Virus record (IMG/VR): IMGVR_UViG_3300006641_000002
Span: 1-60,638 of that record
Origin: a virus
Direction: 5' to 3' (one strand)
DNA: 60,638 nucleotides
The notes under the pieces are model-generated. The model did not search any database, was not told the origin of the DNA, and saw nothing but the letters and a program-made list of their open reading frames with translations. Positions 1 to 60,638 of the stretch are shown piece by piece. Made by a program: the position numbers and the translations under genes. Numbering within the stretch: the first letter of the stretch is position 1; each line of letters begins with the position of its first letter.

Positions 1-120
1 TCCATCCCCCCCTCACACTCTTGTTTCGCCGCCTGGATGATGCATCGTGTTCTCTAAATCAATCTCCGCAACACCAACATGATTTGACCGCCATCGCCCG
101 GTGTACCGCGCATCGACGAC
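1..120. repeat. Terminal direct repeat, left copy (circular contig overlap)
   Basis: Bases 1-120 are identical to 60519-60638. A gene start (ATG complement at 60521-60523, equal to 3-5 here) and the end of the neighbouring gene (stop at 13-15) join cleanly across the junction. The repeat is therefore best explained as the overlap of a circular assembly, either a circular molecule or a circularly permuted headful genome. A genuine packaged terminal repeat is less likely because it cuts through an operon. Confidence 0.9.
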
Positions 121-696
121 GAATGGTGACGCCAGAACGAAGCGCGCAAAAAAGATCGGCTGCTCAACGCGCTCCACACGTTCTTCCAAGTCACGAAGAT
201 GCACGTTCATGTCCAGCGTGGATTGTGCGTTGGGATCCATCTCGATACTGCTGACGACGTAGAGCCTTTCGCGGTTTCCCAATTCAAAAACCACCATGCC
301 GACTTGAACGAATGGCGGCGGCCTTCCTGCCGAGATGACGCCATTATGGTGCAACAAATCTTTGAGAACTGAACCCTCCAGCGATGTGCACCGCTGGCAC
401 TGGTCTGCCGATGCAACCTGATCGAACATCCATCGGCCACAACGCTCGCAACGTTGCCCAAACCATTTGCCGAACTCGACAAAGCAAACGTCATCGATGG
501 CGTGCGCGTTTCCCTCGGCCTGCGTGGGTTCACGAAGCTCGCCAATCTTGGCGCGCGCTTCCGCGATGTCTGCCCTCTCGTGTTGCCTCCGAAGGCATGC
601 GATCGCATCACGCTTGTGCACCTTACACCAAGGCTCAAGGTATCCGTTCGCCCTGTCGCTATCGGCAAACAGGCAAGTCATAGACTCGTCAGTCAT
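13..696 (-). CDS. Hypothetical protein with a zinc-finger-like cysteine cluster
   Basis: 227 residues, function not recognised. A four-cysteine cluster near residues 83-101 (CERC then CQRC, 14 residues apart) looks like a zinc knuckle. The rest is mixed alpha/beta with no known motif. The ATG at 694-696 overlaps the stop of the upstream small gene by four bases, and the stop lies 7 bases before the next minus-strand ATG across the circular junction. It is therefore part of the long minus-strand early operon downstream of the replication genes. Confidence 0.75.
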   Translation of the reverse strand: MTDESMTCLFADSDRANGYLEPWCKVHKRDAIACLRRQHERADIAEARAKIGELREPTQAEGNAHAIDDVCFVEFGKWFGQRCERCGRWMFDQVASADQCQRCTSLEGSVLKDLLHHNGVISAGRPPPFVQVGMVVFELGNRERLYVVSSIEMDPNAQSTLDMNVHLRDLEERVERVEQPIFFARFVLASPFVVDARYTGRWRSNHVGVAEIDLENTMHHPGGETRV

Positions 697-881
697 AATC
701 CCCCCTCGATCGCCGTATGCCGTCCACGAACGCGAAGCGCGTCAACGTAGGCCTGTTTTACCGCTTCATGTTCCGACAGGCCCGCATCAAACATCATGAT
801 GGCCACGCGCTCCTCAAACCGGTGACGCCAATCATCGTTCCACTTCTCGACGATTCGCAAAATCGCATTCACGTCACTCAT
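693..881 (-). CDS. Small hypothetical protein
   Basis: 62 residues, predicted helical, unknown function. It is coupled by four-base stop/start overlaps to both neighbours (693-696 and 878-881), the usual sign of translational coupling in this operon. It lies between the replicative helicase gene and the zinc-cluster gene. Confidence 0.65.
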   Translation of the reverse strand: MSDVNAILRIVEKWNDDWRHRFEERVAIMMFDAGLSEHEAVKQAYVDALRVRGRHTAIEGGL

Positions 882-1132
882 ACCGCCGATTCGTTATCGG
901 CACCGTCGTCCAATAAAGTCAGCACCTCGCGCGCGTGGTCGCTCAGTAGCGTCGCATCAAAACGCATCTCGCGAATGCGACAGAGAATTTCATACGCCGA
1001 CCCGCTTACGGTCGCGCGCTCCGCCCAGAATTTCTCCGCCGCATCGAGTGACGTTTCAACGTGCACGAACGACTGAAGAACCAGCCTTCGTAGGCTATTC
1101 ACGTATTCCAAATCCCGACGACTCAATTCCAT
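878..1132 (-). CDS. Small hypothetical protein downstream of the helicase
   Basis: 84 residues from ATG at 1130-1132; the frame can be extended to a TTG at 1147 that overlaps the helicase stop. I prefer the ATG because a GAAGAG sequence lies at ribosome-binding distance. Predicted helical with an acidic C-terminus; no recognisable motif. Position directly after dnaB suggests an accessory replication or host-takeover role, which is only an inference. Confidence 0.65.
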   Translation of the reverse strand: MELSRRDLEYVNSLRRLVLQSFVHVETSLDAAEKFWAERATVSGSAYEILCRIREMRFDATLLSDHAREVLTLLDDGADNESAV

Positions 1133-1143
1133 GTTTGCGCTCT

Positions 1144-2622
1144 TCAATCAAATTCGTACCAATGCCGCGGCTGCGACGGTTGCTCACGCTTTAGCGCAAC
1201 GTTGGCCTCGTGCAACACGCTATCGGGTGCAACTTCGTCGCGTTCTGATGGCTCAAGACCGCGCCACGCCATGTGATTCGCCACGAACATCAACCGCACG
1301 GTGCCCGTCGGCCCGCCTCGGTTTTTTGCGACGATGATTTCGTGCTCCTTTGCCTCCGATTTTTCGCCGTCTTCCTTGTCGACGCGATGAATGAACATCA
1401 CCACGTTCGCATCCTGCTCAATGGCGCCTGACTCGCGAAGGTCGCTAAGGCGTGGCCGTGCGGCTTTGCCCACGCGCTCCTCCACCGAACGATTAAGCTG
1501 CGCCAAGGCAAGCACCGCGCAATCAAGCTCTTTTGTGAACTTCTTGAGTCCACGCGACAGCCTTGCCACCTCGTTCTCACGCGTCTCGCTTTTGCGCCGG
1601 TCGGGCGAGTCGATAAGTTGCAGGTAGTCGACCACGACGAGGGCCAGTTCGCCGCCGCTCCGCTCAATGTCCGCGCGTATCTTCCGCGCCGCCGCTCGCA
1701 TTCCGTAAAGCGACACGTTCGGATCGTCGCACACGTGCATGGTAACGGGCATCATCTCATTGACGGCGTCCGTCAAACTGCCGACGTCATCGCCACGTAG
1801 GCGAACCTTTTGCACGCGCATGTGGTCAACGTTGCCAATGGTGCTCATCGCACGCGTAGCAAGCTCCTCGCTGGTCATCTCGAGCGAAAAGAAAATGACG
1901 TGCTTTGGCTTGCTGGACGCCTCGCGCCTTCTCGCCACGTGCATGGCAAAGTTGAGTGCAAGCGCCGTCTTGCCAACGCCAGGGCGCGCGGCAAGCACGT
2001 AAAATCGCCCCCGCTGAAAGCCCACGATGTACTCGTCGAGGTCAGCGAATCCCGTTGGCTCAACATCGCTGCTTTCTCCGTTTTGTTGGCGCAAAATCAT
2101 CGACTGCAAAGCCCGCTTCGCCACGTCACCAATGCGTTCGCACGTTCGCTCTTTTGCGTTCGTCTGCTGGCAATCGAAAATCGTTTGCGCCGACCTATCG
2201 AGGTAGCTTGCAACATCTTCGGCGCCTCCCTCGAGAGCGTATCCCTCGGCGGCGATGCGATGCCCCGCCGTGATGGCCGTGCGTAGCACCCATTTCGTAT
2301 CAACGATTTTGGCGTAGCCCTCGGCGTTGCCAAGATGTTGTGCGGCGCCAAGAATGTCGGTCAGGTACGACGACCCGCCGACTTGCGCCAGCCGCCCCGT
2401 TGTCCGTAGACGCGCAAGTGTTGTGACGATGTCGACGGGCGCCCCCTCGCGATGAAGCGAAAGCATGGCCTCGAACACGCGACGATGCGCTTCGGAGTAG
2501 AATTTCTCGGGCGCTAAGAGCGACCCAAACGCGTCGATTTGCTGGCCTGTTCCCTCGATTAGAATCGCCGAAAGCACGGCGGCCTCCGCGTCGAGGTCAT
2601 GCGGTGGAATAGCGTCAACCAT
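1144..2622 (-). CDS. dnaB: Replicative DNA helicase, DnaB family
   Basis: 492 residues, a full-length hexameric replicative helicase. The N-terminal helical domain (about 1-110) opens with the typical LDAEAAVLSAIL-type segment. The RecA-like ATPase domain carries Walker A RPGVGKT (213-219), the FFSLEM segment, the Walker B strand LVVVDYLQLI and a C-terminal FIHR motif. It unwinds the fork after loading at the origin. The initiator gene immediately upstream overlaps it by eight bases, so the two are co-translated; that protein is the likely loader or initiator. Confidence 0.97.
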   Translation of the reverse strand: MVDAIPPHDLDAEAAVLSAILIEGTGQQIDAFGSLLAPEKFYSEAHRRVFEAMLSLHREGAPVDIVTTLARLRTTGRLAQVGGSSYLTDILGAAQHLGNAEGYAKIVDTKWVLRTAITAGHRIAAEGYALEGGAEDVASYLDRSAQTIFDCQQTNAKERTCERIGDVAKRALQSMILRQQNGESSDVEPTGFADLDEYIVGFQRGRFYVLAARPGVGKTALALNFAMHVARRREASSKPKHVIFFSLEMTSEELATRAMSTIGNVDHMRVQKVRLRGDDVGSLTDAVNEMMPVTMHVCDDPNVSLYGMRAAARKIRADIERSGGELALVVVDYLQLIDSPDRRKSETRENEVARLSRGLKKFTKELDCAVLALAQLNRSVEERVGKAARPRLSDLRESGAIEQDANVVMFIHRVDKEDGEKSEAKEHEIIVAKNRGGPTGTVRLMFVANHMAWRGLEPSERDEVAPDSVLHEANVALKREQPSQPRHWYEFD

Positions 2623-4177
2623 GAGAAGCCTCCGCCGTCACCTCAGGCGACGAGGACGCCGCCACCCGATGCACGCCGCTGCCATGACGTTCCGTGTACG
2701 CCGCCTCCGCCCGCGCCAATCGGTCGCGCGCTACCTCGATGGTGATGCCTTGAAAGAACGGACTGTCGCTACCACGGGACACGTGCTCGAACATCGTTTG
2801 CGCCGCCTCAAGCTCTTCGGTCAGCGGGTCGAAACGTGGCGTTTTTGCCGCCTCCGCCCGCGCCTTTTTCGCCTTGGCTTCCGCGATAATTTTTCGCACT
2901 CCGCCGTCATTGGCCCACTTCAAAAAACCTCGCGGGTCGTAGCCGTGGCGAAAGCGCGTAGCGTTTTCTTCATCCGCCCGAACCTGGCGAGCAAACGCCT
3001 CCGCCGCACCCCTAAGCCACTCGACGCGACCCCCCAAACCGCCACGAGGCCCATGCTCGTCGAGGGCGTCATCGAGAACCGCCACCTGCTCGCGCGGCAC
3101 CACGTAACGGCCACCAGTGACCGCCACGATGGCCTCCTGGTACGCCGCCGCCACGAACGATGCCTCGAACCGCCGTACCGCCTTCGGTCGCTCATGGCGA
3201 CATAGCGATTGCGGGGCCGGCAAGGGGGTTTCCGGCGCCCCATTCTCTTGAGACGAGGCGTTGCCCCAACCGGAAGGCGTCCCGATGTTCTTGCCCCCGT
3301 CTCGTGTCACGGCGAGGCCTGTCACGTTGTTGGCCTCCGGCAACGTTGCCGCTTCACCAGATTGGTCAGCTAGGTCGTGCGTGTGTTGCGCGTCTGCGAC
3401 GACTGCCGGCGTAGCCTCGACCGGCGAACCCTCGATGGTCCCGGATGCCCCCAGGGGGGCAAGGGGGGTTTTCTCTCTCTTCTCTTTCTTCTCTTTCTTC
3501 TCTTTCTTAACGTCACTCGGCGTCACGCGTGACGTCACGCTTTCAATTCTCCGCGAAACACTTGTTTTCTCGTGACTTGATGAATCCGCGACATGGTCCC
3601 CGTCGCATGTCGCGACATGGTCGACATGCATGTCGCGACACGTGTCGTTTGGCATGTCGTGCATGTCGGTGACGGCGTGACGTAACGTGTCGCATGTCGC
3701 GACCATGTCGCGTGTCGCGACCATGTCGCGTGTCGCGACCATGTCGGTCACTCGCCGGCGTTCTCGATACCGTCGGCATCGGTCGGCGTTGCCGCTTCGG
3801 TCACCCGTGACCGGCGTTGTGACGTCACGATCTTCTTTCTGTCGCTCCCGGTATCGGCGTTGACGGTCTGCATGGTTGGACGGCGTTGCCTGACGGTCGA
3901 CGAAGGTGATGTCACGCACCACGCGGTTGACCTCGTCGAGCTCAATGACGTGAGCTTCGATAAGCGCATCCATTCCCTTCTCGACGACGTCAATCGGCAA
4001 GCCGAGCAACGTTGCAAGCATGGGCATGGGATTAGGACCGAGACGCAACTCGCCGTCATGGTCAAACCGGACCACCATCGTCAAAAAGACAATGGCGGCG
4101 TCACGCGACAAGGCCACAAGCCATTCCACATCGCGCTTGTAAAGTTTGATCCAACCTTCTCGCTTGTAGTCGATCAC
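2615..4177 (-). CDS. Replication initiator with winged-helix N-terminus and internal origin repeats
   Basis: 520 residues from a GTG overlapping the upstream stop (GTGA). The first ~100 residues resemble the winged-helix domain of phage initiators: a resident-helix segment, then a VRDITFVDRQ-type strand. The middle is low complexity: arginine-rich repeats, hexapeptide DMVATR repeats, then a lysine/glutamate run. A C-terminal helical domain (about 330-450) follows. Placement directly before dnaB and the DNA repeats inside the gene argue for an O-like initiator that binds its own coding sequence and recruits the helicase. The exact family is not identified. Confidence 0.75.
   Translation of the reverse strand: MIDYKREGWIKLYKRDVEWLVALSRDAAIVFLTMVVRFDHDGELRLGPNPMPMLATLLGLPIDVVEKGMDALIEAHVIELDEVNRVVRDITFVDRQATPSNHADRQRRYRERQKEDRDVTTPVTGDRSGNADRCRRYRERRRVTDMVATRDMVATRDMVATCDTLRHAVTDMHDMPNDTCRDMHVDHVATCDGDHVADSSSHEKTSVSRRIESVTSRVTPSDVKKEKKEKKEKREKTPLAPLGASGTIEGSPVEATPAVVADAQHTHDLADQSGEAATLPEANNVTGLAVTRDGGKNIGTPSGWGNASSQENGAPETPLPAPQSLCRHERPKAVRRFEASFVAAAYQEAIVAVTGGRYVVPREQVAVLDDALDEHGPRGGLGGRVEWLRGAAEAFARQVRADEENATRFRHGYDPRGFLKWANDGGVRKIIAEAKAKKARAEAAKTPRFDPLTEELEAAQTMFEHVSRGSDSPFFQGITIEVARDRLARAEAAYTERHGSGVHRVAASSSPEVTAEASHG
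3470..3515. other. Polypurine/polypyrimidine tract next to the iterons
   Basis: About 45 bp of almost pure pyrimidine on the plus strand (CTCTTTCTT-type repeats), purine on the coding strand, encoding the Lys/Glu run of the initiator. It is the most AT-rich stretch of this gene and lies about 80 bp from the nearest iteron. This matches the position of the DNA-unwinding purine-rich region of lambda ori. Confidence 0.4.
3592..3748. repeat. Iteron-like palindromic repeats, candidate replication origin
   Basis: Five copies of the core TGTCGCGAC(A/C) occur at 3608-3617, 3631-3640, 3695-3704, 3713-3722 and 3731-3740. The first is extended to a perfect 14-bp palindrome (3606-3619). The block 3704-3739 holds two perfect tandem 18-bp units. 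The repeats lie in the initiator's low-complexity linker, as the lambda origin lies inside gene O, with a purine-rich tract on the 3' side of the gene. Function is inferred from layout. Confidence 0.55.
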
Positions 4178-4521
4178 AGTGATTCCCCTGTTGCTCGCTT
4201 GTGTTGAAGAGCATCCCGCTCGTCGATGTGCTCAATCCACTTCACGGCTACCGCCGCCACCTGCACCAGCTCCGCTCGCAACGCCGTAACGTCGCTTTCG
4301 GCGAGTGCTTCGAGAACTTCCTCCATGAGGACGTCGGCCCACGTCACAACGCCTGCCTCTGTTCGTTCGTCGCAACGTTGCCGTGCGATGCTGGCGTAGA
4401 GTTGCGCGGTCGCATCCCCAGTGCCGTCAGGCAGGTCACGATTGCCGTGCTTGGCGTTTTGTCGTCTTCGCTCGCGCACGATTGCCGCGCACGCAATAAG
4501 CGTCCTCGTCGTGTAAAGCAT
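4174..4521 (-). CDS. MazG-like nucleotide pyrophosphohydrolase family protein
   Basis: 115 residues. Motifs recall a phage MazG-like family: DLPDGTG near residue 28, CDERTE, then TWADVLMEEVLEALAE with its acidic metal-binding helix, and a final helix LVQVAAVAVKWIEHI. Members hydrolyse (d)NTPs or alarmones to monophosphates. Here it would adjust nucleotide pools for replication. The stop overlaps the initiator's GTG. Assignment is by motif memory only. Confidence 0.6.
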   Translation of the reverse strand: MLYTTRTLIACAAIVRERRRQNAKHGNRDLPDGTGDATAQLYASIARQRCDERTEAGVVTWADVLMEEVLEALAESDVTALRAELVQVAAVAVKWIEHIDERDALQHKRATGESL

Positions 4522-4617
4522 GGACCACCCGCACCCGAAAAAAAGGTCTCGCGCCCCGTTGCTGGTTAGCGTAGTCTCGTCTTGTTCATTGCATTCCCCC
4601 CCCCGCGTGAACCTGAG

Positions 4618-4648
4618 ACCGGGGCGCTCACCGCGCTCCGGTTTTTTT
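4618..4648 (+). terminator. Rho-independent terminator facing the plus direction
   Basis: A 10-bp stem (ACCGGGGCGC with GCGCTCCGGT, one G-T pair) around a 5-nt loop is followed by seven T at 4642-4648. It reads on the plus strand although all surrounding genes are on the minus strand. It would stop antisense transcription entering the winged-helix gene or end a short plus-strand RNA. A heptamer at 4551-4557 (GCGCCCC) could pair with 4621-4627 and disrupt it. Confidence 0.55.
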
Positions 4649-4653
4649 ATTCG

Positions 4654-5190
4654 TCACGCAACGGCAAGACCGTTCACCGCGGAAGGCGCAACGGTGTTGG
4701 CGCTCTGTGGTTTGCGTCGCACGACACGGGTAAGGTGTTGCGGCTCCGACTTGGTTGGCGCCGCGGTATAACGAGCCCCGCGGGTAGTGCCCTCGACGGC
4801 GATCAATCCCTGCTCACGCAACCGGCGCGCAACGACTCGAAAGCGCGGAGTGGAGAGCCCTGTTTTCGTCCGTAGCTCTTCAGCCGTAAGACCGTTGGAG
4901 GATTCGCGTACCGCGTCCAGAAAAGTCATGGTTGCCGAGTCAATGTCCGTCTTCGAGGGCTTCGTTGGCCGTGGTCGTCGAGCTTTGGCGGGTCGCCCGC
5001 GCTTAGCTTTTGGCTCGTCAGCCTTCGCTGTCACGACCTCGTTTTGTGCGCGCTTCGACAGTACGCGCTTCACCGTTTGGCGAAGTGCTTGCCTTGTCGG
5101 TGGCTGCACGGTGTTCGTTGTTGCCTCTGCCTCCGATTTGATGAGATCGGCAAGAACACTCAGGAAGAGTTCGATGTTGCGTAACTTCAT
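4654..5190 (-). CDS. Winged-helix DNA-binding protein with a basic hook
   Basis: 178 residues. Helical N-terminus (1-50), a basic linker with an AT-hook-like KRGRPAKARRPRP (about 63-75), then a winged-helix domain around 83-140 (LTAEELRTKTG, a recognition helix, and a wing with GTTRGARYTA). The layout suggests a nucleoid-like or transcriptional regulator. It sits between the integration cassette and the MazG/initiator genes, so it could control replication genes. Target unknown. Confidence 0.65.
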   Translation of the reverse strand: MKLRNIELFLSVLADLIKSEAEATTNTVQPPTRQALRQTVKRVLSKRAQNEVVTAKADEPKAKRGRPAKARRPRPTKPSKTDIDSATMTFLDAVRESSNGLTAEELRTKTGLSTPRFRVVARRLREQGLIAVEGTTRGARYTAAPTKSEPQHLTRVVRRKPQSANTVAPSAVNGLAVA

Positions 5191-5274
5191 AAATGCATAC
5201 TCCGATGGTAGTGATCACGATGCGTCACAACCGCGCACGGTGCCTGATGGGCGTTAGGCACCGCGCGCTACGCC

Positions 5275-5479
5275 TCAAAAGAGGGAGGCCTGCGTCGGCG
5301 GCTGACAGTGTGGCGAAAACCAAATGCGCTCACGGTAGCAATTGGCTTTCCCGCGCGTCTTGCCTTTGCCGATGTGTGAGTAGCCGCCGCTGGCTTTCCA
5401 TTCGACGACGTGCCAATCGTTGGGCAACCTGCGACTTGCCACCAAACCACGGGAACGGCGCTTTTAAGGTCGCGGTCAT
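5275..5479 (-). pseudogene. Remnant of a phage DNA adenine methyltransferase
   Basis: The reading frame starts at 5479 with MTATLKAPFPWFGGKSQVA, the AdoMet-binding N-terminus of D12-class (Dam-like) N6-adenine methylases, but runs into unrelated sequence. In another frame the same stretch continues as DWHVVEWKASGGYSHIGKG and ends with RERIWFSPHC, the C-terminal signature of the same family; it stops at 5275-5277. The central catalytic DPPY region is missing. So an internal deletion plus frameshift has left the two ends joined. The ATG still overlaps the upstream gene's stop. Confidence 0.65.
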
Positions 5480-5703
5480 GACGGCTCCCTACGGAGCACC
5501 TTCGCCCGTGGCGTCTCGGCGTGCGTGTCCTCTCCGACCGAGATGCCCATTCGTTGCTCAAGCTCCATGAGCGTGTGCATTCGATCGGCAATATCGCGAT
5601 GCAACTTTTCCGCTCGCAACGCGAACAAGACGGCCTCACGCACGACGTTCCGCCGCTCGTCGGTCAGAACGCGCCACGCGTCTAAAAGGTCTTGCTCATT
5701 CAT
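5476..5703 (-). CDS. Small helical hypothetical protein downstream of the integrase
   Basis: 75 residues, predicted all-helical with a charged C-terminus; no motif recognised. Its ATG overlaps the integrase stop by four bases and its own stop overlaps the methylase remnant. An excisionase role is conceivable from position, but no winged-helix signature is visible. Confidence 0.6.
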   Translation of the reverse strand: MNEQDLLDAWRVLTDERRNVVREAVLFALRAEKLHRDIADRMHTLMELEQRMGISVGEDTHAETPRAKVLRREPS

Positions 5704-7403
5704 GGCGCCACCTTCCTTTCGAGGAGATGCGCATGCGGCTCCAAAGCGGCGCCGACCATGTTGGCCAACCTAAGCGCCTCGCGAGTCATCACGATTTGAC
5801 TCGCTGACTTCACCCGCTCCGCCTGTGACTTCAGCGCCTCATCACTCGTCAGCGTGGCGAACACAATCGCCAGCGTCGCAAGCACTTCGGCGGCGATGCG
5901 AACTTGCGTTTCGTCGTCGCAACCACCCAACACAAAAATAGCGGCTTCCCTAATTGCGTTCAGCGCAGTAAGCCAGTGGGGAAAATATGGGGACGACGAC
6001 ACCCCCGAAATTGCACTTAACTGTTTGAAATCATTATGGGTCCCTAGGCCTTCGTAAACCGCAGGTCTGGGGTTCAAATCCCCAAGGCGGCTCAATGATT
6101 TCAAGCACTTAGGAGAGTCCAGCGAAGCGCTTGGGGACGGTTTTGGGGAAAGGTCGATCATATTTCTCGGGTTTTTTAGGTTGTCGATTTGTTCGTCATT
6201 TTTCAAATCCGCCATCTCCTGAGCTGCCAGGGTGAGCATCTCCTCATCCCCATGGAGATACCGTTCGGTTGTTTGAGGGTCGGCGTGACCAAGCATCAGC
6301 TGCACCTCCTTCACACTCCAACGGCGACCCCACCACCCACGCAGGAGCGACGTCGCGCAAGTGTGACGGAGGTCGTGCACGCGCACGTTCTTCCCGAGCC
6401 TTGCCCTCGTCTTAGCCGCGCGCCAGCACTCCGACTTGATGAGGTGGATAGGGTCGCGCACGCCTCCCTTCTGGCGTTGGAACACAAGCCGATGTTCGTT
6501 TCGGAGACCTTCCGCGTCGAACCATTCTTGCGCTTCGGTGTGCCACGCGTGCAGAGCCTCGATGGCTTCGGCGAACAGGGGGATGCGCCTCGGCGTTCCG
6601 CCCTTCGTAGGGGGCCAAACGTATTGACCACGTTGGTCCATCGATGGAGGTCCGCCGTACCGTATCCACGCGTGAGGTTCGTCGCCCGTCGTCACCACGT
6701 CACGCCAGTGAAGGCTCGCGGCCTCGCCGGCACGAAGGCCCGTGTAAGCGATGAAGCGGAACATGTGCTTTTCGGGACCGTCGACGGCGTTGCAAAACGC
6801 TTCGAGCTCGTGGGGCCTCATAGCCCATCCTACGAGGTGCGTTTTCTTGCGACGCTTCCAGGTCAGCTTTTGAGTGGGGAGCAAATCGCCCGATGTGATG
6901 CCCTTTTCGCGCGCGTAACGGAAGATCGTCGAGAGCAAGTTGACGATGTTGCGAACCGTTTGATCGGCAAGCGTCTTGTCCAGGGTGACACTATCCCGCA
7001 CCCACGCGTTGCCCTTTTTCTTTGTTTGTACGCGCGTAACCTTCTTTTCAAAAAGGCGCGCTTTGAACGCCGAAACCTCCGGCGGTCCAACGAGGCGCAC
7101 GTCCATCTTGCCGATGATGTCAGCTTCGATGTGTTGAAACACGCTTCGGCGTTGCCTGCCGGCGTTCTCCTCATCCAGCATCTGCTGACCAATTTCGATG
7201 ATGCTTTTTCCAGCCGTCGCAAGGCGGCGGGTTGGGCGAGCGGCGGCTTTTTTGTTGTCGCGGCACAAGTCGGCGGCGGCTCGCGCCTCTTCTTCGGTGT
7301 CGTAGGTGCCGATAGTCTTCTTCAGAACGCGACCATCTTCCGTAACCTTGCCACGCACGCGCCACTTGTGGCCGTGCGCTTCGACGTAAATCCCCCGCAT
7401 CAT
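5700..7403 (-). CDS. int: Tyrosine integrase carrying attP inside its coding sequence
   Basis: 567 residues from ATG 7403, chosen because AGAGGA lies just upstream; the frame also opens at 7436. An N-terminal arm/AP2-like segment (about 1-50) is followed by a core-binding SAM-like domain and the catalytic domain. Catalytic residues: Arg224 (TGLRAGEA), His343 and Arg346 (HDLRHT), His373 (LGHAD), Tyr382 (ERYLHG). Codons 438-452 are the tRNA-derived attP core. Integration would therefore leave the catalytic part intact but replace the last ~115 residues by host-encoded sequence, as known for IntP of myxophage Mx8. Confidence 0.93.
   Translation of the reverse strand: MMRGIYVEAHGHKWRVRGKVTEDGRVLKKTIGTYDTEEEARAAADLCRDNKKAAARPTRRLATAGKSIIEIGQQMLDEENAGRQRRSVFQHIEADIIGKMDVRLVGPPEVSAFKARLFEKKVTRVQTKKKGNAWVRDSVTLDKTLADQTVRNIVNLLSTIFRYAREKGITSGDLLPTQKLTWKRRKKTHLVGWAMRPHELEAFCNAVDGPEKHMFRFIAYTGLRAGEAASLHWRDVVTTGDEPHAWIRYGGPPSMDQRGQYVWPPTKGGTPRRIPLFAEAIEALHAWHTEAQEWFDAEGLRNEHRLVFQRQKGGVRDPIHLIKSECWRAAKTRARLGKNVRVHDLRHTCATSLLRGWWGRRWSVKEVQLMLGHADPQTTERYLHGDEEMLTLAAQEMADLKNDEQIDNLKNPRNMIDLSPKPSPSASLDSPKCLKSLSRLGDLNPRPAVYEGLGTHNDFKQLSAISGVSSSPYFPHWLTALNAIREAAIFVLGGCDDETQVRIAAEVLATLAIVFATLTSDEALKSQAERVKSASQIVMTREALRLANMVGAALEPHAHLLERKVAP
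6023..6107. other. attP: Phage attachment site attP (tRNA-Thr 3' half) with flanking inverted arms
   Basis: Bases 6051-6092 reproduce the 3' half of a tRNA: anticodon loop TTCGTAA (anticodon CGT, threonine), ACCGC stem, variable loop, T-arm TGGGG-TTCAAAT-CCCCA and acceptor AGGCGGC plus T. The upstream half is absent, so this is a crossover core rather than a tRNA gene. It is flanked by inverted repeats TTGAAATCATT (6024-6034) and AATGATTTCAA (6094-6104), likely integrase core-binding sites. The predicted attB is the 3' end of a host tRNA-Thr(CGT) gene. Confidence 0.8.
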
Positions 7404-7422
7404 GGTTGTCCTCTTCTTGGTC

Positions 7423-7776
7423 TCACAACATCCCAAGGTCTTCCATCTTCTTGCGTAGCTTGTCGCGGTCGACAGTTGACGACACTTTGCTGTCAGCGTT
7501 GGTTCGACGCTTCTCCGCTCGAATGGCCATCGCCTGACGATAAAGAGCCGGGTTTTCTCGCTTCAATATGGCGCGCGCTCGAGCTTGAGTCACCTCATCA
7601 ATCACGAGTCGACCTTGCGCGTTGTCGTTTGTTGGCTTGGTTTCAAGCGCGGCCAGTAAACGGCGGGCGCAAATTTGCGATACTTGCGAAACGAAATCCG
7701 TTTTCGCCCGGTCCATGGCGGTCTCGACGCAACGGAACCACAGGGCTTGTAGCTCGTCAGGTAATCCGTCCATCAT
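7423..7776 (-). CDS. Hypothetical protein upstream of the integrase
   Basis: 117 residues starting at the MM pair (7776), whose ATG overlaps the previous stop (ATGA). Charged and helical, with an Arg/Lys-rich second half; no recognised domain. It ends 20 bases before the preferred integrase ATG. A longer ORF exists in this frame, but its first half is a shadow of the neighbouring gene. Confidence 0.65.
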   Translation of the reverse strand: MMDGLPDELQALWFRCVETAMDRAKTDFVSQVSQICARRLLAALETKPTNDNAQGRLVIDEVTQARARAILKRENPALYRQAMAIRAEKRRTNADSKVSSTVDRDKLRKKMEDLGML

Positions 7777-8153
7777 TGTTCGGACCTCCACCATCGCGTG
7801 AACGCATGCCGGATGCGCGATGGTTTCCACGCGGCGGCGATTCGTTGTTCGTACCGTTCGGCGTCGATGATTCGCAATCGGCCAAGATCGTAAGCGTCGA
7901 ACGTGTTCCAGCGTCGAAGCGTCGCGATGATGTCGCCGTCGCCAGCGAACGATTCCAGCGGCACCCATGCGGTTTGCCGATAGGCGCCCCACACGCCGGC
8001 GGTGACAACCGTGCAGAAACTTGGGTAGCACTCGCCGTGCAACACAACAACGCCCTGCGCGGCACGCTTGCCAAAAGCGTAGTCCCCAACGCTCCACGCG
8101 ACGCGCGCGGTGTTGGGCGACGTGATGTCCTGATCGCAACCATCGCAGTTCAT
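7773..8153 (-). CDS. Hypothetical protein with an N-terminal CxxC
   Basis: 126 residues beginning MNCDGCDQDI, so a CxxC pair occurs at residues 3-6; two further cysteines at about 43 and 48 could complete a metal site. No known family recognised. Overlaps the small upstream gene and the downstream gene by four bases each, placing it in the regulator-to-integrase operon. Confidence 0.65.
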   Translation of the reverse strand: MNCDGCDQDITSPNTARVAWSVGDYAFGKRAAQGVVVLHGECYPSFCTVVTAGVWGAYRQTAWVPLESFAGDGDIIATLRRWNTFDAYDLGRLRIIDAERYEQRIAAAWKPSRIRHAFTRWWRSEQ

Positions 8154-8287
8154 AGTCTCAACCTCTTTTCCATCTCGGCGCGGACGCGCTTTTTACGCCG
8201 CGCATTGACCATCCAATTTTCCAATCGCATGAGCACACCAACGACCATTTCCGCCGCCGCGCGCACAAACCATCCGTCAGCGCTCAC
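8150..8287 (-). CDS. Very small basic hypothetical protein
   Basis: 45 residues from GTG at 8287, which sits inside the last codons of the Cro-like gene, ending TGA at 8150-8152 across the next ATG. Sequence is helical then strongly basic (ARRKKRVRAEMEKRLR). Perfect gene-end overlaps on both sides support a real gene that fills an otherwise empty 123-base gap. Confidence 0.5.
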   Translation of the reverse strand: MSADGWFVRAAAEMVVGVLMRLENWMVNARRKKRVRAEMEKRLRL

Positions 8288-8549
8288 GCGACGGGCTCGC
8301 ATCGGTTACCCACGCATCGATCGGAATCCGGTACAGATCCCGCAAAATGACTGCAAAGTGCACGCTCGGGATGGTTTGGTCGCAAGCCCATCGCCAAACG
8401 GTCGACCGTGCGACGTTGATTTCCTCGGCCAAATGCGTCAAGCCAAGCTCGTCCAGTTTGGCTCTCAACATACGAGCGCCAACGCTTGTAGGATCCTTAG
8501 GGTGTTGCACGCGCGCCAGGGTGTTGCGCACCAGCAAATAAGTCAACAT
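8277..8549 (-). CDS. Cro/XRE-type helix-turn-helix regulator
   Basis: 90 residues; the helix-turn-helix lies about residues 36-58 (LTHLAEEINVARSTVWRWA). The start is uncertain. ATG 8549 gives 90 residues, but ATG 8471 would give a 64-residue Cro-sized protein and would leave the tandem repeats at 8499-8527 noncoding. It is transcribed toward the integrase and replication genes and faces another XRE gene only 23 bp away, the arrangement of a lysis-lysogeny switch. Which of the two is the lysogenic repressor cannot be decided here. Confidence 0.75.
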   Translation of the reverse strand: MLTYLLVRNTLARVQHPKDPTSVGARMLRAKLDELGLTHLAEEINVARSTVWRWACDQTIPSVHFAVILRDLYRIPIDAWVTDASPSRER

Positions 8550-8555
8550 GCAATT
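8499..8555. promoter_or_regulatory. Putative switch operator/promoter between divergent regulators
   Basis: AGGGTGTTGC is repeated directly at 8499-8508 and 8518-8527, 19 bp apart (about two helical turns). The plus-strand regulator begins 46 bp downstream with a strong AGGAAGG ribosome-binding site (8561-8567). With only 23 bp between the two reading frames, at least one promoter must lie here. The repeats are candidate operator half-sites. Confidence 0.4.
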
Positions 8556-8572
8556 TTCTTAGGAAGGCCACA

Positions 8573-9082
8573 ATGGGGGAAAAGGCCGTGAAAACCATCA
8601 ACGAACGAGCCGCGTGGGCGTTGCGCTCCTGCGATCTGTCGGCTCGCGAGATAGCTAGGCGCATCGGAACCGACGCATCATGGGTGTCGCGCCTCACTGC
8701 GGGAGAGACCGGTGCCCCTGACCCTGTTTTTCTAGCGCGGTTTGCCAAGGAAACCGGCGTGAGCTTGATGTGGGTGATTCTTGGCGAAGGTTTGCCGAAG
8801 GCCACCGAGTCCGCGGAAATGGGACCGTTTGACGTAGGCGCCGCCGCCGCCATGCTTGACGGCGCAACGGTGGAGGACGTGGACAACGCTCGTGCCAATA
8901 TGGGCAACAAGGTTGGAATCACCTGGCAACAAGCACGCGACGAAGTGACCTATCACCGCATCGCGCGTGAGCATGGCGTTACCGATGTGCCGTTTGACGA
9001 ATCGGTCATCGATGCGGTTAAAACTTTGACCTCGCACCTACAACGCGCTGGCCTTGCCGACCCAAAGAAACGCCGCCGCTAG
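8573..9082 (+). CDS. XRE-family transcriptional regulator, candidate repressor
   Basis: 169 residues. The helix-turn-helix spans about 22-45 (LSAREIARRIGTDASWVSRL) and is followed by a FAKETGVSLMWVILGEG segment typical of phage repressors. The C-terminal half is helical and ends in a basic tail; no LexA-like Ser/Lys self-cleavage domain is evident. SD AGGAAGG supports the ATG. Divergent from the Cro-like gene, it probably governs both the minus operon and the plus-strand replication operon. Confidence 0.75.
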   Translation: MGEKAVKTINERAAWALRSCDLSAREIARRIGTDASWVSRLTAGETGAPDPVFLARFAKETGVSLMWVILGEGLPKATESAEMGPFDVGAAAAMLDGATVEDVDNARANMGNKVGITWQQARDEVTYHRIAREHGVTDVPFDESVIDAVKTLTSHLQRAGLADPKKRRR

Positions 9083-9273
9083 TCTGTTGGCGACTGATTG
9101 CGCGCGTGCCTCCACGCAACCATGACAAGCTCGCGCAACGCGCGAACACGAATGTCCTCTGTTTTGACGTGCACGATTTCCGTCATAAACCGCGCACAGG
9201 CGCGCGCTATCACGGCCCAGTCGTTGGAAGAAACACCGTCTCGTGCGCGGATTTTCGACGTCGATTTCCACAT
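9079..9273 (-). CDS. Small hypothetical protein, convergent with the regulator
   Basis: 64 residues, helical, unknown. A GGGGGA sequence precedes the ATG. It converges on the regulator gene with a four-base overlap. Its promoter would lie in the 9274-9473 region, back to back with the plus-strand operon. Coding status is moderate: composition looks protein-like, but there is no family match. Confidence 0.42.
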   Translation of the reverse strand: MWKSTSKIRARDGVSSNDWAVIARACARFMTEIVHVKTEDIRVRALRELVMVAWRHARNQSPTD

Positions 9274-9313
9274 TCAATTTTCCCCCGTCGTTGTTAGGCG
9301 GTTGCATTTATCC

Positions 9314-9409
9314 ATCGTCACCAGTGACGATTGTCTCAGTTTTTCCGCTGTTTATGCGCACTTTCGCTCTTGCGTGTTGACTACGTTGTTGATTCGCAAC
9401 AGATTGCGA
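9314..9409. promoter_or_regulatory. Putative operator dyads and promoter of the plus-strand early operon
   Basis: A perfect dyad ATCGTCAC-CA-GTGACGAT lies at 9314-9331. Downstream, TTGACT (9377-9382) with a 17-bp spacer leads to CAGATT (9400-9405), a weak -10. A second dyad TCGCAA-CAGA-TTGCGA (9394-9409) overlaps that -10. The region precedes the replication/recombination operon beginning at 9474 and fits a repressor-controlled early promoter. Confidence 0.4.
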
Positions 9410-9473
9410 TTCGTCTGACGTACATACATCGGCCATTTGAGGCGATGGTTGCGAGGATGATGGGAGCAGCGCG

Positions 9474-10079
9474 GTGGATTGCGACGATTGCGAGGGGACG
9501 GGGTTTCTCACCGGTGAACACGGTTGGGTCAACGAACCATGCCGAGGCGTCGGCAAACCAGGCGACTGTCATCCGCGCGAGACACGAAAACCGTGCGAGC
9601 GGTGCCAAGGCTCAGGGCGCGTTAGTCGATTGCAGTCGCTTGTTGATGAGCTGCAATCCTCCCCCGATGTTGTGATGGCGCATCGTTTTCTGGCGTCGTT
9701 GTATGCCGCCGGCCTTGCGTTGGACGAAGGGGTGCTGAACGAGCTCGCGCTTCGCAATCTCGACGCGCTTGTGATCTTTGCGTCGTGCGAGGCAAACGCG
9801 CGCGTAGCTTTCAAGATTTGCGAATGCCGTCAAATAGTCGCGAACGCGTACCGCGTGGCTGTGGCCTCCCTGCTTGATGATCGCGCCCCGCCGCTACGTT
9901 CTCTCCTCCGTGAGCTCGATACCCAATGGGCTCACCTGAGCCTCAGCGCCGACGCCGCCGCCGACGAATACCGGCGAGCCATGACGGCACTTGACGGTGC
10001 CCAGATGGATCTCGCTGCCCACGCGGCGCATGCACGCTTTGCAAACATGGCCGTCTACGACGGATTTCAGGAGGCATGA
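9474..10079 (+). CDS. DnaJ-type zinc-finger (CxxCxGxG) protein
   Basis: 201 residues from GTG, preceded by GGGAG. Two CxxCxGxG motifs (CDDCEGTG at 3-10 and CERCQGSG at about 42-49) make one DnaJ-like zinc site. The rest is a helical region of unknown function. It heads the plus-strand operon and overlaps the next gene by four bases. The zinc module alone does not imply chaperone activity; nucleic-acid or protein binding is possible. Confidence 0.7.
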   Translation: MDCDDCEGTGFLTGEHGWVNEPCRGVGKPGDCHPRETRKPCERCQGSGRVSRLQSLVDELQSSPDVVMAHRFLASLYAAGLALDEGVLNELALRNLDALVIFASCEANARVAFKICECRQIVANAYRVAVASLLDDRAPPLRSLLRELDTQWAHLSLSADAAADEYRRAMTALDGAQMDLAAHAAHARFANMAVYDGFQEA

Positions 10080-10990
10080 TGTTTACCAAGGCAACCAAGA
10101 AGGAATCGAAGCTACGCCTCTCCCTCGTCGGCCCATCCGGCAGTGGCAAGACATACACAGCCCTTCGCATCGCTCATCGCCTGGCCCAAGGCAACAAAGT
10201 GGCCGTGCTCGATTCGGAGCGAGGAAGCGCCAGCAAGTACGCCGACAAGTTTCCTTTCGATGTTTGCGAGCCGGAGGATTTCAGCCCGCAAACCTACGTG
10301 AAAATCCTCAAAGCCGCAGAGGCCGCCGGCTACTCGGTGCTTGTCATCGATAGCCTTTCTCACGAGTGGATGGGGCGCGGCGGCGCCCTCGAGATGGTGG
10401 ACAAAATTTCCGCTTCGTCGCGAGCCGGCAACTCTTACACCGCATGGCGAAGCGTCACGCCCGCGCACAACGCGCTGATCGACGCCATCGTTAGTTGCAA
10501 GATGCACGTGATTGCCACGTTGCGCGCCAAGCAGGAGTATGTGCTTGAAGAAGATGAACGTGGGAAAAAGACGCCGCGAAAGATTGGCATGGGTGCCGTC
10601 CAGCGTGACGGCGTGGAGTACGAATTTGACGTCGTTGCCGAACTTGACCCCACCAATCGCTTTGTGGTCACCAAGACCCGATGCAGCGCGCTTCAAGGTT
10701 ACGTCGCTACGCCGTGCACCGAAGACTTTGCTGACACGCTTCTCGGCTGGCTTGACGGCGAGAAGGTCGACGATGTGCCAAAGGTTGCGGCCCATCTATC
10801 TGATGAAGCTGTGTCCGTCGCCGACGAACTTCTGGGGCGAATTTATGCCGAGGATGCGAACCTTGCCGAACTTCGCAAGGTCATCAAGGACGCAATCGAC
10901 TCCGGCACCGTGAGCGACGACGATCGCAAGAGACTGCAATTTGCCTACTCAGAGCGCGCCAAAGCGACGCGAAAGGACGCGCATGCGTAG
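10076..10990 (+). CDS. P-loop ATPase, Sak4/AAA_24-like recombination protein
   Basis: 304 residues. Walker A GPSGSGKT (about 19-26), a VAVLDSERGS strand, and Walker B-like VLVIDSLSHEW (about 90-100). This is the pattern of phage nucleotide-binding proteins that include the RecA-like single-strand annealing ATPase Sak4. It lies beside a PD-(D/E)XK nuclease and an SSB-like gene, a typical phage recombination cassette. A helicase-loader or other AAA role cannot be excluded. Confidence 0.7.
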   Translation: MMFTKATKKESKLRLSLVGPSGSGKTYTALRIAHRLAQGNKVAVLDSERGSASKYADKFPFDVCEPEDFSPQTYVKILKAAEAAGYSVLVIDSLSHEWMGRGGALEMVDKISASSRAGNSYTAWRSVTPAHNALIDAIVSCKMHVIATLRAKQEYVLEEDERGKKTPRKIGMGAVQRDGVEYEFDVVAELDPTNRFVVTKTRCSALQGYVATPCTEDFADTLLGWLDGEKVDDVPKVAAHLSDEAVSVADELLGRIYAEDANLAELRKVIKDAIDSGTVSDDDRKRLQFAYSERAKATRKDAHA

Positions 10991-12122
10991 GCCCATCATC
11001 ACGGCGTCAGCGCTTGAGCGCGTTCTCCATTGCCCAGCAAGCGCGGTACTGCCGACCGTTAGCACCACATCAAAAGCCGCTGAACGTGGCTCCGTGGTCC
11101 ACGAGTATTTGGCTCGTGTGATTGGCGGGTCGACGGCTGATGACGCTTTGGTGCTCGTGCCAGAGGAGCACCGTGCGCGATGCAGCCGCATTCCGCTTTC
11201 GCGGCTGTTGACGAAGCTAAACCACGCCAAGGCAGAGCCGGCGTACGCGCTACACGCGCCGACGGGTAAAGCCTCGCGCCTCGGCTACAACATCGGGCGC
11301 AACTACGACGTTGATGATGCGCACGTTGCTGGTTCGACAGATGTCGAAGCCGTCGATGACAGGTACGAAGCCTATGGGCGCCCAATCGTCATTGACTGGA
11401 AGACGGGGCAAGACGTGACGCCCGCGCGCGATAACGCGCAAATCAAATTCGCCGCTGCATGCGCTATGCAAATGCACGATGAGTATGAAGTCGAGGGGCG
11501 TATCGTCTACCTGTTTGACGATGGGGGCATCCGCGTCGATTCGGCCGTGTTCACGGCGCTAGAACTCGACGCATTCGTCGACGACGTGCACACGGCACAC
11601 GCGCAAACGCTTGCAGCGCGCGAACTACTTGCATCCGGCTCCGTGCCGAACGTCAAGATGGGCGACCATTGCCGCTATTGCCCCGCCATGGCGTCGTGCC
11701 CGGCGCACGTTGGGCTTGCTCGTCAGCTTACGGGCACCATCGATGACCTAAAGGCCAAGGTTGCCACGTTGACGCCTCACGAGGCCGGTGACGTGTACAC
11801 GCGCCTGAAAGTCATCAAGCGTCACGTCGAGGTGATTGACGACGGCCTAAAGGCACTTGCGCGCCAAGCTCCCATTCCGTTGCCTCAAGGCAAAGAGTTA
11901 CGGCAATTTACATCCGAACGCCGCAAAGTGGACGTGGATGCGCTGGCAAGCATTGCCGCCGAACGTGGCGCCACTGACGAGGAACTGGCCACCGCCAAAG
12001 TGTTTGACGCTGACCGCGTCGCAGAGCTTGCACGCCGCCTCGGAGCAACCGAGGACGAAGTCAACGCGTGCACTGACGTCATCACGGTGATGACTATTCG
12101 AGAGACAAAAGTGAAGCGATAA
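10983..12122 (+). CDS. PD-(D/E)XK nuclease, RecB/Cas4-like
   Basis: 379 residues from ATG 10983, which overlaps the upstream stop; a longer frame to 10941 is a less likely start. An N-terminal ITASALERVLHCPAS segment carries one cysteine. The nuclease core has RGSVVHEYL, an aspartate near 'GSTDVEAVDD', then VIDWKTG (D-x-K signature). The cysteine cluster CRYCPAMASC supplies the other ligands expected of an Fe-S nuclease. It probably resects DNA ends for the neighbouring annealing ATPase. Confidence 0.75.
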   Translation: MRRPIITASALERVLHCPASAVLPTVSTTSKAAERGSVVHEYLARVIGGSTADDALVLVPEEHRARCSRIPLSRLLTKLNHAKAEPAYALHAPTGKASRLGYNIGRNYDVDDAHVAGSTDVEAVDDRYEAYGRPIVIDWKTGQDVTPARDNAQIKFAAACAMQMHDEYEVEGRIVYLFDDGGIRVDSAVFTALELDAFVDDVHTAHAQTLAARELLASGSVPNVKMGDHCRYCPAMASCPAHVGLARQLTGTIDDLKAKVATLTPHEAGDVYTRLKVIKRHVEVIDDGLKALARQAPIPLPQGKELRQFTSERRKVDVDALASIAAERGATDEELATAKVFDADRVAELARRLGATEDEVNACTDVITVMTIRETKVKR

Positions 12123-12144
12123 AACAATGTAGGAGGGTAAAGCC

Positions 12145-12684
12145 ATGAATGGCTGGAATGAGATGATGACAATGCTGTCGACGTCGACAAAACCTTCAAA
12201 GAAGGAAGGTGGTCTGTATCTAAGGTTGGAAAAGGATGGAGACCGTGCAGACGTTGCATTTGTGGGAAACGATGTGAAGGCTGCATACGTGGTTTATGAA
12301 GAAAACAAATTTGTACCTTTTGTTGAAGGCAAGCACGCCGATAAAGACAAGCGCTTTAGGGTATACGCAAACGTCTATTCGTTTGAGGCTGGCGAAACCA
12401 AGCTGTTTGGAGCATCCCTACAGTTTGCGGAAGAGCTAAAAAGGGCAAACGATGCAGGTAATTTGTGGGGAGGCCTTTGGCGCTTGCAGCGACGTGGCGA
12501 AGGGCCACGAACGATCTACACGTTGGAACACCTCAGAAGCCTAACGCCAACGGAAGGGGCTAAAGCTCAAAGTGCTTCCATTTTTGATCTCAATAGTGCC
12601 GTTGTTCAAAAGTATGAGCGGGTAAAGCCAACTGCCAAGCGTCAAGATACTTATGAAAATGACATCGGCGACATTCCATTTTGA
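12145..12684 (+). CDS. Probable single-stranded-DNA-binding protein with SSB-type tip
   Basis: 179 residues. The N-terminal part (20-125) is beta-rich and could be an OB fold. The C-terminus ends in NDIGDIPF, matching the acidic D-D-I-P-F tip by which bacterial SSB recruits partners. The GGAGGG ribosome site precedes ATG. The gene is visibly richer in A and T codons than its neighbours, suggesting separate origin. Its place between nuclease and clamp genes fits a replication SSB; the fold itself is inferred. Confidence 0.55.
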   Translation: MNGWNEMMTMLSTSTKPSKKEGGLYLRLEKDGDRADVAFVGNDVKAAYVVYEENKFVPFVEGKHADKDKRFRVYANVYSFEAGETKLFGASLQFAEELKRANDAGNLWGGLWRLQRRGEGPRTIYTLEHLRSLTPTEGAKAQSASIFDLNSAVVQKYERVKPTAKRQDTYENDIGDIPF

Positions 12685-12686
12685 CC

Positions 12687-13796
12687 ATGAAGTTCGTTAT
12701 TTCAAAAAAAGAACTGGTCGAGTCGCTCAATCGCATGAACGGCGTGGCTGAGCCCAAGGCTCATCACGCTCCTTTTCGCATGGTCGTCTTTGCCGTTGAT
12801 GGGCCGTCTACGGTTCGTGTCGGTGCAGAAAACGGCGTGGTGTCTCTCGCGTGCACCCTCACCGCTGACGTTGCCGACAAGGGCGCGATTGCCTTGCCAT
12901 GCAAGGACGTCCTTGACCGCGTGAAGGCCATGCCCGATGGGATGGTGTCTATCGAAACCAAAGACACAAGCGTCATCCTACGCAGCGTCGCAAGCAGCCG
13001 TCGCTACACGCTTGCCGGCATGTCAGCCGACGATGCACCACGTGGGCAAGTTGACGACGAACTTCCGTGGCACGCGCTCACGGCTTCCACATGGCGCACG
13101 CTGACGCGCCGAACCCGCTACGCCATGTCAGACGACGATACGCGCGCACACCTGCATGCCACGCTCCTCGAGTGGCAAGGCTCGCGGATTCGCTTCGTTG
13201 CGACCGACGGCCATCGTTTATCGATTTCCGACGCGGACACGGGGGACGCACAAGGGTCGTTCGCCACCTTGCTCCCGAAGGTCGCGGTTGATCGCATGCA
13301 TGCCATCGTTAGCGCGCTTGGAAGCGACGACGCGGTGCAGGTAGCAAGCACATCGCAGACGTTTTTGGCGAAGGTAGGAAACTACACGCTCACAAGCCGA
13401 ATCACCGACGGAAAGTTTCCACCTTACGAGCAGGTCGTACCCAAACCATCGGAGGCGTTGACGGTGCCGCGCACGATGCTTCTAGATGCCGTTCGTGCCG
13501 TGCTCGTCGCGGCGCACGAAAAGACAAAAGGCATCAGGCTCATCGTCGAAAACAACCTAGTACACGTCGCATCGCAAACGCCCGAAGGAGACGGCGCCGA
13601 TGACGTGACGTGCGACTACGACGGCGAAAAGGCAACGATCGGCCTTTCGGGTGAGTATCTGAGCGACTGCCTTGAGTCACTTGATGATGACGTTGTTCGC
13701 CTTGGCTTTATGGCGTCAAATCCACTTTCGCCAGTCTTGGTGTCACCCAACGAAGGCGCATCTTTTCAATTCGTCATAATGCCGATGCGCATCTGA
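12687..13796 (+). CDS. dnaN: DNA polymerase III beta subunit (sliding clamp)
   Basis: 369 residues from ATG 12687 (an in-frame TTG lies six bases earlier, overlapping the previous stop). Three clamp domains are recognisable: the FVATDGHRLS motif in domain II, FPPYEQVVP at the domain II/III join, and the C-terminal VIMPMRI close to the universal end of DnaN. It would encircle DNA and tether host polymerase III at the phage fork. A bacterial-type clamp is uncommon in phages of this size. Confidence 0.93.
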   Translation: MKFVISKKELVESLNRMNGVAEPKAHHAPFRMVVFAVDGPSTVRVGAENGVVSLACTLTADVADKGAIALPCKDVLDRVKAMPDGMVSIETKDTSVILRSVASSRRYTLAGMSADDAPRGQVDDELPWHALTASTWRTLTRRTRYAMSDDDTRAHLHATLLEWQGSRIRFVATDGHRLSISDADTGDAQGSFATLLPKVAVDRMHAIVSALGSDDAVQVASTSQTFLAKVGNYTLTSRITDGKFPPYEQVVPKPSEALTVPRTMLLDAVRAVLVAAHEKTKGIRLIVENNLVHVASQTPEGDGADDVTCDYDGEKATIGLSGEYLSDCLESLDDDVVRLGFMASNPLSPVLVSPNEGASFQFVIMPMRI

Positions 13797-13827
13797 CCGC
13801 TTGGAGAACTTCACGCTGGAACATGGG

Positions 13828-13862
13828 CGATGAGCGATGCTTATCGCCTTTGTATTTTGCGG
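13828..13862 (+). terminator. Possible weak terminator after the clamp gene
   Basis: GGCGAT pairs with ATCGCC around an 11-nt loop and is followed by a T-rich stretch (TTTGTATTTT). The stem is short. It may give partial termination before the sigma-like gene. Confidence 0.3.
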
Positions 13863-13919
13863 CTTGAGATGTCGCTTTCATTGCCAATTTGACGATCGAA
13901 AAAAGTAAAGTGGCCCGTC

Positions 13920-14354
13920 GTGGCGCGAACGCGGAACGTAACTCATCCCATCTACGCCGACCTGCCGGCGCACACTCGGAGAGGCAAGACAATCTCCCGA
14001 CGCGACATGGAACGCGCCAGGGCGCTGCCGTCGCCCTACCCCGACGTGGAAAGGCCGGTGACGCGCGCAGATTGCGAGTACGGGCCTCGGCCTTGCCCGT
14101 GGGTGTCGTGCCGTCACCACCTTTATTTAGACGTGACCTTGAGCGGCGGTTTGCACATCAACCATTACGGGCTCGACGTTGACGAGGTCCCAGCAACGTG
14201 CGCACTTGACCTTACGAAGCGCGAAGGAATGACCATCGACGAGGTGGGTGATGTCATGGGCATCACGAGGGAGCGTGCGAGGCAAATCGAACACCAAGGC
14301 ATTCGCAAGATTAGGCATCTACCGTTGCTTCGTGGCATCGCAAAAGCCGGCTAG
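13920..14354 (+). CDS. Sigma-region-4-like DNA-binding protein
   Basis: 144 residues from GTG. The C-terminal 45 residues read as a sigma-70 region 4.2 helix-turn-helix (MTIDEVGDVMGITRERARQI). Upstream, a conserved block with RPCPWVSCRHHLYLDV and CALDL recalls a family of small DNA-binding proteins I associate with Myxococcota genomes. As the last gene of the early plus operon it is a candidate activator of the minus-strand late operon; that role is inference. Confidence 0.7.
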   Translation: MARTRNVTHPIYADLPAHTRRGKTISRRDMERARALPSPYPDVERPVTRADCEYGPRPCPWVSCRHHLYLDVTLSGGLHINHYGLDVDEVPATCALDLTKREGMTIDEVGDVMGITRERARQIEHQGIRKIRHLPLLRGIAKAG

Positions 14355-14536
14355 TGGCGTTTTCGTTCCCGTTTGTCGATGCGTATGCGGGCGGCAATCA
14401 ACGCCGCCTCAAGTTCCAGGTATCGGGGGTCGGTCGGTTCCCATCCCAAGGCGTCGAGAGCGTGAAACGCACGTACAAGGTCTGATCGGCTCATGCTTGC
14501 TAATCGGGCAATCGTGGCAAGTGTTGCTAGATTCAT
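14351..14536 (-). CDS. Small hypothetical protein beyond the late terminator
   Basis: 61 residues, helical with a strongly basic end (IRIDKRERKRH). It starts just after the late-operon terminator and converges on the sigma-like gene with a four-base overlap. Nothing about its function is visible. Confidence 0.4.
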   Translation of the reverse strand: MNLATLATIARLASMSRSDLVRAFHALDALGWEPTDPRYLELEAALIAARIRIDKRERKRH

Positions 14537-14547
14537 GGCGACAAAAT

Positions 14548-14581
14548 GAAAAAAACGGCCGGGCGTGAGCCCGACCGTCTT
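14548..14581 (-). terminator. Strong rho-independent terminator of the late operon
   Basis: On the minus strand ACGGTCGGGC pairs with GCCCGGCCGT (one T-G pair) around a TCAC loop and is followed by seven T. It lies about 35 bases after the stop of the last lysis gene and closes a 34-kb run of co-oriented genes that starts at the small terminase. Confidence 0.85.
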
Positions 14582-14616
14582 CCGATTCGAACGCAGGAGC
14601 AGTTCCAAAAGGAACC

Positions 14617-15147
14617 CTACTGCATTTCGGTATTTGGCGCGTCTAAAACGGGATAGCGCCGCAGCCACTTCGTCACTTTTTCGAGGCGCCGCCGACTCTC
14701 TCCGACGGCCCTGTCGCAGCGCCCCGACACGTACGCGGCAAGGCGTTCGGGGGCCGGTGCCTTGCGACACTGCACCATGCTTGCCCTAACGCGTTCTAGC
14801 GCCACGCGCGCCGCTTCTTGGCGGTCGGTGCACACCGATTGGTTTGCCCGTTGGAGCTGGAAAAGGCTCACCGACTTGCCCCCGTCGCCGGTGACTTCAC
14901 AGCGGTCCACATCGCCCCGGAGCATGCTTTCGCTCGCCGCAACCGAGGCTAGGACAATGGCGGTTTTCGCTCGCCCGTCGCGGCCACTGTAAAGCGGCTC
15001 CACGCTGGGGTCGCTTGCCACCATCGCGATGTCTTCGGCAATGCTGCCATACCGATCTAGCGTAACGGATACGGGTTCGACGGTTGCGTGATGCGATGGC
15101 GGCACGGCGGAAAGCAGAAAAGCTAAAACGTAATCAATCAAGTCCAT
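14617..15147 (-). CDS. Lytic transglycosylase-like protein, lysis cassette
   Basis: 176 residues from ATG 15147, preceded by GGAG; upstream in-frame codons are less likely. The N-terminus is hydrophobic (LIDYVLAFLLSAVPP), a possible export signal. The core ASVAASESML with a glutamate and the later FQLQ segment resemble the catalytic part of SLT-type lysozyme folds. Four cysteines suggest disulfides in the periplasm. It is the last gene before the terminator, next to the endolysin. Confidence 0.6.
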   Translation of the reverse strand: MDLIDYVLAFLLSAVPPSHHATVEPVSVTLDRYGSIAEDIAMVASDPSVEPLYSGRDGRAKTAIVLASVAASESMLRGDVDRCEVTGDGGKSVSLFQLQRANQSVCTDRQEAARVALERVRASMVQCRKAPAPERLAAYVSGRCDRAVGESRRRLEKVTKWLRRYPVLDAPNTEMQ

Positions 15148-15189
15148 AGGGTCTCCGTGCGTGAGCACGAAGCGTGAACGCAGCGGTGG

Positions 15190-15216
15190 CAAATCAAACG
15201 TTTGAGATTTGATTTG
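15190..15216. repeat. Inverted repeat between lysis genes
   Basis: CAAATCAAA and TTTGATTTG form a perfect 9-bp inverted repeat with a 9-nt loop in the 113-base gap between endolysin and transglycosylase genes. No T-run follows, so it is more likely an mRNA structure or processing site than a terminator. Confidence 0.4.
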
Positions 15217-15260
15217 TCATGCTGAATGCACGCGGCACACTCACGCGCTAAGGCCCGTTT

Positions 15261-16319
15261 CTAAGGCATGTTGGCGTCGAGGTCGAATCGCAATTTAGCG
15301 CGCGTGATCGGCCCGACGTGGCCATCATCTTCCAGCCCCCGCGCCCGTTGGTAGTCGCGCACGGCTGCCTTGGATTTTGCGCCCCATACCCCATCAATCG
15401 GGCCGGGATCGAAGCCAAGCTTAAGCAGCGCGCGTTGAATGGCGCGTATTGAGTCGAGGCCATCGCTTGCGGCACGAAGGTCCTCGGCAAAGTCAGGCAG
15501 ATTGACGGCAAAGTGAGATTCCAGTCGAGGACGTATGCGGTCGTAACGGTCGGGCCAAATGGCAACTTTGGAGTCGACAACGAACGTGCGCAGCATGTCG
15601 ATTGCCCACGCTTCGCTCCACTTGGGTGCGGTCGACTTGCACGATAGAGCGCACTTGCTAGCGACCGCCGGCAAGTTGATGGCGTAGCTTTGGAACGCCG
15701 CACGGATGGCGCCGTGATAGCCATCATTACCATCGTTGGTGCCATCCCATAGCAGCCGTCGTGCTGGCTCAAGGGCAAACGATTCGATTCGCGAGGCGGT
15801 AAAGTCGACCTGCACACGTTGCGCTTCGAGGGACGTGAAAACGTTGGCAATCGAGGCGCACCAGCGTTTGGCATACGCCCGCTGTTCTGGTCCCCACGTG
15901 CCTCGTAGGCCGGCGCCACGAAGGAATAGGTGGCGCATTTGGTCGACGCCATCGAACCACGCATCGCCTCTGCGAAAGCGCCAAAAGCCGGTGGGCTTTT
16001 TTGCGAACGTCACGCCGGCTTCCTTCATGACGCCGGTAAGATGCGAAAGGGCTTGCGGAGCCTTTTCGGCTACGGCGCCAAGCATGTTGCTGACGTTCTG
16101 ATTTGTCAGTTCGGTGAACTGGATGACGCCCACCGAACAAATCGCGCGGTCGTACATGTTTACGGAATCAAGGTTCCCTTCCGTCGCCGACACGATGTGC
16201 ATCACGCGTTCGTTCCACGTGGCCGTCTTCGGGTCGACGGTGTACGGGCACTTGCCGTAGACGACAGGCCCTTCCCATCGGTCGTAGGAGGACCACAGGA
16301 CGCTTTGCTCAGTGTGCAC
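15261..16319 (-). CDS. Endolysin with C-terminal peptidoglycan-binding domain
   Basis: 352 residues from GTG. The N-terminal catalytic region includes SATEGNLDSVNMYDRA followed by SVGVIQF, a lysozyme-like arrangement with a candidate catalytic glutamate near residue 47. The final ~60 residues are a PG_binding_1 repeat (IQRALLKLGFDPGPIDGVWG, then GPITRAKL). No signal peptide is seen, so release would need the holin-like genes upstream. Bond specificity is not determined. Confidence 0.8.
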   Translation of the reverse strand: MHTEQSVLWSSYDRWEGPVVYGKCPYTVDPKTATWNERVMHIVSATEGNLDSVNMYDRAICSVGVIQFTELTNQNVSNMLGAVAEKAPQALSHLTGVMKEAGVTFAKKPTGFWRFRRGDAWFDGVDQMRHLFLRGAGLRGTWGPEQRAYAKRWCASIANVFTSLEAQRVQVDFTASRIESFALEPARRLLWDGTNDGNDGYHGAIRAAFQSYAINLPAVASKCALSCKSTAPKWSEAWAIDMLRTFVVDSKVAIWPDRYDRIRPRLESHFAVNLPDFAEDLRAASDGLDSIRAIQRALLKLGFDPGPIDGVWGAKSKAAVRDYQRARGLEDDGHVGPITRAKLRFDLDANMP

Positions 16320-16516
16320 TACTTGTCCTTGGGCCCAAACTTGTCATCGGCGAGACGGTCGGCGTCTTTGCGTGCCTCGTCGAACGCATCGACATAATCG
16401 CGAACGGTTTGCGCTCCGAGAATGTCGACAAGTTCCGAAATCATGAACGCCGCGCCGTCGCGTGAGCGGTCGAGTATCCACCGTACGAGCGCCTGCACGG
16501 TCGAGGAATTAATCAT
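16319..16516 (-). CDS. Small hypothetical protein in the lysis cassette
   Basis: 65 residues from ATG 16516, overlapping the end of the lipoprotein-like gene. Helical and acidic, ending in a lysine-rich tail; no domain recognised. A longer frame in this register is a shadow of the upstream gene. Confidence 0.5.
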   Translation of the reverse strand: MINSSTVQALVRWILDRSRDGAAFMISELVDILGAQTVRDYVDAFDEARKDADRLADDKFGPKDK

Positions 16517-16742
16517 GAGGGTATCCCCATCGAATTTCGACGCCTTCTCGACACGCTTCGTACTCGTCACGGGTGTTGTGCTTGACGCAGGCAAGCATCT
16601 CTTGCCTGAACTTCCATGCGCAGTCGTAGGGCTTTCTGGGCGCGCAGGATGAGAGGACGCAAGCTGCCCACGCCCCCGCCGCAACGCTGCAAACGACAAG
16701 CAAAACGAATCGCACCAGCTCATGGTCAATCTTTAGACTCAT
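16509..16742 (-). CDS. Small lipoprotein-like, possible outer-membrane spanin
   Basis: 77 residues. A hydrophobic N-terminal segment (FVLLVVCSVAAGAWAACV) runs into a lipobox-like LSSC near residue 32. The mature part is short with further cysteines. Rz1-type spanins have this size and layout and lie in lysis cassettes, as here. The host would then be Gram-negative. Confidence 0.55.
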   Translation of the reverse strand: MSLKIDHELVRFVLLVVCSVAAGAWAACVLSSCAPRKPYDCAWKFRQEMLACVKHNTRDEYEACREGVEIRWGYPHD

Positions 16743-17019
16743 CTTTGCTCATGCCCCACGCGGGCGGTGGCGGGGTTGGAATCATTGGCGCCCTCGGCTC
16801 GGGAGGAATCGGCATATTGCCTTCGTCCATCCATGGTGGCGTTCGCATAAGGCCGACCACGTAAGCGGACGCGCCAACCACGAGGCTTGATAGCGGGGCA
16901 AGGAGCACGCTTGCGCTGGCCTTTCCGGTTTGAATAAGCCACGCAAGCAACACGAGAACAAGCGTCGTTACGAAGAGAATCAAGACGACGATGGGCCAAC
17001 TCAGCTTCAATTCCTTCAC
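16726..17019 (-). CDS. Holin-like membrane protein
   Basis: 97 residues from GTG. Two transmembrane helices (about 8-30 and 38-60) are followed by a proline-rich cytoplasmic or periplasmic tail. Size, topology and position next to the endolysin fit a class II holin. No sequence family was recognised. Confidence 0.65.
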   Translation of the reverse strand: MKELKLSWPIVVLILFVTTLVLVLLAWLIQTGKASASVLLAPLSSLVVGASAYVVGLMRTPPWMDEGNMPIPPEPRAPMIPTPPPPAWGMSKDESKD

Positions 17020-17528
17020 GGCCGAACCTCCATCAGTTTCGTCGTCTTCAGCTCTTGAATGAGCGCAATTGCCGATGCCGTAATTGCCGGGATAAGCACC
17101 ATCGACACAATCATCAGAATCGTGGACGTTTGCCCGCGATGGTTGATGTTGCGTTGCAGTGAACCGATTGCCTCCGCCTGTTTGCGAAGGGAATCGTGAT
17201 GCGCATCGAAGCGTTTCGCGTGAGCCTTCGAGGCCTCAACGCGTGCCTTTTCGGTGCGGTCGATGTGGTTGATGAGCCCCGTGCCCATGGATTGAACTTC
17301 CGTGACCGAGTCCTCGGCTTTTCGCATAGCGCCGTGCGCGGTTTCTTGCACGTGCCCGATGCGTTCTTCGAGGGCTGCGTAACGAGAACGAAGCGTGGCG
17401 ACCTCCGTGCCAATGGTTCGCACGGTGGCTTCGAGCGGCACCATCCGTCGCTCCATGTCGCGGCCAAGCTGCTGAATAAGCAACTCAAGGCGAACGAAGC
17501 CCTTGGTAACGTCATCTTGCTCGGCCAT
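17016..17528 (-). CDS. Coiled-coil protein with C-terminal membrane helix
   Basis: 170 residues: a long heptad-rich region (about 10-130) and one transmembrane helix near 137-158. It overlaps the holin-like gene by four bases. It may be an inner-membrane spanin-like or holin-regulating protein; topology is reversed relative to classical Rz, whose helix is N-terminal. Confidence 0.55.
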   Translation of the reverse strand: MAEQDDVTKGFVRLELLIQQLGRDMERRMVPLEATVRTIGTEVATLRSRYAALEERIGHVQETAHGAMRKAEDSVTEVQSMGTGLINHIDRTEKARVEASKAHAKRFDAHHDSLRKQAEAIGSLQRNINHRGQTSTILMIVSMVLIPAITASAIALIQELKTTKLMEVRP

Positions 17529-17569
17529 GTGCTCGCCTTTCGTGCGGAGCGGCCTTGCGTGGCGTTACG

Positions 17570-17881
17570 TCACCAGTTGCTAGGCAGCTCGGAAGGGGCG
17601 GAAATCAGTGCAAAGGTTGCATCGTTGCGAAGCTCGTCGATGATGGGCGTCGTAACGTCGTCAGCCACGTAAGCGGCAACGTCATCGTGTTTTGAGCTTG
17701 TAGTGACTTCGGAATATCCGAGCGTGACGCCAAACACAGTGCCCGGGTCTTGTCCGGGCTCCGGGAGGATGCATTCGCCTGTATCGTAATGCATTCCGAA
17801 CTTTGGATACCCGAGACGCTTGTGGATCTCGTCGGCGAGAAGCTCGATGGTTTCGCGCGCACCAATGACGTAATGGCTCAT
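17570..17881 (-). CDS. Hypothetical protein between fibres and lysis genes
   Basis: 103 residues from ATG 17881, overlapping the fibre gene stop. Begins MSHYVIGARETIELLADEI; no motif recognised. Position suggests a fibre-assembly or host-range accessory, without direct evidence. Confidence 0.55.
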   Translation of the reverse strand: MSHYVIGARETIELLADEIHKRLGYPKFGMHYDTGECILPEPGQDPGTVFGVTLGYSEVTTSSKHDDVAAYVADDVTTPIIDELRNDATFALISAPSELPSNW

Positions 17882-19365
17882 GTGATGGTGATTCCGTAGC
17901 GTCGACCGAGGTAACGCATGACGTGGGCGTTCTCGGTGTCTTCCACTTTTGAGCGAGATAGCAAGATGTGGGCGATCGGGCCGTTCCAACTTCCCACCGC
18001 ATCCGTTAGACGTGACACACCAACTTGCGTGTTTGTTGGCTCGACACCTGACGCCGTGTTGCTCGATAGGTAGCTGGTATACAGGAGGCCGCCCCCAAAC
18101 GTACTAAGCGCAACACTGGCATAAGAGCTAGACGCGTTGGCATAGACACGACTCGTGTTACCGTTGAACAACATTCCGACGACGGTAGGGGCTGCCCACG
18201 TTGCTTCGATGGTTGGCCATGGAGTCGTAGCCGCCTTGCTGTATATTTTCGCCGAACCACTTGCCGTCGTTACGCCGAAACCGTGCGAGTAAGACGCGTT
18301 CAGACCACTGAGCGCCGAAAACGTCGTCCCAGCAACCGCGCTGTTTACGGTATTTTTGGCAACCATCCAATGATTGCATGGTGCATGTATCGGATTGCCC
18401 GTATCGTTCCAAACACCCGAGGCCATCCAATCGTAGGTGTTTGCGCCGTCGCGGTCGAATTGAATTGTGGGGCGACCGTTGAACTCAACGTTGCTGGACA
18501 CAAGTGTTGGTTGCCTGTTCGCGAGCGCTTGAGCGAGATGCCGATTTGTGTCCGTGTTGCCCTCAACGTTTTGCCAAGCGCTAACCCGCGTCGTTCCGCT
18601 TACCACCACAATGCCTCTGTCGGCGCGGTATTCGCCACCAAGCCACGACGGGTTATTGACTGCAAATGTTTTGATTTGGGAATACGCTCCCTCTGCAAAC
18701 ACTTGCACCGTAACCGTGCCGGTTTCGTCGATGGCTTGTTCAGGCACGTAACAAAGTGCGCTTGTTTCCCCGACGACGTCAGCCGTTCCAGTCAACACCG
18801 TACCGTCAGGCAGGATGTAGCGGGCGCTAATAGGCGCGGTGAGAATGATGTCGGTTCCAACGGTGACAGTGTTGGATGTTCCTGAAAAGCGTGTCAACGC
18901 TGCTGGTGTGATGCTCGTTGCGCCCACGCCGACATCGAAGCTGATGGCGTTGCTCGTGCCACCGATAGGATTTGCGCGGCGCACGTTTGGAGTTACTACG
19001 GTGACTTGGCGTTGCCCGTAGCTTGACGTTTTGGCGCTTGGAATGGTCGCTTGCAGGGTGTTGCCGCTCACGAACGTTGTAACCAACTCGTCGCCATCGA
19101 CATAGATTTTCGACGTTGGAAAGAAATCGGTTCCTGTGATTTCAATCGCTACGCTACCGCTGCCTCTAAGAGCTACTGTCGGAGTGATGGCTGTGATGGT
19201 TGGGACGATGCGGGTGACGGCACAATCAATGACAGTGTTCGATAGAGTCTCGCCAGCGTAGGGTCCTGACGGTGGTGAAGAGCTCGGCGTTCCCGTCGAC
19301 GTCCATGTGACATACTCGCTCGATGCTGCGCGGTAGCCGCGCATCTTGTAGACTTTGCGCTTCAT
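17878..19365 (-). CDS. Receptor-binding tail protein with IPT/TIG and lectin-like domains
   Basis: 495 residues. Residues about 50-150 look like an IPT/TIG immunoglobulin-like domain (ITPTVALRGSGSVAIEITGTDF, shortened here to its key stretch 'VAIEITGTDF'). The C-terminal ~230 residues (FNGRPTIQFDRDG, then WNGPIAHILLSRSK) match the beta-sandwich style of LamG/concanavalin domains. It is the most distal fibre gene, so a likely adhesin for host surface glycans. Confidence 0.7.
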   Translation of the reverse strand: MKRKVYKMRGYRAASSEYVTWTSTGTPSSSPPSGPYAGETLSNTVIDCAVTRIVPTITAITPTVALRGSGSVAIEITGTDFFPTSKIYVDGDELVTTFVSGNTLQATIPSAKTSSYGQRQVTVVTPNVRRANPIGGTSNAISFDVGVGATSITPAALTRFSGTSNTVTVGTDIILTAPISARYILPDGTVLTGTADVVGETSALCYVPEQAIDETGTVTVQVFAEGAYSQIKTFAVNNPSWLGGEYRADRGIVVVSGTTRVSAWQNVEGNTDTNRHLAQALANRQPTLVSSNVEFNGRPTIQFDRDGANTYDWMASGVWNDTGNPIHAPCNHWMVAKNTVNSAVAGTTFSALSGLNASYSHGFGVTTASGSAKIYSKAATTPWPTIEATWAAPTVVGMLFNGNTSRVYANASSSYASVALSTFGGGLLYTSYLSSNTASGVEPTNTQVGVSRLTDAVGSWNGPIAHILLSRSKVEDTENAHVMRYLGRRYGITIT

Positions 19366-20366
19366 GCAGCTTCAATCCACGCCGCCTTGAGCGTGACAAG
19401 TGCCGACCCGTCCGCGCTTGCGTCGGTCGTCAGGCAAATTTGTACTTCGAGCACGGTCTCCGACGCTAGGGCGTTCAGCGTTGCGTGAACGTTGTACGTC
19501 GTCGGCGATGTGGCGCTCGTCGACGTGGTTGTTTGCTCTGCACCGACGATGGTGTTTGCCGTCTTGTTGAACAACCGGACCTTCGCCGCGTTGCTTGCGT
19601 TACTCGTTTCGAGCATGTAGCGCAGCGAGATGCTTTGGCCGGCGCGTACGTCAAGAAGCGACTTGTCGAACGCTATCGATCCAACAACGGCATAAGTTGC
19701 GGTGTCGTTGGTGGCGGTGCTTCCGAGGATGTTCATCCGCTTTGAAAGCGGGTAAGCGAACGCTGGCGTGCCAGACGCGGCGACGCGTAGCACTTTGCCT
19801 TCGTCGCCCGAAACGGCCGAAGGAACCTCTGAAATGGAACGCCAATCGACAGATAGGGTTCCGCTTGTGTTCTTTACGTAGAGAAACGTGCCGTCTGCAC
19901 CTTGCGGAGTGAGTGCCGCCGCCCCGGTGTTGTCGACATAAAACAGTTTTCGCGCGTCACTACCTGTGATGGCCGGGAGCGCGTAGCTTGGCAGGTAGCC
20001 GGTTTTCCACTCAGCCTCGTTGCTGCCGTAGCCAAGAAACTTGCCTGACGCTCCCCCCGACGGCAACGCGTTGAGGATTTGCCAAGATGGCTCCCCGCTT
20101 GCGACGGTGAGTACCTTGCCATCATCGCCTGGTGCCGGCGCCACGACGATTTTTTGCCAATCCATAGGCGAAACCGTCGTAAGTCGGTACACGCACCCGT
20201 CAGCAATTACGTGCACGAGCATCCCTTGCAGGAGCCTGTAACTTGCGATGCCGTCGCGAGCCGCAATGTTGGCGACAACGTGAATGCCACCTTCCAAACG
20301 GTTGGCGAAACCGTCGGGGAACGCGCCCGCTGCCGTTGGCGTAAACGTCAAACCCTTCTCAGCCAT
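19362..20366 (-). CDS. Tail fibre protein with repeated beta modules
   Basis: 334 residues. Repeated segments of the form GDEGKVLRVAASG or GDDGKVLTVASG show short beta modules typical of fibre shafts; the C-terminal ~100 residues form a separate beta-rich head. Overlaps the adhesin gene by four bases and its upstream neighbour by one. Receptor unknown. Confidence 0.65.
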   Translation of the reverse strand: MAEKGLTFTPTAAGAFPDGFANRLEGGIHVVANIAARDGIASYRLLQGMLVHVIADGCVYRLTTVSPMDWQKIVVAPAPGDDGKVLTVASGEPSWQILNALPSGGASGKFLGYGSNEAEWKTGYLPSYALPAITGSDARKLFYVDNTGAAALTPQGADGTFLYVKNTSGTLSVDWRSISEVPSAVSGDEGKVLRVAASGTPAFAYPLSKRMNILGSTATNDTATYAVVGSIAFDKSLLDVRAGQSISLRYMLETSNASNAAKVRLFNKTANTIVGAEQTTTSTSATSPTTYNVHATLNALASETVLEVQICLTTDASADGSALVTLKAAWIEAA

Positions 20367-21772
20367 TAGCTAACCTTCACCTGGAATGTGCCAGTGAGCT
20401 TTTCAACGCTTCGCCAAACCGCATAGGTACGCGTCACACCATTACGCGTGATGCTGACAGTCGACCCTTGCGCCTGCATGTCGAAAGCAAAACCGGTGTT
20501 GTTGTCGACAAACGAAGGCGAGGCACTCGTGTACGGCGAGGCGTTCGGCCAAAGGAAATACACGTATTGACTCGACGCCGAAATGGTTTGCGTTTGCGTT
20601 TTCGTCGCCGAAAGCGCCTCGCTAAATCCTGACTGCAAGGCGTTGTTGTACACATCCGTTCCAGCGACTGACGAAGCGGTTGATTTGCCCCAATACACGT
20701 GACTCGTGAACGTTACGCTTAGTGTCTTGCTTGCCGTGACGCCCGTATCGTTGTCGGTCGCCGAAAGCGTAAATGTGACAACGGGGTCTGTTCCGATATC
20801 GGTTCCGAGCCGTGTCAGCGTGCCTGTCGTGGATGCCGAGGCGAACGGCGTTGCGAAGGAGATGGTGAGGTCCGTGTCGCTTCCGTTTGTCGAGCCCGTA
20901 TCCGTCTTGGTGATGGTTGCAGTTTCGGGCACTCCGTTGTTGTACGTTGCCGCAAACGTGGTTCCCGTGAAGAGCGTACCGCGCGCGACTGTAGCGGTGA
21001 GATTTGAGGTGAACGTGGCAATCCCGAAATCGGGAGCAAGATCGCTTAGGCGTAATTGTCGAAACGCCGCACCACCTGAGCCGTTGGTGACGAGCGCTTT
21101 GTTTGTGGCCGTTTCCCCCGTTGTCGCAACGTCATCCTTGGTGACCTTGCGAGAGATTGCCTTGCCGCTTCCATCCGTGCCAAGCACGGTGTTGGTGCCG
21201 CTTAGTTTGATGTCTGCTGGCGTTAGGGAGCGAAACTGAACGCCGCCCGATGTGCCGCCGCCATCTCCTTCGACGAGAGCCGCACCCGCAACTTCGGCGT
21301 AAGCCGGCAACGAAGCGCCGCCGCCGCCGCTACCCGCGCCTCCACGGATGATTTGATTGAGCACGCCGGTCCAACCGTGCTCTGCGTTGTGTTCATAGGT
21401 CTCGTTCGTCGCGAGGACCACGTAACCGTCGCCGGTTGGAACGGCGACCTTGAACGTCGTTCGCAACGTTGGATCGGGCCTTCCGAATCGGTCGGCGCCA
21501 CGGTTTACGACGCTTTCAAAAATGAGCGACTTGCCCGCAAGAGGCGCCGTGAACGTCGCCGTCTTTGCCGCCGCGTTGACGACAAGGTCAGCGTTGATGG
21601 TGTCAACGTTTGCGGTTTCATCGCCCGAGATGCAGGCGATGGACCAAACGTCGACACCGGTTGGGTCGGCGAGGGCGATGGTGACTTCAGCCGAAACGGC
21701 TACCTGCGCAACCGGCGGCGTCGTTTGAGGTGCGCCGCTTCCGCTGCGCACTGTGCATGCTGGTGATGGCAT
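20366..21772 (-). CDS. Tail fibre protein
   Basis: 468 residues, Thr/Ala/Gly-rich, beta-predicted. It contains a GGAGSGGGGASLPAYAEV linker around residue 140 and a Thr/Ser-rich beta repeat region (230-360) resembling bacterial Ig-like folds, then a C-terminal head. The N-terminus probably docks on the preceding baseplate-proximal fibre. Specific family unknown. Confidence 0.65.
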   Translation of the reverse strand: MPSPACTVRSGSGAPQTTPPVAQVAVSAEVTIALADPTGVDVWSIACISGDETANVDTINADLVVNAAAKTATFTAPLAGKSLIFESVVNRGADRFGRPDPTLRTTFKVAVPTGDGYVVLATNETYEHNAEHGWTGVLNQIIRGGAGSGGGGASLPAYAEVAGAALVEGDGGGTSGGVQFRSLTPADIKLSGTNTVLGTDGSGKAISRKVTKDDVATTGETATNKALVTNGSGGAAFRQLRLSDLAPDFGIATFTSNLTATVARGTLFTGTTFAATYNNGVPETATITKTDTGSTNGSDTDLTISFATPFASASTTGTLTRLGTDIGTDPVVTFTLSATDNDTGVTASKTLSVTFTSHVYWGKSTASSVAGTDVYNNALQSGFSEALSATKTQTQTISASSQYVYFLWPNASPYTSASPSFVDNNTGFAFDMQAQGSTVSITRNGVTRTYAVWRSVEKLTGTFQVKVS

Positions 21773-23113
21773 TTATTTCACGAAGTAAATGGTAAGTTTG
21801 CCGCTTCCGCCGTTGCCGCCGTTGCCCCCCGACACATCATCTGCCGCTGTGTATTTGCCAGAGCCGCCCCCGCCCCCACCTCCAGCGCCGCTGGCGAAAG
21901 CTGCTGACTGGCCGGCGAGCCCCTTCATGTATTGCTGGTCTACACCGTTGCCAAAATCCAACAAATCAACATAGCTAACACCGCCACCCGCTCCGCCGTT
22001 GCCTCCCGATCCCGCGCCTCCGCCACCTCCGCAACCGACGAACGTATCGTTAGCGACGAATGTGGTGTTTTTTGCAGGCGCACCACCAGCATAGTTTTCG
22101 GAATCAGTACCGTAATCCGCTGAGATGAAAGTAGCCGGTAGCAAGCCAGCGTCGATGAAGCCACCTATGCCGCCAGACTGCATAGGTCGATGATAATCAT
22201 ATTGGATGTCGGTCGAGATGTTCTGCGCGTCGCCGTGAAACCAAAATTCCCAAGGCACACCAGGCTTGGCGACGAGCGTTCTGTTGCTACGCACAGACGT
22301 GGCGCTGCGTCCGTTTGTGCCGCCTGCGGCACCGCGAAAGCGCACCGATCCAAACAACGTATCACCCCCACGCTTGCTTGCGCGATCGCCACCCAATCCA
22401 ATCGTGACCGCCACAGAGCCGCCAGGCGTTACGCTTGCGCGCTGCCATCGCGCTAAAGCGCCACCGCCACCGCCACCGCCATTCGATAAAATGTGACCTG
22501 TGTCATTCTTTTGCCAACCAACATTTCCTAAACCGCCATCTCCACCAGCTCCTCCGCCGCCGTAACCGTAAAGCAGCACCTCAGTCACACCAGATGGGAC
22601 CGTCCATGTTTGATTTGCGGCTGTACTCGTCAGTTCTTCTTTGCGAAGTTTCGAGCCTTGCGCCTGCTGATAAAGCCGCCACGCGCCCGCTGCAAAGATG
22701 AACGACGCCCACGGACCATCTGCCCTTTGCCCGTTGCCGATTGCGTACGTCGCACCCGATGCCGTTATCGTCACCGTCCAAGCAAAGTTTGGGTCAGCGA
22801 ATATGGATATGACCTCGCCCGTCACGACGCCCGTTGTCGAAAGCGTGAGCGTTCGGTTTGCCGTGACCGTCGCTCCTATCTCGACAATGGTATTGCCGTT
22901 GCCAACCGTTAGCGTCGTGTCGGCATTTGGCATTGCAAATACTGACTGAGCAAACCTCCCGCCGCCCGAAAGCACGATGCGACCGCTAAGCGTGTCGCCC
23001 GCTGGCGTCTTATCAAGCGCCTTGGTGAGCGCCGTGTCGATGGCGTTGGCTTCGTCGTGCGTAAACGTGTCGAGCTGATTCCAGCCCGCCTGCTTGGTTC
23101 GGTTGATGGTCAT
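21773..23113 (-). CDS. Tail fibre with glycine-rich adhesin tip
   Basis: 446 residues. An N-terminal fibre segment is followed from about residue 180 by many glycine runs (GGGGAGGDGG, GGGGGGGALARW, GCGGGGGAGSGGNG, GAGGGGGGGSG) between hydrophobic strands. That pattern is typical of polyglycine-II tip adhesins such as S16 gp38, in which variable loops between glycine helices contact the receptor. It is a strong candidate host-range determinant. Confidence 0.7.
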   Translation of the reverse strand: MTINRTKQAGWNQLDTFTHDEANAIDTALTKALDKTPAGDTLSGRIVLSGGGRFAQSVFAMPNADTTLTVGNGNTIVEIGATVTANRTLTLSTTGVVTGEVISIFADPNFAWTVTITASGATYAIGNGQRADGPWASFIFAAGAWRLYQQAQGSKLRKEELTSTAANQTWTVPSGVTEVLLYGYGGGGAGGDGGLGNVGWQKNDTGHILSNGGGGGGGALARWQRASVTPGGSVAVTIGLGGDRASKRGGDTLFGSVRFRGAAGGTNGRSATSVRSNRTLVAKPGVPWEFWFHGDAQNISTDIQYDYHRPMQSGGIGGFIDAGLLPATFISADYGTDSENYAGGAPAKNTTFVANDTFVGCGGGGGAGSGGNGGAGGGVSYVDLLDFGNGVDQQYMKGLAGQSAAFASGAGGGGGGGSGKYTAADDVSGGNGGNGGSGKLTIYFVK

Positions 23114-23114
23114 C

Positions 23115-24038
23115 TTATGCCAACTTCAAGCGGTCAAGGTTTTGAGACACATCAAGTCGGAATATGTCGCCGCGTACGACCTCAAACGTCACCCACGCGG
23201 GCAAAACGGAATCAAGAAAGCCGTAAACGCTCGATGCAATGTCCGAGTATTCTGCGTCCTTCATCCAATCCTGCGGCGTTGTGACAACTTGCACGTGAGC
23301 GACCGACGACGTCCATCCATCGACGAGCGCTTTGCATGAGAAGTGCGTGTCGACCGCGTAATTGCCAACGGGGCACGTAAGCGTGAGGCCGGTTTGACCG
23401 ATAGTCACGACGTCATTGGTTTTGAAGACCTGTCGCTCTGTTTGGTCACCAACCGTCCACGCGACGGTTAACTCAGCTTGCGAGCGATCACCCGCTTGCG
23501 TGACAACCATATCAAGCACAACGTCTTGCATCACGAGCCCCGCGACAGTGGGAATGGGAGCGCCAATAACGTCGCAATCAACCCGCCACGTGCCGGGGTC
23601 ATTTCTTACGACGTGGGGGTCGTTCCATTCCTGCGTTTCGATGACGAAGGGAATAGGCGAAAGGAGCGGCGTTAGCTTGTCGGTGATAGCTTGCCTCGTG
23701 GGCACGAAGCCCGTGAGCCGCCGGCGCTCCACGAGTCGCTTGTGACGTTCGCCAAGCGTTGCCGATGGTGACGGTACGATTCCAAAGATGGCTTCCCATC
23801 TCGCAAGCAGCGGCGTTGAGCGAAGGTCGTAGAGCTTTGCAAGCTTCGCGTTGGTGTGCCACACGCTTGCGATAGCGCGCGCGATAGCGTGGTTTTCGAC
23901 CCACACGTTTGTTCCTTCCGCCGCAACGAATGCCGTCCCGCGCGACTGGCCAACGGCTTGTGTGAGCCCTTTGACAATCGACAGCCCAGAGCCTCCGAGC
24001 TTTGCCGGGAACGGTGCGTAGCCGCCAAAGGTTGGCAT
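23115..24038 (-). CDS. Baseplate/tail protein, Mu gp48-like position
   Basis: 307 residues. The N-terminal half is helical (LYDLRSTPLLARWEAIFGI, ERHKRLVERRRLTG) as in the Mu gp48 (YmfQ/DUF2313) family that links baseplate wedge to fibres; the C-terminal half is beta-rich. Gene order after the baseplate J gene supports this. Confidence 0.6.
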   Translation of the reverse strand: MPTFGGYAPFPAKLGGSGLSIVKGLTQAVGQSRGTAFVAAEGTNVWVENHAIARAIASVWHTNAKLAKLYDLRSTPLLARWEAIFGIVPSPSATLGERHKRLVERRRLTGFVPTRQAITDKLTPLLSPIPFVIETQEWNDPHVVRNDPGTWRVDCDVIGAPIPTVAGLVMQDVVLDMVVTQAGDRSQAELTVAWTVGDQTERQVFKTNDVVTIGQTGLTLTCPVGNYAVDTHFSCKALVDGWTSSVAHVQVVTTPQDWMKDAEYSDIASSVYGFLDSVLPAWVTFEVVRGDIFRLDVSQNLDRLKLA

Positions 24039-24511
24039 TAGCGCGCCCGCACCACGAAGGTCTCGCCCGTGGCGTCCACGGATGCTCCAGCCATGTCAAA
24101 CACGTAGACGGTAATGACGTTGCCCGTTGCCGCCGCTTGCACGTGCCTAGCTTGCGGGCCCGTGGCGCTGCCTAGTGCCGACTTCAAATTGACCGTGTGC
24201 GAGCCTTGCAGCTCGTCTTGCACCGATAGCGGTACCGTCAAGGTAAAGGTGCCTGTTCCAGTTTTGACAATGCTTGGCACCGTCGTCGTTGTCTTTTTCC
24301 AGACGGCCTCAAAGCTCGTAACCGTCGGCGTAGCGCCCGCCGTAAAGGTAACCTCGACGCGGTCGACCATGCGCGAACTCATGGCCACATCGCACGCGAG
24401 GCGATTGTACTCGATTGCGTCGAGGTCGGTCTCAGGGTCGACCGGGGCAATCTCATAATTGCGCTTTGGCGCCCCGTAGTTGGTTATGTTCGATGCATCA
24501 GGCAACGGCAT
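24038..24511 (-). CDS. Hypothetical baseplate-associated protein
   Basis: 157 residues from ATG 24511, which shares one base with the baseplate-J stop. A short helical start is followed by a beta-sandwich-like region. A much longer frame upstream is a shadow of baseplate J. Likely structural; exact role unknown. Confidence 0.6.
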   Translation of the reverse strand: MPLPDASNITNYGAPKRNYEIAPVDPETDLDAIEYNRLACDVAMSSRMVDRVEVTFTAGATPTVTSFEAVWKKTTTTVPSIVKTGTGTFTLTVPLSVQDELQGSHTVNLKSALGSATGPQARHVQAAATGNVITVYVFDMAGASVDATGETFVVRAR

Positions 24512-26013
24512 CAGACGGCCTCGTAGATCGCGATGTGGCGCGGAATGTATATCTTGGGCGCATTGCTCAAACTTGCCGGCACATCGGGCGCCGTCGCTTG
24601 CGTGCGATAGAGGAAAGCGGCGTCCTGTACCTCGTCGCTGCTGACAACAACGGCGCGAAGCATGGCCGCATCCACGCGATAAGGCCACGACTGCGCTGGC
24701 GGTGGATGACGGAACCCACGACCGTAAAGCGGTGAATCCGACGCCAGTTTTTCGCCAGGGCCAAGCGCTGCGAAGGCTTGGATGACGGCGTTGAAGTACG
24801 TTTCGATGTTGGTGGCGTTTGGCGAAATCAAACATCCCGCCGTGATACCGGGAAGCGGCTTGTCGAGGGTGATGGATACCGTTGGAAGGCTGCCGATGAC
24901 CTCCGCCGTCATCACGGTGGCCGTGTACACCTGCCAGGTGTACGGCGATAACCAAGCAATCTGCGTGACGCCAGCGATGGGCACGCTTGGCGCCTGCACG
25001 GTGTATGTCGTGACGTTTGCCGATGGTCCGACGGCTAAAACAGGCGCGGTAAAATCCGACGCACCGTTGATGTTTTTCGGCCACGTTGCGCCGTCGGTCC
25101 ACCCGCCACCAGGCCCAGGCGGCCTCGCCTTCGGTGATGAGGGGATGGCAACGGCAATCGACACGTCGAACGGCACCTCATTCACCGATGTGACGATGGT
25201 GGACACGCCTTCAGGGTAGAGCCCGTCGATGTAAGGTTTGACCGAGTTTGCCACGACGGCGTCGGTGACCCTTCGACCCTTGCTTGTGTCGCTTGGGTAG
25301 CCAACAACCGCTACCGCGAGCGAGCCCGAGCCGGCGACGCCGGGATACACAAAGGCCTTTTGCACAATCGAGTCGGATTGCTCGGCGAGCAGCGCAACGT
25401 GCGCCGCGTTACCAGCGGCAGGAGGGTTGCGTAGCCAATCGTAAATGCGTTGGCGAAGTGTCTCGTCGTCCTCGGCCTCGGCGCCGCCCGTGATGCCTCC
25501 CGTCGCAACGGTGGCCTTCGAGTCGCTGAACGGTGGCGGGTTGACCCACCTGAAAACATCGCCCGCCGGATGATTGGTCGCAGCTCCGGTGTCGAGGGCT
25601 TCGATCGGTATCGTGTCGCCGCTTGCGTAGACGCCGCCTGTCAGCACGCGAAAACGAAAGCCCGCCTGGTCGACAAGCTCGGCGCCAACCGTCACCGTCG
25701 TCTTCGCTGTCGAGGTCAAGATAACGCTACCAGCGCCGCCAACAGCCCCGCGCCGTTCGCTCATGCCTATGTTGTTGGCAATGCCGTCAAGCTCGTCGCC
25801 TGTCGCAGTGTCCGGCATAACCTGGTCGGCTTTGACCTGCGCGTTGGCCATCGCGACCTCAATCTGATCGCCGATGGCTTGCGCCAAAATGTACGTGTCG
25901 GTTCCTTGGCTGACGTTTGGGTTCGCAACGCCAATCCCGACAAGGCCGGCGCGGTACGTGCGCAGGAAATCGTCACGAATGTCCGACGATGATTTGACCG
26001 TAAAATCAGCCAT
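24511..26013 (-). CDS. Baseplate wedge protein J (Mu gp47-like)
   Basis: 500 residues. The N-terminus (SDIRDDFLRTYRAG, then GTDTYILAQAIGDQIEVAMANA) and the A-T-G-D-E-L-D-G-I-A block are diagnostic of the baseplate J family, followed by EDDETLRQRIYDWLRNPP. It forms the wedge that surrounds the hub in contractile tails. It overlaps the gp25-like gene by one base. Confidence 0.9.
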   Translation of the reverse strand: MADFTVKSSSDIRDDFLRTYRAGLVGIGVANPNVSQGTDTYILAQAIGDQIEVAMANAQVKADQVMPDTATGDELDGIANNIGMSERRGAVGGAGSVILTSTAKTTVTVGAELVDQAGFRFRVLTGGVYASGDTIPIEALDTGAATNHPAGDVFRWVNPPPFSDSKATVATGGITGGAEAEDDETLRQRIYDWLRNPPAAGNAAHVALLAEQSDSIVQKAFVYPGVAGSGSLAVAVVGYPSDTSKGRRVTDAVVANSVKPYIDGLYPEGVSTIVTSVNEVPFDVSIAVAIPSSPKARPPGPGGGWTDGATWPKNINGASDFTAPVLAVGPSANVTTYTVQAPSVPIAGVTQIAWLSPYTWQVYTATVMTAEVIGSLPTVSITLDKPLPGITAGCLISPNATNIETYFNAVIQAFAALGPGEKLASDSPLYGRGFRHPPPAQSWPYRVDAAMLRAVVVSSDEVQDAAFLYRTQATAPDVPASLSNAPKIYIPRHIAIYEAV

Positions 26014-26468
26014 TAGATTTGAGTGGTCTGTTCGATTTCAGTTGTAAGGTCACGCCAACGAACTTGCGTGTAAATGGGGCGAACGGATGCATCGATCGTA
26101 ATGTCGACGACCTCGATGGCCTTCTCTTTCACAAGGCCCGCGAGTGCTTGGAGGATGGTGGCCCTGCGGCGTGAAACGAAGTTGTTGCCGATAACGCCGC
26201 CGGGCGTGTCGATGCCAAGCGTATAGACGCTCGCACTTCCCACCGTCGTCGTGAGGGCCAGTTGCACGCGCTGTGCAACGGCCGAAACGCCAACGTATCT
26301 CCCGCGCTCGTCGATGACGTATTGCCCGGTGACGGGGTCGATGAGGCGTGTCGATTGCTGCACACCGTTTGCGTCCACAAGCGATGTGCCGGCGTTGGAG
26401 GGTGCTGCATCGGGCACACCAAGCCCTGCCGGCGCTTTGCCAACAGGTGACTTTCCGACACCAATCAC
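26013..26468 (-). CDS. Baseplate wedge protein, GPW/gp25-like (Mu gp46 position)
   Basis: 151 residues from GTG. The core LALTTTVGSASVYTLGIDTPG followed by ILQALAGLVKEKAIEVVDI fits the GPW/gp25 fold (multimer at the base of the sheath, where contraction starts). It lies immediately before baseplate J as in Mu. Confidence 0.75.
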   Translation of the reverse strand: MIGVGKSPVGKAPAGLGVPDAAPSNAGTSLVDANGVQQSTRLIDPVTGQYVIDERGRYVGVSAVAQRVQLALTTTVGSASVYTLGIDTPGGVIGNNFVSRRRATILQALAGLVKEKAIEVVDITIDASVRPIYTQVRWRDLTTEIEQTTQI

Positions 26469-26680
26469 GTGAGGCCACCCGTCCCGGTGCCGGTGACCGG
26501 AGCGGGTCCGGTGCTCGTTGCTGCCGTGCCCGATACGTCGACCGTGACCGTCGCTTGAAGCAGGTAGTCGTGTATGGCTTGCGCCATGCGCGCCATGGCT
26601 TCACGGCCTGCCGTGTCCGTTGCTTGCACGCCCGTCGCCGAAATAAGCGCGGAGGCTAAGGTTTGCGGATTGAGCGCCAT
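26465..26680 (-). CDS. Small baseplate-cluster protein
   Basis: 71 residues: a helical half (ALNPQTLASALISATG, then ARMAQAIHDYLLQATV) and a Thr/Gly-rich C-terminus. Small proteins of this form are common between spike and wedge genes, but no function is known to me. Confidence 0.55.
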   Translation of the reverse strand: MALNPQTLASALISATGVQATDTAGREAMARMAQAIHDYLLQATVTVDVSGTAATSTGPAPVTGTGTGGLT

Positions 26681-27015
26681 TAGAGCGGGCAGGATGGTTC
26701 GGGAAGCGTGAGCGAAGGAAGTGACGGAAGCGTTGGCAGAGAAGGCAACAACGGAAGCCCCGGCATTCCAATCGACGGCAACGAAAGCGCCGGGTCGAAT
26801 GCGGGCAACGTGATCGGTATGCCGAACGAAAGGGACGGAAGCGTTGGCAACGACGGCAACAACGGAAGGCCAGGCATCGGCAACGTAGGCAACGACAACG
26901 TCGGATCGAATGCAGGCAGCGTGATGGGAATGCCGAAAGCTAAGGAAGGCAAGCTAGGCAAGCTCGGCAAAGTCGGTAAGCCGGGAATGCCTATCGTGGG
27001 GAATCCGCAACTCAT
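26680..27015 (-). CDS. Pro/Leu/Ser-rich repeat protein in the baseplate cluster
   Basis: 111 residues made almost wholly of about two and a half copies of a ~39-residue unit (GLPLLPSLPTLPSLSFGIPI followed by TLPAFDPALSLP). It ends in EPSCPL, with only two cysteines, one at each end. No signal peptide. Its place between spike and wedge genes suggests an extended collar, plug or spike sheath, but this is inference. The repeat is visible in the DNA as well. Confidence 0.6.
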   Translation of the reverse strand: MSCGFPTIGIPGLPTLPSLPSLPSLAFGIPITLPAFDPTLSLPTLPMPGLPLLPSLPTLPSLSFGIPITLPAFDPALSLPSIGMPGLPLLPSLPTLPSLPSLTLPEPSCPL

Positions 27016-27692
27016 TCAATTTTGACTTTGACCGACGGCGCCGCTGCAACGCCCGTCGGGCCACGAACAGCCGTCAAGACGGCGGCGTTGCCAATCATGA
27101 CCCCCGAACCATCAAGAAGCGTTGTGCCCGACCCCACAAGCGCGATGTCGCCGCTTGCGCGAAGAGTTAGCGCCGCCTTCCCCGCCGTGATGGTCACGCC
27201 ATCTTCGTCGGCGATGATGCCGAATCCTTTGCCGTTGATGGCTACTAATCGGTTCGCGTTCGAGTCGAGGCTGACCGTCATCCCATCGCCCGAGCCCGAG
27301 TTTCCGGCTCGCGTGTAGAGATGAATCGAGCCGTCTTTTTTCAAAAAAACGCGCCCCTGCGAATTGCCGTTTTCGCCCGGCGCATACATGCACGTTTCGC
27401 CATAATCGAGGCTCGCGTAAAGCCCGTGACAGCGAACGTCACGGCTCCCGATCACGCAATCGCGGTCGCTCGCTCGCAAGATGACCGCCTGCGGGCCGCC
27501 CTTGTCACGCTCCGGCTTTGATGGTCGTGAAGCGAAGCCAATGTGCTGCACCCATTCGGCTTCGACGCTTTCGGTGACGTCGCCATCTTCATCGCCAAGG
27601 ATGGCGAGAATCGTGTTGGTGGCGGCATCGCGAACCGTATTTAGGATCCCGATTCCGCGATCCCAAACCGGTTTGAAGGCTAGAAAGTCCAT
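27012..27692 (-). CDS. Baseplate spike, gpV/Mu gp45-like
   Basis: 226 residues. An OB-like N-terminal region precedes a beta-helical C-terminus with repeated short strands (IHLYTRAG, VSLDSNANRLVAI, GIIADEDGVTITAG, LTLRASGDIALVG), the trimeric spike architecture. It would pierce the outer membrane on contraction. Confidence 0.75.
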   Translation of the reverse strand: MDFLAFKPVWDRGIGILNTVRDAATNTILAILGDEDGDVTESVEAEWVQHIGFASRPSKPERDKGGPQAVILRASDRDCVIGSRDVRCHGLYASLDYGETCMYAPGENGNSQGRVFLKKDGSIHLYTRAGNSGSGDGMTVSLDSNANRLVAINGKGFGIIADEDGVTITAGKAALTLRASGDIALVGSGTTLLDGSGVMIGNAAVLTAVRGPTGVAAAPSVKVKIE

Positions 27693-29038
27693 TAGAGGCG
27701 AAGCGTGTTAGGGCGGATGAGCGTTAGCGTGGTGGTCGTGCCGCCGCTGCGTGACTTGTTGAGCATCACGCCCTTGATCCACATCGTTTCGTGAATGTTT
27801 GCAACGTCATCGCTCACGATCACCGTAGTGTCGACGGCCCACGGCTTTCCGAAATACGTGTGACCAGCAACAACGTACATGCACTCGATGGCGCGTGACT
27901 GACGTGAAGCCATCTCGCGCTTTGTAAAGTTGATGAGCTCTTTCAGATTGTTTGATTCCGGGTCGACCAAAAACATCGGCCTTGCTCGCGGATACGGATT
28001 GCGTGCCTTGGGAACGAGTCCGTCCTCAAAGTCTTTTTCGGTGATGACGTACGCCTTTGGAAAGCGCTTTAGAATTGCTTTCACCGCATCGACGTACTCG
28101 CCATTGTCGTCAACGCCGATGAGCTCGTTGACCATGATGGCGCGAATGGTCGACCTCGAGAACTCACCACCACCCGCGCGACCGCCGGAAATGATGACCG
28201 ATGGCTGGTCAGTGCGAGCGTGACGAACAGCGCCGCTGATAATGTTGTTCGCGCTACCGCGTCCAGGGCCGCGAAGTCTCACTAGGTTGTAGATTGGTTC
28301 CTGATCGAAATCCGGTTTGCCGACCACGACGCCAGTGCCGTCAGCTTTGGCCCAAATATGAAGGCCCGCACGCTTGGCAAGGCGCCCAAGAAATTCGTAC
28401 GCCCCTTCCCTCGGGTACGGCTTGGCTTGATGAACGGCGAATGACGTAGGCTTTGCCGTCTTCTTGCCATGCTTCAAGGCAGCGGCGTTGACGGTAATTT
28501 TCTCCGCACCACCTGCGGCGTTTGCAGACGCCACCTTGCGCTCAAACTTGCTCGTCTTGCTTTGGTTGCCCTTACCCTTTGGCGTTCCGAACTGGTTGGC
28601 TGCGCGAATCGACCTATCTGCGACGTTGTCTAGGGAGATGGTCGTGAGCCCATAAGGGGCGAGCACCTTGCCGATGACGTCGATGAGCGACTGGTCAGCC
28701 GAGAATGTCATGTATGGGTCGATGTTGCTATCGACTACGTCGCCGAGAACGTCACGCCCTGACACTGCGAACACGGTGCCGCTTGACCGCTCCGAGCCCA
28801 TCGCGACTTCGTCGATGTAGCCGGTGCACACGCGTTTGCCGTTCACCAGAAGGCTAACCTTCATTCCCGGCGCGATACGACCAGAAGCGCCAAGAGGAAT
28901 GTCAGGGTCGCCTACGCTAAACGTAAAGCTATCCGCAGGCGTCAGGAAGTCCGTGCGAAATGTGTACTGCGTCCACCTGTCGAGGTTGTAGCCGAGACTG
29001 TCGAGGTGAAGCGTGCACTCGTCGAGGTCGGCGGCCAT
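27692..29038 (-). CDS. Baseplate hub protein, late-control-D/Mu gp44-like
   Basis: 448 residues. The N-terminal domain (DFLTPADSFTFSVG, VSLLVNGKRVCTGYIDEV) and the segment AVSGRDVLGDVVDS are typical of hub proteins that link spike and tail tube; the C-terminal domain follows a YEFLGRLAKRAGLHIWA segment. It sits between spike and gp43-like genes as in Mu. Confidence 0.8.
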   Translation of the reverse strand: MAADLDECTLHLDSLGYNLDRWTQYTFRTDFLTPADSFTFSVGDPDIPLGASGRIAPGMKVSLLVNGKRVCTGYIDEVAMGSERSSGTVFAVSGRDVLGDVVDSNIDPYMTFSADQSLIDVIGKVLAPYGLTTISLDNVADRSIRAANQFGTPKGKGNQSKTSKFERKVASANAAGGAEKITVNAAALKHGKKTAKPTSFAVHQAKPYPREGAYEFLGRLAKRAGLHIWAKADGTGVVVGKPDFDQEPIYNLVRLRGPGRGSANNIISGAVRHARTDQPSVIISGGRAGGGEFSRSTIRAIMVNELIGVDDNGEYVDAVKAILKRFPKAYVITEKDFEDGLVPKARNPYPRARPMFLVDPESNNLKELINFTKREMASRQSRAIECMYVVAGHTYFGKPWAVDTTVIVSDDVANIHETMWIKGVMLNKSRSGGTTTTLTLIRPNTLRL

Positions 29039-30012
29039 TAGACCAAAGTGGCCAGCGGCGAGATGCCGCCCGTTACAGCGGCGACAACGCCCGGGTTTAC
29101 GTCAACGCGGTAGTAGCGAACCACGGTGCGACGGTCGATGATGGGCGTCTTCACGATTTCAGGATTGAGCTCAATGAGCGATGTCACCGTAGATTGAAGA
29201 CGTGAGGCTAGGTTGCCAACGGTCGTAGGCTCCGGCACGACGTAAAGGGAAACATCTTTAGTCACGCCGCTTCCGAGCATCTTGAGACGAATGATCGCGT
29301 CCCTCATTCGAAGAACGCTTTGCTTTACGTCCCAGAACTGCGGGTCCATAAGGCCAGTGATGCTTTCGTGAATGCGGTTTAGGCGGTACGTGATGCGGTC
29401 GATGACGGCCACCGCGCGCTTGGCTAATAGCGTCGCAGTGTCGAACACAGCGGCCACGAAATTCATCGCATCTAAGAGCGATGATTTAGGATCTGGGTCG
29501 AGATGTTTTAGGCTCACACCATCAAGCGCATCGTCAATGGTCTTTGCCTCGTCGAGTGCGACGTTCAAAGGTGACCGCTCCGAAAAAAGCGCCTGCGATT
29601 CGTCCTCGAACTCGGAATACTCCATCCACTCCGCGGAAACCGTCTCACCTCCGCGAGAGATAGAGGAGATGCTTGTGGCGCAAGACACTGGCTTGACCTT
29701 GACCGAACCAAACGAAGGGCACACGAGCACGCCCGTTGAACGGTCCGCCATAGCGGCAAGAAAGCGCCGGTGATGAGCCGGATACAGGTCAGGCCAGTTC
29801 TCGGTCACACCTCGAGCTAGGCCCGCGGTGAAAGGAATCGACGCAGAAAACATAAGCGGGTTTCGTCCCGTCGCCTCAACCCGTCCACCGTCTTGGTCAG
29901 GTCGCTTGTGCTGCGCAATGTCGTGCGTGATTTGTATGCGAAAATCAGTGATGGGGAACGACACATCACGGAACTTTGCTTCGAGAAGAGCGACGGTGAA
30001 GATGTCGCTCAT
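29038..30012 (-). CDS. Tail/DNA-circulation protein, Mu gp43-like, with LysM-like end
   Basis: 324 residues. The N-terminal FPITDFRIQITHDIAQHKRP region matches the DNA_circ_N-type domain of baseplate-proximal tail proteins. The final ~70 residues (SLYVVPEPTTVGNLASRLQ, then IELNPEI) look like a LysM-type module. Gene order after the tape measure supports this. Confidence 0.7.
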   Translation of the reverse strand: MSDIFTVALLEAKFRDVSFPITDFRIQITHDIAQHKRPDQDGGRVEATGRNPLMFSASIPFTAGLARGVTENWPDLYPAHHRRFLAAMADRSTGVLVCPSFGSVKVKPVSCATSISSISRGGETVSAEWMEYSEFEDESQALFSERSPLNVALDEAKTIDDALDGVSLKHLDPDPKSSLLDAMNFVAAVFDTATLLAKRAVAVIDRITYRLNRIHESITGLMDPQFWDVKQSVLRMRDAIIRLKMLGSGVTKDVSLYVVPEPTTVGNLASRLQSTVTSLIELNPEIVKTPIIDRRTVVRYYRVDVNPGVVAAVTGGISPLATLV

Positions 30013-32348
30013 GGCGCAGCCCTTAGCCCTGCCGTCATGGGTATCGATGCATTTACGGGCGGTTGAACTAGAAGCGGGGTGTTATTTCCAAACGGATCGT
30101 CGTCTGAATCAACATCCTTCTTAGTGTTCTTGATGATGCTCTCAAGTCTATCAGCGAAAACCAGTAACGCCGCCGCAGCTTCGTTGTGACTCTTTATTTC
30201 CGCTGCCTTCTCTGCCGGGTAACTACTGTCTGGATTCGCTGACGAAAGTACGTCACGAATCCAACTCCCAGCCTCGTTTGCGCGTTCTTGTTCACTGTCG
30301 ACCATCGAACGAACAAGTTTCAACGCTGACTGAGCGGCCGCAAGTTTCTTGGTTGGGCTTTTGTACTTCTCACCCGTCGGTGATTCATTTTTTTCAAGTC
30401 GATCCACCATCTCCGAAACAACTTTTGGTCGCTCGGTGAGATCCTTTTTCGCCTTGTCGTCTTTGATGTCCGAAACAACCTTCACGCCGAGAGCAGCGGC
30501 GACAACTCCAGCAATCGCAAGACCGATCGGATTGGCAAGCATCGGAAGCGTCGCGGTGATGGCCGGAACCATGCCTCTGGACATGACGCCCGTAGCGGTC
30601 GCAACCGCAGCGTCTGCCGTGGCCGTGCCAATAAGCATGCGCTCAATGCCCTTCGTCACAACGTTACCAATAGCGACGGCGGCGAGCTCTTTCGCGACGC
30701 TCGCGCCTATCATTGTGGCAACGCCCGATAGCGGGTTTTTGATGACCCAATCCACAAAGCCAGCCACTGCCTTGAGCATCTTGGCGAACTGCGGAATAAG
30801 CTCCTTGATGGTCGGAACCATGTCGATGATGACTGGGATGAGCTCGGAAGCAATGCGCTCGCGTAGCTCGTTCATCGTTGACGCAAGACGCTTGTCAATT
30901 TCTTGCATGCGCTTGGCGGCGTCTTCACGCACCGTGGTTTCAGAGAGTGCGGCGTTTTCAAACTTGTTGAACGCCTCATCAACCGCCTTCATGCCTGCGG
31001 CGCCACCTCCGGCTCGGTTGTACACGTCCTGATAACCTGCGACGGCTCGATAGGACATGTGGCCGAACATTTCTAAAAGCAGAGATGGATCGCCCTTCGT
31101 CCTCGCGATCGTCTCCTTGATGATCTCCTTGGGGTCGCGGAGAAACTTCCCCGTCTTGTCCATCGTCTTGATTCCAAGCGCCTCGAACTTGTCGCGCTTG
31201 TTGATTATGTCGGTCGCAAGACGAACCACGGCCTCGGTGGCTTCGGGAGCCGCCGTAGCACCACCGGTTGCGGCGGCTTGCTGTACAATGGCGGACAGCT
31301 GCGAGAACGCGGAACCCTTGTTCTCGAACTGCGCAGCGCCGGAGCTGATACGGCCAGCATATTGGGCAAGCTCACGCATGTCGACCGAGCCCTCACGGCC
31401 CGCGCCAGCAAGAACACGCATCTGCATTAGCGTCTTGCTCATGTCGCCCGTGCCCATGTGCACGATGCCGGCGGTTTGCAGAAGCTCACGCATGTCGGCG
31501 CCGGTCGCGGTCGCCAGCTCCGTAAGCGCGCTAAGTCCCTTGAGGCCGGCAAGAACGTCGCCGCTCTTGGCAACAAATGCGTCTAGGCCTGAGAGAACAT
31601 CGCCCGTGCTCATGCCGTACTGTGTGGCGACGCTTGACGCCCTCGAGCGAAGGTCGTTTGAGGACACTTTGTTGCCAGCCTGGTTGGCGAGGTCAGCGGC
31701 CTTGCCACGGTCCTCAAGTCCCTTTTGCACGGAGTCGGCCACCGAAAAGCCGCCAAGCACACCAAGGGTCATCGTTGCAGCATTGGCGACAGTGCCAAAG
31801 CCTTTCATGATGCCGCCCTTGATGGCACCAGCGGCGCCCGATGTGACGGTCGACGACCCTGGCAAACGTCCGATGCGCTCCGTGGCTCGCCTATGAGCAT
31901 CGACAACGGCGTCGCTTTGAAGGCGCGCCTGTTCGGTGATGTGCTTCGTGGAATCTTCGACCGTGCGGCGGCGGGCCATGTAGAACCGCTGCACTTGTTG
32001 AAGCTGCTTTAGACCCTCGCGCTGCTCAATAAGGGTTTGTTGAGCGGAAGCCATTTCGTGCGTGCGAGTGACCGCGGATGCGGCGGCTTTTTCGTAATCA
32101 GCCCACCTTTTCGTCGCAGCGCTGACTTGCTTCCGCATCTTGGCAGATGCGTCGGTGATGTTCTTGAACGCGTCGACGTTGCTTTTTTCAATCGCTGCGG
32201 CGATGGCTTTTTCAAACCGTTCAAAGCTCTTTGCCGAGCTTAACACCTTGCGCTGCATGGCAGATGCAGCTTCGGTCACGGTACGAAACGCCTCTTGAAC
32301 GTTCTGAATACCGCCGGCTTGAAAGTCGACGCGGATTGGTTCGCCCAC
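30009..32348 (-). CDS. Tail tape measure protein
   Basis: 779 residues from GTG; the longest virion gene. N-terminal coiled coils (1-150), a central Gly/Ala-rich region with TGDVLSGLDAF- and SALTELATATGADM-type segments found in tape measures, and hydrophobic helices about 505-620. At roughly 0.15 nm per residue, the tail would be near 115 nm, an estimate only. It is preceded by the chaperone-like gene as usual. Confidence 0.9.
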   Translation of the reverse strand: MGEPIRVDFQAGGIQNVQEAFRTVTEAASAMQRKVLSSAKSFERFEKAIAAAIEKSNVDAFKNITDASAKMRKQVSAATKRWADYEKAAASAVTRTHEMASAQQTLIEQREGLKQLQQVQRFYMARRRTVEDSTKHITEQARLQSDAVVDAHRRATERIGRLPGSSTVTSGAAGAIKGGIMKGFGTVANAATMTLGVLGGFSVADSVQKGLEDRGKAADLANQAGNKVSSNDLRSRASSVATQYGMSTGDVLSGLDAFVAKSGDVLAGLKGLSALTELATATGADMRELLQTAGIVHMGTGDMSKTLMQMRVLAGAGREGSVDMRELAQYAGRISSGAAQFENKGSAFSQLSAIVQQAAATGGATAAPEATEAVVRLATDIINKRDKFEALGIKTMDKTGKFLRDPKEIIKETIARTKGDPSLLLEMFGHMSYRAVAGYQDVYNRAGGGAAGMKAVDEAFNKFENAALSETTVREDAAKRMQEIDKRLASTMNELRERIASELIPVIIDMVPTIKELIPQFAKMLKAVAGFVDWVIKNPLSGVATMIGASVAKELAAVAIGNVVTKGIERMLIGTATADAAVATATGVMSRGMVPAITATLPMLANPIGLAIAGVVAAALGVKVVSDIKDDKAKKDLTERPKVVSEMVDRLEKNESPTGEKYKSPTKKLAAAQSALKLVRSMVDSEQERANEAGSWIRDVLSSANPDSSYPAEKAAEIKSHNEAAAALLVFADRLESIIKNTKKDVDSDDDPFGNNTPLLVQPPVNASIPMTAGLRAAP

Positions 32349-32355
32349 TCGATAC

Positions 32356-32997
32356 CTATTCCGTTACGTTCTCTGCTTCATTTGGTTTGGAGCTTTCGTC
32401 GTGCGGCAATCCATCCGAGGATTTGTCCGTCCGTGAGTCGTACAGACGGCACGCCATAGTACGCGCCAGGTTCGTCAGCGCGCCCCATGAGAGCAAACCT
32501 AAAGGGTCGGCGCTCCCTCCCTCGGCGAGCACAGTGATCCAGGTTTCGACCTCGTCGTCGGTCATCGTGGCGACGATTGGCCCAAGCTCTTGCTGCACAG
32601 TGAGATACGCGTGAAACATCACGCCAACCTCGTCGCTTGTGAGCCCAGCCTGGATCTCGTGCGGCGTGCGAAATGCGTTTTTTGACGTGTCGTCAACATC
32701 ACGGCACGCTCGAAAAAGAATCTCGATAGCCGCGAGGTTGTTGTACACGTCCGCGTAACCCGCTTGAGCCTCTTCCTTTTTCGGAATGTCAGCGCCAAGC
32801 AACTTGCGGGTACGCCTCTCTGCCTCCGCCGCCGCCGCGTTCATTTCTTCCTGCGTGAGCACGACAAGCGCCACTTCGCCGACGGGTTTGCCGTCAGGCC
32901 CCTTGCGAGGAATCTCGGTGATGCGATGAGGTCGTGTGACGCTTGTGAGCTTGAGAAACAATGAGGACGCGGCGACGTCCTTTGGAGGCAAATTCAT
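32356..32997 (-). CDS. Tail assembly chaperone-like protein
   Basis: 213 residues, mostly helical with an acidic C-terminus. Position between tube and tape measure and similar size support a chaperone for the tape measure. No slippery frameshift site was identified by eye. Confidence 0.55.
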   Translation of the reverse strand: MNLPPKDVAASSLFLKLTSVTRPHRITEIPRKGPDGKPVGEVALVVLTQEEMNAAAAEAERRTRKLLGADIPKKEEAQAGYADVYNNLAAIEILFRACRDVDDTSKNAFRTPHEIQAGLTSDEVGVMFHAYLTVQQELGPIVATMTDDEVETWITVLAEGGSADPLGLLSWGALTNLARTMACRLYDSRTDKSSDGLPHDESSKPNEAENVTE

Positions 32998-33008
32998 GTA
33001 CTACCTAA

Positions 33009-33380
33009 TCAAGTCCAATCGGCGAACTCGCCCATAAAGTCGAAAGACAACTTGGCTTCGGCGTTCACCGAATGGCTAAAGTCATCCTTGGTAAAAAAGC
33101 CGTTTGTTTCGAGCGTGCGACCGCCCGCAAAAATGGTCAGCTTCACCGGCTGCATTGCCTTGATGTACCCACCAGGGTTCAACTCAAAGTCAGACGCTGG
33201 CACGGCTGACTCGATGGAAATCATAAGCTCCTTTGCGCCCGGAGACATTCCGGCAAACCCGCGCGCTACCGTGTTGACCGGCTGCGCTTTCGAGTCGCGC
33301 GTAACCTTGACGCTCGCCTCTTCCATGAGCTTGCGACCGTCGACGTAAACTTCGGCGAACGTATAAATTTGCGTGCTCAT
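33009..33380 (-). CDS. Tail tube protein
   Basis: 123 residues, beta-rich (FAEVYVDGRKLMEEASVKV, PASDFELNPGGYIKAM), the size and pattern of Mu gpM-type tube subunits. It directly follows the sheath gene, overlapping it by one base. Confidence 0.8.
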   Translation of the reverse strand: MSTQIYTFAEVYVDGRKLMEEASVKVTRDSKAQPVNTVARGFAGMSPGAKELMISIESAVPASDFELNPGGYIKAMQPVKLTIFAGGRTLETNGFFTKDDFSHSVNAEAKLSFDFMGEFADWT

Positions 33381-34918
33381 TAGGCCACCTGCGCGATGTC
33401 GGTTGCGAATTGATCGGCAATGTCGATGAAGTCGACTTGTGCGCGCGCGCTGAGGCGCGTCGTCGGCGTGGTCTCGCGCTGCACGACGAGGCTCGCGATG
33501 GTTTGATCGACGTTCTCGATGCGGTCCTTCGCTTCGTGCACACGCAGAAGACCGATGAACGCAGAACGGAAGATGGCGGGTGTGACGACGTCAGGCCCCG
33601 GCGTGCGCTGACCGATCACCGGATCGTTGCCAATCTTCTTTCCGGTGAACTGCTGACTGACGAGCGCGTCCCAATCGTCGGCAAGGAAGTCCGCGAACGT
33701 GACCTTGTGCGCGTCGCGAATGCGGAAGTCTGACAGCACACCGTTACGGCAATACGACGTGATGCGCTTGACGATGTACGTGATGCCTCGAGCGCCTACC
33801 GCTACGGGCGTCACACCGTTGTTGAGGGCAGCGACAATTTCCGCGCGAGTGAGTGCGCGCCCGGAAAGCGGCGCTTTGAGATTCCAGTTTCGAGCCGTTG
33901 CAGCGTCGGAGCCGTAGCCGGAAAAGTTGGCGCGTGGCTCGGCTTGCGATTCCTCGTAGCTGTAGACGCCAACGGCGGCGGCGGCGACTTGTTCTGGCCT
34001 ACGGTCGCTGTCAGGCGCCCAAATCACTTCACATCGGGCGTGGTTGGTTGCGACTGCCGATGCAAGCGTGTTGGCTTGCGTGTCGGTCGAACCAACAAAG
34101 ACGCGTTGACGAATGCCGTTGAGTGGCAAAGCCATCTCATCGACCTGCGCCATAAGGGCGGCAAGGCTTGAATTGCTGCCGTCCGTCGCGCCGTAGGCCG
34201 CGCTTTGCTCGGTGACAATGTAATAGAACCGATGCGGCTTTATCGTCGCGAGCGCGTTGGCGTAGGACACGTCCGTGACGTCTCCGCCCGAAAGGCGCGT
34301 CGCCGTCGTCGGCGTAACCGTGAGGCCGGTGACTTCAAAAAAGGCTGCTTTGAACTTTGAAAAGTGAGCCTGTTCCCCTGCAACCTTGTCGGTGAGAGTA
34401 ACGGTTGCGCCGGATGCGCTTGCTACGACGCCAAGGTGTTTTTTGGCGTTGATGGCTGGTTCCAAAATCGCGGCGACGCTTGCAGCGGTCGCATCCTTGG
34501 CAACGCTGATGTCAATGGTGTCTTCGTCGATGTAGACGCGTAGCGTGCCGGCCTTCGTTGCCGTGCCCGAAAGCGTGATGGTGCCCGTGGCCTTTGCTCC
34601 CGACACATCAGCGGGGCAAACCACGTGCACGTTTGCCGACGGGTTGACGCGCACAATTTCGCGCCACATGCGATGCGCCGGCGAACCAGCTTGCAACAGC
34701 GCATCAGCGTCCGCCTCGGTCGTCAGCGACGGCTGCGACGTTGGACCGTAAATCATCGAATCGACGACGGCCGAACCCGCCGAACCCTTGCGCGCAATGA
34801 TGAGAATATCGCGCACCGCCGACGCTCCGGCGGCTTGGCCTTGGGCAAAGCCAACGTTGATGTACGAGCCGGGGACGGGGTCATTGACGGTGAGCCCCGG
34901 CAAAACAATCGTGCTCAT
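33380..34918 (-). CDS. Contractile tail sheath protein
   Basis: 512 residues. Begins with LPGLTVNDPVPGSYINVGF, the sheath N-terminal motif. The C-terminal domain has the conserved ITYIVKRITSYCRN, AFIGLLRVHEAKDRIENVD and VDFIDIADQFATDIAQVA segments. This establishes a myovirus morphology. Confidence 0.93.
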   Translation of the reverse strand: MSTIVLPGLTVNDPVPGSYINVGFAQGQAAGASAVRDILIIARKGSAGSAVVDSMIYGPTSQPSLTTEADADALLQAGSPAHRMWREIVRVNPSANVHVVCPADVSGAKATGTITLSGTATKAGTLRVYIDEDTIDISVAKDATAASVAAILEPAINAKKHLGVVASASGATVTLTDKVAGEQAHFSKFKAAFFEVTGLTVTPTTATRLSGGDVTDVSYANALATIKPHRFYYIVTEQSAAYGATDGSNSSLAALMAQVDEMALPLNGIRQRVFVGSTDTQANTLASAVATNHARCEVIWAPDSDRRPEQVAAAAVGVYSYEESQAEPRANFSGYGSDAATARNWNLKAPLSGRALTRAEIVAALNNGVTPVAVGARGITYIVKRITSYCRNGVLSDFRIRDAHKVTFADFLADDWDALVSQQFTGKKIGNDPVIGQRTPGPDVVTPAIFRSAFIGLLRVHEAKDRIENVDQTIASLVVQRETTPTTRLSARAQVDFIDIADQFATDIAQVA

Positions 34919-35217
34919 GTTTCAGTTCCTGCCTGCGCGTCGTCCGCGCCTTTGGAGGTCGGTGTTGGTGTCGGGGTCCACGCAACGCCGCACGCGGCGG
35001 CCGTCGCTTCGTCGCAAGGCTCGAGAGCTCCCTCACGCACGGCGCGCACGTACTCAGCGCGAGCCGGTATCGTCGTCGGCTCAACGCGCGCCCGAAGGGC
35101 GTGATTGTTATCGACCTTGCACCACTCGCGCCCGATGTAGATTGGCGGATTGGCTTTCAGGTTTTCAAAGTCGGGCACAAGGCCAGCCTTCGCGCGCACG
35201 CGCAAAACGGTAGTCAT
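34915..35217 (-). CDS. Small protein upstream of the sheath, DUF2635-like
   Basis: 100 residues from ATG 35217. The opening TTVLRVRAKAGLVPDFENL and the following YIGREW, RAEYVRAVREG layout resemble the small protein that precedes the sheath gene in Mu-like phages (gp38/DUF2635). Role unknown; possibly in tail completion. Confidence 0.55.
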   Translation of the reverse strand: MTTVLRVRAKAGLVPDFENLKANPPIYIGREWCKVDNNHALRARVEPTTIPARAEYVRAVREGALEPCDEATAAACGVAWTPTPTPTSKGADDAQAGTET

Positions 35218-35342
35218 CGCCGAAATGAGTCCCTTCGATTTCAAAGAACGTTGCGTGCACACTGCACGCATCACGTCAGACAAACGAAAGGCGAGGCATG
35301 ACCGTGTGGGAGTCATGCCCCGCCTTCGTTGTCAGGTCGCTA

Positions 35343-36662
35343 TCAGGCGGCCTTCTTGCCCTGGTCGATGATGGAAACGAACAAGTCGCTCGCGTTCATG
35401 GCAAAGCCCACGAGGATGAGGTTTTTTCCAGCGCCGGGCTGCGTGGTGCCGATGCCGCCGCCGTCCTGCACATAGTATTTGTCGCCAGCCGTCGCGCCCG
35501 AGAGCACGCCTGGGCAAACGCCGTGGCTGACGACCTTAGCCGTGCCGGAAGCGAAGGCGCGCACAACGCCGGTCACCCAACGCTTGCTGTCGTCGCCCGC
35601 GTCGGCTTCGCCAACGGCGTCATTGCCGGAGTGGTAAACCGCATCGCCAGCCGCAAGGCCAGAGCCCGAGAAGGCGGCCTCGATGCGCTTGTGCTGGTGG
35701 AGCGACGTGGCATCCGACTCGATGCCAGCGGTGAGGGTGCCGAGGTTGGCGGCGGTGACGTCGGAGGAGACGGCGCTGCCAGCGATTTTGAAAAGCGAAG
35801 GAACGCCAGTGACATCCAAGCCGCTTGAAGACTTCGAGAGGCGGTCGGCGCTTGCGAGCTTGAGGTCAAGTTTGCCAGAGCTGAATTGCAAGCCGGGGTC
35901 GGTAGCGAGGTCGACAACGAGTTTGTTCGACCCGTCAACCGCAATACCGTCACCTTCGAGAACGTTGAGCGTGTTGCCGTTCTTCTCAAGGGCGATGCCA
36001 GCGAGAACAACACCGGCAGACGAGAACTGCACCCAGGTCTGAGCGGTCGTGCCGAGGGTAAAGACCTCGTCAGCCGTCATGACCCAACCGGTGTCATGAT
36101 ACGACGAGCCCTCCTCAACGAAGCAGAACGCGCCGGCGTTCAGCTCGGCGGAGCTGTCGGCGTCTTCCGAGCGCGACCACGAGCCAGCGGCGACAACGTA
36201 GATACCGTTGTCGGCGGCGGTTGTTTGGCCAGCGACGAGAACGCGGTCACCAGCGACGACAGATACGCCGTCGATGGTCTGTGTGCCTGACAGCGTGATG
36301 TTGCTGACGGCAATGGCGCGAACGGACTGCTTGAAGTCGAGGCCGGTCTTGACGGCGTCGACATAGAACTTGGTGGCCGCATCCTGCGCGCTGGCAGGAT
36401 TTCCGAGGTTGGTGATTTTGTACGTGCCGGCGTCGAGAGCTGCCTGAAGAGCGCCCGTGACGGTGAGGTTGACGATGCTGGCGTTCTGGCCCCAGGCGAG
36501 CGCGTCGCCGGAGCTGTCGGCTTGGGCCAGCCCGGTGATCTTGTTGCTCCCCATCGCAATCGCGCCGCTCATGGTGAGCGCGCCAAGTGCAATTGAATCG
36601 CTCGCGGCCATTTCTTCCGCGAAGCCGCCTGCCGTCATGAACATCGGTTTACGAAGCGCCAT
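35343..36662 (-). CDS. Virion fibre/decoration protein, paralogue 1
   Basis: 439 residues. The whole protein (ALGALTMSGAIAMGSNKITG, FCFVEEGSSYHDTGWVMT, TLNVLEGDGIAVDGSNKLVV) aligns by eye with residues ~270-697 of the next gene upstream. The last ~90 residues form a decoration-type beta domain (GDAVYHSGND... then VLSGATAGDKYYVQDG). Location between neck and sheath genes suggests a collar, neck or head fibre. Confidence 0.65.
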   Translation of the reverse strand: MALRKPMFMTAGGFAEEMAASDSIALGALTMSGAIAMGSNKITGLAQADSSGDALAWGQNASIVNLTVTGALQAALDAGTYKITNLGNPASAQDAATKFYVDAVKTGLDFKQSVRAIAVSNITLSGTQTIDGVSVVAGDRVLVAGQTTAADNGIYVVAAGSWSRSEDADSSAELNAGAFCFVEEGSSYHDTGWVMTADEVFTLGTTAQTWVQFSSAGVVLAGIALEKNGNTLNVLEGDGIAVDGSNKLVVDLATDPGLQFSSGKLDLKLASADRLSKSSSGLDVTGVPSLFKIAGSAVSSDVTAANLGTLTAGIESDATSLHQHKRIEAAFSGSGLAAGDAVYHSGNDAVGEADAGDDSKRWVTGVVRAFASGTAKVVSHGVCPGVLSGATAGDKYYVQDGGGIGTTQPGAGKNLILVGFAMNASDLFVSIIDQGKKAA

Positions 36663-36772
36663 GTAACCCTCCGAGGACGTTTTTTTTGAATGTCAAAGAT
36701 CGAAATAACGGCTTTGCCGCACGACCGACGACGACGGGCAGCTAAGGCAAGTAAGGTGAAGCTATTTGCGAA

Positions 36773-38866
36773 TCAGATTGCGCGTTTGCCTTGGTCGATC
36801 ACGCGCACGTCAAGGTCAGTCGCGTTGATGGCAACACCGACCACAACGGCGTTTTCGCCCGCCGCCGGCTGCGTTGCGGTAAGCCCGCCGCCGCTTGCGA
36901 GGTAGTATTTCGTGCCCGCCGTCGCGCCCGAAAGCACGCTTGGGCAGACGCCCTTCGACACGATTTTCACCGTGCCACCTGACGATGCGCGAACGATGCC
37001 GGATACCCATCGCTTGCCATCGTCGGAGGAGTCGGCGGCAACAACCGTGTTGTTTGCCGAGATGTACACGGGAGAGCCGACCGAAAGCGAACCGCTGTAG
37101 GCTGCTTCCACGCGCTGATGTTCGTGCAAGCTCGTGGCGTCACTATCAATTCCCGCCGTGAGCGTGCCGAGGTTTGCCGCCGTTACGTTGGAAGACACGG
37201 AGGTGCCGTCCAGCTTGAACGGCGATGGCAAACCCGTAACGTCAAGGCCAGACGCGTCCTTTGCAAGACGGTCAGCGCTTGCGAGTTTCAAATCCAATTT
37301 GCTCGACGTGAATTGCAGACCAGGGTCAGTTGCAAGGTCGATGACAAGTTGGTTTGAACCGTTGACGGCCAAGCCATCGGCAAACAAGACGTTGAGCGTG
37401 TTGCCGACCTTTTCGAGCGCGACGCCCGGAAGCGTGACGCCCTTTGCGGAGAACTGCACCCAGGTTTGCGAGCTTGTTCCGAGCGTAAACGCTTCGTCGC
37501 CCGTCATCACCCATCCGGTGTCCGCGTAGCTCGTTCCCTCCGACACGAAGCAGAAGGAGTCTGGACCGAGCTTCGCCGTGGTGTCCGCGTCGATTGCCCG
37601 CGACCATGACCCAGATGCAGCGACGTAAATGCCAGAGGCTGCGCCGTTGCCCGCAACGAGCACTCTGTCGCCAGCCGCAAGGCTTACGCCGTCAATCGTT
37701 TGAAGTCCGCTTAGCGTGATGCCCGAAACGGCTATCGCGCGAACGGAATCCTTGAAATCAAGCGATTGCTTGAACTGGTCAACGTACGCTTTCGATGCAG
37801 CGTCCTGTGCAGACGTTGGGTCGGCGATGTTTGTGATTTTGAACGCGCCCGCATCAAGAGATGCACCAAGCGCGCCGGTGATCGTTAGGTCGGCGATGCT
37901 TGCGTTACGGCCCCACGCCAGGATGTCACCAGATGCGGAGGCTTGCGCGATGCCGGTGATCTTGTTCGACCCCATCGCGAGGGCGCCCGTGAGCGACAAT
38001 GCACCGAGCTGAATGCTATCGGTCGCTTGCATTTCCACGGGCTTACCGTCGGCGCCGATGAACAAGGGTTTGCGAAGGTTTCCGCCACCGCCGCCGCCTC
38101 CGCCGCCACCGCCGCCGCCTGCCTCATACGGAGAGTCGGCGACAAATCGACGGAGCAAATCGGGCTCCCAACCCGTATCAATGATTTCAAAACCCGATGG
38201 AAAGGAAAAACTAAGGTCGATGCCGCTCGCAGACGAGTTTGTAAAAGCGGTGTTGTCATCGTCAAACTTAAGCAGCAACTTCGTCGAACCCGCGATATCC
38301 GCGAGAGGCGCCGATGGTGCACTAAAATTAGCCGTGTATACCGGTGCTCCCACCGTCCACCGCAAATCGTCGATTAAGACTCCGCGATGTTCCTGCCCCA
38401 AATTCTGCACCGTGTTGCCGCCAAAGGAAAGCCTCCCACCTCCTACCGACTGGTTTGCGTCGATGGTCGTAGAGGCTGCCATAGCGCCATTCACATAAAG
38501 CTTTAGCGATGTTCCACTTCTGACTAATGCGTAATGTACCCACGTATCAGGCCCAACGACCCAAAACGACTCCGTCGGATGAGTCGTAAAGCTGGCTCGA
38601 TTGCCAGCACCAAGAGCATGCAACTGAGTGCCGTTGTTTGCGATCACTCCACTCATGCCGACGGTAGGGTCGAACATAAATCCGACGCAAACCCCCGAAC
38701 CTGGACTTGTTCCAATTTGGAATACGCCGGTTCTTGTTTCACGCCAATAAGCCCCCCCCTTGATCCATGCCTCTAGGCAAAAATCAGAAGTACTAGCTGA
38801 CAGATCCGCTCCATACTGAGGCCCGCCGTAATTACCTGTTGTCTGCAAACACTTTCCAATAGGCAT
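36773..38866 (-). CDS. Virion fibre/decoration protein, paralogue 2 with lectin-like N-terminus
   Basis: 697 residues from ATG 38866 (a TTG lies six bases before). Residues 1-~230 form a LamG/concanavalin-like sandwich (DFCLEAWIKG, WVHYALVRSGTSLKLYVNG, VLIDDLRW). A run of about 13 glycines (~250-265) joins it to a body homologous to paralogue 1. So a tandem duplicate has gained a carbohydrate-binding head through a flexible linker. Likely a surface-exposed fibre. Confidence 0.7.
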   Translation of the reverse strand: MPIGKCLQTTGNYGGPQYGADLSASTSDFCLEAWIKGGAYWRETRTGVFQIGTSPGSGVCVGFMFDPTVGMSGVIANNGTQLHALGAGNRASFTTHPTESFWVVGPDTWVHYALVRSGTSLKLYVNGAMAASTTIDANQSVGGGRLSFGGNTVQNLGQEHRGVLIDDLRWTVGAPVYTANFSAPSAPLADIAGSTKLLLKFDDDNTAFTNSSASGIDLSFSFPSGFEIIDTGWEPDLLRRFVADSPYEAGGGGGGGGGGGGGNLRKPLFIGADGKPVEMQATDSIQLGALSLTGALAMGSNKITGIAQASASGDILAWGRNASIADLTITGALGASLDAGAFKITNIADPTSAQDAASKAYVDQFKQSLDFKDSVRAIAVSGITLSGLQTIDGVSLAAGDRVLVAGNGAASGIYVAASGSWSRAIDADTTAKLGPDSFCFVSEGTSYADTGWVMTGDEAFTLGTSSQTWVQFSAKGVTLPGVALEKVGNTLNVLFADGLAVNGSNQLVIDLATDPGLQFTSSKLDLKLASADRLAKDASGLDVTGLPSPFKLDGTSVSSNVTAANLGTLTAGIDSDATSLHEHQRVEAAYSGSLSVGSPVYISANNTVVAADSSDDGKRWVSGIVRASSGGTVKIVSKGVCPSVLSGATAGTKYYLASGGGLTATQPAAGENAVVVGVAINATDLDVRVIDQGKRAI

Positions 38867-38925
38867 GAGCAAGACTCCAGTTTGTGAAGGGTTAGACGTA
38901 ATTTCAAAGATCGAACAGCTTCGAT

Positions 38926-39426
38926 TTACGACTGAACGGTGATTCGTCCCGTGTCGCCGTCGTAAAGAACCTTTTGAAGATTGACGGCGTATTTGCGCTC
39001 GATGGCCGTTTGCAAATGATGAAGCGCGGCCTCCTTGCTTCTGGCGTTTGCCGTCACCTGCGCAAGCTGATGCGCCATCTGGCGAACGCGTTCTTCAAAG
39101 TCCAACTTGGCCTTTTCAAAATCAGATTTGGCCTTTTCGATTGCCAGCTTGTGAAGCTGGATGTCTTTGAGAGCCGATTGCGCTTCGAGCTGACGTCGCT
39201 CGTAAAAGTGAAGGTCAGCGCGCGTGAAATACAGTTGTCCGTCAAGAACGCTAGGCCCCGAAAGCTCCGTCAAAAGCGATGCAACCTCGGGGCTCGCGGG
39301 CGCCTGCGCGGGCGCTTCGACGTGCGACGGAAGCGGAGCTTGCAAAGCGTCAACCGTAACGCTTTCGGCCTTTGGTTTGCGAGTACGTGGACGAGGCGAA
39401 GCAGAGGAAGAACGTCGTGATGCCAT
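38926..39426 (-). CDS. Coiled-coil virion-associated protein
   Basis: 166 residues: a basic Ser/Arg/Pro-rich start, then a long heptad region (about 70-150) and a short C-terminal beta segment. It lies between fibre and neck genes. A trimeric whisker or fibre-attachment protein is plausible; no family recognised. Confidence 0.55.
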   Translation of the reverse strand: MASRRSSSASPRPRTRKPKAESVTVDALQAPLPSHVEAPAQAPASPEVASLLTELSGPSVLDGQLYFTRADLHFYERRQLEAQSALKDIQLHKLAIEKAKSDFEKAKLDFEERVRQMAHQLAQVTANARSKEAALHHLQTAIERKYAVNLQKVLYDGDTGRITVQS

Positions 39427-39459
39427 ATCTGTTTGAAATACCGTTTTGTTGATTGCCCA

Positions 39460-40575
39460 TTAGATGAGGCGCACCATCTCGAACGATGGGCGCACAAGGA
39501 GTTGGTCGGCTTGAAAGCTCACGCCGAACACCTGCAAAAAGATTGGGCCTGTCGGCGCCGTGGGCGTAAGGCGACCATCGCGACCGACGAAAAGGCGCCC
39601 GGTCGACGTAAGACCAAGCATCGGCAAGACGCCGAAATAACAGACCGTGCACAGCGTCGAGGCTTGTTTGCTCACCAGCACGCCCACCGCCGGCATCTTC
39701 GCGAAGTCGGTTGGGTCAACGCGTGTGACTTGCTGCATGCCAGCGACAGGAGGCGCGGACACATAGACAAGGTCGCCCGGCACGTCGGTCGCTTGGCAGT
39801 TGGCGAGAAACGTAAGCGGGTCGTCAAGATTCGACGGGTTGGTGTTGTTCGCAGGCCCTAACGTCGACGTGATGAGCGACGTGATGCCGCTGACCGCGCC
39901 GGGCCTTGGGAACTCAACGATTTCCTCTTCGAGCGCCGTGTCGGTGAGGTCATCGAAGGCGTCGAGTTGCGGGATGTCGCGCTCGGTGACGAGAAGCGAC
40001 ATGGTGACCGCTGGGAAGGTCAATCCGCCGCCGGCTTCCCAATCGCCATAGGTTACATCGCTGCACTCGATGCTTTCGAGGTTGGCGTACAAAGGGCCGA
40101 AAACGCGTGCGTTGTTGTTCCACTGCGAATCGCACCCGGCTTCGATGCGTGAGTCGATGGTGCGCGCCACAACCCTAAGCGCGGGCTTTAGCCGTTCGCG
40201 CTGACCTGGTGACAGAGGAGGCAGCACGTAGTGGAGGCGCCACTCGTTCTTGGCGTGCCGATACGAATTAGAGCTCCACCCTTGGCTATCCTTGACCCGT
40301 TCGATGGCAAGAAGTGGGAAGCGCGCTTGCTCTTCGGTGAGGTAAGCCTTGGGCGAGTCAGGTAGAGCGTAAGCAACGGCAAAGTCGACAGGAGCGCCGC
40401 ACGATTCCGCTTCGGCGACGAGTCTTATTCCGACGTACCGGTTGATGACGTGCTCGAAAAAATCCAAGCACCAGTACACCGATGGATCGGCGTCCTTGAG
40501 AAATGTGTTCGTCGTCGACGGCGTGAGCGGAAAGACCGTCGCGCCGTTGCCAAAGGTCGAGTATTCGAGCGCCAT
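39460..40575 (-). CDS. Tail-terminator-like protein fused to a decoration domain
   Basis: 371 residues. The N-terminal half has a mixed fold compatible with a tail-completion protein. The C-terminal ~110 residues (GDLVYVSAPPVAGMQQVTRV, KMPAVGVLVSK, GRLFVGRDGRLTP, then LVRPS) match a beta-rich decoration or fibre-head module of the kind also seen in the two fibre paralogues. Gene order after the gp10-like gene supports the neck assignment. Confidence 0.5.
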   Translation of the reverse strand: MALEYSTFGNGATVFPLTPSTTNTFLKDADPSVYWCLDFFEHVINRYVGIRLVAEAESCGAPVDFAVAYALPDSPKAYLTEEQARFPLLAIERVKDSQGWSSNSYRHAKNEWRLHYVLPPLSPGQRERLKPALRVVARTIDSRIEAGCDSQWNNNARVFGPLYANLESIECSDVTYGDWEAGGGLTFPAVTMSLLVTERDIPQLDAFDDLTDTALEEEIVEFPRPGAVSGITSLITSTLGPANNTNPSNLDDPLTFLANCQATDVPGDLVYVSAPPVAGMQQVTRVDPTDFAKMPAVGVLVSKQASTLCTVCYFGVLPMLGLTSTGRLFVGRDGRLTPTAPTGPIFLQVFGVSFQADQLLVRPSFEMVRLI

Positions 40576-41045
40576 TACGCGCCCTGGTTGAACGCGCGCA
40601 CGCGCTCACGTACAGCGCGCTGCATGCCGCGCTCAAGGTGATGGCCACCGACCTCGCCAGCGGCTTTGAAAAATGGTCTCGCTTGCGTTCCAGGATGCTT
40701 GACGATTGGGCCTTTGAACCAGACCTGCTCTCGTTCCCACCAGAAGTACAAATCCTTCACTCGACGTGCAACGATGGGGTGAGGGTCAGTACCGTCCTCG
40801 ATGTACTCTGCATGGAACGTCGTGTTGACGATGGCGCTGGACATGCTTGACGGCACAAACTCCACGCGCGTTCCGCGCCTTAGCGTTCCGGTCTTGTCTT
40901 CGTACTTGTCGGTCCTGTCGGCGGAGCGTTTTGCTACCACCGCGGCGTCATGTACGACTTGATTCGCGACGCGTTCCAGCGTCTGACCCAGTGTTTTTAG
41001 GTCCGCTACGAACTTATCCGCGTCGATGCTGACGACGGGAATCAT
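40575..41045 (-). CDS. HK97 gp10-like head-tail connector/tail completion protein
   Basis: 156 residues. The pattern (helical start; TGTLRRGTRVEFV; YIEDGTDPHPIVAR; HPGTQARPFFKAA) is that of HK97-gp10/Mu-gpG-type proteins placed between connector and tail genes. One-base overlap with the terminator-like gene. Confidence 0.75.
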   Translation of the reverse strand: MIPVVSIDADKFVADLKTLGQTLERVANQVVHDAAVVAKRSADRTDKYEDKTGTLRRGTRVEFVPSSMSSAIVNTTFHAEYIEDGTDPHPIVARRVKDLYFWWEREQVWFKGPIVKHPGTQARPFFKAAGEVGGHHLERGMQRAVRERVRAFNQGA

Positions 41046-41500
41046 GGTCTCTCACCGGTACGGCGCACGACTATCTCACTGCGAAAAAGGCCAAAAGGAT
41101 TCGCGTCCACGCGTTTGCAGAACGCTCCCTCGGAAGGCAATCCTGGGCCTTCGAGGATGAAAAACACCTCGCGCGCCGTGGCGCTTCGAGGCGGGTCGAT
41201 GACGGAATCGGGCGTCCCGCCGGTTGCGTGCTCGGGCGTCATAGGGCCTACGCGAAAATCACCCGACGCATACCGTCCGCCGCTTGCGACAACGTCGGCG
41301 GTTGTCACCGGTTTGATTTTTACATTCGCGCCGGCGTTGGTTAAAACCGTATCCACATCGGTGTACGTGCCTACGCCTGGCCTTGGCCCCGTCCACGTGC
41401 GAACGCGCACCGTGACCGAGTGTGGCCGTAGCCCTAGCTGCGTCGGGATGATTCCCCGCAACTTTTCAAGGGCTGGCAGAAGGCTAGTGCGAAGGCTCAT
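41042..41500 (-). CDS. Neck/head-closure protein, hypothetical
   Basis: 152 residues, beta-rich, with no diagnostic motif. Position between the connector-like 135-residue gene and the gp10-like gene is that of head-closure (stopper) proteins. Confidence 0.5.
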   Translation of the reverse strand: MSLRTSLLPALEKLRGIIPTQLGLRPHSVTVRVRTWTGPRPGVGTYTDVDTVLTNAGANVKIKPVTTADVVASGGRYASGDFRVGPMTPEHATGGTPDSVIDPPRSATAREVFFILEGPGLPSEGAFCKRVDANPFGLFRSEIVVRRTGERP

Positions 41501-41907
41501 CAGTACGCGCTCCTACGTGCGTCTTGCGTGGCCGTGAGGATTGGCGCCGGGCCAAAGGCATCGGACCGGGGGAACGTGTCCAGCATTCGGCTTAGCCGGT
41601 GGACGTACCGTCGCCCCTCGGTGCATAGGCGCTGCTGTTCGCGAGCTGCGTCTAAGCGCAACTCGCCGACAACCTCGGTGGCGGCTTGCTGGTCACGTAG
41701 CGCCTTGATGCGGCTATCGACGTCGGCAAGCTCGGTCAGGATGCCCTTTGCAACGAGCTCGGCGTCATTGGTTGGCCGTGTGCCTCCGTCCGTGACGGAT
41801 TGCAGCGCGGTGATGGCGTTTTCAAGCCGTGGATCGGCTTGCAGGTAAAGCGAGCCAAACCCTAGGTAGAGTCGAATTTGCACGCGGTCGGCTTCCGAAA
41901 ACGCCAC
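41500..41907 (-). CDS. Head-tail adaptor-like helical protein
   Basis: 135 residues from GTG, strongly helical (SEADRVQIRLYLGFG opening). First gene after the capsid cluster, the usual site of the adaptor that docks on the portal. Assigned from position and helicity. Confidence 0.5.
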   Translation of the reverse strand: MAFSEADRVQIRLYLGFGSLYLQADPRLENAITALQSVTDGGTRPTNDAELVAKGILTELADVDSRIKALRDQQAATEVVGELRLDAAREQQRLCTEGRRYVHRLSRMLDTFPRSDAFGPAPILTATQDARRSAY

Positions 41908-41915
41908 GGCTTCGC

Positions 41916-42338
41916 CTACTTCTTTTTATCCGCGTCGACGGGTTTAGCTTCGGCCTCCACGGCCTTGGCGGCTTGTGCGGCTCGCGCGGCGGCGAGCATC
42001 ATTTCCTGCTCGGCCTTCTGCTTTGACATCTGCGCCGCCACAAGGGCGGCTTCGGCGTCTTTGCGGGCTTGAAGCTCGGTGTCGAGAAAGTCGGCTAGCT
42101 TTAGCTCAGGCCTGTCAAGGTTGGTGAGTTGTGGAGCCTCACCGCCAAGAATGACGCCGTTGTGCACGCGCTGAATAGCGTGGTCGAACAAGCTATCGAT
42201 GGTTTCCTCGTCGCCCGGCTCGAATCGAAATACGCGCGGGTTGCCGTTGTCGATGAGCGTGAATTGCTGGACGAACGACTTGTTATTTTTCCACCGCGTT
42301 AGTTTTCGTTCGGTGGGTTGTGAAACATTGCGAGCCAT
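41916..42338 (-). CDS. Hypothetical protein with Ala/Lys-rich coiled coil
   Basis: 140 residues from ATG 42338, with AAAGG at ribosome-binding distance. N-terminal beta segment (FTLIDNGNPRVFRFEPGDEE), then a long charged helix ending in a lysine run. Sits just after the major capsid gene. Function unknown. Confidence 0.55.
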   Translation of the reverse strand: MARNVSQPTERKLTRWKNNKSFVQQFTLIDNGNPRVFRFEPGDEETIDSLFDHAIQRVHNGVILGGEAPQLTNLDRPELKLADFLDTELQARKDAEAALVAAQMSKQKAEQEMMLAAARAAQAAKAVEAEAKPVDADKKK

Positions 42339-42495
42339 TACAGACCTTTCGACAAAAAAATCCCAAGGTGCCGGAGTCATCGGCACACGCCGTCGAACGT
42401 GCTCGGTTGCAGGAGGATGCGCGAAGAGGGGGGTAAACGCGCGCGCTGCAAACGCTCAGCGGGTGACGAACAACTCCGGCGCCTTGGAACGGCTA

Positions 42496-43548
42496 TCAGG
42501 CTTCGAGCAAGTCCTTGATTAGGACGTGCGCTCCGGGCCTTTTCACTTTGAGCTGAACGTAAATCTCGCAAACGAACTTCACGCCCGAGCCGGTGCGTCC
42601 AAGAGGGATGCATCGGGCCATGAGCGGCGTGCTTTCGCTGTCGAGACCGTTGCTCGATTCAAGACCGCGAGCCATCGACGCGACGCCATCGGGCATCGAA
42701 CCGGGCCACGGCATGTAGACGAGCTCAACCTCGTCGGGGTTGATCATGTACAAGCTACCGGCGGTAGCGTTGCGGTCGCGAACGACCGGCTTACCGCGCC
42801 AGTAAAGGTTGTTGGCAGAGCCTTGGAACGACTGCACGGGGCCTTTGCCATCGTTCACGACGCGAACGATGTCATTGAAAAGCCCTTCGTACTTCGAGTG
42901 AATTGCCGCCGTCGTGAAAAGCACGGAAGGCTCCATGCCGCTGTTGACGAAGGCAAGTTGCTCACCGCCCGCAAGCAAGGAGAGCGACAAAGCGCGTCCC
43001 GTGCCGGCGTTGCTCGACACGTTGCCAGCCCACTCGGTGACCGACGCCTTGTTGATGCCGGCGTAGCTTCCGGTGGATGCAAGGGCGGCATCAAGGCCGA
43101 TGATGCTCGGCGCGCCGTTGCTGGTTCCGGTGCCGGAAAAGAGGTCCAAATTGATCTTGGAAATCAGCTTGGTGATGCTTCCGAGGAATCGCTCTCCGAC
43201 GATGTCCTCGAGAGCCGTGGCGTTGCCAATGTTGTTGGCGGCGGCCAGAATCTCGAGATTCGAGAGCTGGAAGCCCGAGCGATACTGACCCCAAGGGAGC
43301 TGAGCCTTGGTGACTGGATCGGTAGCGAACTCGCCGCTTGAAACGTCGGACCCTTCGGCAAACGCGTCCGCGCTTGCGCCCGAATACTCTACATCCCATG
43401 CGATGTTCTGGCCACCGCCCTGCCCCGTGCCAGGAACGGCGGGGAGCGTACGAGCGAGAATGGCTTGCCTGTTCCACAGGCGAGTGATTTGAGGCGCAAA
43501 CGTCTGAGCAAGAGCGCCGGAAATGGAAGAAAGGGTCTCTGCGGCCAT
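42496..43548 (-). CDS. Major capsid protein
   Basis: 350 residues. HK97-fold features: N-terminal arm, GGGQNIAWDVEYSGASADAF with the SDVSSGEFATDPV E-loop region, spine-helix segment, and a C-terminal P-domain/A-domain (NPDEVELVYMPWPG). It follows the scaffold gene with 24 bases between. There is no protease domain nearby, consistent with a separate scaffold. Confidence 0.85.
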   Translation of the reverse strand: MAAETLSSISGALAQTFAPQITRLWNRQAILARTLPAVPGTGQGGGQNIAWDVEYSGASADAFAEGSDVSSGEFATDPVTKAQLPWGQYRSGFQLSNLEILAAANNIGNATALEDIVGERFLGSITKLISKINLDLFSGTGTSNGAPSIIGLDAALASTGSYAGINKASVTEWAGNVSSNAGTGRALSLSLLAGGEQLAFVNSGMEPSVLFTTAAIHSKYEGLFNDIVRVVNDGKGPVQSFQGSANNLYWRGKPVVRDRNATAGSLYMINPDEVELVYMPWPGSMPDGVASMARGLESSNGLDSESTPLMARCIPLGRTGSGVKFVCEIYVQLKVKRPGAHVLIKDLLEA

Positions 43549-43572
43549 AATAGTCGTCTTTCAGGGACGGGC

Positions 43573-44328
43573 TCACTCCGTGCCGGTGCCGTTCGGCCCA
43601 AAGGTCGACATGAGAAGCCGCGACAAGTCGCCGCGCTTCACGCCGTTCCCTTGTGCCGCCTTTGCAGCAACACCTCCGCCTCGGTCGCCCGATCCCGTTA
43701 CCCCACGAGGCGGCATGTAAATCTTTGCGTCGTCGGTTTTCGCCCAACTCCGCAGGCCTGTTTGAAGGTCAATTTCACTGCCGTCCGCGTCGCGAAACAC
43801 GAGGCTTTCGCCGTCGTCTTCCCAACGAACACGCTTCTCAGCGTCGACAAGAAACCCGATGGCTTGCTTGGTGTAACGGCTGTCGATGCCGTGACGAGCA
43901 AGCTCTTCAGAAAGCCGTTGCCGCAAGGCTACGTCACGCGCTCGCGCGCGTTCGGTGTCCCGTTCGGATTGGGCTTTTCGGTTTTGCTCTTCAAGCTCGG
44001 CAAGCTTTTTCTGCAATCCTTTGACAAATGGGTTTTCTTCCAATTTGTCCGCGGGAGATGCATTTGCCGCAGCGTTTGCCGGCAATTTGGCTTGCACAAG
44101 CTCTTCAAACTTCGGAATGAGGCTTGCGACCGATTCCGAAATTTGATTTCCGAATTTCTTTTCAAATGCCGAAAACCGTGCCGTGATGGCGCGGTTGACC
44201 AGCTCGTTCAACTTCCCTTCGGTGACGTAGTTTGGGCCAGACGTCTCGCCCTGCGACGATTGCGGCTCGTCGTTGCCGTCGGTGGTTTCGGGCGCACCGG
44301 TGCCCTGCGGTCTGACGATCAACGTCAC
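43573..44328 (-). CDS. Capsid scaffold protein
   Basis: 251 residues from GTG. Gln/Glu-rich start, long coiled coil (about 95-150) with AELEEQNRKAQSERDTERA, and a structured C-terminal segment that should bind the capsid protein. Gene order directly before the capsid gene is standard. Confidence 0.8.
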   Translation of the reverse strand: MTLIVRPQGTGAPETTDGNDEPQSSQGETSGPNYVTEGKLNELVNRAITARFSAFEKKFGNQISESVASLIPKFEELVQAKLPANAAANASPADKLEENPFVKGLQKKLAELEEQNRKAQSERDTERARARDVALRQRLSEELARHGIDSRYTKQAIGFLVDAEKRVRWEDDGESLVFRDADGSEIDLQTGLRSWAKTDDAKIYMPPRGVTGSGDRGGGVAAKAAQGNGVKRGDLSRLLMSTFGPNGTGTE

Positions 44329-44399
44329 TCCGTGTCACAAGCGCCACTACGCGGGCGCCGTTGCGGTTGCAGACTGCAACGATTGATGAACAGCGAAAT

Positions 44400-45278
44400 C
44401 TATCGCTTCAAAAACGCCGACTTTGGCGCCAGCGGCAAATGCCACCGCGGCGTACGCAGAGGCACGTTGATTGTCATGTCGCTTCGGCGGTACAGGTCAA
44501 CGAGCGACCTCCCGCGGCTACCGCGCACGAAGAACAGAAAGCACCGGCAACGAGGATGAAGCGGAGGGTGCATTTCGACAGCATCGACACGCATTGTGTC
44601 GAACTCTTTGCCGTTCAACCCAGCACATGTATCGCATGTGCTTTTGTCCATGACGGCGCTCCACCGCCACGTCCAATCCGGTTTGACGCCGGCCTCCTCG
44701 AGACGGTCGCGCGTGGCTTGGTCGACCCGAACGAACTGGTCATTGAACGCGTGACACGTCTCGGTCGTCACGTTCATGTCGATTCGCGGCGTGACCGTTT
44801 TCCGCGCGTCCTCAAGTGCCTTGGTGGAAGGCTTGGACGATGCTCCCGCCGTCGCCCGTTTCCAGGCATCACTCACAACGTTGGCGGAGGCCTGTGCTCG
44901 CATCTGGTCGATGACTTGAATACTTTTCCGGTACGCGGCATCAAGCTCGGCCACCTGTTGCACGCGAGCGCGGTAAAGAACGTCGGCTTGCTTGCGAGCC
45001 TCGGCGCGTCCTGCGAGAAATTCGCGCTTTAGTCGCTGCTCAAGCTCTGCCCCGCGGGCCAGCACAAGGGCCAATACCGCGGCCTCACGGTAGGTATCGC
45101 GACGTTCGCGGTCTTGGGCCACCGCCACGTCGTAAGCAACTTGCGCCGTCGCATCACGAACGGCTCGGTGAACGTTTTTCCAAGTCGCCTTTTCGGTGCG
45201 TAAGAGAATCGCGCCGACGGCCATCTCTTCGCGTTCACGTCGCCGCTGCTCATCCTCGCTTAGCTGCGTTTCAGCCAT
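44400..45278 (-). CDS. Head morphogenesis protein, Mu gpF-like minor head protein
   Basis: 292 residues. Long helical N-terminus and a C-terminal motif with CDTCAGLNGKEF followed by PPLHPRCRCFL, the Cys/His signature of the Mu-F (SPP1 gp7) family. It binds the portal in the procapsid. Overlaps the portal gene by eight bases. Confidence 0.85.
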   Translation of the reverse strand: MAETQLSEDEQRRREREEMAVGAILLRTEKATWKNVHRAVRDATAQVAYDVAVAQDRERRDTYREAAVLALVLARGAELEQRLKREFLAGRAEARKQADVLYRARVQQVAELDAAYRKSIQVIDQMRAQASANVVSDAWKRATAGASSKPSTKALEDARKTVTPRIDMNVTTETCHAFNDQFVRVDQATRDRLEEAGVKPDWTWRWSAVMDKSTCDTCAGLNGKEFDTMRVDAVEMHPPLHPRCRCFLFFVRGSRGRSLVDLYRRSDMTINVPLRTPRWHLPLAPKSAFLKR

Positions 45279-46893
45279 CTTCGGCGTCGTCGTCGTCTTC
45301 GGCGTCAGGGAGGCTTACGTCGCTTGCACTTGGCGGCGGTACGGGCGCATTCGATGCCTCATCGCCTTGCATCAACGCGCTCATCTCAACTTCCGACGTC
45401 ACGCCGGCGAGAATCTCCTGACGGATGACCTCCTGTGTTTGCGGAGGCAAGTTACGAAGAAGCCGGAACGCCATGTCCGTTTTGTACGCCCGCTTCCACG
45501 TTGGGCTTGGGATGGTGACCAGATCCATCTGCACAGCCTCGTTGATGAGGTCGACGCGGTCGTCGAAATCGAACGTCTCGAGCCCGTGCGCCGTCCACAC
45601 AACGCGCTCCCCGCGCGCCTCGGCGATGCACTCGTACACTTCGACGGCGAACGCCCGAACGATTTGCCCTAAGGCTTTGAGCACCACCGTTTCGGCGTAC
45701 CGATCTTGTATCTTCGACTCGCCCGAGCGGCGCATGGTGTTTGAATCGTTGCCGACCGAAGCGGCCATCAAGTGCACAACCCTGAAAAGCTCGTCTTTCA
45801 AACCGTCGATTTGCTTGTCGGTGAGGCCGTAAGCTGTGCCCTTCGGTTCGGCAAATTCGATGCTGTCTTCCTTGCCAATGACGATGAATCCTTGACGCTG
45901 AAAGCGTCCAATCGGGTCATCACCACGGTAAGGGTCTTGCTGCCTGTCGCTTGGCAAGTCGCCACCAATGGCGCTGACTTCGGGGCCAAGTTTGGCAACG
46001 GGAAGGGAGACAAGTGATTTGTTTTGCGCGGCGTTGAGCGCGCTTCGGCGCTGAAAGTGCTCGCGAGCCACCAGCGCAATCTTCTCGCCGACAACGAGGC
46101 CCGTCGGAAGTTCAAACTTGATGATGGGAATGCGCGCGAACGATGTTTCGCCCGCCGCCACAAGCTGCACTTCTTGATTGTCTTTGGGCGTCGTGTCCTT
46201 GCGGTACGTCAGCCGATAAAGCTCCCACGACACAACGCCGTCGGAGCGTTTCCGCCACACCTTGAACTCTTCCCGAACCTCGCCCCGGCTTGCTTCGGGG
46301 TCCGTTCGTTCAACGACGCAGCGGTTTAGGATGGCCCAAACCAGTTGCCCTTCGTCGTTCGTTTGCCAGTCGATGAGATGCTCGTTGGGAAGTTCGTAGG
46401 CGTAGGCGCGCAAGAGCCCCATGCCCTCTTCTTCGGCGAGGCTTTGGGCATCGTTGTCGCTTGCCGGCAAGTCTACGCACACGTACGCCGTGCGCTTGCA
46501 AAGGGCGGTTGCAAGCACGCGACGCAGGAGGTTTGGGAACCTCGTCCCTCGCATGTCGCAGTCATCGGCAAACAATTCGTAAAACTCATCGTTTGGCAAG
46601 CTGCCAACGGTGAGCGGGTTGTCGGCGTCGGAGGCCGGGTTGACGGTCATCTCCTGCGCAAACAAGCTGGCAACAAAGTAGTCGACGATTTGCCCGAAGT
46701 AGTTGATGTAGCTCGTCGACGTAATGCGATCGCGGTACCGGTCGTCGGTCTCGCCGTAAATGCGCGTGATGTGGCGGGTTGCGTTTCGCGCCATGCGAAA
46801 GCCGCCCTCGTACAAGTCATCAAGCATCTCCCATTCGCTTGCGCGGTAGTCGGGCGAGCGTTGGGCAAGAACGCCATAAGGCAAAGATGGCAC
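45271..46893 (-). CDS. Portal protein
   Basis: 540 residues from GTG. Opens with DYRASEWEMLDDLYEGG and a YINYFGQIVDYFVASLFAQ helix, with a wing region and a C-terminal helical crown rich in acidic residues. The arrangement fits DUF4055-type portals. Located between terminase and Mu-F genes. Confidence 0.85.
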   Translation of the reverse strand: MPSLPYGVLAQRSPDYRASEWEMLDDLYEGGFRMARNATRHITRIYGETDDRYRDRITSTSYINYFGQIVDYFVASLFAQEMTVNPASDADNPLTVGSLPNDEFYELFADDCDMRGTRFPNLLRRVLATALCKRTAYVCVDLPASDNDAQSLAEEEGMGLLRAYAYELPNEHLIDWQTNDEGQLVWAILNRCVVERTDPEASRGEVREEFKVWRKRSDGVVSWELYRLTYRKDTTPKDNQEVQLVAAGETSFARIPIIKFELPTGLVVGEKIALVAREHFQRRSALNAAQNKSLVSLPVAKLGPEVSAIGGDLPSDRQQDPYRGDDPIGRFQRQGFIVIGKEDSIEFAEPKGTAYGLTDKQIDGLKDELFRVVHLMAASVGNDSNTMRRSGESKIQDRYAETVVLKALGQIVRAFAVEVYECIAEARGERVVWTAHGLETFDFDDRVDLINEAVQMDLVTIPSPTWKRAYKTDMAFRLLRNLPPQTQEVIRQEILAGVTSEVEMSALMQGDEASNAPVPPPSASDVSLPDAEDDDDAEDG

Positions 46894-46908
46894 GTCGGAA
46901 GTCCGTTC

Positions 46909-48315
46909 TCAGTACGATGGGAGATTGTTCAAGTTGCGAACGATTTGCGGCGAGCCGTAGCGGGAGAAAATGGCGTAACGAAGCGCATCCATTGTGTGAT
47001 TGTGCTTGTCCTCGATGCTCTCCAAAATCTCCGACTTGTTTCGCGGATTGCGCTTTCGCCGATACAAACCAAATTCGCGAATGGTGTTTCGACACACAGG
47101 ATCGACGTAAAGCCGCGCGTAGGTTTTCAGCCGGTAGATAGGCCGTATCGTCAACCGGTCTTGCACCGCCGCCACGCCAGCCTCAATCGAGTTGTCGACC
47201 TCTTGAGGCCGTATGCCCACCTTGCGGAAGTCCTCGATGCGGTCAGGCCGCGACGGGTCCAAATACCACCGCGCGCCCGGGTACTTGATGGCGTACTCGC
47301 GCGCCACTTGCTGCCACCACGAGGTGTCTTTTCGCGATTCGTAAACCTCGTGAATCACGTGACACGTGGCATCGGCTCCCGACCCTTGGACGCCGATGAC
47401 AAGGATGACGCCAGGGTCTTCCCAACCATGGTCGACGCCGATCAAAACCTCAGTCCACCGCGTTGCAGGGTCAACTTTCCGAACGTGGAACCCCTCGATG
47501 AAGTTGGAGTAAACAAGACCTTCCGCGCTGTCGAAGTCGCATTCCCATTCGCGCTTGAAAATCTCTTCGGGCGTCGTCTGCCTTACCTCTTCAACAAACG
47601 ACTGCGACACGTTCTCCGGCGCATCCTTGTACGTTGCGTGCACCGAATAAAACCCCGGAACTTCGTTCTTTGCCAAGTCGTAGAGCTTGTACAGAAGCCC
47701 ATGACGGCCACGCCGCGGCGTACCGCCCGCAAGGCGCATCTTGAAGCTCCAAGGCTCCGATAGCCACGGCTGGCAGATGGCATCATAGACGTCGGGGTCG
47801 ACGTCATCGCATTCGTCCACGGTGACAAAATCGCACCGAACACCGCGCACCGTGTCGGCGTTTTCCGAACCGAAGAACTGTATCCACGACCCGCCCGGAA
47901 AGTCGACGCGCCACTTGGTGCGGTTCAACTTGCCGTTCAGAAACTTCCACTTCCCGTTGAGCTCCGCATCAAGCCACGACCCGTGCACGTCCACCGCTTG
48001 TTTGAACGTCGGCGCCAAAAGCACAATGCGAATGCCTTTTTGGATGATGTGATCGGGTCGCGGGCGGCCGTCGTGTTGCGCCACTTGGATGTACCAAGCA
48101 ATGCGCTGAAACATCGATTTGCCAACACCGCGGCCCCACGGTGTTGCCACCGTCACACCGGGCTTTAGTAGCTCAAATGCTCGGCTCTGCGGACCGTTCA
48201 AACGCACGTCGACGGCGTTCGTGCGTGGACCTTCTTGGGCTTGCGCTGAGGCCGCAACACGCGCTTCCAGCTCGTCCAATAGGTCGAGGTCGTCGTCGTC
48301 TACGTCGGAATGCAA
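46909..48315 (-). CDS. terL: Terminase large subunit
   Basis: 468 residues, apparently from TTG 48315. ATPase: Walker A TPWGRGVGKS, Walker B FVTVDECDD. RNase H-like nuclease: VLIGVDHGWEDPGVI with the first aspartate, and HTMDALRYAI at the end with the last. It packages DNA into proheads through the portal. The TTG is inferred; no ATG lies near. Confidence 0.93.
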   Translation of the reverse strand: MHSDVDDDDLDLLDELEARVAASAQAQEGPRTNAVDVRLNGPQSRAFELLKPGVTVATPWGRGVGKSMFQRIAWYIQVAQHDGRPRPDHIIQKGIRIVLLAPTFKQAVDVHGSWLDAELNGKWKFLNGKLNRTKWRVDFPGGSWIQFFGSENADTVRGVRCDFVTVDECDDVDPDVYDAICQPWLSEPWSFKMRLAGGTPRRGRHGLLYKLYDLAKNEVPGFYSVHATYKDAPENVSQSFVEEVRQTTPEEIFKREWECDFDSAEGLVYSNFIEGFHVRKVDPATRWTEVLIGVDHGWEDPGVILVIGVQGSGADATCHVIHEVYESRKDTSWWQQVAREYAIKYPGARWYLDPSRPDRIEDFRKVGIRPQEVDNSIEAGVAAVQDRLTIRPIYRLKTYARLYVDPVCRNTIREFGLYRRKRNPRNKSEILESIEDKHNHTMDALRYAIFSRYGSPQIVRNLNNLPSY

Positions 48316-48319
48316 GTGA

Positions 48320-48769
48320 CTAATTGTTTTCGCTTGGCAACTTGGCAGTGTGCGCTTGCGCCGTCATCAGCACATTGACAATGTGTTGCGCCTTCTCGAT
48401 ATCGTTTTCGGTGTCGACACTCTTCTTCGCGTCGAGCCCCAGCATGTTTGCACGGCGCTCCAAAATGCGAAGTACGCGATCAATCGCGCGCAAATCGCCA
48501 GTCACCGCCTCGTTCCAGATCGCCTTCACGAGCGCATCAAGGCGGCGGAGTTCCATGCGGATTAAGTGCTCCGCTGGCTCGCGACCAATCTCGGCTATCG
48601 CCTTTTGAATGTCGTTATACGCGTGCGCGCGGTCGTGATAGCCGAGCGCCTTGGCGATGCTCTCGTAGGTGTGCGACGCGCAACGCATCTCCATCGCCTT
48701 TTCGCGACGCTGTGCGGTTTCGATTCTGCGCTTGTCGCGTTTTGCGCTGTTGCCGTCGCCTATGCCCAT
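48320..48769 (-). CDS. terS: Terminase small subunit
   Basis: 149 residues from ATG 48769; the frame continues upstream into proline-rich sequence unlikely to be coding. It contains a helix-turn-helix-like start (RREKAMEMRCASHTYESIAK, ALGYHDRAHAYNDIQKAI) and a helical oligomerisation region. It heads the late operon and would recognise the packaging site, probably in or near 48770-49250. Confidence 0.75.
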   Translation of the reverse strand: MGIGDGNSAKRDKRRIETAQRREKAMEMRCASHTYESIAKALGYHDRAHAYNDIQKAIAEIGREPAEHLIRMELRRLDALVKAIWNEAVTGDLRAIDRVLRILERRANMLGLDAKKSVDTENDIEKAQHIVNVLMTAQAHTAKLPSENN

Positions 48770-49035
48770 GGGAACCTGTTGCGTGTAGTGTGCAAGTGTT
48801 GTGAGGAAAGGTGGGATAGGTGAGAAATTGGGTTGGGTATGGGAAAGGGGGGGCGCTGTTTTAACAGGGGGTCGATGGGATTTCGCCTTACGTTGCGCAC
48901 ACGGTGCGAAGGCGCCCTGCATGTCCGGTCCCCTGCTCCGTTGTCGCGTTACGTAGCGACGCGTCCCCGAAGGTGGCGCGATGGCGGCGCATCGGGGGTC
49001 GACTGGCCAGCTAGGGCGAGGCCGTCGCACACCGC
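48770..49035. other. Noncoding region upstream of the late operon
   Basis: No convincing gene. Contains a G-rich stretch (48794-48865), a short dyad CTGTT-TT-AACAG and GC-rich sequence. It must hold the late promoter (minus strand), and it is the natural place for the packaging-recognition site. No clear -10/-35 was identified. Confidence 0.5.
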
Positions 49036-49045
49036 GGGGGCGTCG

Positions 49046-49148
49046 TGCCTATAGACACCCGAGAAACCCCGTAGATTCGCCGCGTCTATTGACGGAACGG
49101 CTTATTTTGCCGCGTGGAATTGCGTCTATAGGCGCCTGTCTATAGACG
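49046..49148. promoter_or_regulatory. Four TCTATAGA dyads, candidate res-type recombination site
   Basis: Dyads of the form CGTCTATAGACG lie at 49046-49057 (GCCTATAGAC), 49083-49094 (CGTCTATTGACG), 49123-49134 (CGTCTATAGGCG) and 49137-49148 (GTCTATAGAC, perfect). Spacings are about 37, 40 and 14 bp. They end 113 bp before the serine recombinase ATG. Several irregular dyads over ~100 bp next to a resolvase gene is the layout of res sites, though they could instead be operators. Confidence 0.5.
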
Positions 49149-49225
49149 TCCCGGCTTGCCCGGGCTGTTCAGTGCCCGTCTTGCCGACGTGTGCGCACGG
49201 GGTCTCACAAATCAAATGTGGCGAC

Positions 49226-49261
49226 GTTGCCAGCTGGCCGGCCCGCGGTCACAACTAGGTC
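49226..49261 (+). promoter_or_regulatory. Conserved upstream element, copy 1
   Basis: GTTGC-N2-GCTGGCCGGCCCGC ends 15 bases before the ATG at 49262. An identical element with identical spacing stands before the metallopeptidase gene at 51631. It contains the palindrome GGCCGGCC. Likely a shared promoter or operator for the cargo genes. Confidence 0.55.
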
Positions 49262-49969
49262 ATGAGCAACACGTCATCCGCCGCCGCCGCCAAGACCGTC
49301 GCCATCTATTGCCGCGTGTCGACCGACGAGCAGGCCGCCAGCGGCCTAGGTCTCGAGGCGCAAGAAGCGCGCTGCCGCGCGTTCGTCGTCGCCGCCGGCC
49401 TTGAGGGCACCGTCCGCGTGTTCGTGGACGCGGGCATCTCGGGCAGCACCACCGACCGCCCTGCTCTCACCGAGCTCCGTGCCGCGGTAGCACGCAAGGA
49501 AGTGGCCGCCGTGGTGGTGGCGAAAATCGACCGCCTGACCCGCCGACTTGCGGATTTGCTCGAGCTGACGGAAGCGTTTGCCGCCAAGGGCGTAGCGTTC
49601 CTATCGGCGAGCGAGCAAGTCAACACCTCGACCGCTGCCGGGCGCATGATGCTCTCCTTGCTTGGCACCTTCGCCGAATTTGAGCGCGATACGATTTGCG
49701 AGCGCACCAAGAGCGCCGTCGCCGCCAAGCGCGCGCGTGGCGTGGGCCACGGGTTCGAGCGCCTCGGCGAGCGCCACGGGGCCGATGGGCGCATCGAGAC
49801 GGTGGAGGAGGAGACCGCCGCGGTGGAGATGATGGTCCGCCGCCGCAGCGAGGGCGCCTCACTCCGCGCCATTGCCGCCGAATTGACGGCCGCCGGCTAC
49901 CCGACCAAGCGCGGTGGCGCGTGGCGCGCGTGCACCGTCGACGTCGTGTTGCGCCGCGCTGCTCACTGA
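49262..49969 (+). CDS. Small serine recombinase (resolvase/invertase family)
   Basis: 235 residues. Catalytic serine in IYCRVSTDEQ (about residue 21); other signature residues in VVVAKIDRLTRR and SLLGTFAEFERD. The C-terminal region (SLRAIAAELTAAGYPTKRGG) is a helix-turn-helix DNA-binding end. Too short for a large serine integrase, so it should be a resolvase or invertase acting on the adjacent dyad site. The phage already has a tyrosine integrase. Confidence 0.88.
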   Translation: MSNTSSAAAAKTVAIYCRVSTDEQAASGLGLEAQEARCRAFVVAAGLEGTVRVFVDAGISGSTTDRPALTELRAAVARKEVAAVVVAKIDRLTRRLADLLELTEAFAAKGVAFLSASEQVNTSTAAGRMMLSLLGTFAEFERDTICERTKSAVAAKRARGVGHGFERLGERHGADGRIETVEEETAAVEMMVRRRSEGASLRAIAAELTAAGYPTKRGGAWRACTVDVVLRRAAH

Positions 49970-49990
49970 GCCGCTACGCGGTCACGCAAG

Positions 49991-50022
49991 GCCCTGGGGC
50001 TCGCGCCCCGGGGCTTTTTCGC
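49991..50022 (+). terminator. Terminator after the serine recombinase
   Basis: GCCCTGGGGC pairs with GCCCCGGGGC (one T-G) around a TCGC loop and is followed by TTTTT. It ends the recombinase transcript 20 bases after the stop. Confidence 0.75.
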
Positions 50023-51155
50023 TTTTGTCGACCCGAGCTGACGAATCGCGACGGCAACGCGTTACGCGGGCGACGACGCTTTGACGAGCCCAGCGCGCAC
50101 CGTCCCACCTTGCCCACCTTGTGGATGCGACACTGGAATACATTGGAGCTATGCCACGAAAAAAAGGGGGGGGTAGGATGGGGTGCTACCGAATCGAGAA
50201 AACCGGCCTCAGTACGGGGCTGCGGGCACCACCCATCCATCTCCCGCCAGCATCATCCACCCCCCGTCCCTCCGACCCGCTTTGCCGCCCTTCGCCGCCC
50301 CACCATCCCCAGCCTTTCCCGGCCATCTCACCAGTTGGGGGCTCGTCCCCCCAGTCGTTTAGCCTATTTAGTGTTGACACCCTCGAATTTGCCCACCGCC
50401 ATCTCCAACCTATCGCAATCCTTACCTTTTCCGCCTTTTCCATCTTGCCGCTAAACGTGTTGACGATTTGCGGGCTGTTTGGGGGGGAGCTGCCTTGCTG
50501 ATGGGGGGCAGCTACGGCGCTGGTTAGGGGGGAGCTTGGGGGGTAACTTGGGGGGGTAGCTCCGTTACCGCTCGGCGTGGTGTGGACGCTACGTTGTCAA
50601 TCGACAACTGAGGCTCACTGGTGTCTTGACACCGTTGCCGATTCACCCCCCTAATACCCCCCGTCCACGTCAGACATCAGACGACGTTCCGTCTTACTTC
50701 GAGCGTCTAACTAACTTGCCGATCCCTCGTGACGAGCAACGTCACTCGAGCCTGACGAGCTGACCGCTCCGCTAGCTACCGTCACCGCTAGCTAGCTACG
50801 TGGTTGCCGGCTGTACCGTTGCGACACCGCGCAACGTTACCGCCTTACTGGCTTACTTGACGGTGATTGTTTCATTTGCCGTAGGCGTTGACTTGGCGGG
50901 CTTTGGGGGATGGTTGGATGACTGGCTGAGCGGCCTAGTGGCCGTGCTTCATCTTTTCCTTGATGCCTCATCGCGAGGCCTGACACGTCTACCCGATCGA
51001 CCCGGGTTATTGCGCCTACTAATCAGGGGGTGGGTTTGGGAGGGGTTGGAAGAGGTTGGGAGAGCGCACATGGTGGGATGCGCGCGGAAAGGCTAGCGAT
51101 GTTGGCGACTTGCGGGCGTTGCCGATTTGCTTGTGGCGCGTAGGTGGCGCCGCTG
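50023..51155. other. Long noncoding region with G-runs and dyads
   Basis: No convincing gene in 1.1 kb; open frames here have proline- or tryptophan-biased composition. Visible structure: pyrimidine-rich 50230-50340; five G6-G7 runs at 50481-50556; dyads GTTGTC-AATC-GACAAC (50593-50608) and GGTGTC-TT-GACACC (50620-50633), the latter containing TTGACA; and CTAGCTAGC-rich sequence near 50775-50800. An ORF at 50800-51096 cannot be excluded. Confidence 0.5.
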
Positions 51156-51173
51156 ACCGTACGCTGGTACGGT
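51156..51173. promoter_or_regulatory. Operator-like dyad before the RHH gene
   Basis: ACCGTAC-GCTG-GTACGGT, a perfect 7-bp inverted repeat ending 6 bases before the ATG at 51180. Ribbon-helix-helix repressors usually bind such a site to control their own gene. Confidence 0.55.
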
Positions 51174-51179
51174 GGCGGT

Positions 51180-51401
51180 ATGGCTGCGGCGAATGGGAAA
51201 AAACGCGTGCGGAACGTCGTCACCAGCGGGCCGACCATCCCCCATTCCGAGCGCCGTGGCCGGCGTATCGAACTGTATCTGCCAGACGAGATGGCGGACG
51301 TGCTGACCGACGCCTGCGCCGACCGCGGCGTCACCCGCGCCGAGGCCGTGCGCCTGGCCCTTGCCGACTGGCTACGTGCTGACTTCCCGGGCCGGCGGTG
51401 A
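51180..51401 (+). CDS. Ribbon-helix-helix (CopG-like) DNA-binding protein
   Basis: 73 residues from ATG 51180; a GTG at 51144 would place the operator dyad inside the gene and is less likely. Basic N-terminal tail, then the beta strand RIELYLPDEM and two helices (ADVLTDACADRG, AEAVRLALADWL) of the RHH fold. No toxin gene follows, so a plain autoregulator or cargo-region repressor is likely. Confidence 0.7.
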   Translation: MAAANGKKRVRNVVTSGPTIPHSERRGRRIELYLPDEMADVLTDACADRGVTRAEAVRLALADWLRADFPGRR

Positions 51402-51433
51402 TGAGACCTGCACTTGCCCTTTGCTTTGCCGCT

Positions 51434-51521
51434 ACTGGCCTTTCTTGGCCTCTCGACAGCGCTTGGCGCCTTAGGTGGCCTAACGCGGCCTTGACGCCGT
51501 TAGCAGGCCTTTACGGGCCAT
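51434..51521. repeat. Helically phased GGCC repeats
   Basis: Three pairs of GGCC, each pair exactly 10 bp apart: 51437/51447, 51477/51487, 51506/51516. The pairs start 40 and 29 bp from each other. They lie in the 230-base gap between the RHH gene and the metallopeptidase. One-turn phasing suggests a protein-binding array, possibly for the RHH protein. Confidence 0.35.
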
Positions 51522-51594
51522 CGTTTGGCGTTGTCCTTATTTGCCCTTGGTTTGGCCTGTTGCCCACCTTGTCGTAGCTATTTTGCTTGGTTGG

Positions 51595-60638: not shown

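What the first reader, a model, noticed from the sequence alone, without database searches (positions are those of the whole stretch)
12145..13796. Phage-encoded sliding clamp beside an SSB-like protein with the D-I-P-F tip
A full bacterial-type beta clamp is unusual in a 60-kb phage that encodes no recognisable polymerase. The protein before it ends in NDIGDIPF, like SSB. Together with DnaB and an initiator, this suggests the phage remodels the host polymerase III holoenzyme instead of replacing it. The SSB-like gene has visibly different codon use.
Basis: partly seen in the sequence, partly recalled or inferred. Interest (0 to 1): 0.5.

Follow-up and report, generated by a model that had tools for sequence, protein, structure and literature searches.

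The report
Phage sliding clamp plus ssDNA-binding protein
A temperate phage with no recognisable DNA polymerase of its own carries its own copy of the bacterial sliding clamp next to a divergent single-strand-DNA-binding protein whose tail looks like that of bacterial SSB, so it probably copies its DNA by pairing these parts and its own recombination enzymes with the host's polymerase.

Summary
The sequence facts hold: 12687-13796 is a complete three-domain beta clamp, and 12145-12684 a 179-aa protein ending NDIGDIPF with the most deviant codon use of 54 window genes. A clamp without a polymerase is not rare: 49 further clamp-bearing viral records show no family A, B or C polymerase, and Rhizobium phage 16-3 has a functionally similar module. 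The 179-aa protein fits no Pfam family but is a distant relative (E 6e-7, mostly its C-terminal half) of SSBs of Stanwilliamsviridae-type phages. All 45 relatives examined end in tryptophan; 48 of 48 such records encode DnaE and none a clamp. The window protein instead ends in a bacterial-type DIPF tip and sits with a Sak4-like ATPase and a RecB-type exonuclease. In phage HK620 the SSB tip recruits Sak4 (published). Best reading: a recombination-coupled replication module whose SSB tip serves the phage annealase, and perhaps host tip-binders, while the phage clamp tethers host Pol III. 'Remodels host Pol III' is partly supported: reliance on the host polymerase is likely, the tip's target is open. 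That the tip is an exchangeable address label is testable but unproven.

The parts
12145..12684 (+). SSB-like protein, 179 aa, distant relative of Stanwilliamsviridae-type phage SSBs; GC 0.47
   Evidence: HMM of 45 such SSBs E 6.1e-7 among 17,212 ORFs, next unrelated 0.21; HMM of 5 phage SSBs E 3.2e-6; hhalign E 4.2e-6
12658..12681 (+). codons of the SSB-type C-terminal tip NDIGDIPF
   Evidence: direct reading
12131..12136 (+). Shine-Dalgarno-like AGGAGG of the SSB-like gene
   Evidence: direct reading
12687..13796 (+). bacterial-type beta sliding clamp, 369 aa, all three domains
   Evidence: best DnaN among 49 bacterial genomes searched is 37% identical
10076..10990 (+). Sak4-like RecA-core ATPase (AAA_24 5.9e-25, phrog_1366 4.7e-82, phrog_124 'Sak4-like' 2.3e-10)
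10941..12122 (+). RecB/Cas4-type exonuclease (DUF2800, PDDEXK_1, phrog_69); start codon uncertain
13920..14354 (+). sigma-70 region 4 protein, last gene of the module
   Evidence: PF04545 5.4e-11
9474..10079 (+). protein of unknown function with a weak, sub-cut-off DnaJ zinc-motif match, upstream in the same run of genes
1144..2622 (-). DnaB replicative helicase
2615..4177 (-). putative initiator or helicase loader (DnaD-like, weak)
   Evidence: phrog_186 E 3.9e-4; no Pfam family over cut-off

Best explanation
The two genes are the distal part of a recombination-coupled replication operon (Sak4-like ATPase, RecB-type exonuclease, SSB, beta clamp, sigma region 4 protein). The exonuclease and helicase expose ssDNA; the 179-aa SSB coats it; its DIPF tip recruits the phage Sak4-like annealase and probably also host tip-binding proteins; annealed 3' ends serve as primers on which the host clamp loader places the phage clamp, and the clamp tethers host Pol III because the phage has no detectable polymerase. 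Shown here: gene order, domains, homologies, the tip, no family A/B/C polymerase found. Inferred: ssDNA binding, co-transcription, every protein-protein contact, loading by the host loader, and use of host Pol III.
For: Gene order and domains. SSB homology. OB-like topology: AF2 with 39 sequences, mean pLDDT 55.9, best ten-residue blocks 79-83; Foldseek PDB list led by bacterial SSBs, best E only 0.066; VIA-align best Z 5.2, rows mostly SSB, PriB and gp32-type OB folds. PF-tip proteins beside this ATPase family: of 20 examined out of 39 such loci, 11 match Pfam SSB and 6 DUF669 (three of the 6 below cut-off). A functionally similar module in Rhizobium phages 16-3 and RHph_TM3_3_14B: Sak4-like ATPase, DUF669-type protein, clamp, Cas4/RecB exonuclease, sigma. 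Motifs TDGHRLS and MPMRI of the clamp are kept (their role in the protein-binding cleft is recalled). No family A/B/C polymerase in 50 of 50 clamp records. Precedents: HK620 SSB tip and Sak4 (PMC5928155, abstract, passages and section 7); SPP1 replication reconstituted with host PolC, DnaE and DnaN and either SsbA or SPP1 SSB gp36 (PMC6316719, passages).
Against: The SSB homology is remote (17-25% identity in A6); the significant match is the C-terminal half, the N-terminal block alone scores 4.3 bits. The fold matches are individually weak, none at Foldseek E <= 0.001 in the PDB, and the tool warns that Z under 8 may mean only a common arrangement. The exonuclease gene separates the ATPase gene from the SSB gene, unlike HK620. 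This ATPase subfamily rarely travels with a clamp: among its loci 0 of 95 viral and 1 of 79 bacterial stretches held a clamp, and 68 of 95 and 67 of 79 held no acidic PF tip within 5 kb; conversely no BLAST relative of the window ATPase lies in the 80 clamp loci, and the 16-3 ATPase is not found as its BLAST relative. No close homologue of the 179-aa protein was found in three viral scans, one genome scan and the phage and plasmid collections (one search returned only one remote Stanwilliamsviridae-type SSB). No interaction was tested.
Confidence: 0.55

Rival explanations
1. Host replisome takeover: the DIPF tip mainly docks the host Pol III clamp loader and primase, and the phage clamp replaces host DnaN at forks started by the phage initiator and DnaB; recombination is secondary.
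For: Tip of the bacterial SSB kind; no phage polymerase found; DnaB and a weak initiator match present; relatives that carry their own DnaE lack the PF tip.
Against: The genes sit with the Sak4-like ATPase and exonuclease, not with DnaB and the initiator, which are on the other strand about 8 kb away; the documented partner of such a tip in a Sak4 module is Sak4.
Confidence: 0.2
2. The clamp is a decoy or protection device: it competes for host clamp-binding proteins, or stands in when host DnaN is inhibited by a rival phage or a toxin.
For: Viral and bacterial clamps are intermixed on the tree, with at least 6 label changes forced by starred branches for viral contigs, as repeated captures of an add-on would give (direction of transfer is not shown by the tree); of 50 clamp records only 17 have a canonical SSB and 13 an AAA_24 ATPase over cut-off, so clamps often occur without this module.
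Against: Here the clamp directly follows the SSB gene within a DNA-metabolism gene cluster; its end branch is longer than that of its chromosomal neighbour (1.23 versus 0.58) but its conserved motifs are intact.
Confidence: 0.12
3. The 179-aa protein is not an SSB; its PF ending and resemblance to phage SSBs are coincidental and it is another small DNA-metabolism factor.
For: No Pfam family; best PHROG hit only E 0.028; tblastn hits no better than E 0.4; no Foldseek PDB match at E <= 0.001; PDB profile search empty.
Against: Two HMMs built without it place it far above all unrelated ORFs (the second family set was gathered from the first, so they are not independent); all 38 sub-threshold phage hits fall on Streptomyces phages, on SSB genes where annotated as such (mutually related, so about one event); position and tip match SSBs of related loci.
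Confidence: 0.1

Closest known systems
Phage beta clamps of PHROG 947 (Rhizobium phages 16-3 p081 and RHph_TM3_3_14B)
   Same: Full-length clamp in a phage of about 60 kb without a family A/B/C polymerase, in a cluster with a Sak4-like ATPase, a DUF669-type gene, a RecB/Cas4 exonuclease and a sigma factor
   Different: Window clamp is only 26-27% identical and groups with a Myxococcales DnaN, not with the 16-3 clade, at SH-aLRT 91, unstarred; the neighbouring genes are similar in kind, not close homologues; the DUF669-type protein there has no PF tip, while the helicase carries a DDEVPF ending
Stanwilliamsviridae-type phage SSBs (e.g. Streptomyces phage Wakanda gp55)
   Same: Collinear motifs and significant HMM match
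   Different: All 45 relatives examined end in W and have an extra internal segment (with cysteines in many); 48 of 48 records encode DnaE and 0 of 48 match the clamp N-terminal model
HK620 Sak4-SSB pair (PMC5928155)
   Same: Sak4-like ATPase with a nearby divergent SSB whose tip resembles DDDIPF
   Different: HK620 SSB is DUF669 and next to sak4; here no DUF669 match and an exonuclease gene lies between
SPP1 replication (PMC6316719, passages)
   Same: Phage initiator, helicase and SSB working with host polymerases
   Different: The reconstitution described uses the host clamp DnaN; this phage brings its own clamp

Membership tests
Bacterial-type beta sliding clamp (DnaN) | three clamp domains over curated cut-offs, full length | tested here: met
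   PF00712, PF02767, PF02768; DnaN structures, best E 5.4e-44, residues 1-369
Bacterial-type beta sliding clamp (DnaN) | conserved motifs of the protein-binding cleft and C-terminus (roles recalled) | tested here: met
   TDGHRLS and VIMPMRI align with chromosomal DnaN; the second Arg of FPDYRRV (Acinetobacter) is Gln here, as in the Myxococcales DnaN
Bacterial-type beta sliding clamp (DnaN) | ring formation, loading by a clamp loader | not testable with these tools
   needs biochemistry
Canonical bacterial SSB (PF00436) | match to the Pfam SSB model | tested here: not met
   0 families at E <= 1; no match in the record
Canonical bacterial SSB (PF00436) | acidic C-terminal tip ending in PF | tested here: met
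Canonical bacterial SSB (PF00436) | OB fold | tested here: inconclusive
   low-confidence model, OB-like topology, weak scores
Stanwilliamsviridae-type (W-tip) phage SSB | profile match to the family | tested here: met
   (E 3.2e-6 and 6.1e-7), mostly the C-terminal half
Stanwilliamsviridae-type (W-tip) phage SSB | C-terminal W | tested here: not met
   45 of 45 relatives examined end in W, window ends IPF
Stanwilliamsviridae-type (W-tip) phage SSB | gene travels with a phage DnaE | tested here: not met
   48 of 48 records; none in the window
DUF669 phage SSB (HK620 type) | Pfam PF05037 match | tested here: not met
Sak4-SSB recombination module | Sak4-like ATPase and SSB with acidic PF tip close together | tested here: met
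   AAA_24 5.9e-25, phrog_124 2.3e-10; about 1.2 kb apart, an exonuclease gene between
Sak4-SSB recombination module | tip-dependent recruitment of the annealase | not testable with these tools
   shown for HK620 (PMC5928155)

The most novel reading that the evidence does not exclude
The last residues of phage SSBs act as an exchangeable address label. SSBs of one family end in W where the phage brings its own DnaE; a gene of that stock, still compositionally foreign here (GC 0.47; 51 of the other 53 window genes are above 0.54 and the relatives' genes have a median of 0.44), was re-addressed with a host-type DIPF tip in a phage that brings a clamp and borrows the host polymerase. Many phages would then follow one of two complementary designs, own polymerase without a clamp or own clamp without a polymerase, each with a matching SSB tip; exceptions exist (Psychrobacillus phage Perkons has both a clamp and DnaE).
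Probability: 0.2. Interest if true: 0.6.

Novelty: new variant of a known kind. Interest (0 to 1): 0.42.

Why it matters
Clamp-bearing phages with no detectable polymerase recur in the viral collection, but the paper searches made here listed none that treats why. This locus offers a compact, testable set: swap the SSB tip (DIPF, W, none) and the clamp (phage, host) and see which polymerase and which annealase are recruited. It would show how a phage specifies whose replication enzymes it uses.

Tried and rejected
Tried without gain: single-sequence AF2 of the 179-aa protein (mean pLDDT 34.9); close-relative scans with the 179-aa protein and the clamp; a scan with the combined alignment A6, 600 stretches, no relative; PDB searches with the 179-aa protein by sequence and by profile; tblastn in plasmids (one chance hit inside a long Klebsiella ORF).

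Considered and rejected: canonical SSB or DUF669 membership (no Pfam match); host contamination as the source of the clamp (it lies between phage-type genes; contaminants do occur in the collections); one origin of all phage clamps (starred branches force at least 6 label changes for viral contigs and 7 for isolates; a quick tree, whose stars deserve less trust with long branches). A strict rule 'clamp means no polymerase' is rejected: among 14 isolate phages with clamps, Psychrobacillus phage Perkons has DnaE and Nodularia phage vB_NpeS-2AV2 a sub-cut-off PolA match; none has PolB.

Limits: the 49 clamp records tested for polymerases were picked from 80 as 30 kb or longer; 8 others of that length, several of them near-copies, were left out, and records may be fragments. 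The 48 W-tip records were picked from 80; the 45 W-tip proteins were picked from the same 80 with near-duplicates and a cut gene dropped; the two sets overlap but are not identical. Only the N-terminal clamp model was searched in the 48. W-tip relatives share descent, so 48 of 48 is not 48 independent events. Of the 39 loci with a PF tip near the ATPase, 20 were classified. Host: the best DnaN is from a Myxococcales MAG, but the 49 genomes searched were chosen because they hold the ATPase, so this is only a hint.

Full report
What is there. The window is one whole IMG/VR virus record. On the + strand runs a set of genes that reads as an operon (co-transcription inferred): HTH protein 8573-9082, unknown 9474-10079, Sak4-like AAA_24 ATPase 10076-10990, RecB/Cas4-type exonuclease ending at 12122, the 179-aa protein 12145-12684, the beta clamp 12687-13796 and a sigma-70 region 4 protein 13920-14354. 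DnaB and a weak DnaD-like match are on the other strand, with integrase, tail sheath, portal and terminase elsewhere: by these genes a temperate contractile-tailed phage.

The observation. The clamp is complete. The 179-aa protein ends NDIGDIPF, the only PF or PW ending among 54 window genes, and it is the compositional outlier of the window: GC 0.47, GC3 0.46, codon z -3.73, the most extreme of 54. No family A, B or C polymerase is detectable in the record.

How unusual. Not very. Of 49 of these records, picked for length from 80, none has PF07733, PF00476 or PF00136 at E <= 0.001 (records may be fragments); 17 have a canonical SSB and 12 an AAA_24 ATPase over cut-off, not counting the window. 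Among 14 isolate phages with clamps one has DnaE and one a sub-cut-off PolA match. Rhizobium phages 16-3 and RHph_TM3_3_14B have a functionally similar cluster of Sak4-like ATPase, DUF669-type gene, clamp, exonuclease and sigma. The likeness is in kind: the window's ATPase and exonuclease have no BLAST relative in the 80 clamp loci, and of the loci found with the window's ATPase 0 of 95 viral and 1 of 79 bacterial stretches hold a clamp. The exact combination here is therefore uncommon even though each part is known.

What the 179-aa protein is. Pfam gives nothing and PHROGs one weak SSB hit, E 0.028. tblastn of all phage records at E up to 10 returns 38 records, all Streptomyces phages, on SSB or DNA-binding genes where they are so annotated, none significant alone; the five I fetched of these are Stanwilliamsviridae. 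Profiles do better: hhalign against five of these SSBs, E 4.2e-6, probability 87; against nine, E 5.5e-6; an HMM of the five finds the window protein at E 3.2e-6 among 17,212 ORFs, next unrelated 1.9; an HMM of 45 viral-contig SSBs finds it at 6.1e-7, next unrelated 0.21. The match is mainly in residues 96-158, with a weak collinear N-terminal block. AF2 with the family alignment gives mean pLDDT 55.9 with a better core. PDB fold matches are weak (Foldseek best E 0.066, VIA best Z 5.2, and Z under 8 can be a common arrangement), but the lists are led by bacterial SSBs, PriB and related OB folds, with T4 gp32 among the rows; four viral models reach E 1e-3, two of them named DNA-binding.

The tail. 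All 45 family members examined end in W. Of 48 records of this family, 48 encode DnaE and 0 match the clamp N-terminal model. The window protein lacks an internal segment of its relatives, cysteine-bearing in many, and ends DIPF. Its GC fits the family (median 0.44, range 0.38-0.57) better than its own genome. In loci around the same ATPase family, 27 of 95 viral and 12 of 79 bacterial loci have a protein with an acidic PF tip within 5 kb, the others none (a few of these are the ATPase itself or short ORFs); of 20 examined, 11 match Pfam SSB, 6 DUF669 (three below cut-off) and 3 nothing.

What it probably does. Hutinet and co-workers report that sak4 usually neighbours a distant ssb gene, up to 80% of sak4 genes, and that the last six residues of the HK620 SSB (NDYPPF) are essential for Sak4 binding to SSB-covered ssDNA (PMC5928155, abstract, passages and section 7). 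The simplest reading is therefore a recombination-coupled replication module whose SSB tip serves the phage ATPase, with the phage clamp handing primed ends to host Pol III. A role of the tip at the host loader or primase is possible and not exclusive.

Where the clamp comes from. The best sequence among 49 bacterial genomes is a DnaN of a Myxococcales MAG (L158's genome), 37% identical, E 6.6e-55, against 30% and 1.5e-45 for the next; its flanking ORFs read as dnaA and recF, so it is chromosomal (by reading). The tree groups the window with it and two viral contigs at SH-aLRT 91 and 86, no starred branch, on a long end branch. Viral and bacterial clamps are intermixed on the tree, which suggests repeated transfers; the tree does not show their direction.

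Literature. Four searches aimed at phage-encoded sliding clamps gave nothing on the question (listings only), nor did two broader ones (listings), one on SSB tips (listing) or one on W-ending phage SSBs (listing). A cyanopodovirus paper discusses borrowing host Pol III; the words clamp and beta subunit do not occur in its main text (PMC9860041, passages). The AP-16-3 paper's main text does not hold the words clamp, replication or polymerase III (PMC10460002, find only).

Verdict. A coherent module, a new variant of a known kind; the clamp-without-polymerase part is ordinary, the compositionally foreign SSB with a different tip from all its examined relatives is the interesting part.

Noticed in passing
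L071:9563-11311, L086:9853-11709 and 18 other loci; L028:14366-16096 (16-3 p088): The SF2 helicase homologous to 16-3 p088 ends in an SSB-like acidic tip (e.g. ELLDDEIPF, WELDDEVPF) in 20 of the 26 clamp loci with a p088 hit (some of the other 6 are cut), and in 16-3, TM3 and NV1.1.1 themselves, while their DUF669-type proteins have no PF tip.
   Followed up: partly
L048:12545-13978 and L049:12229-13656: DnaB-type helicases of two clamp-bearing viral contigs end in DVDQADVPF and NGNREEIPF, SSB-like tips on a replicative helicase.
   Followed up: partly
window left part to 12122, against L002: Another viral contig (47,417 bases, 7,904 of them held) is 100% identical over the 10 window genes that hit it and ends inside the exonuclease gene.
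   Followed up: no
window 49262-49969 and 54133-56910: Compositional islands near the right end: a recombinase/invertase gene at GC 0.70 (z +2.78), a gene at GC 0.505 (z -2.34) and a transposase.
   Followed up: no
L039:6980-11136: A viral contig whose clamp groups with the window's also has a terminase (38%) and a sigma region 4 protein (43%) like the window's, but no PF-tip protein in the stretch held and no AAA_24 ATPase in its whole record (G004).
   Followed up: partly
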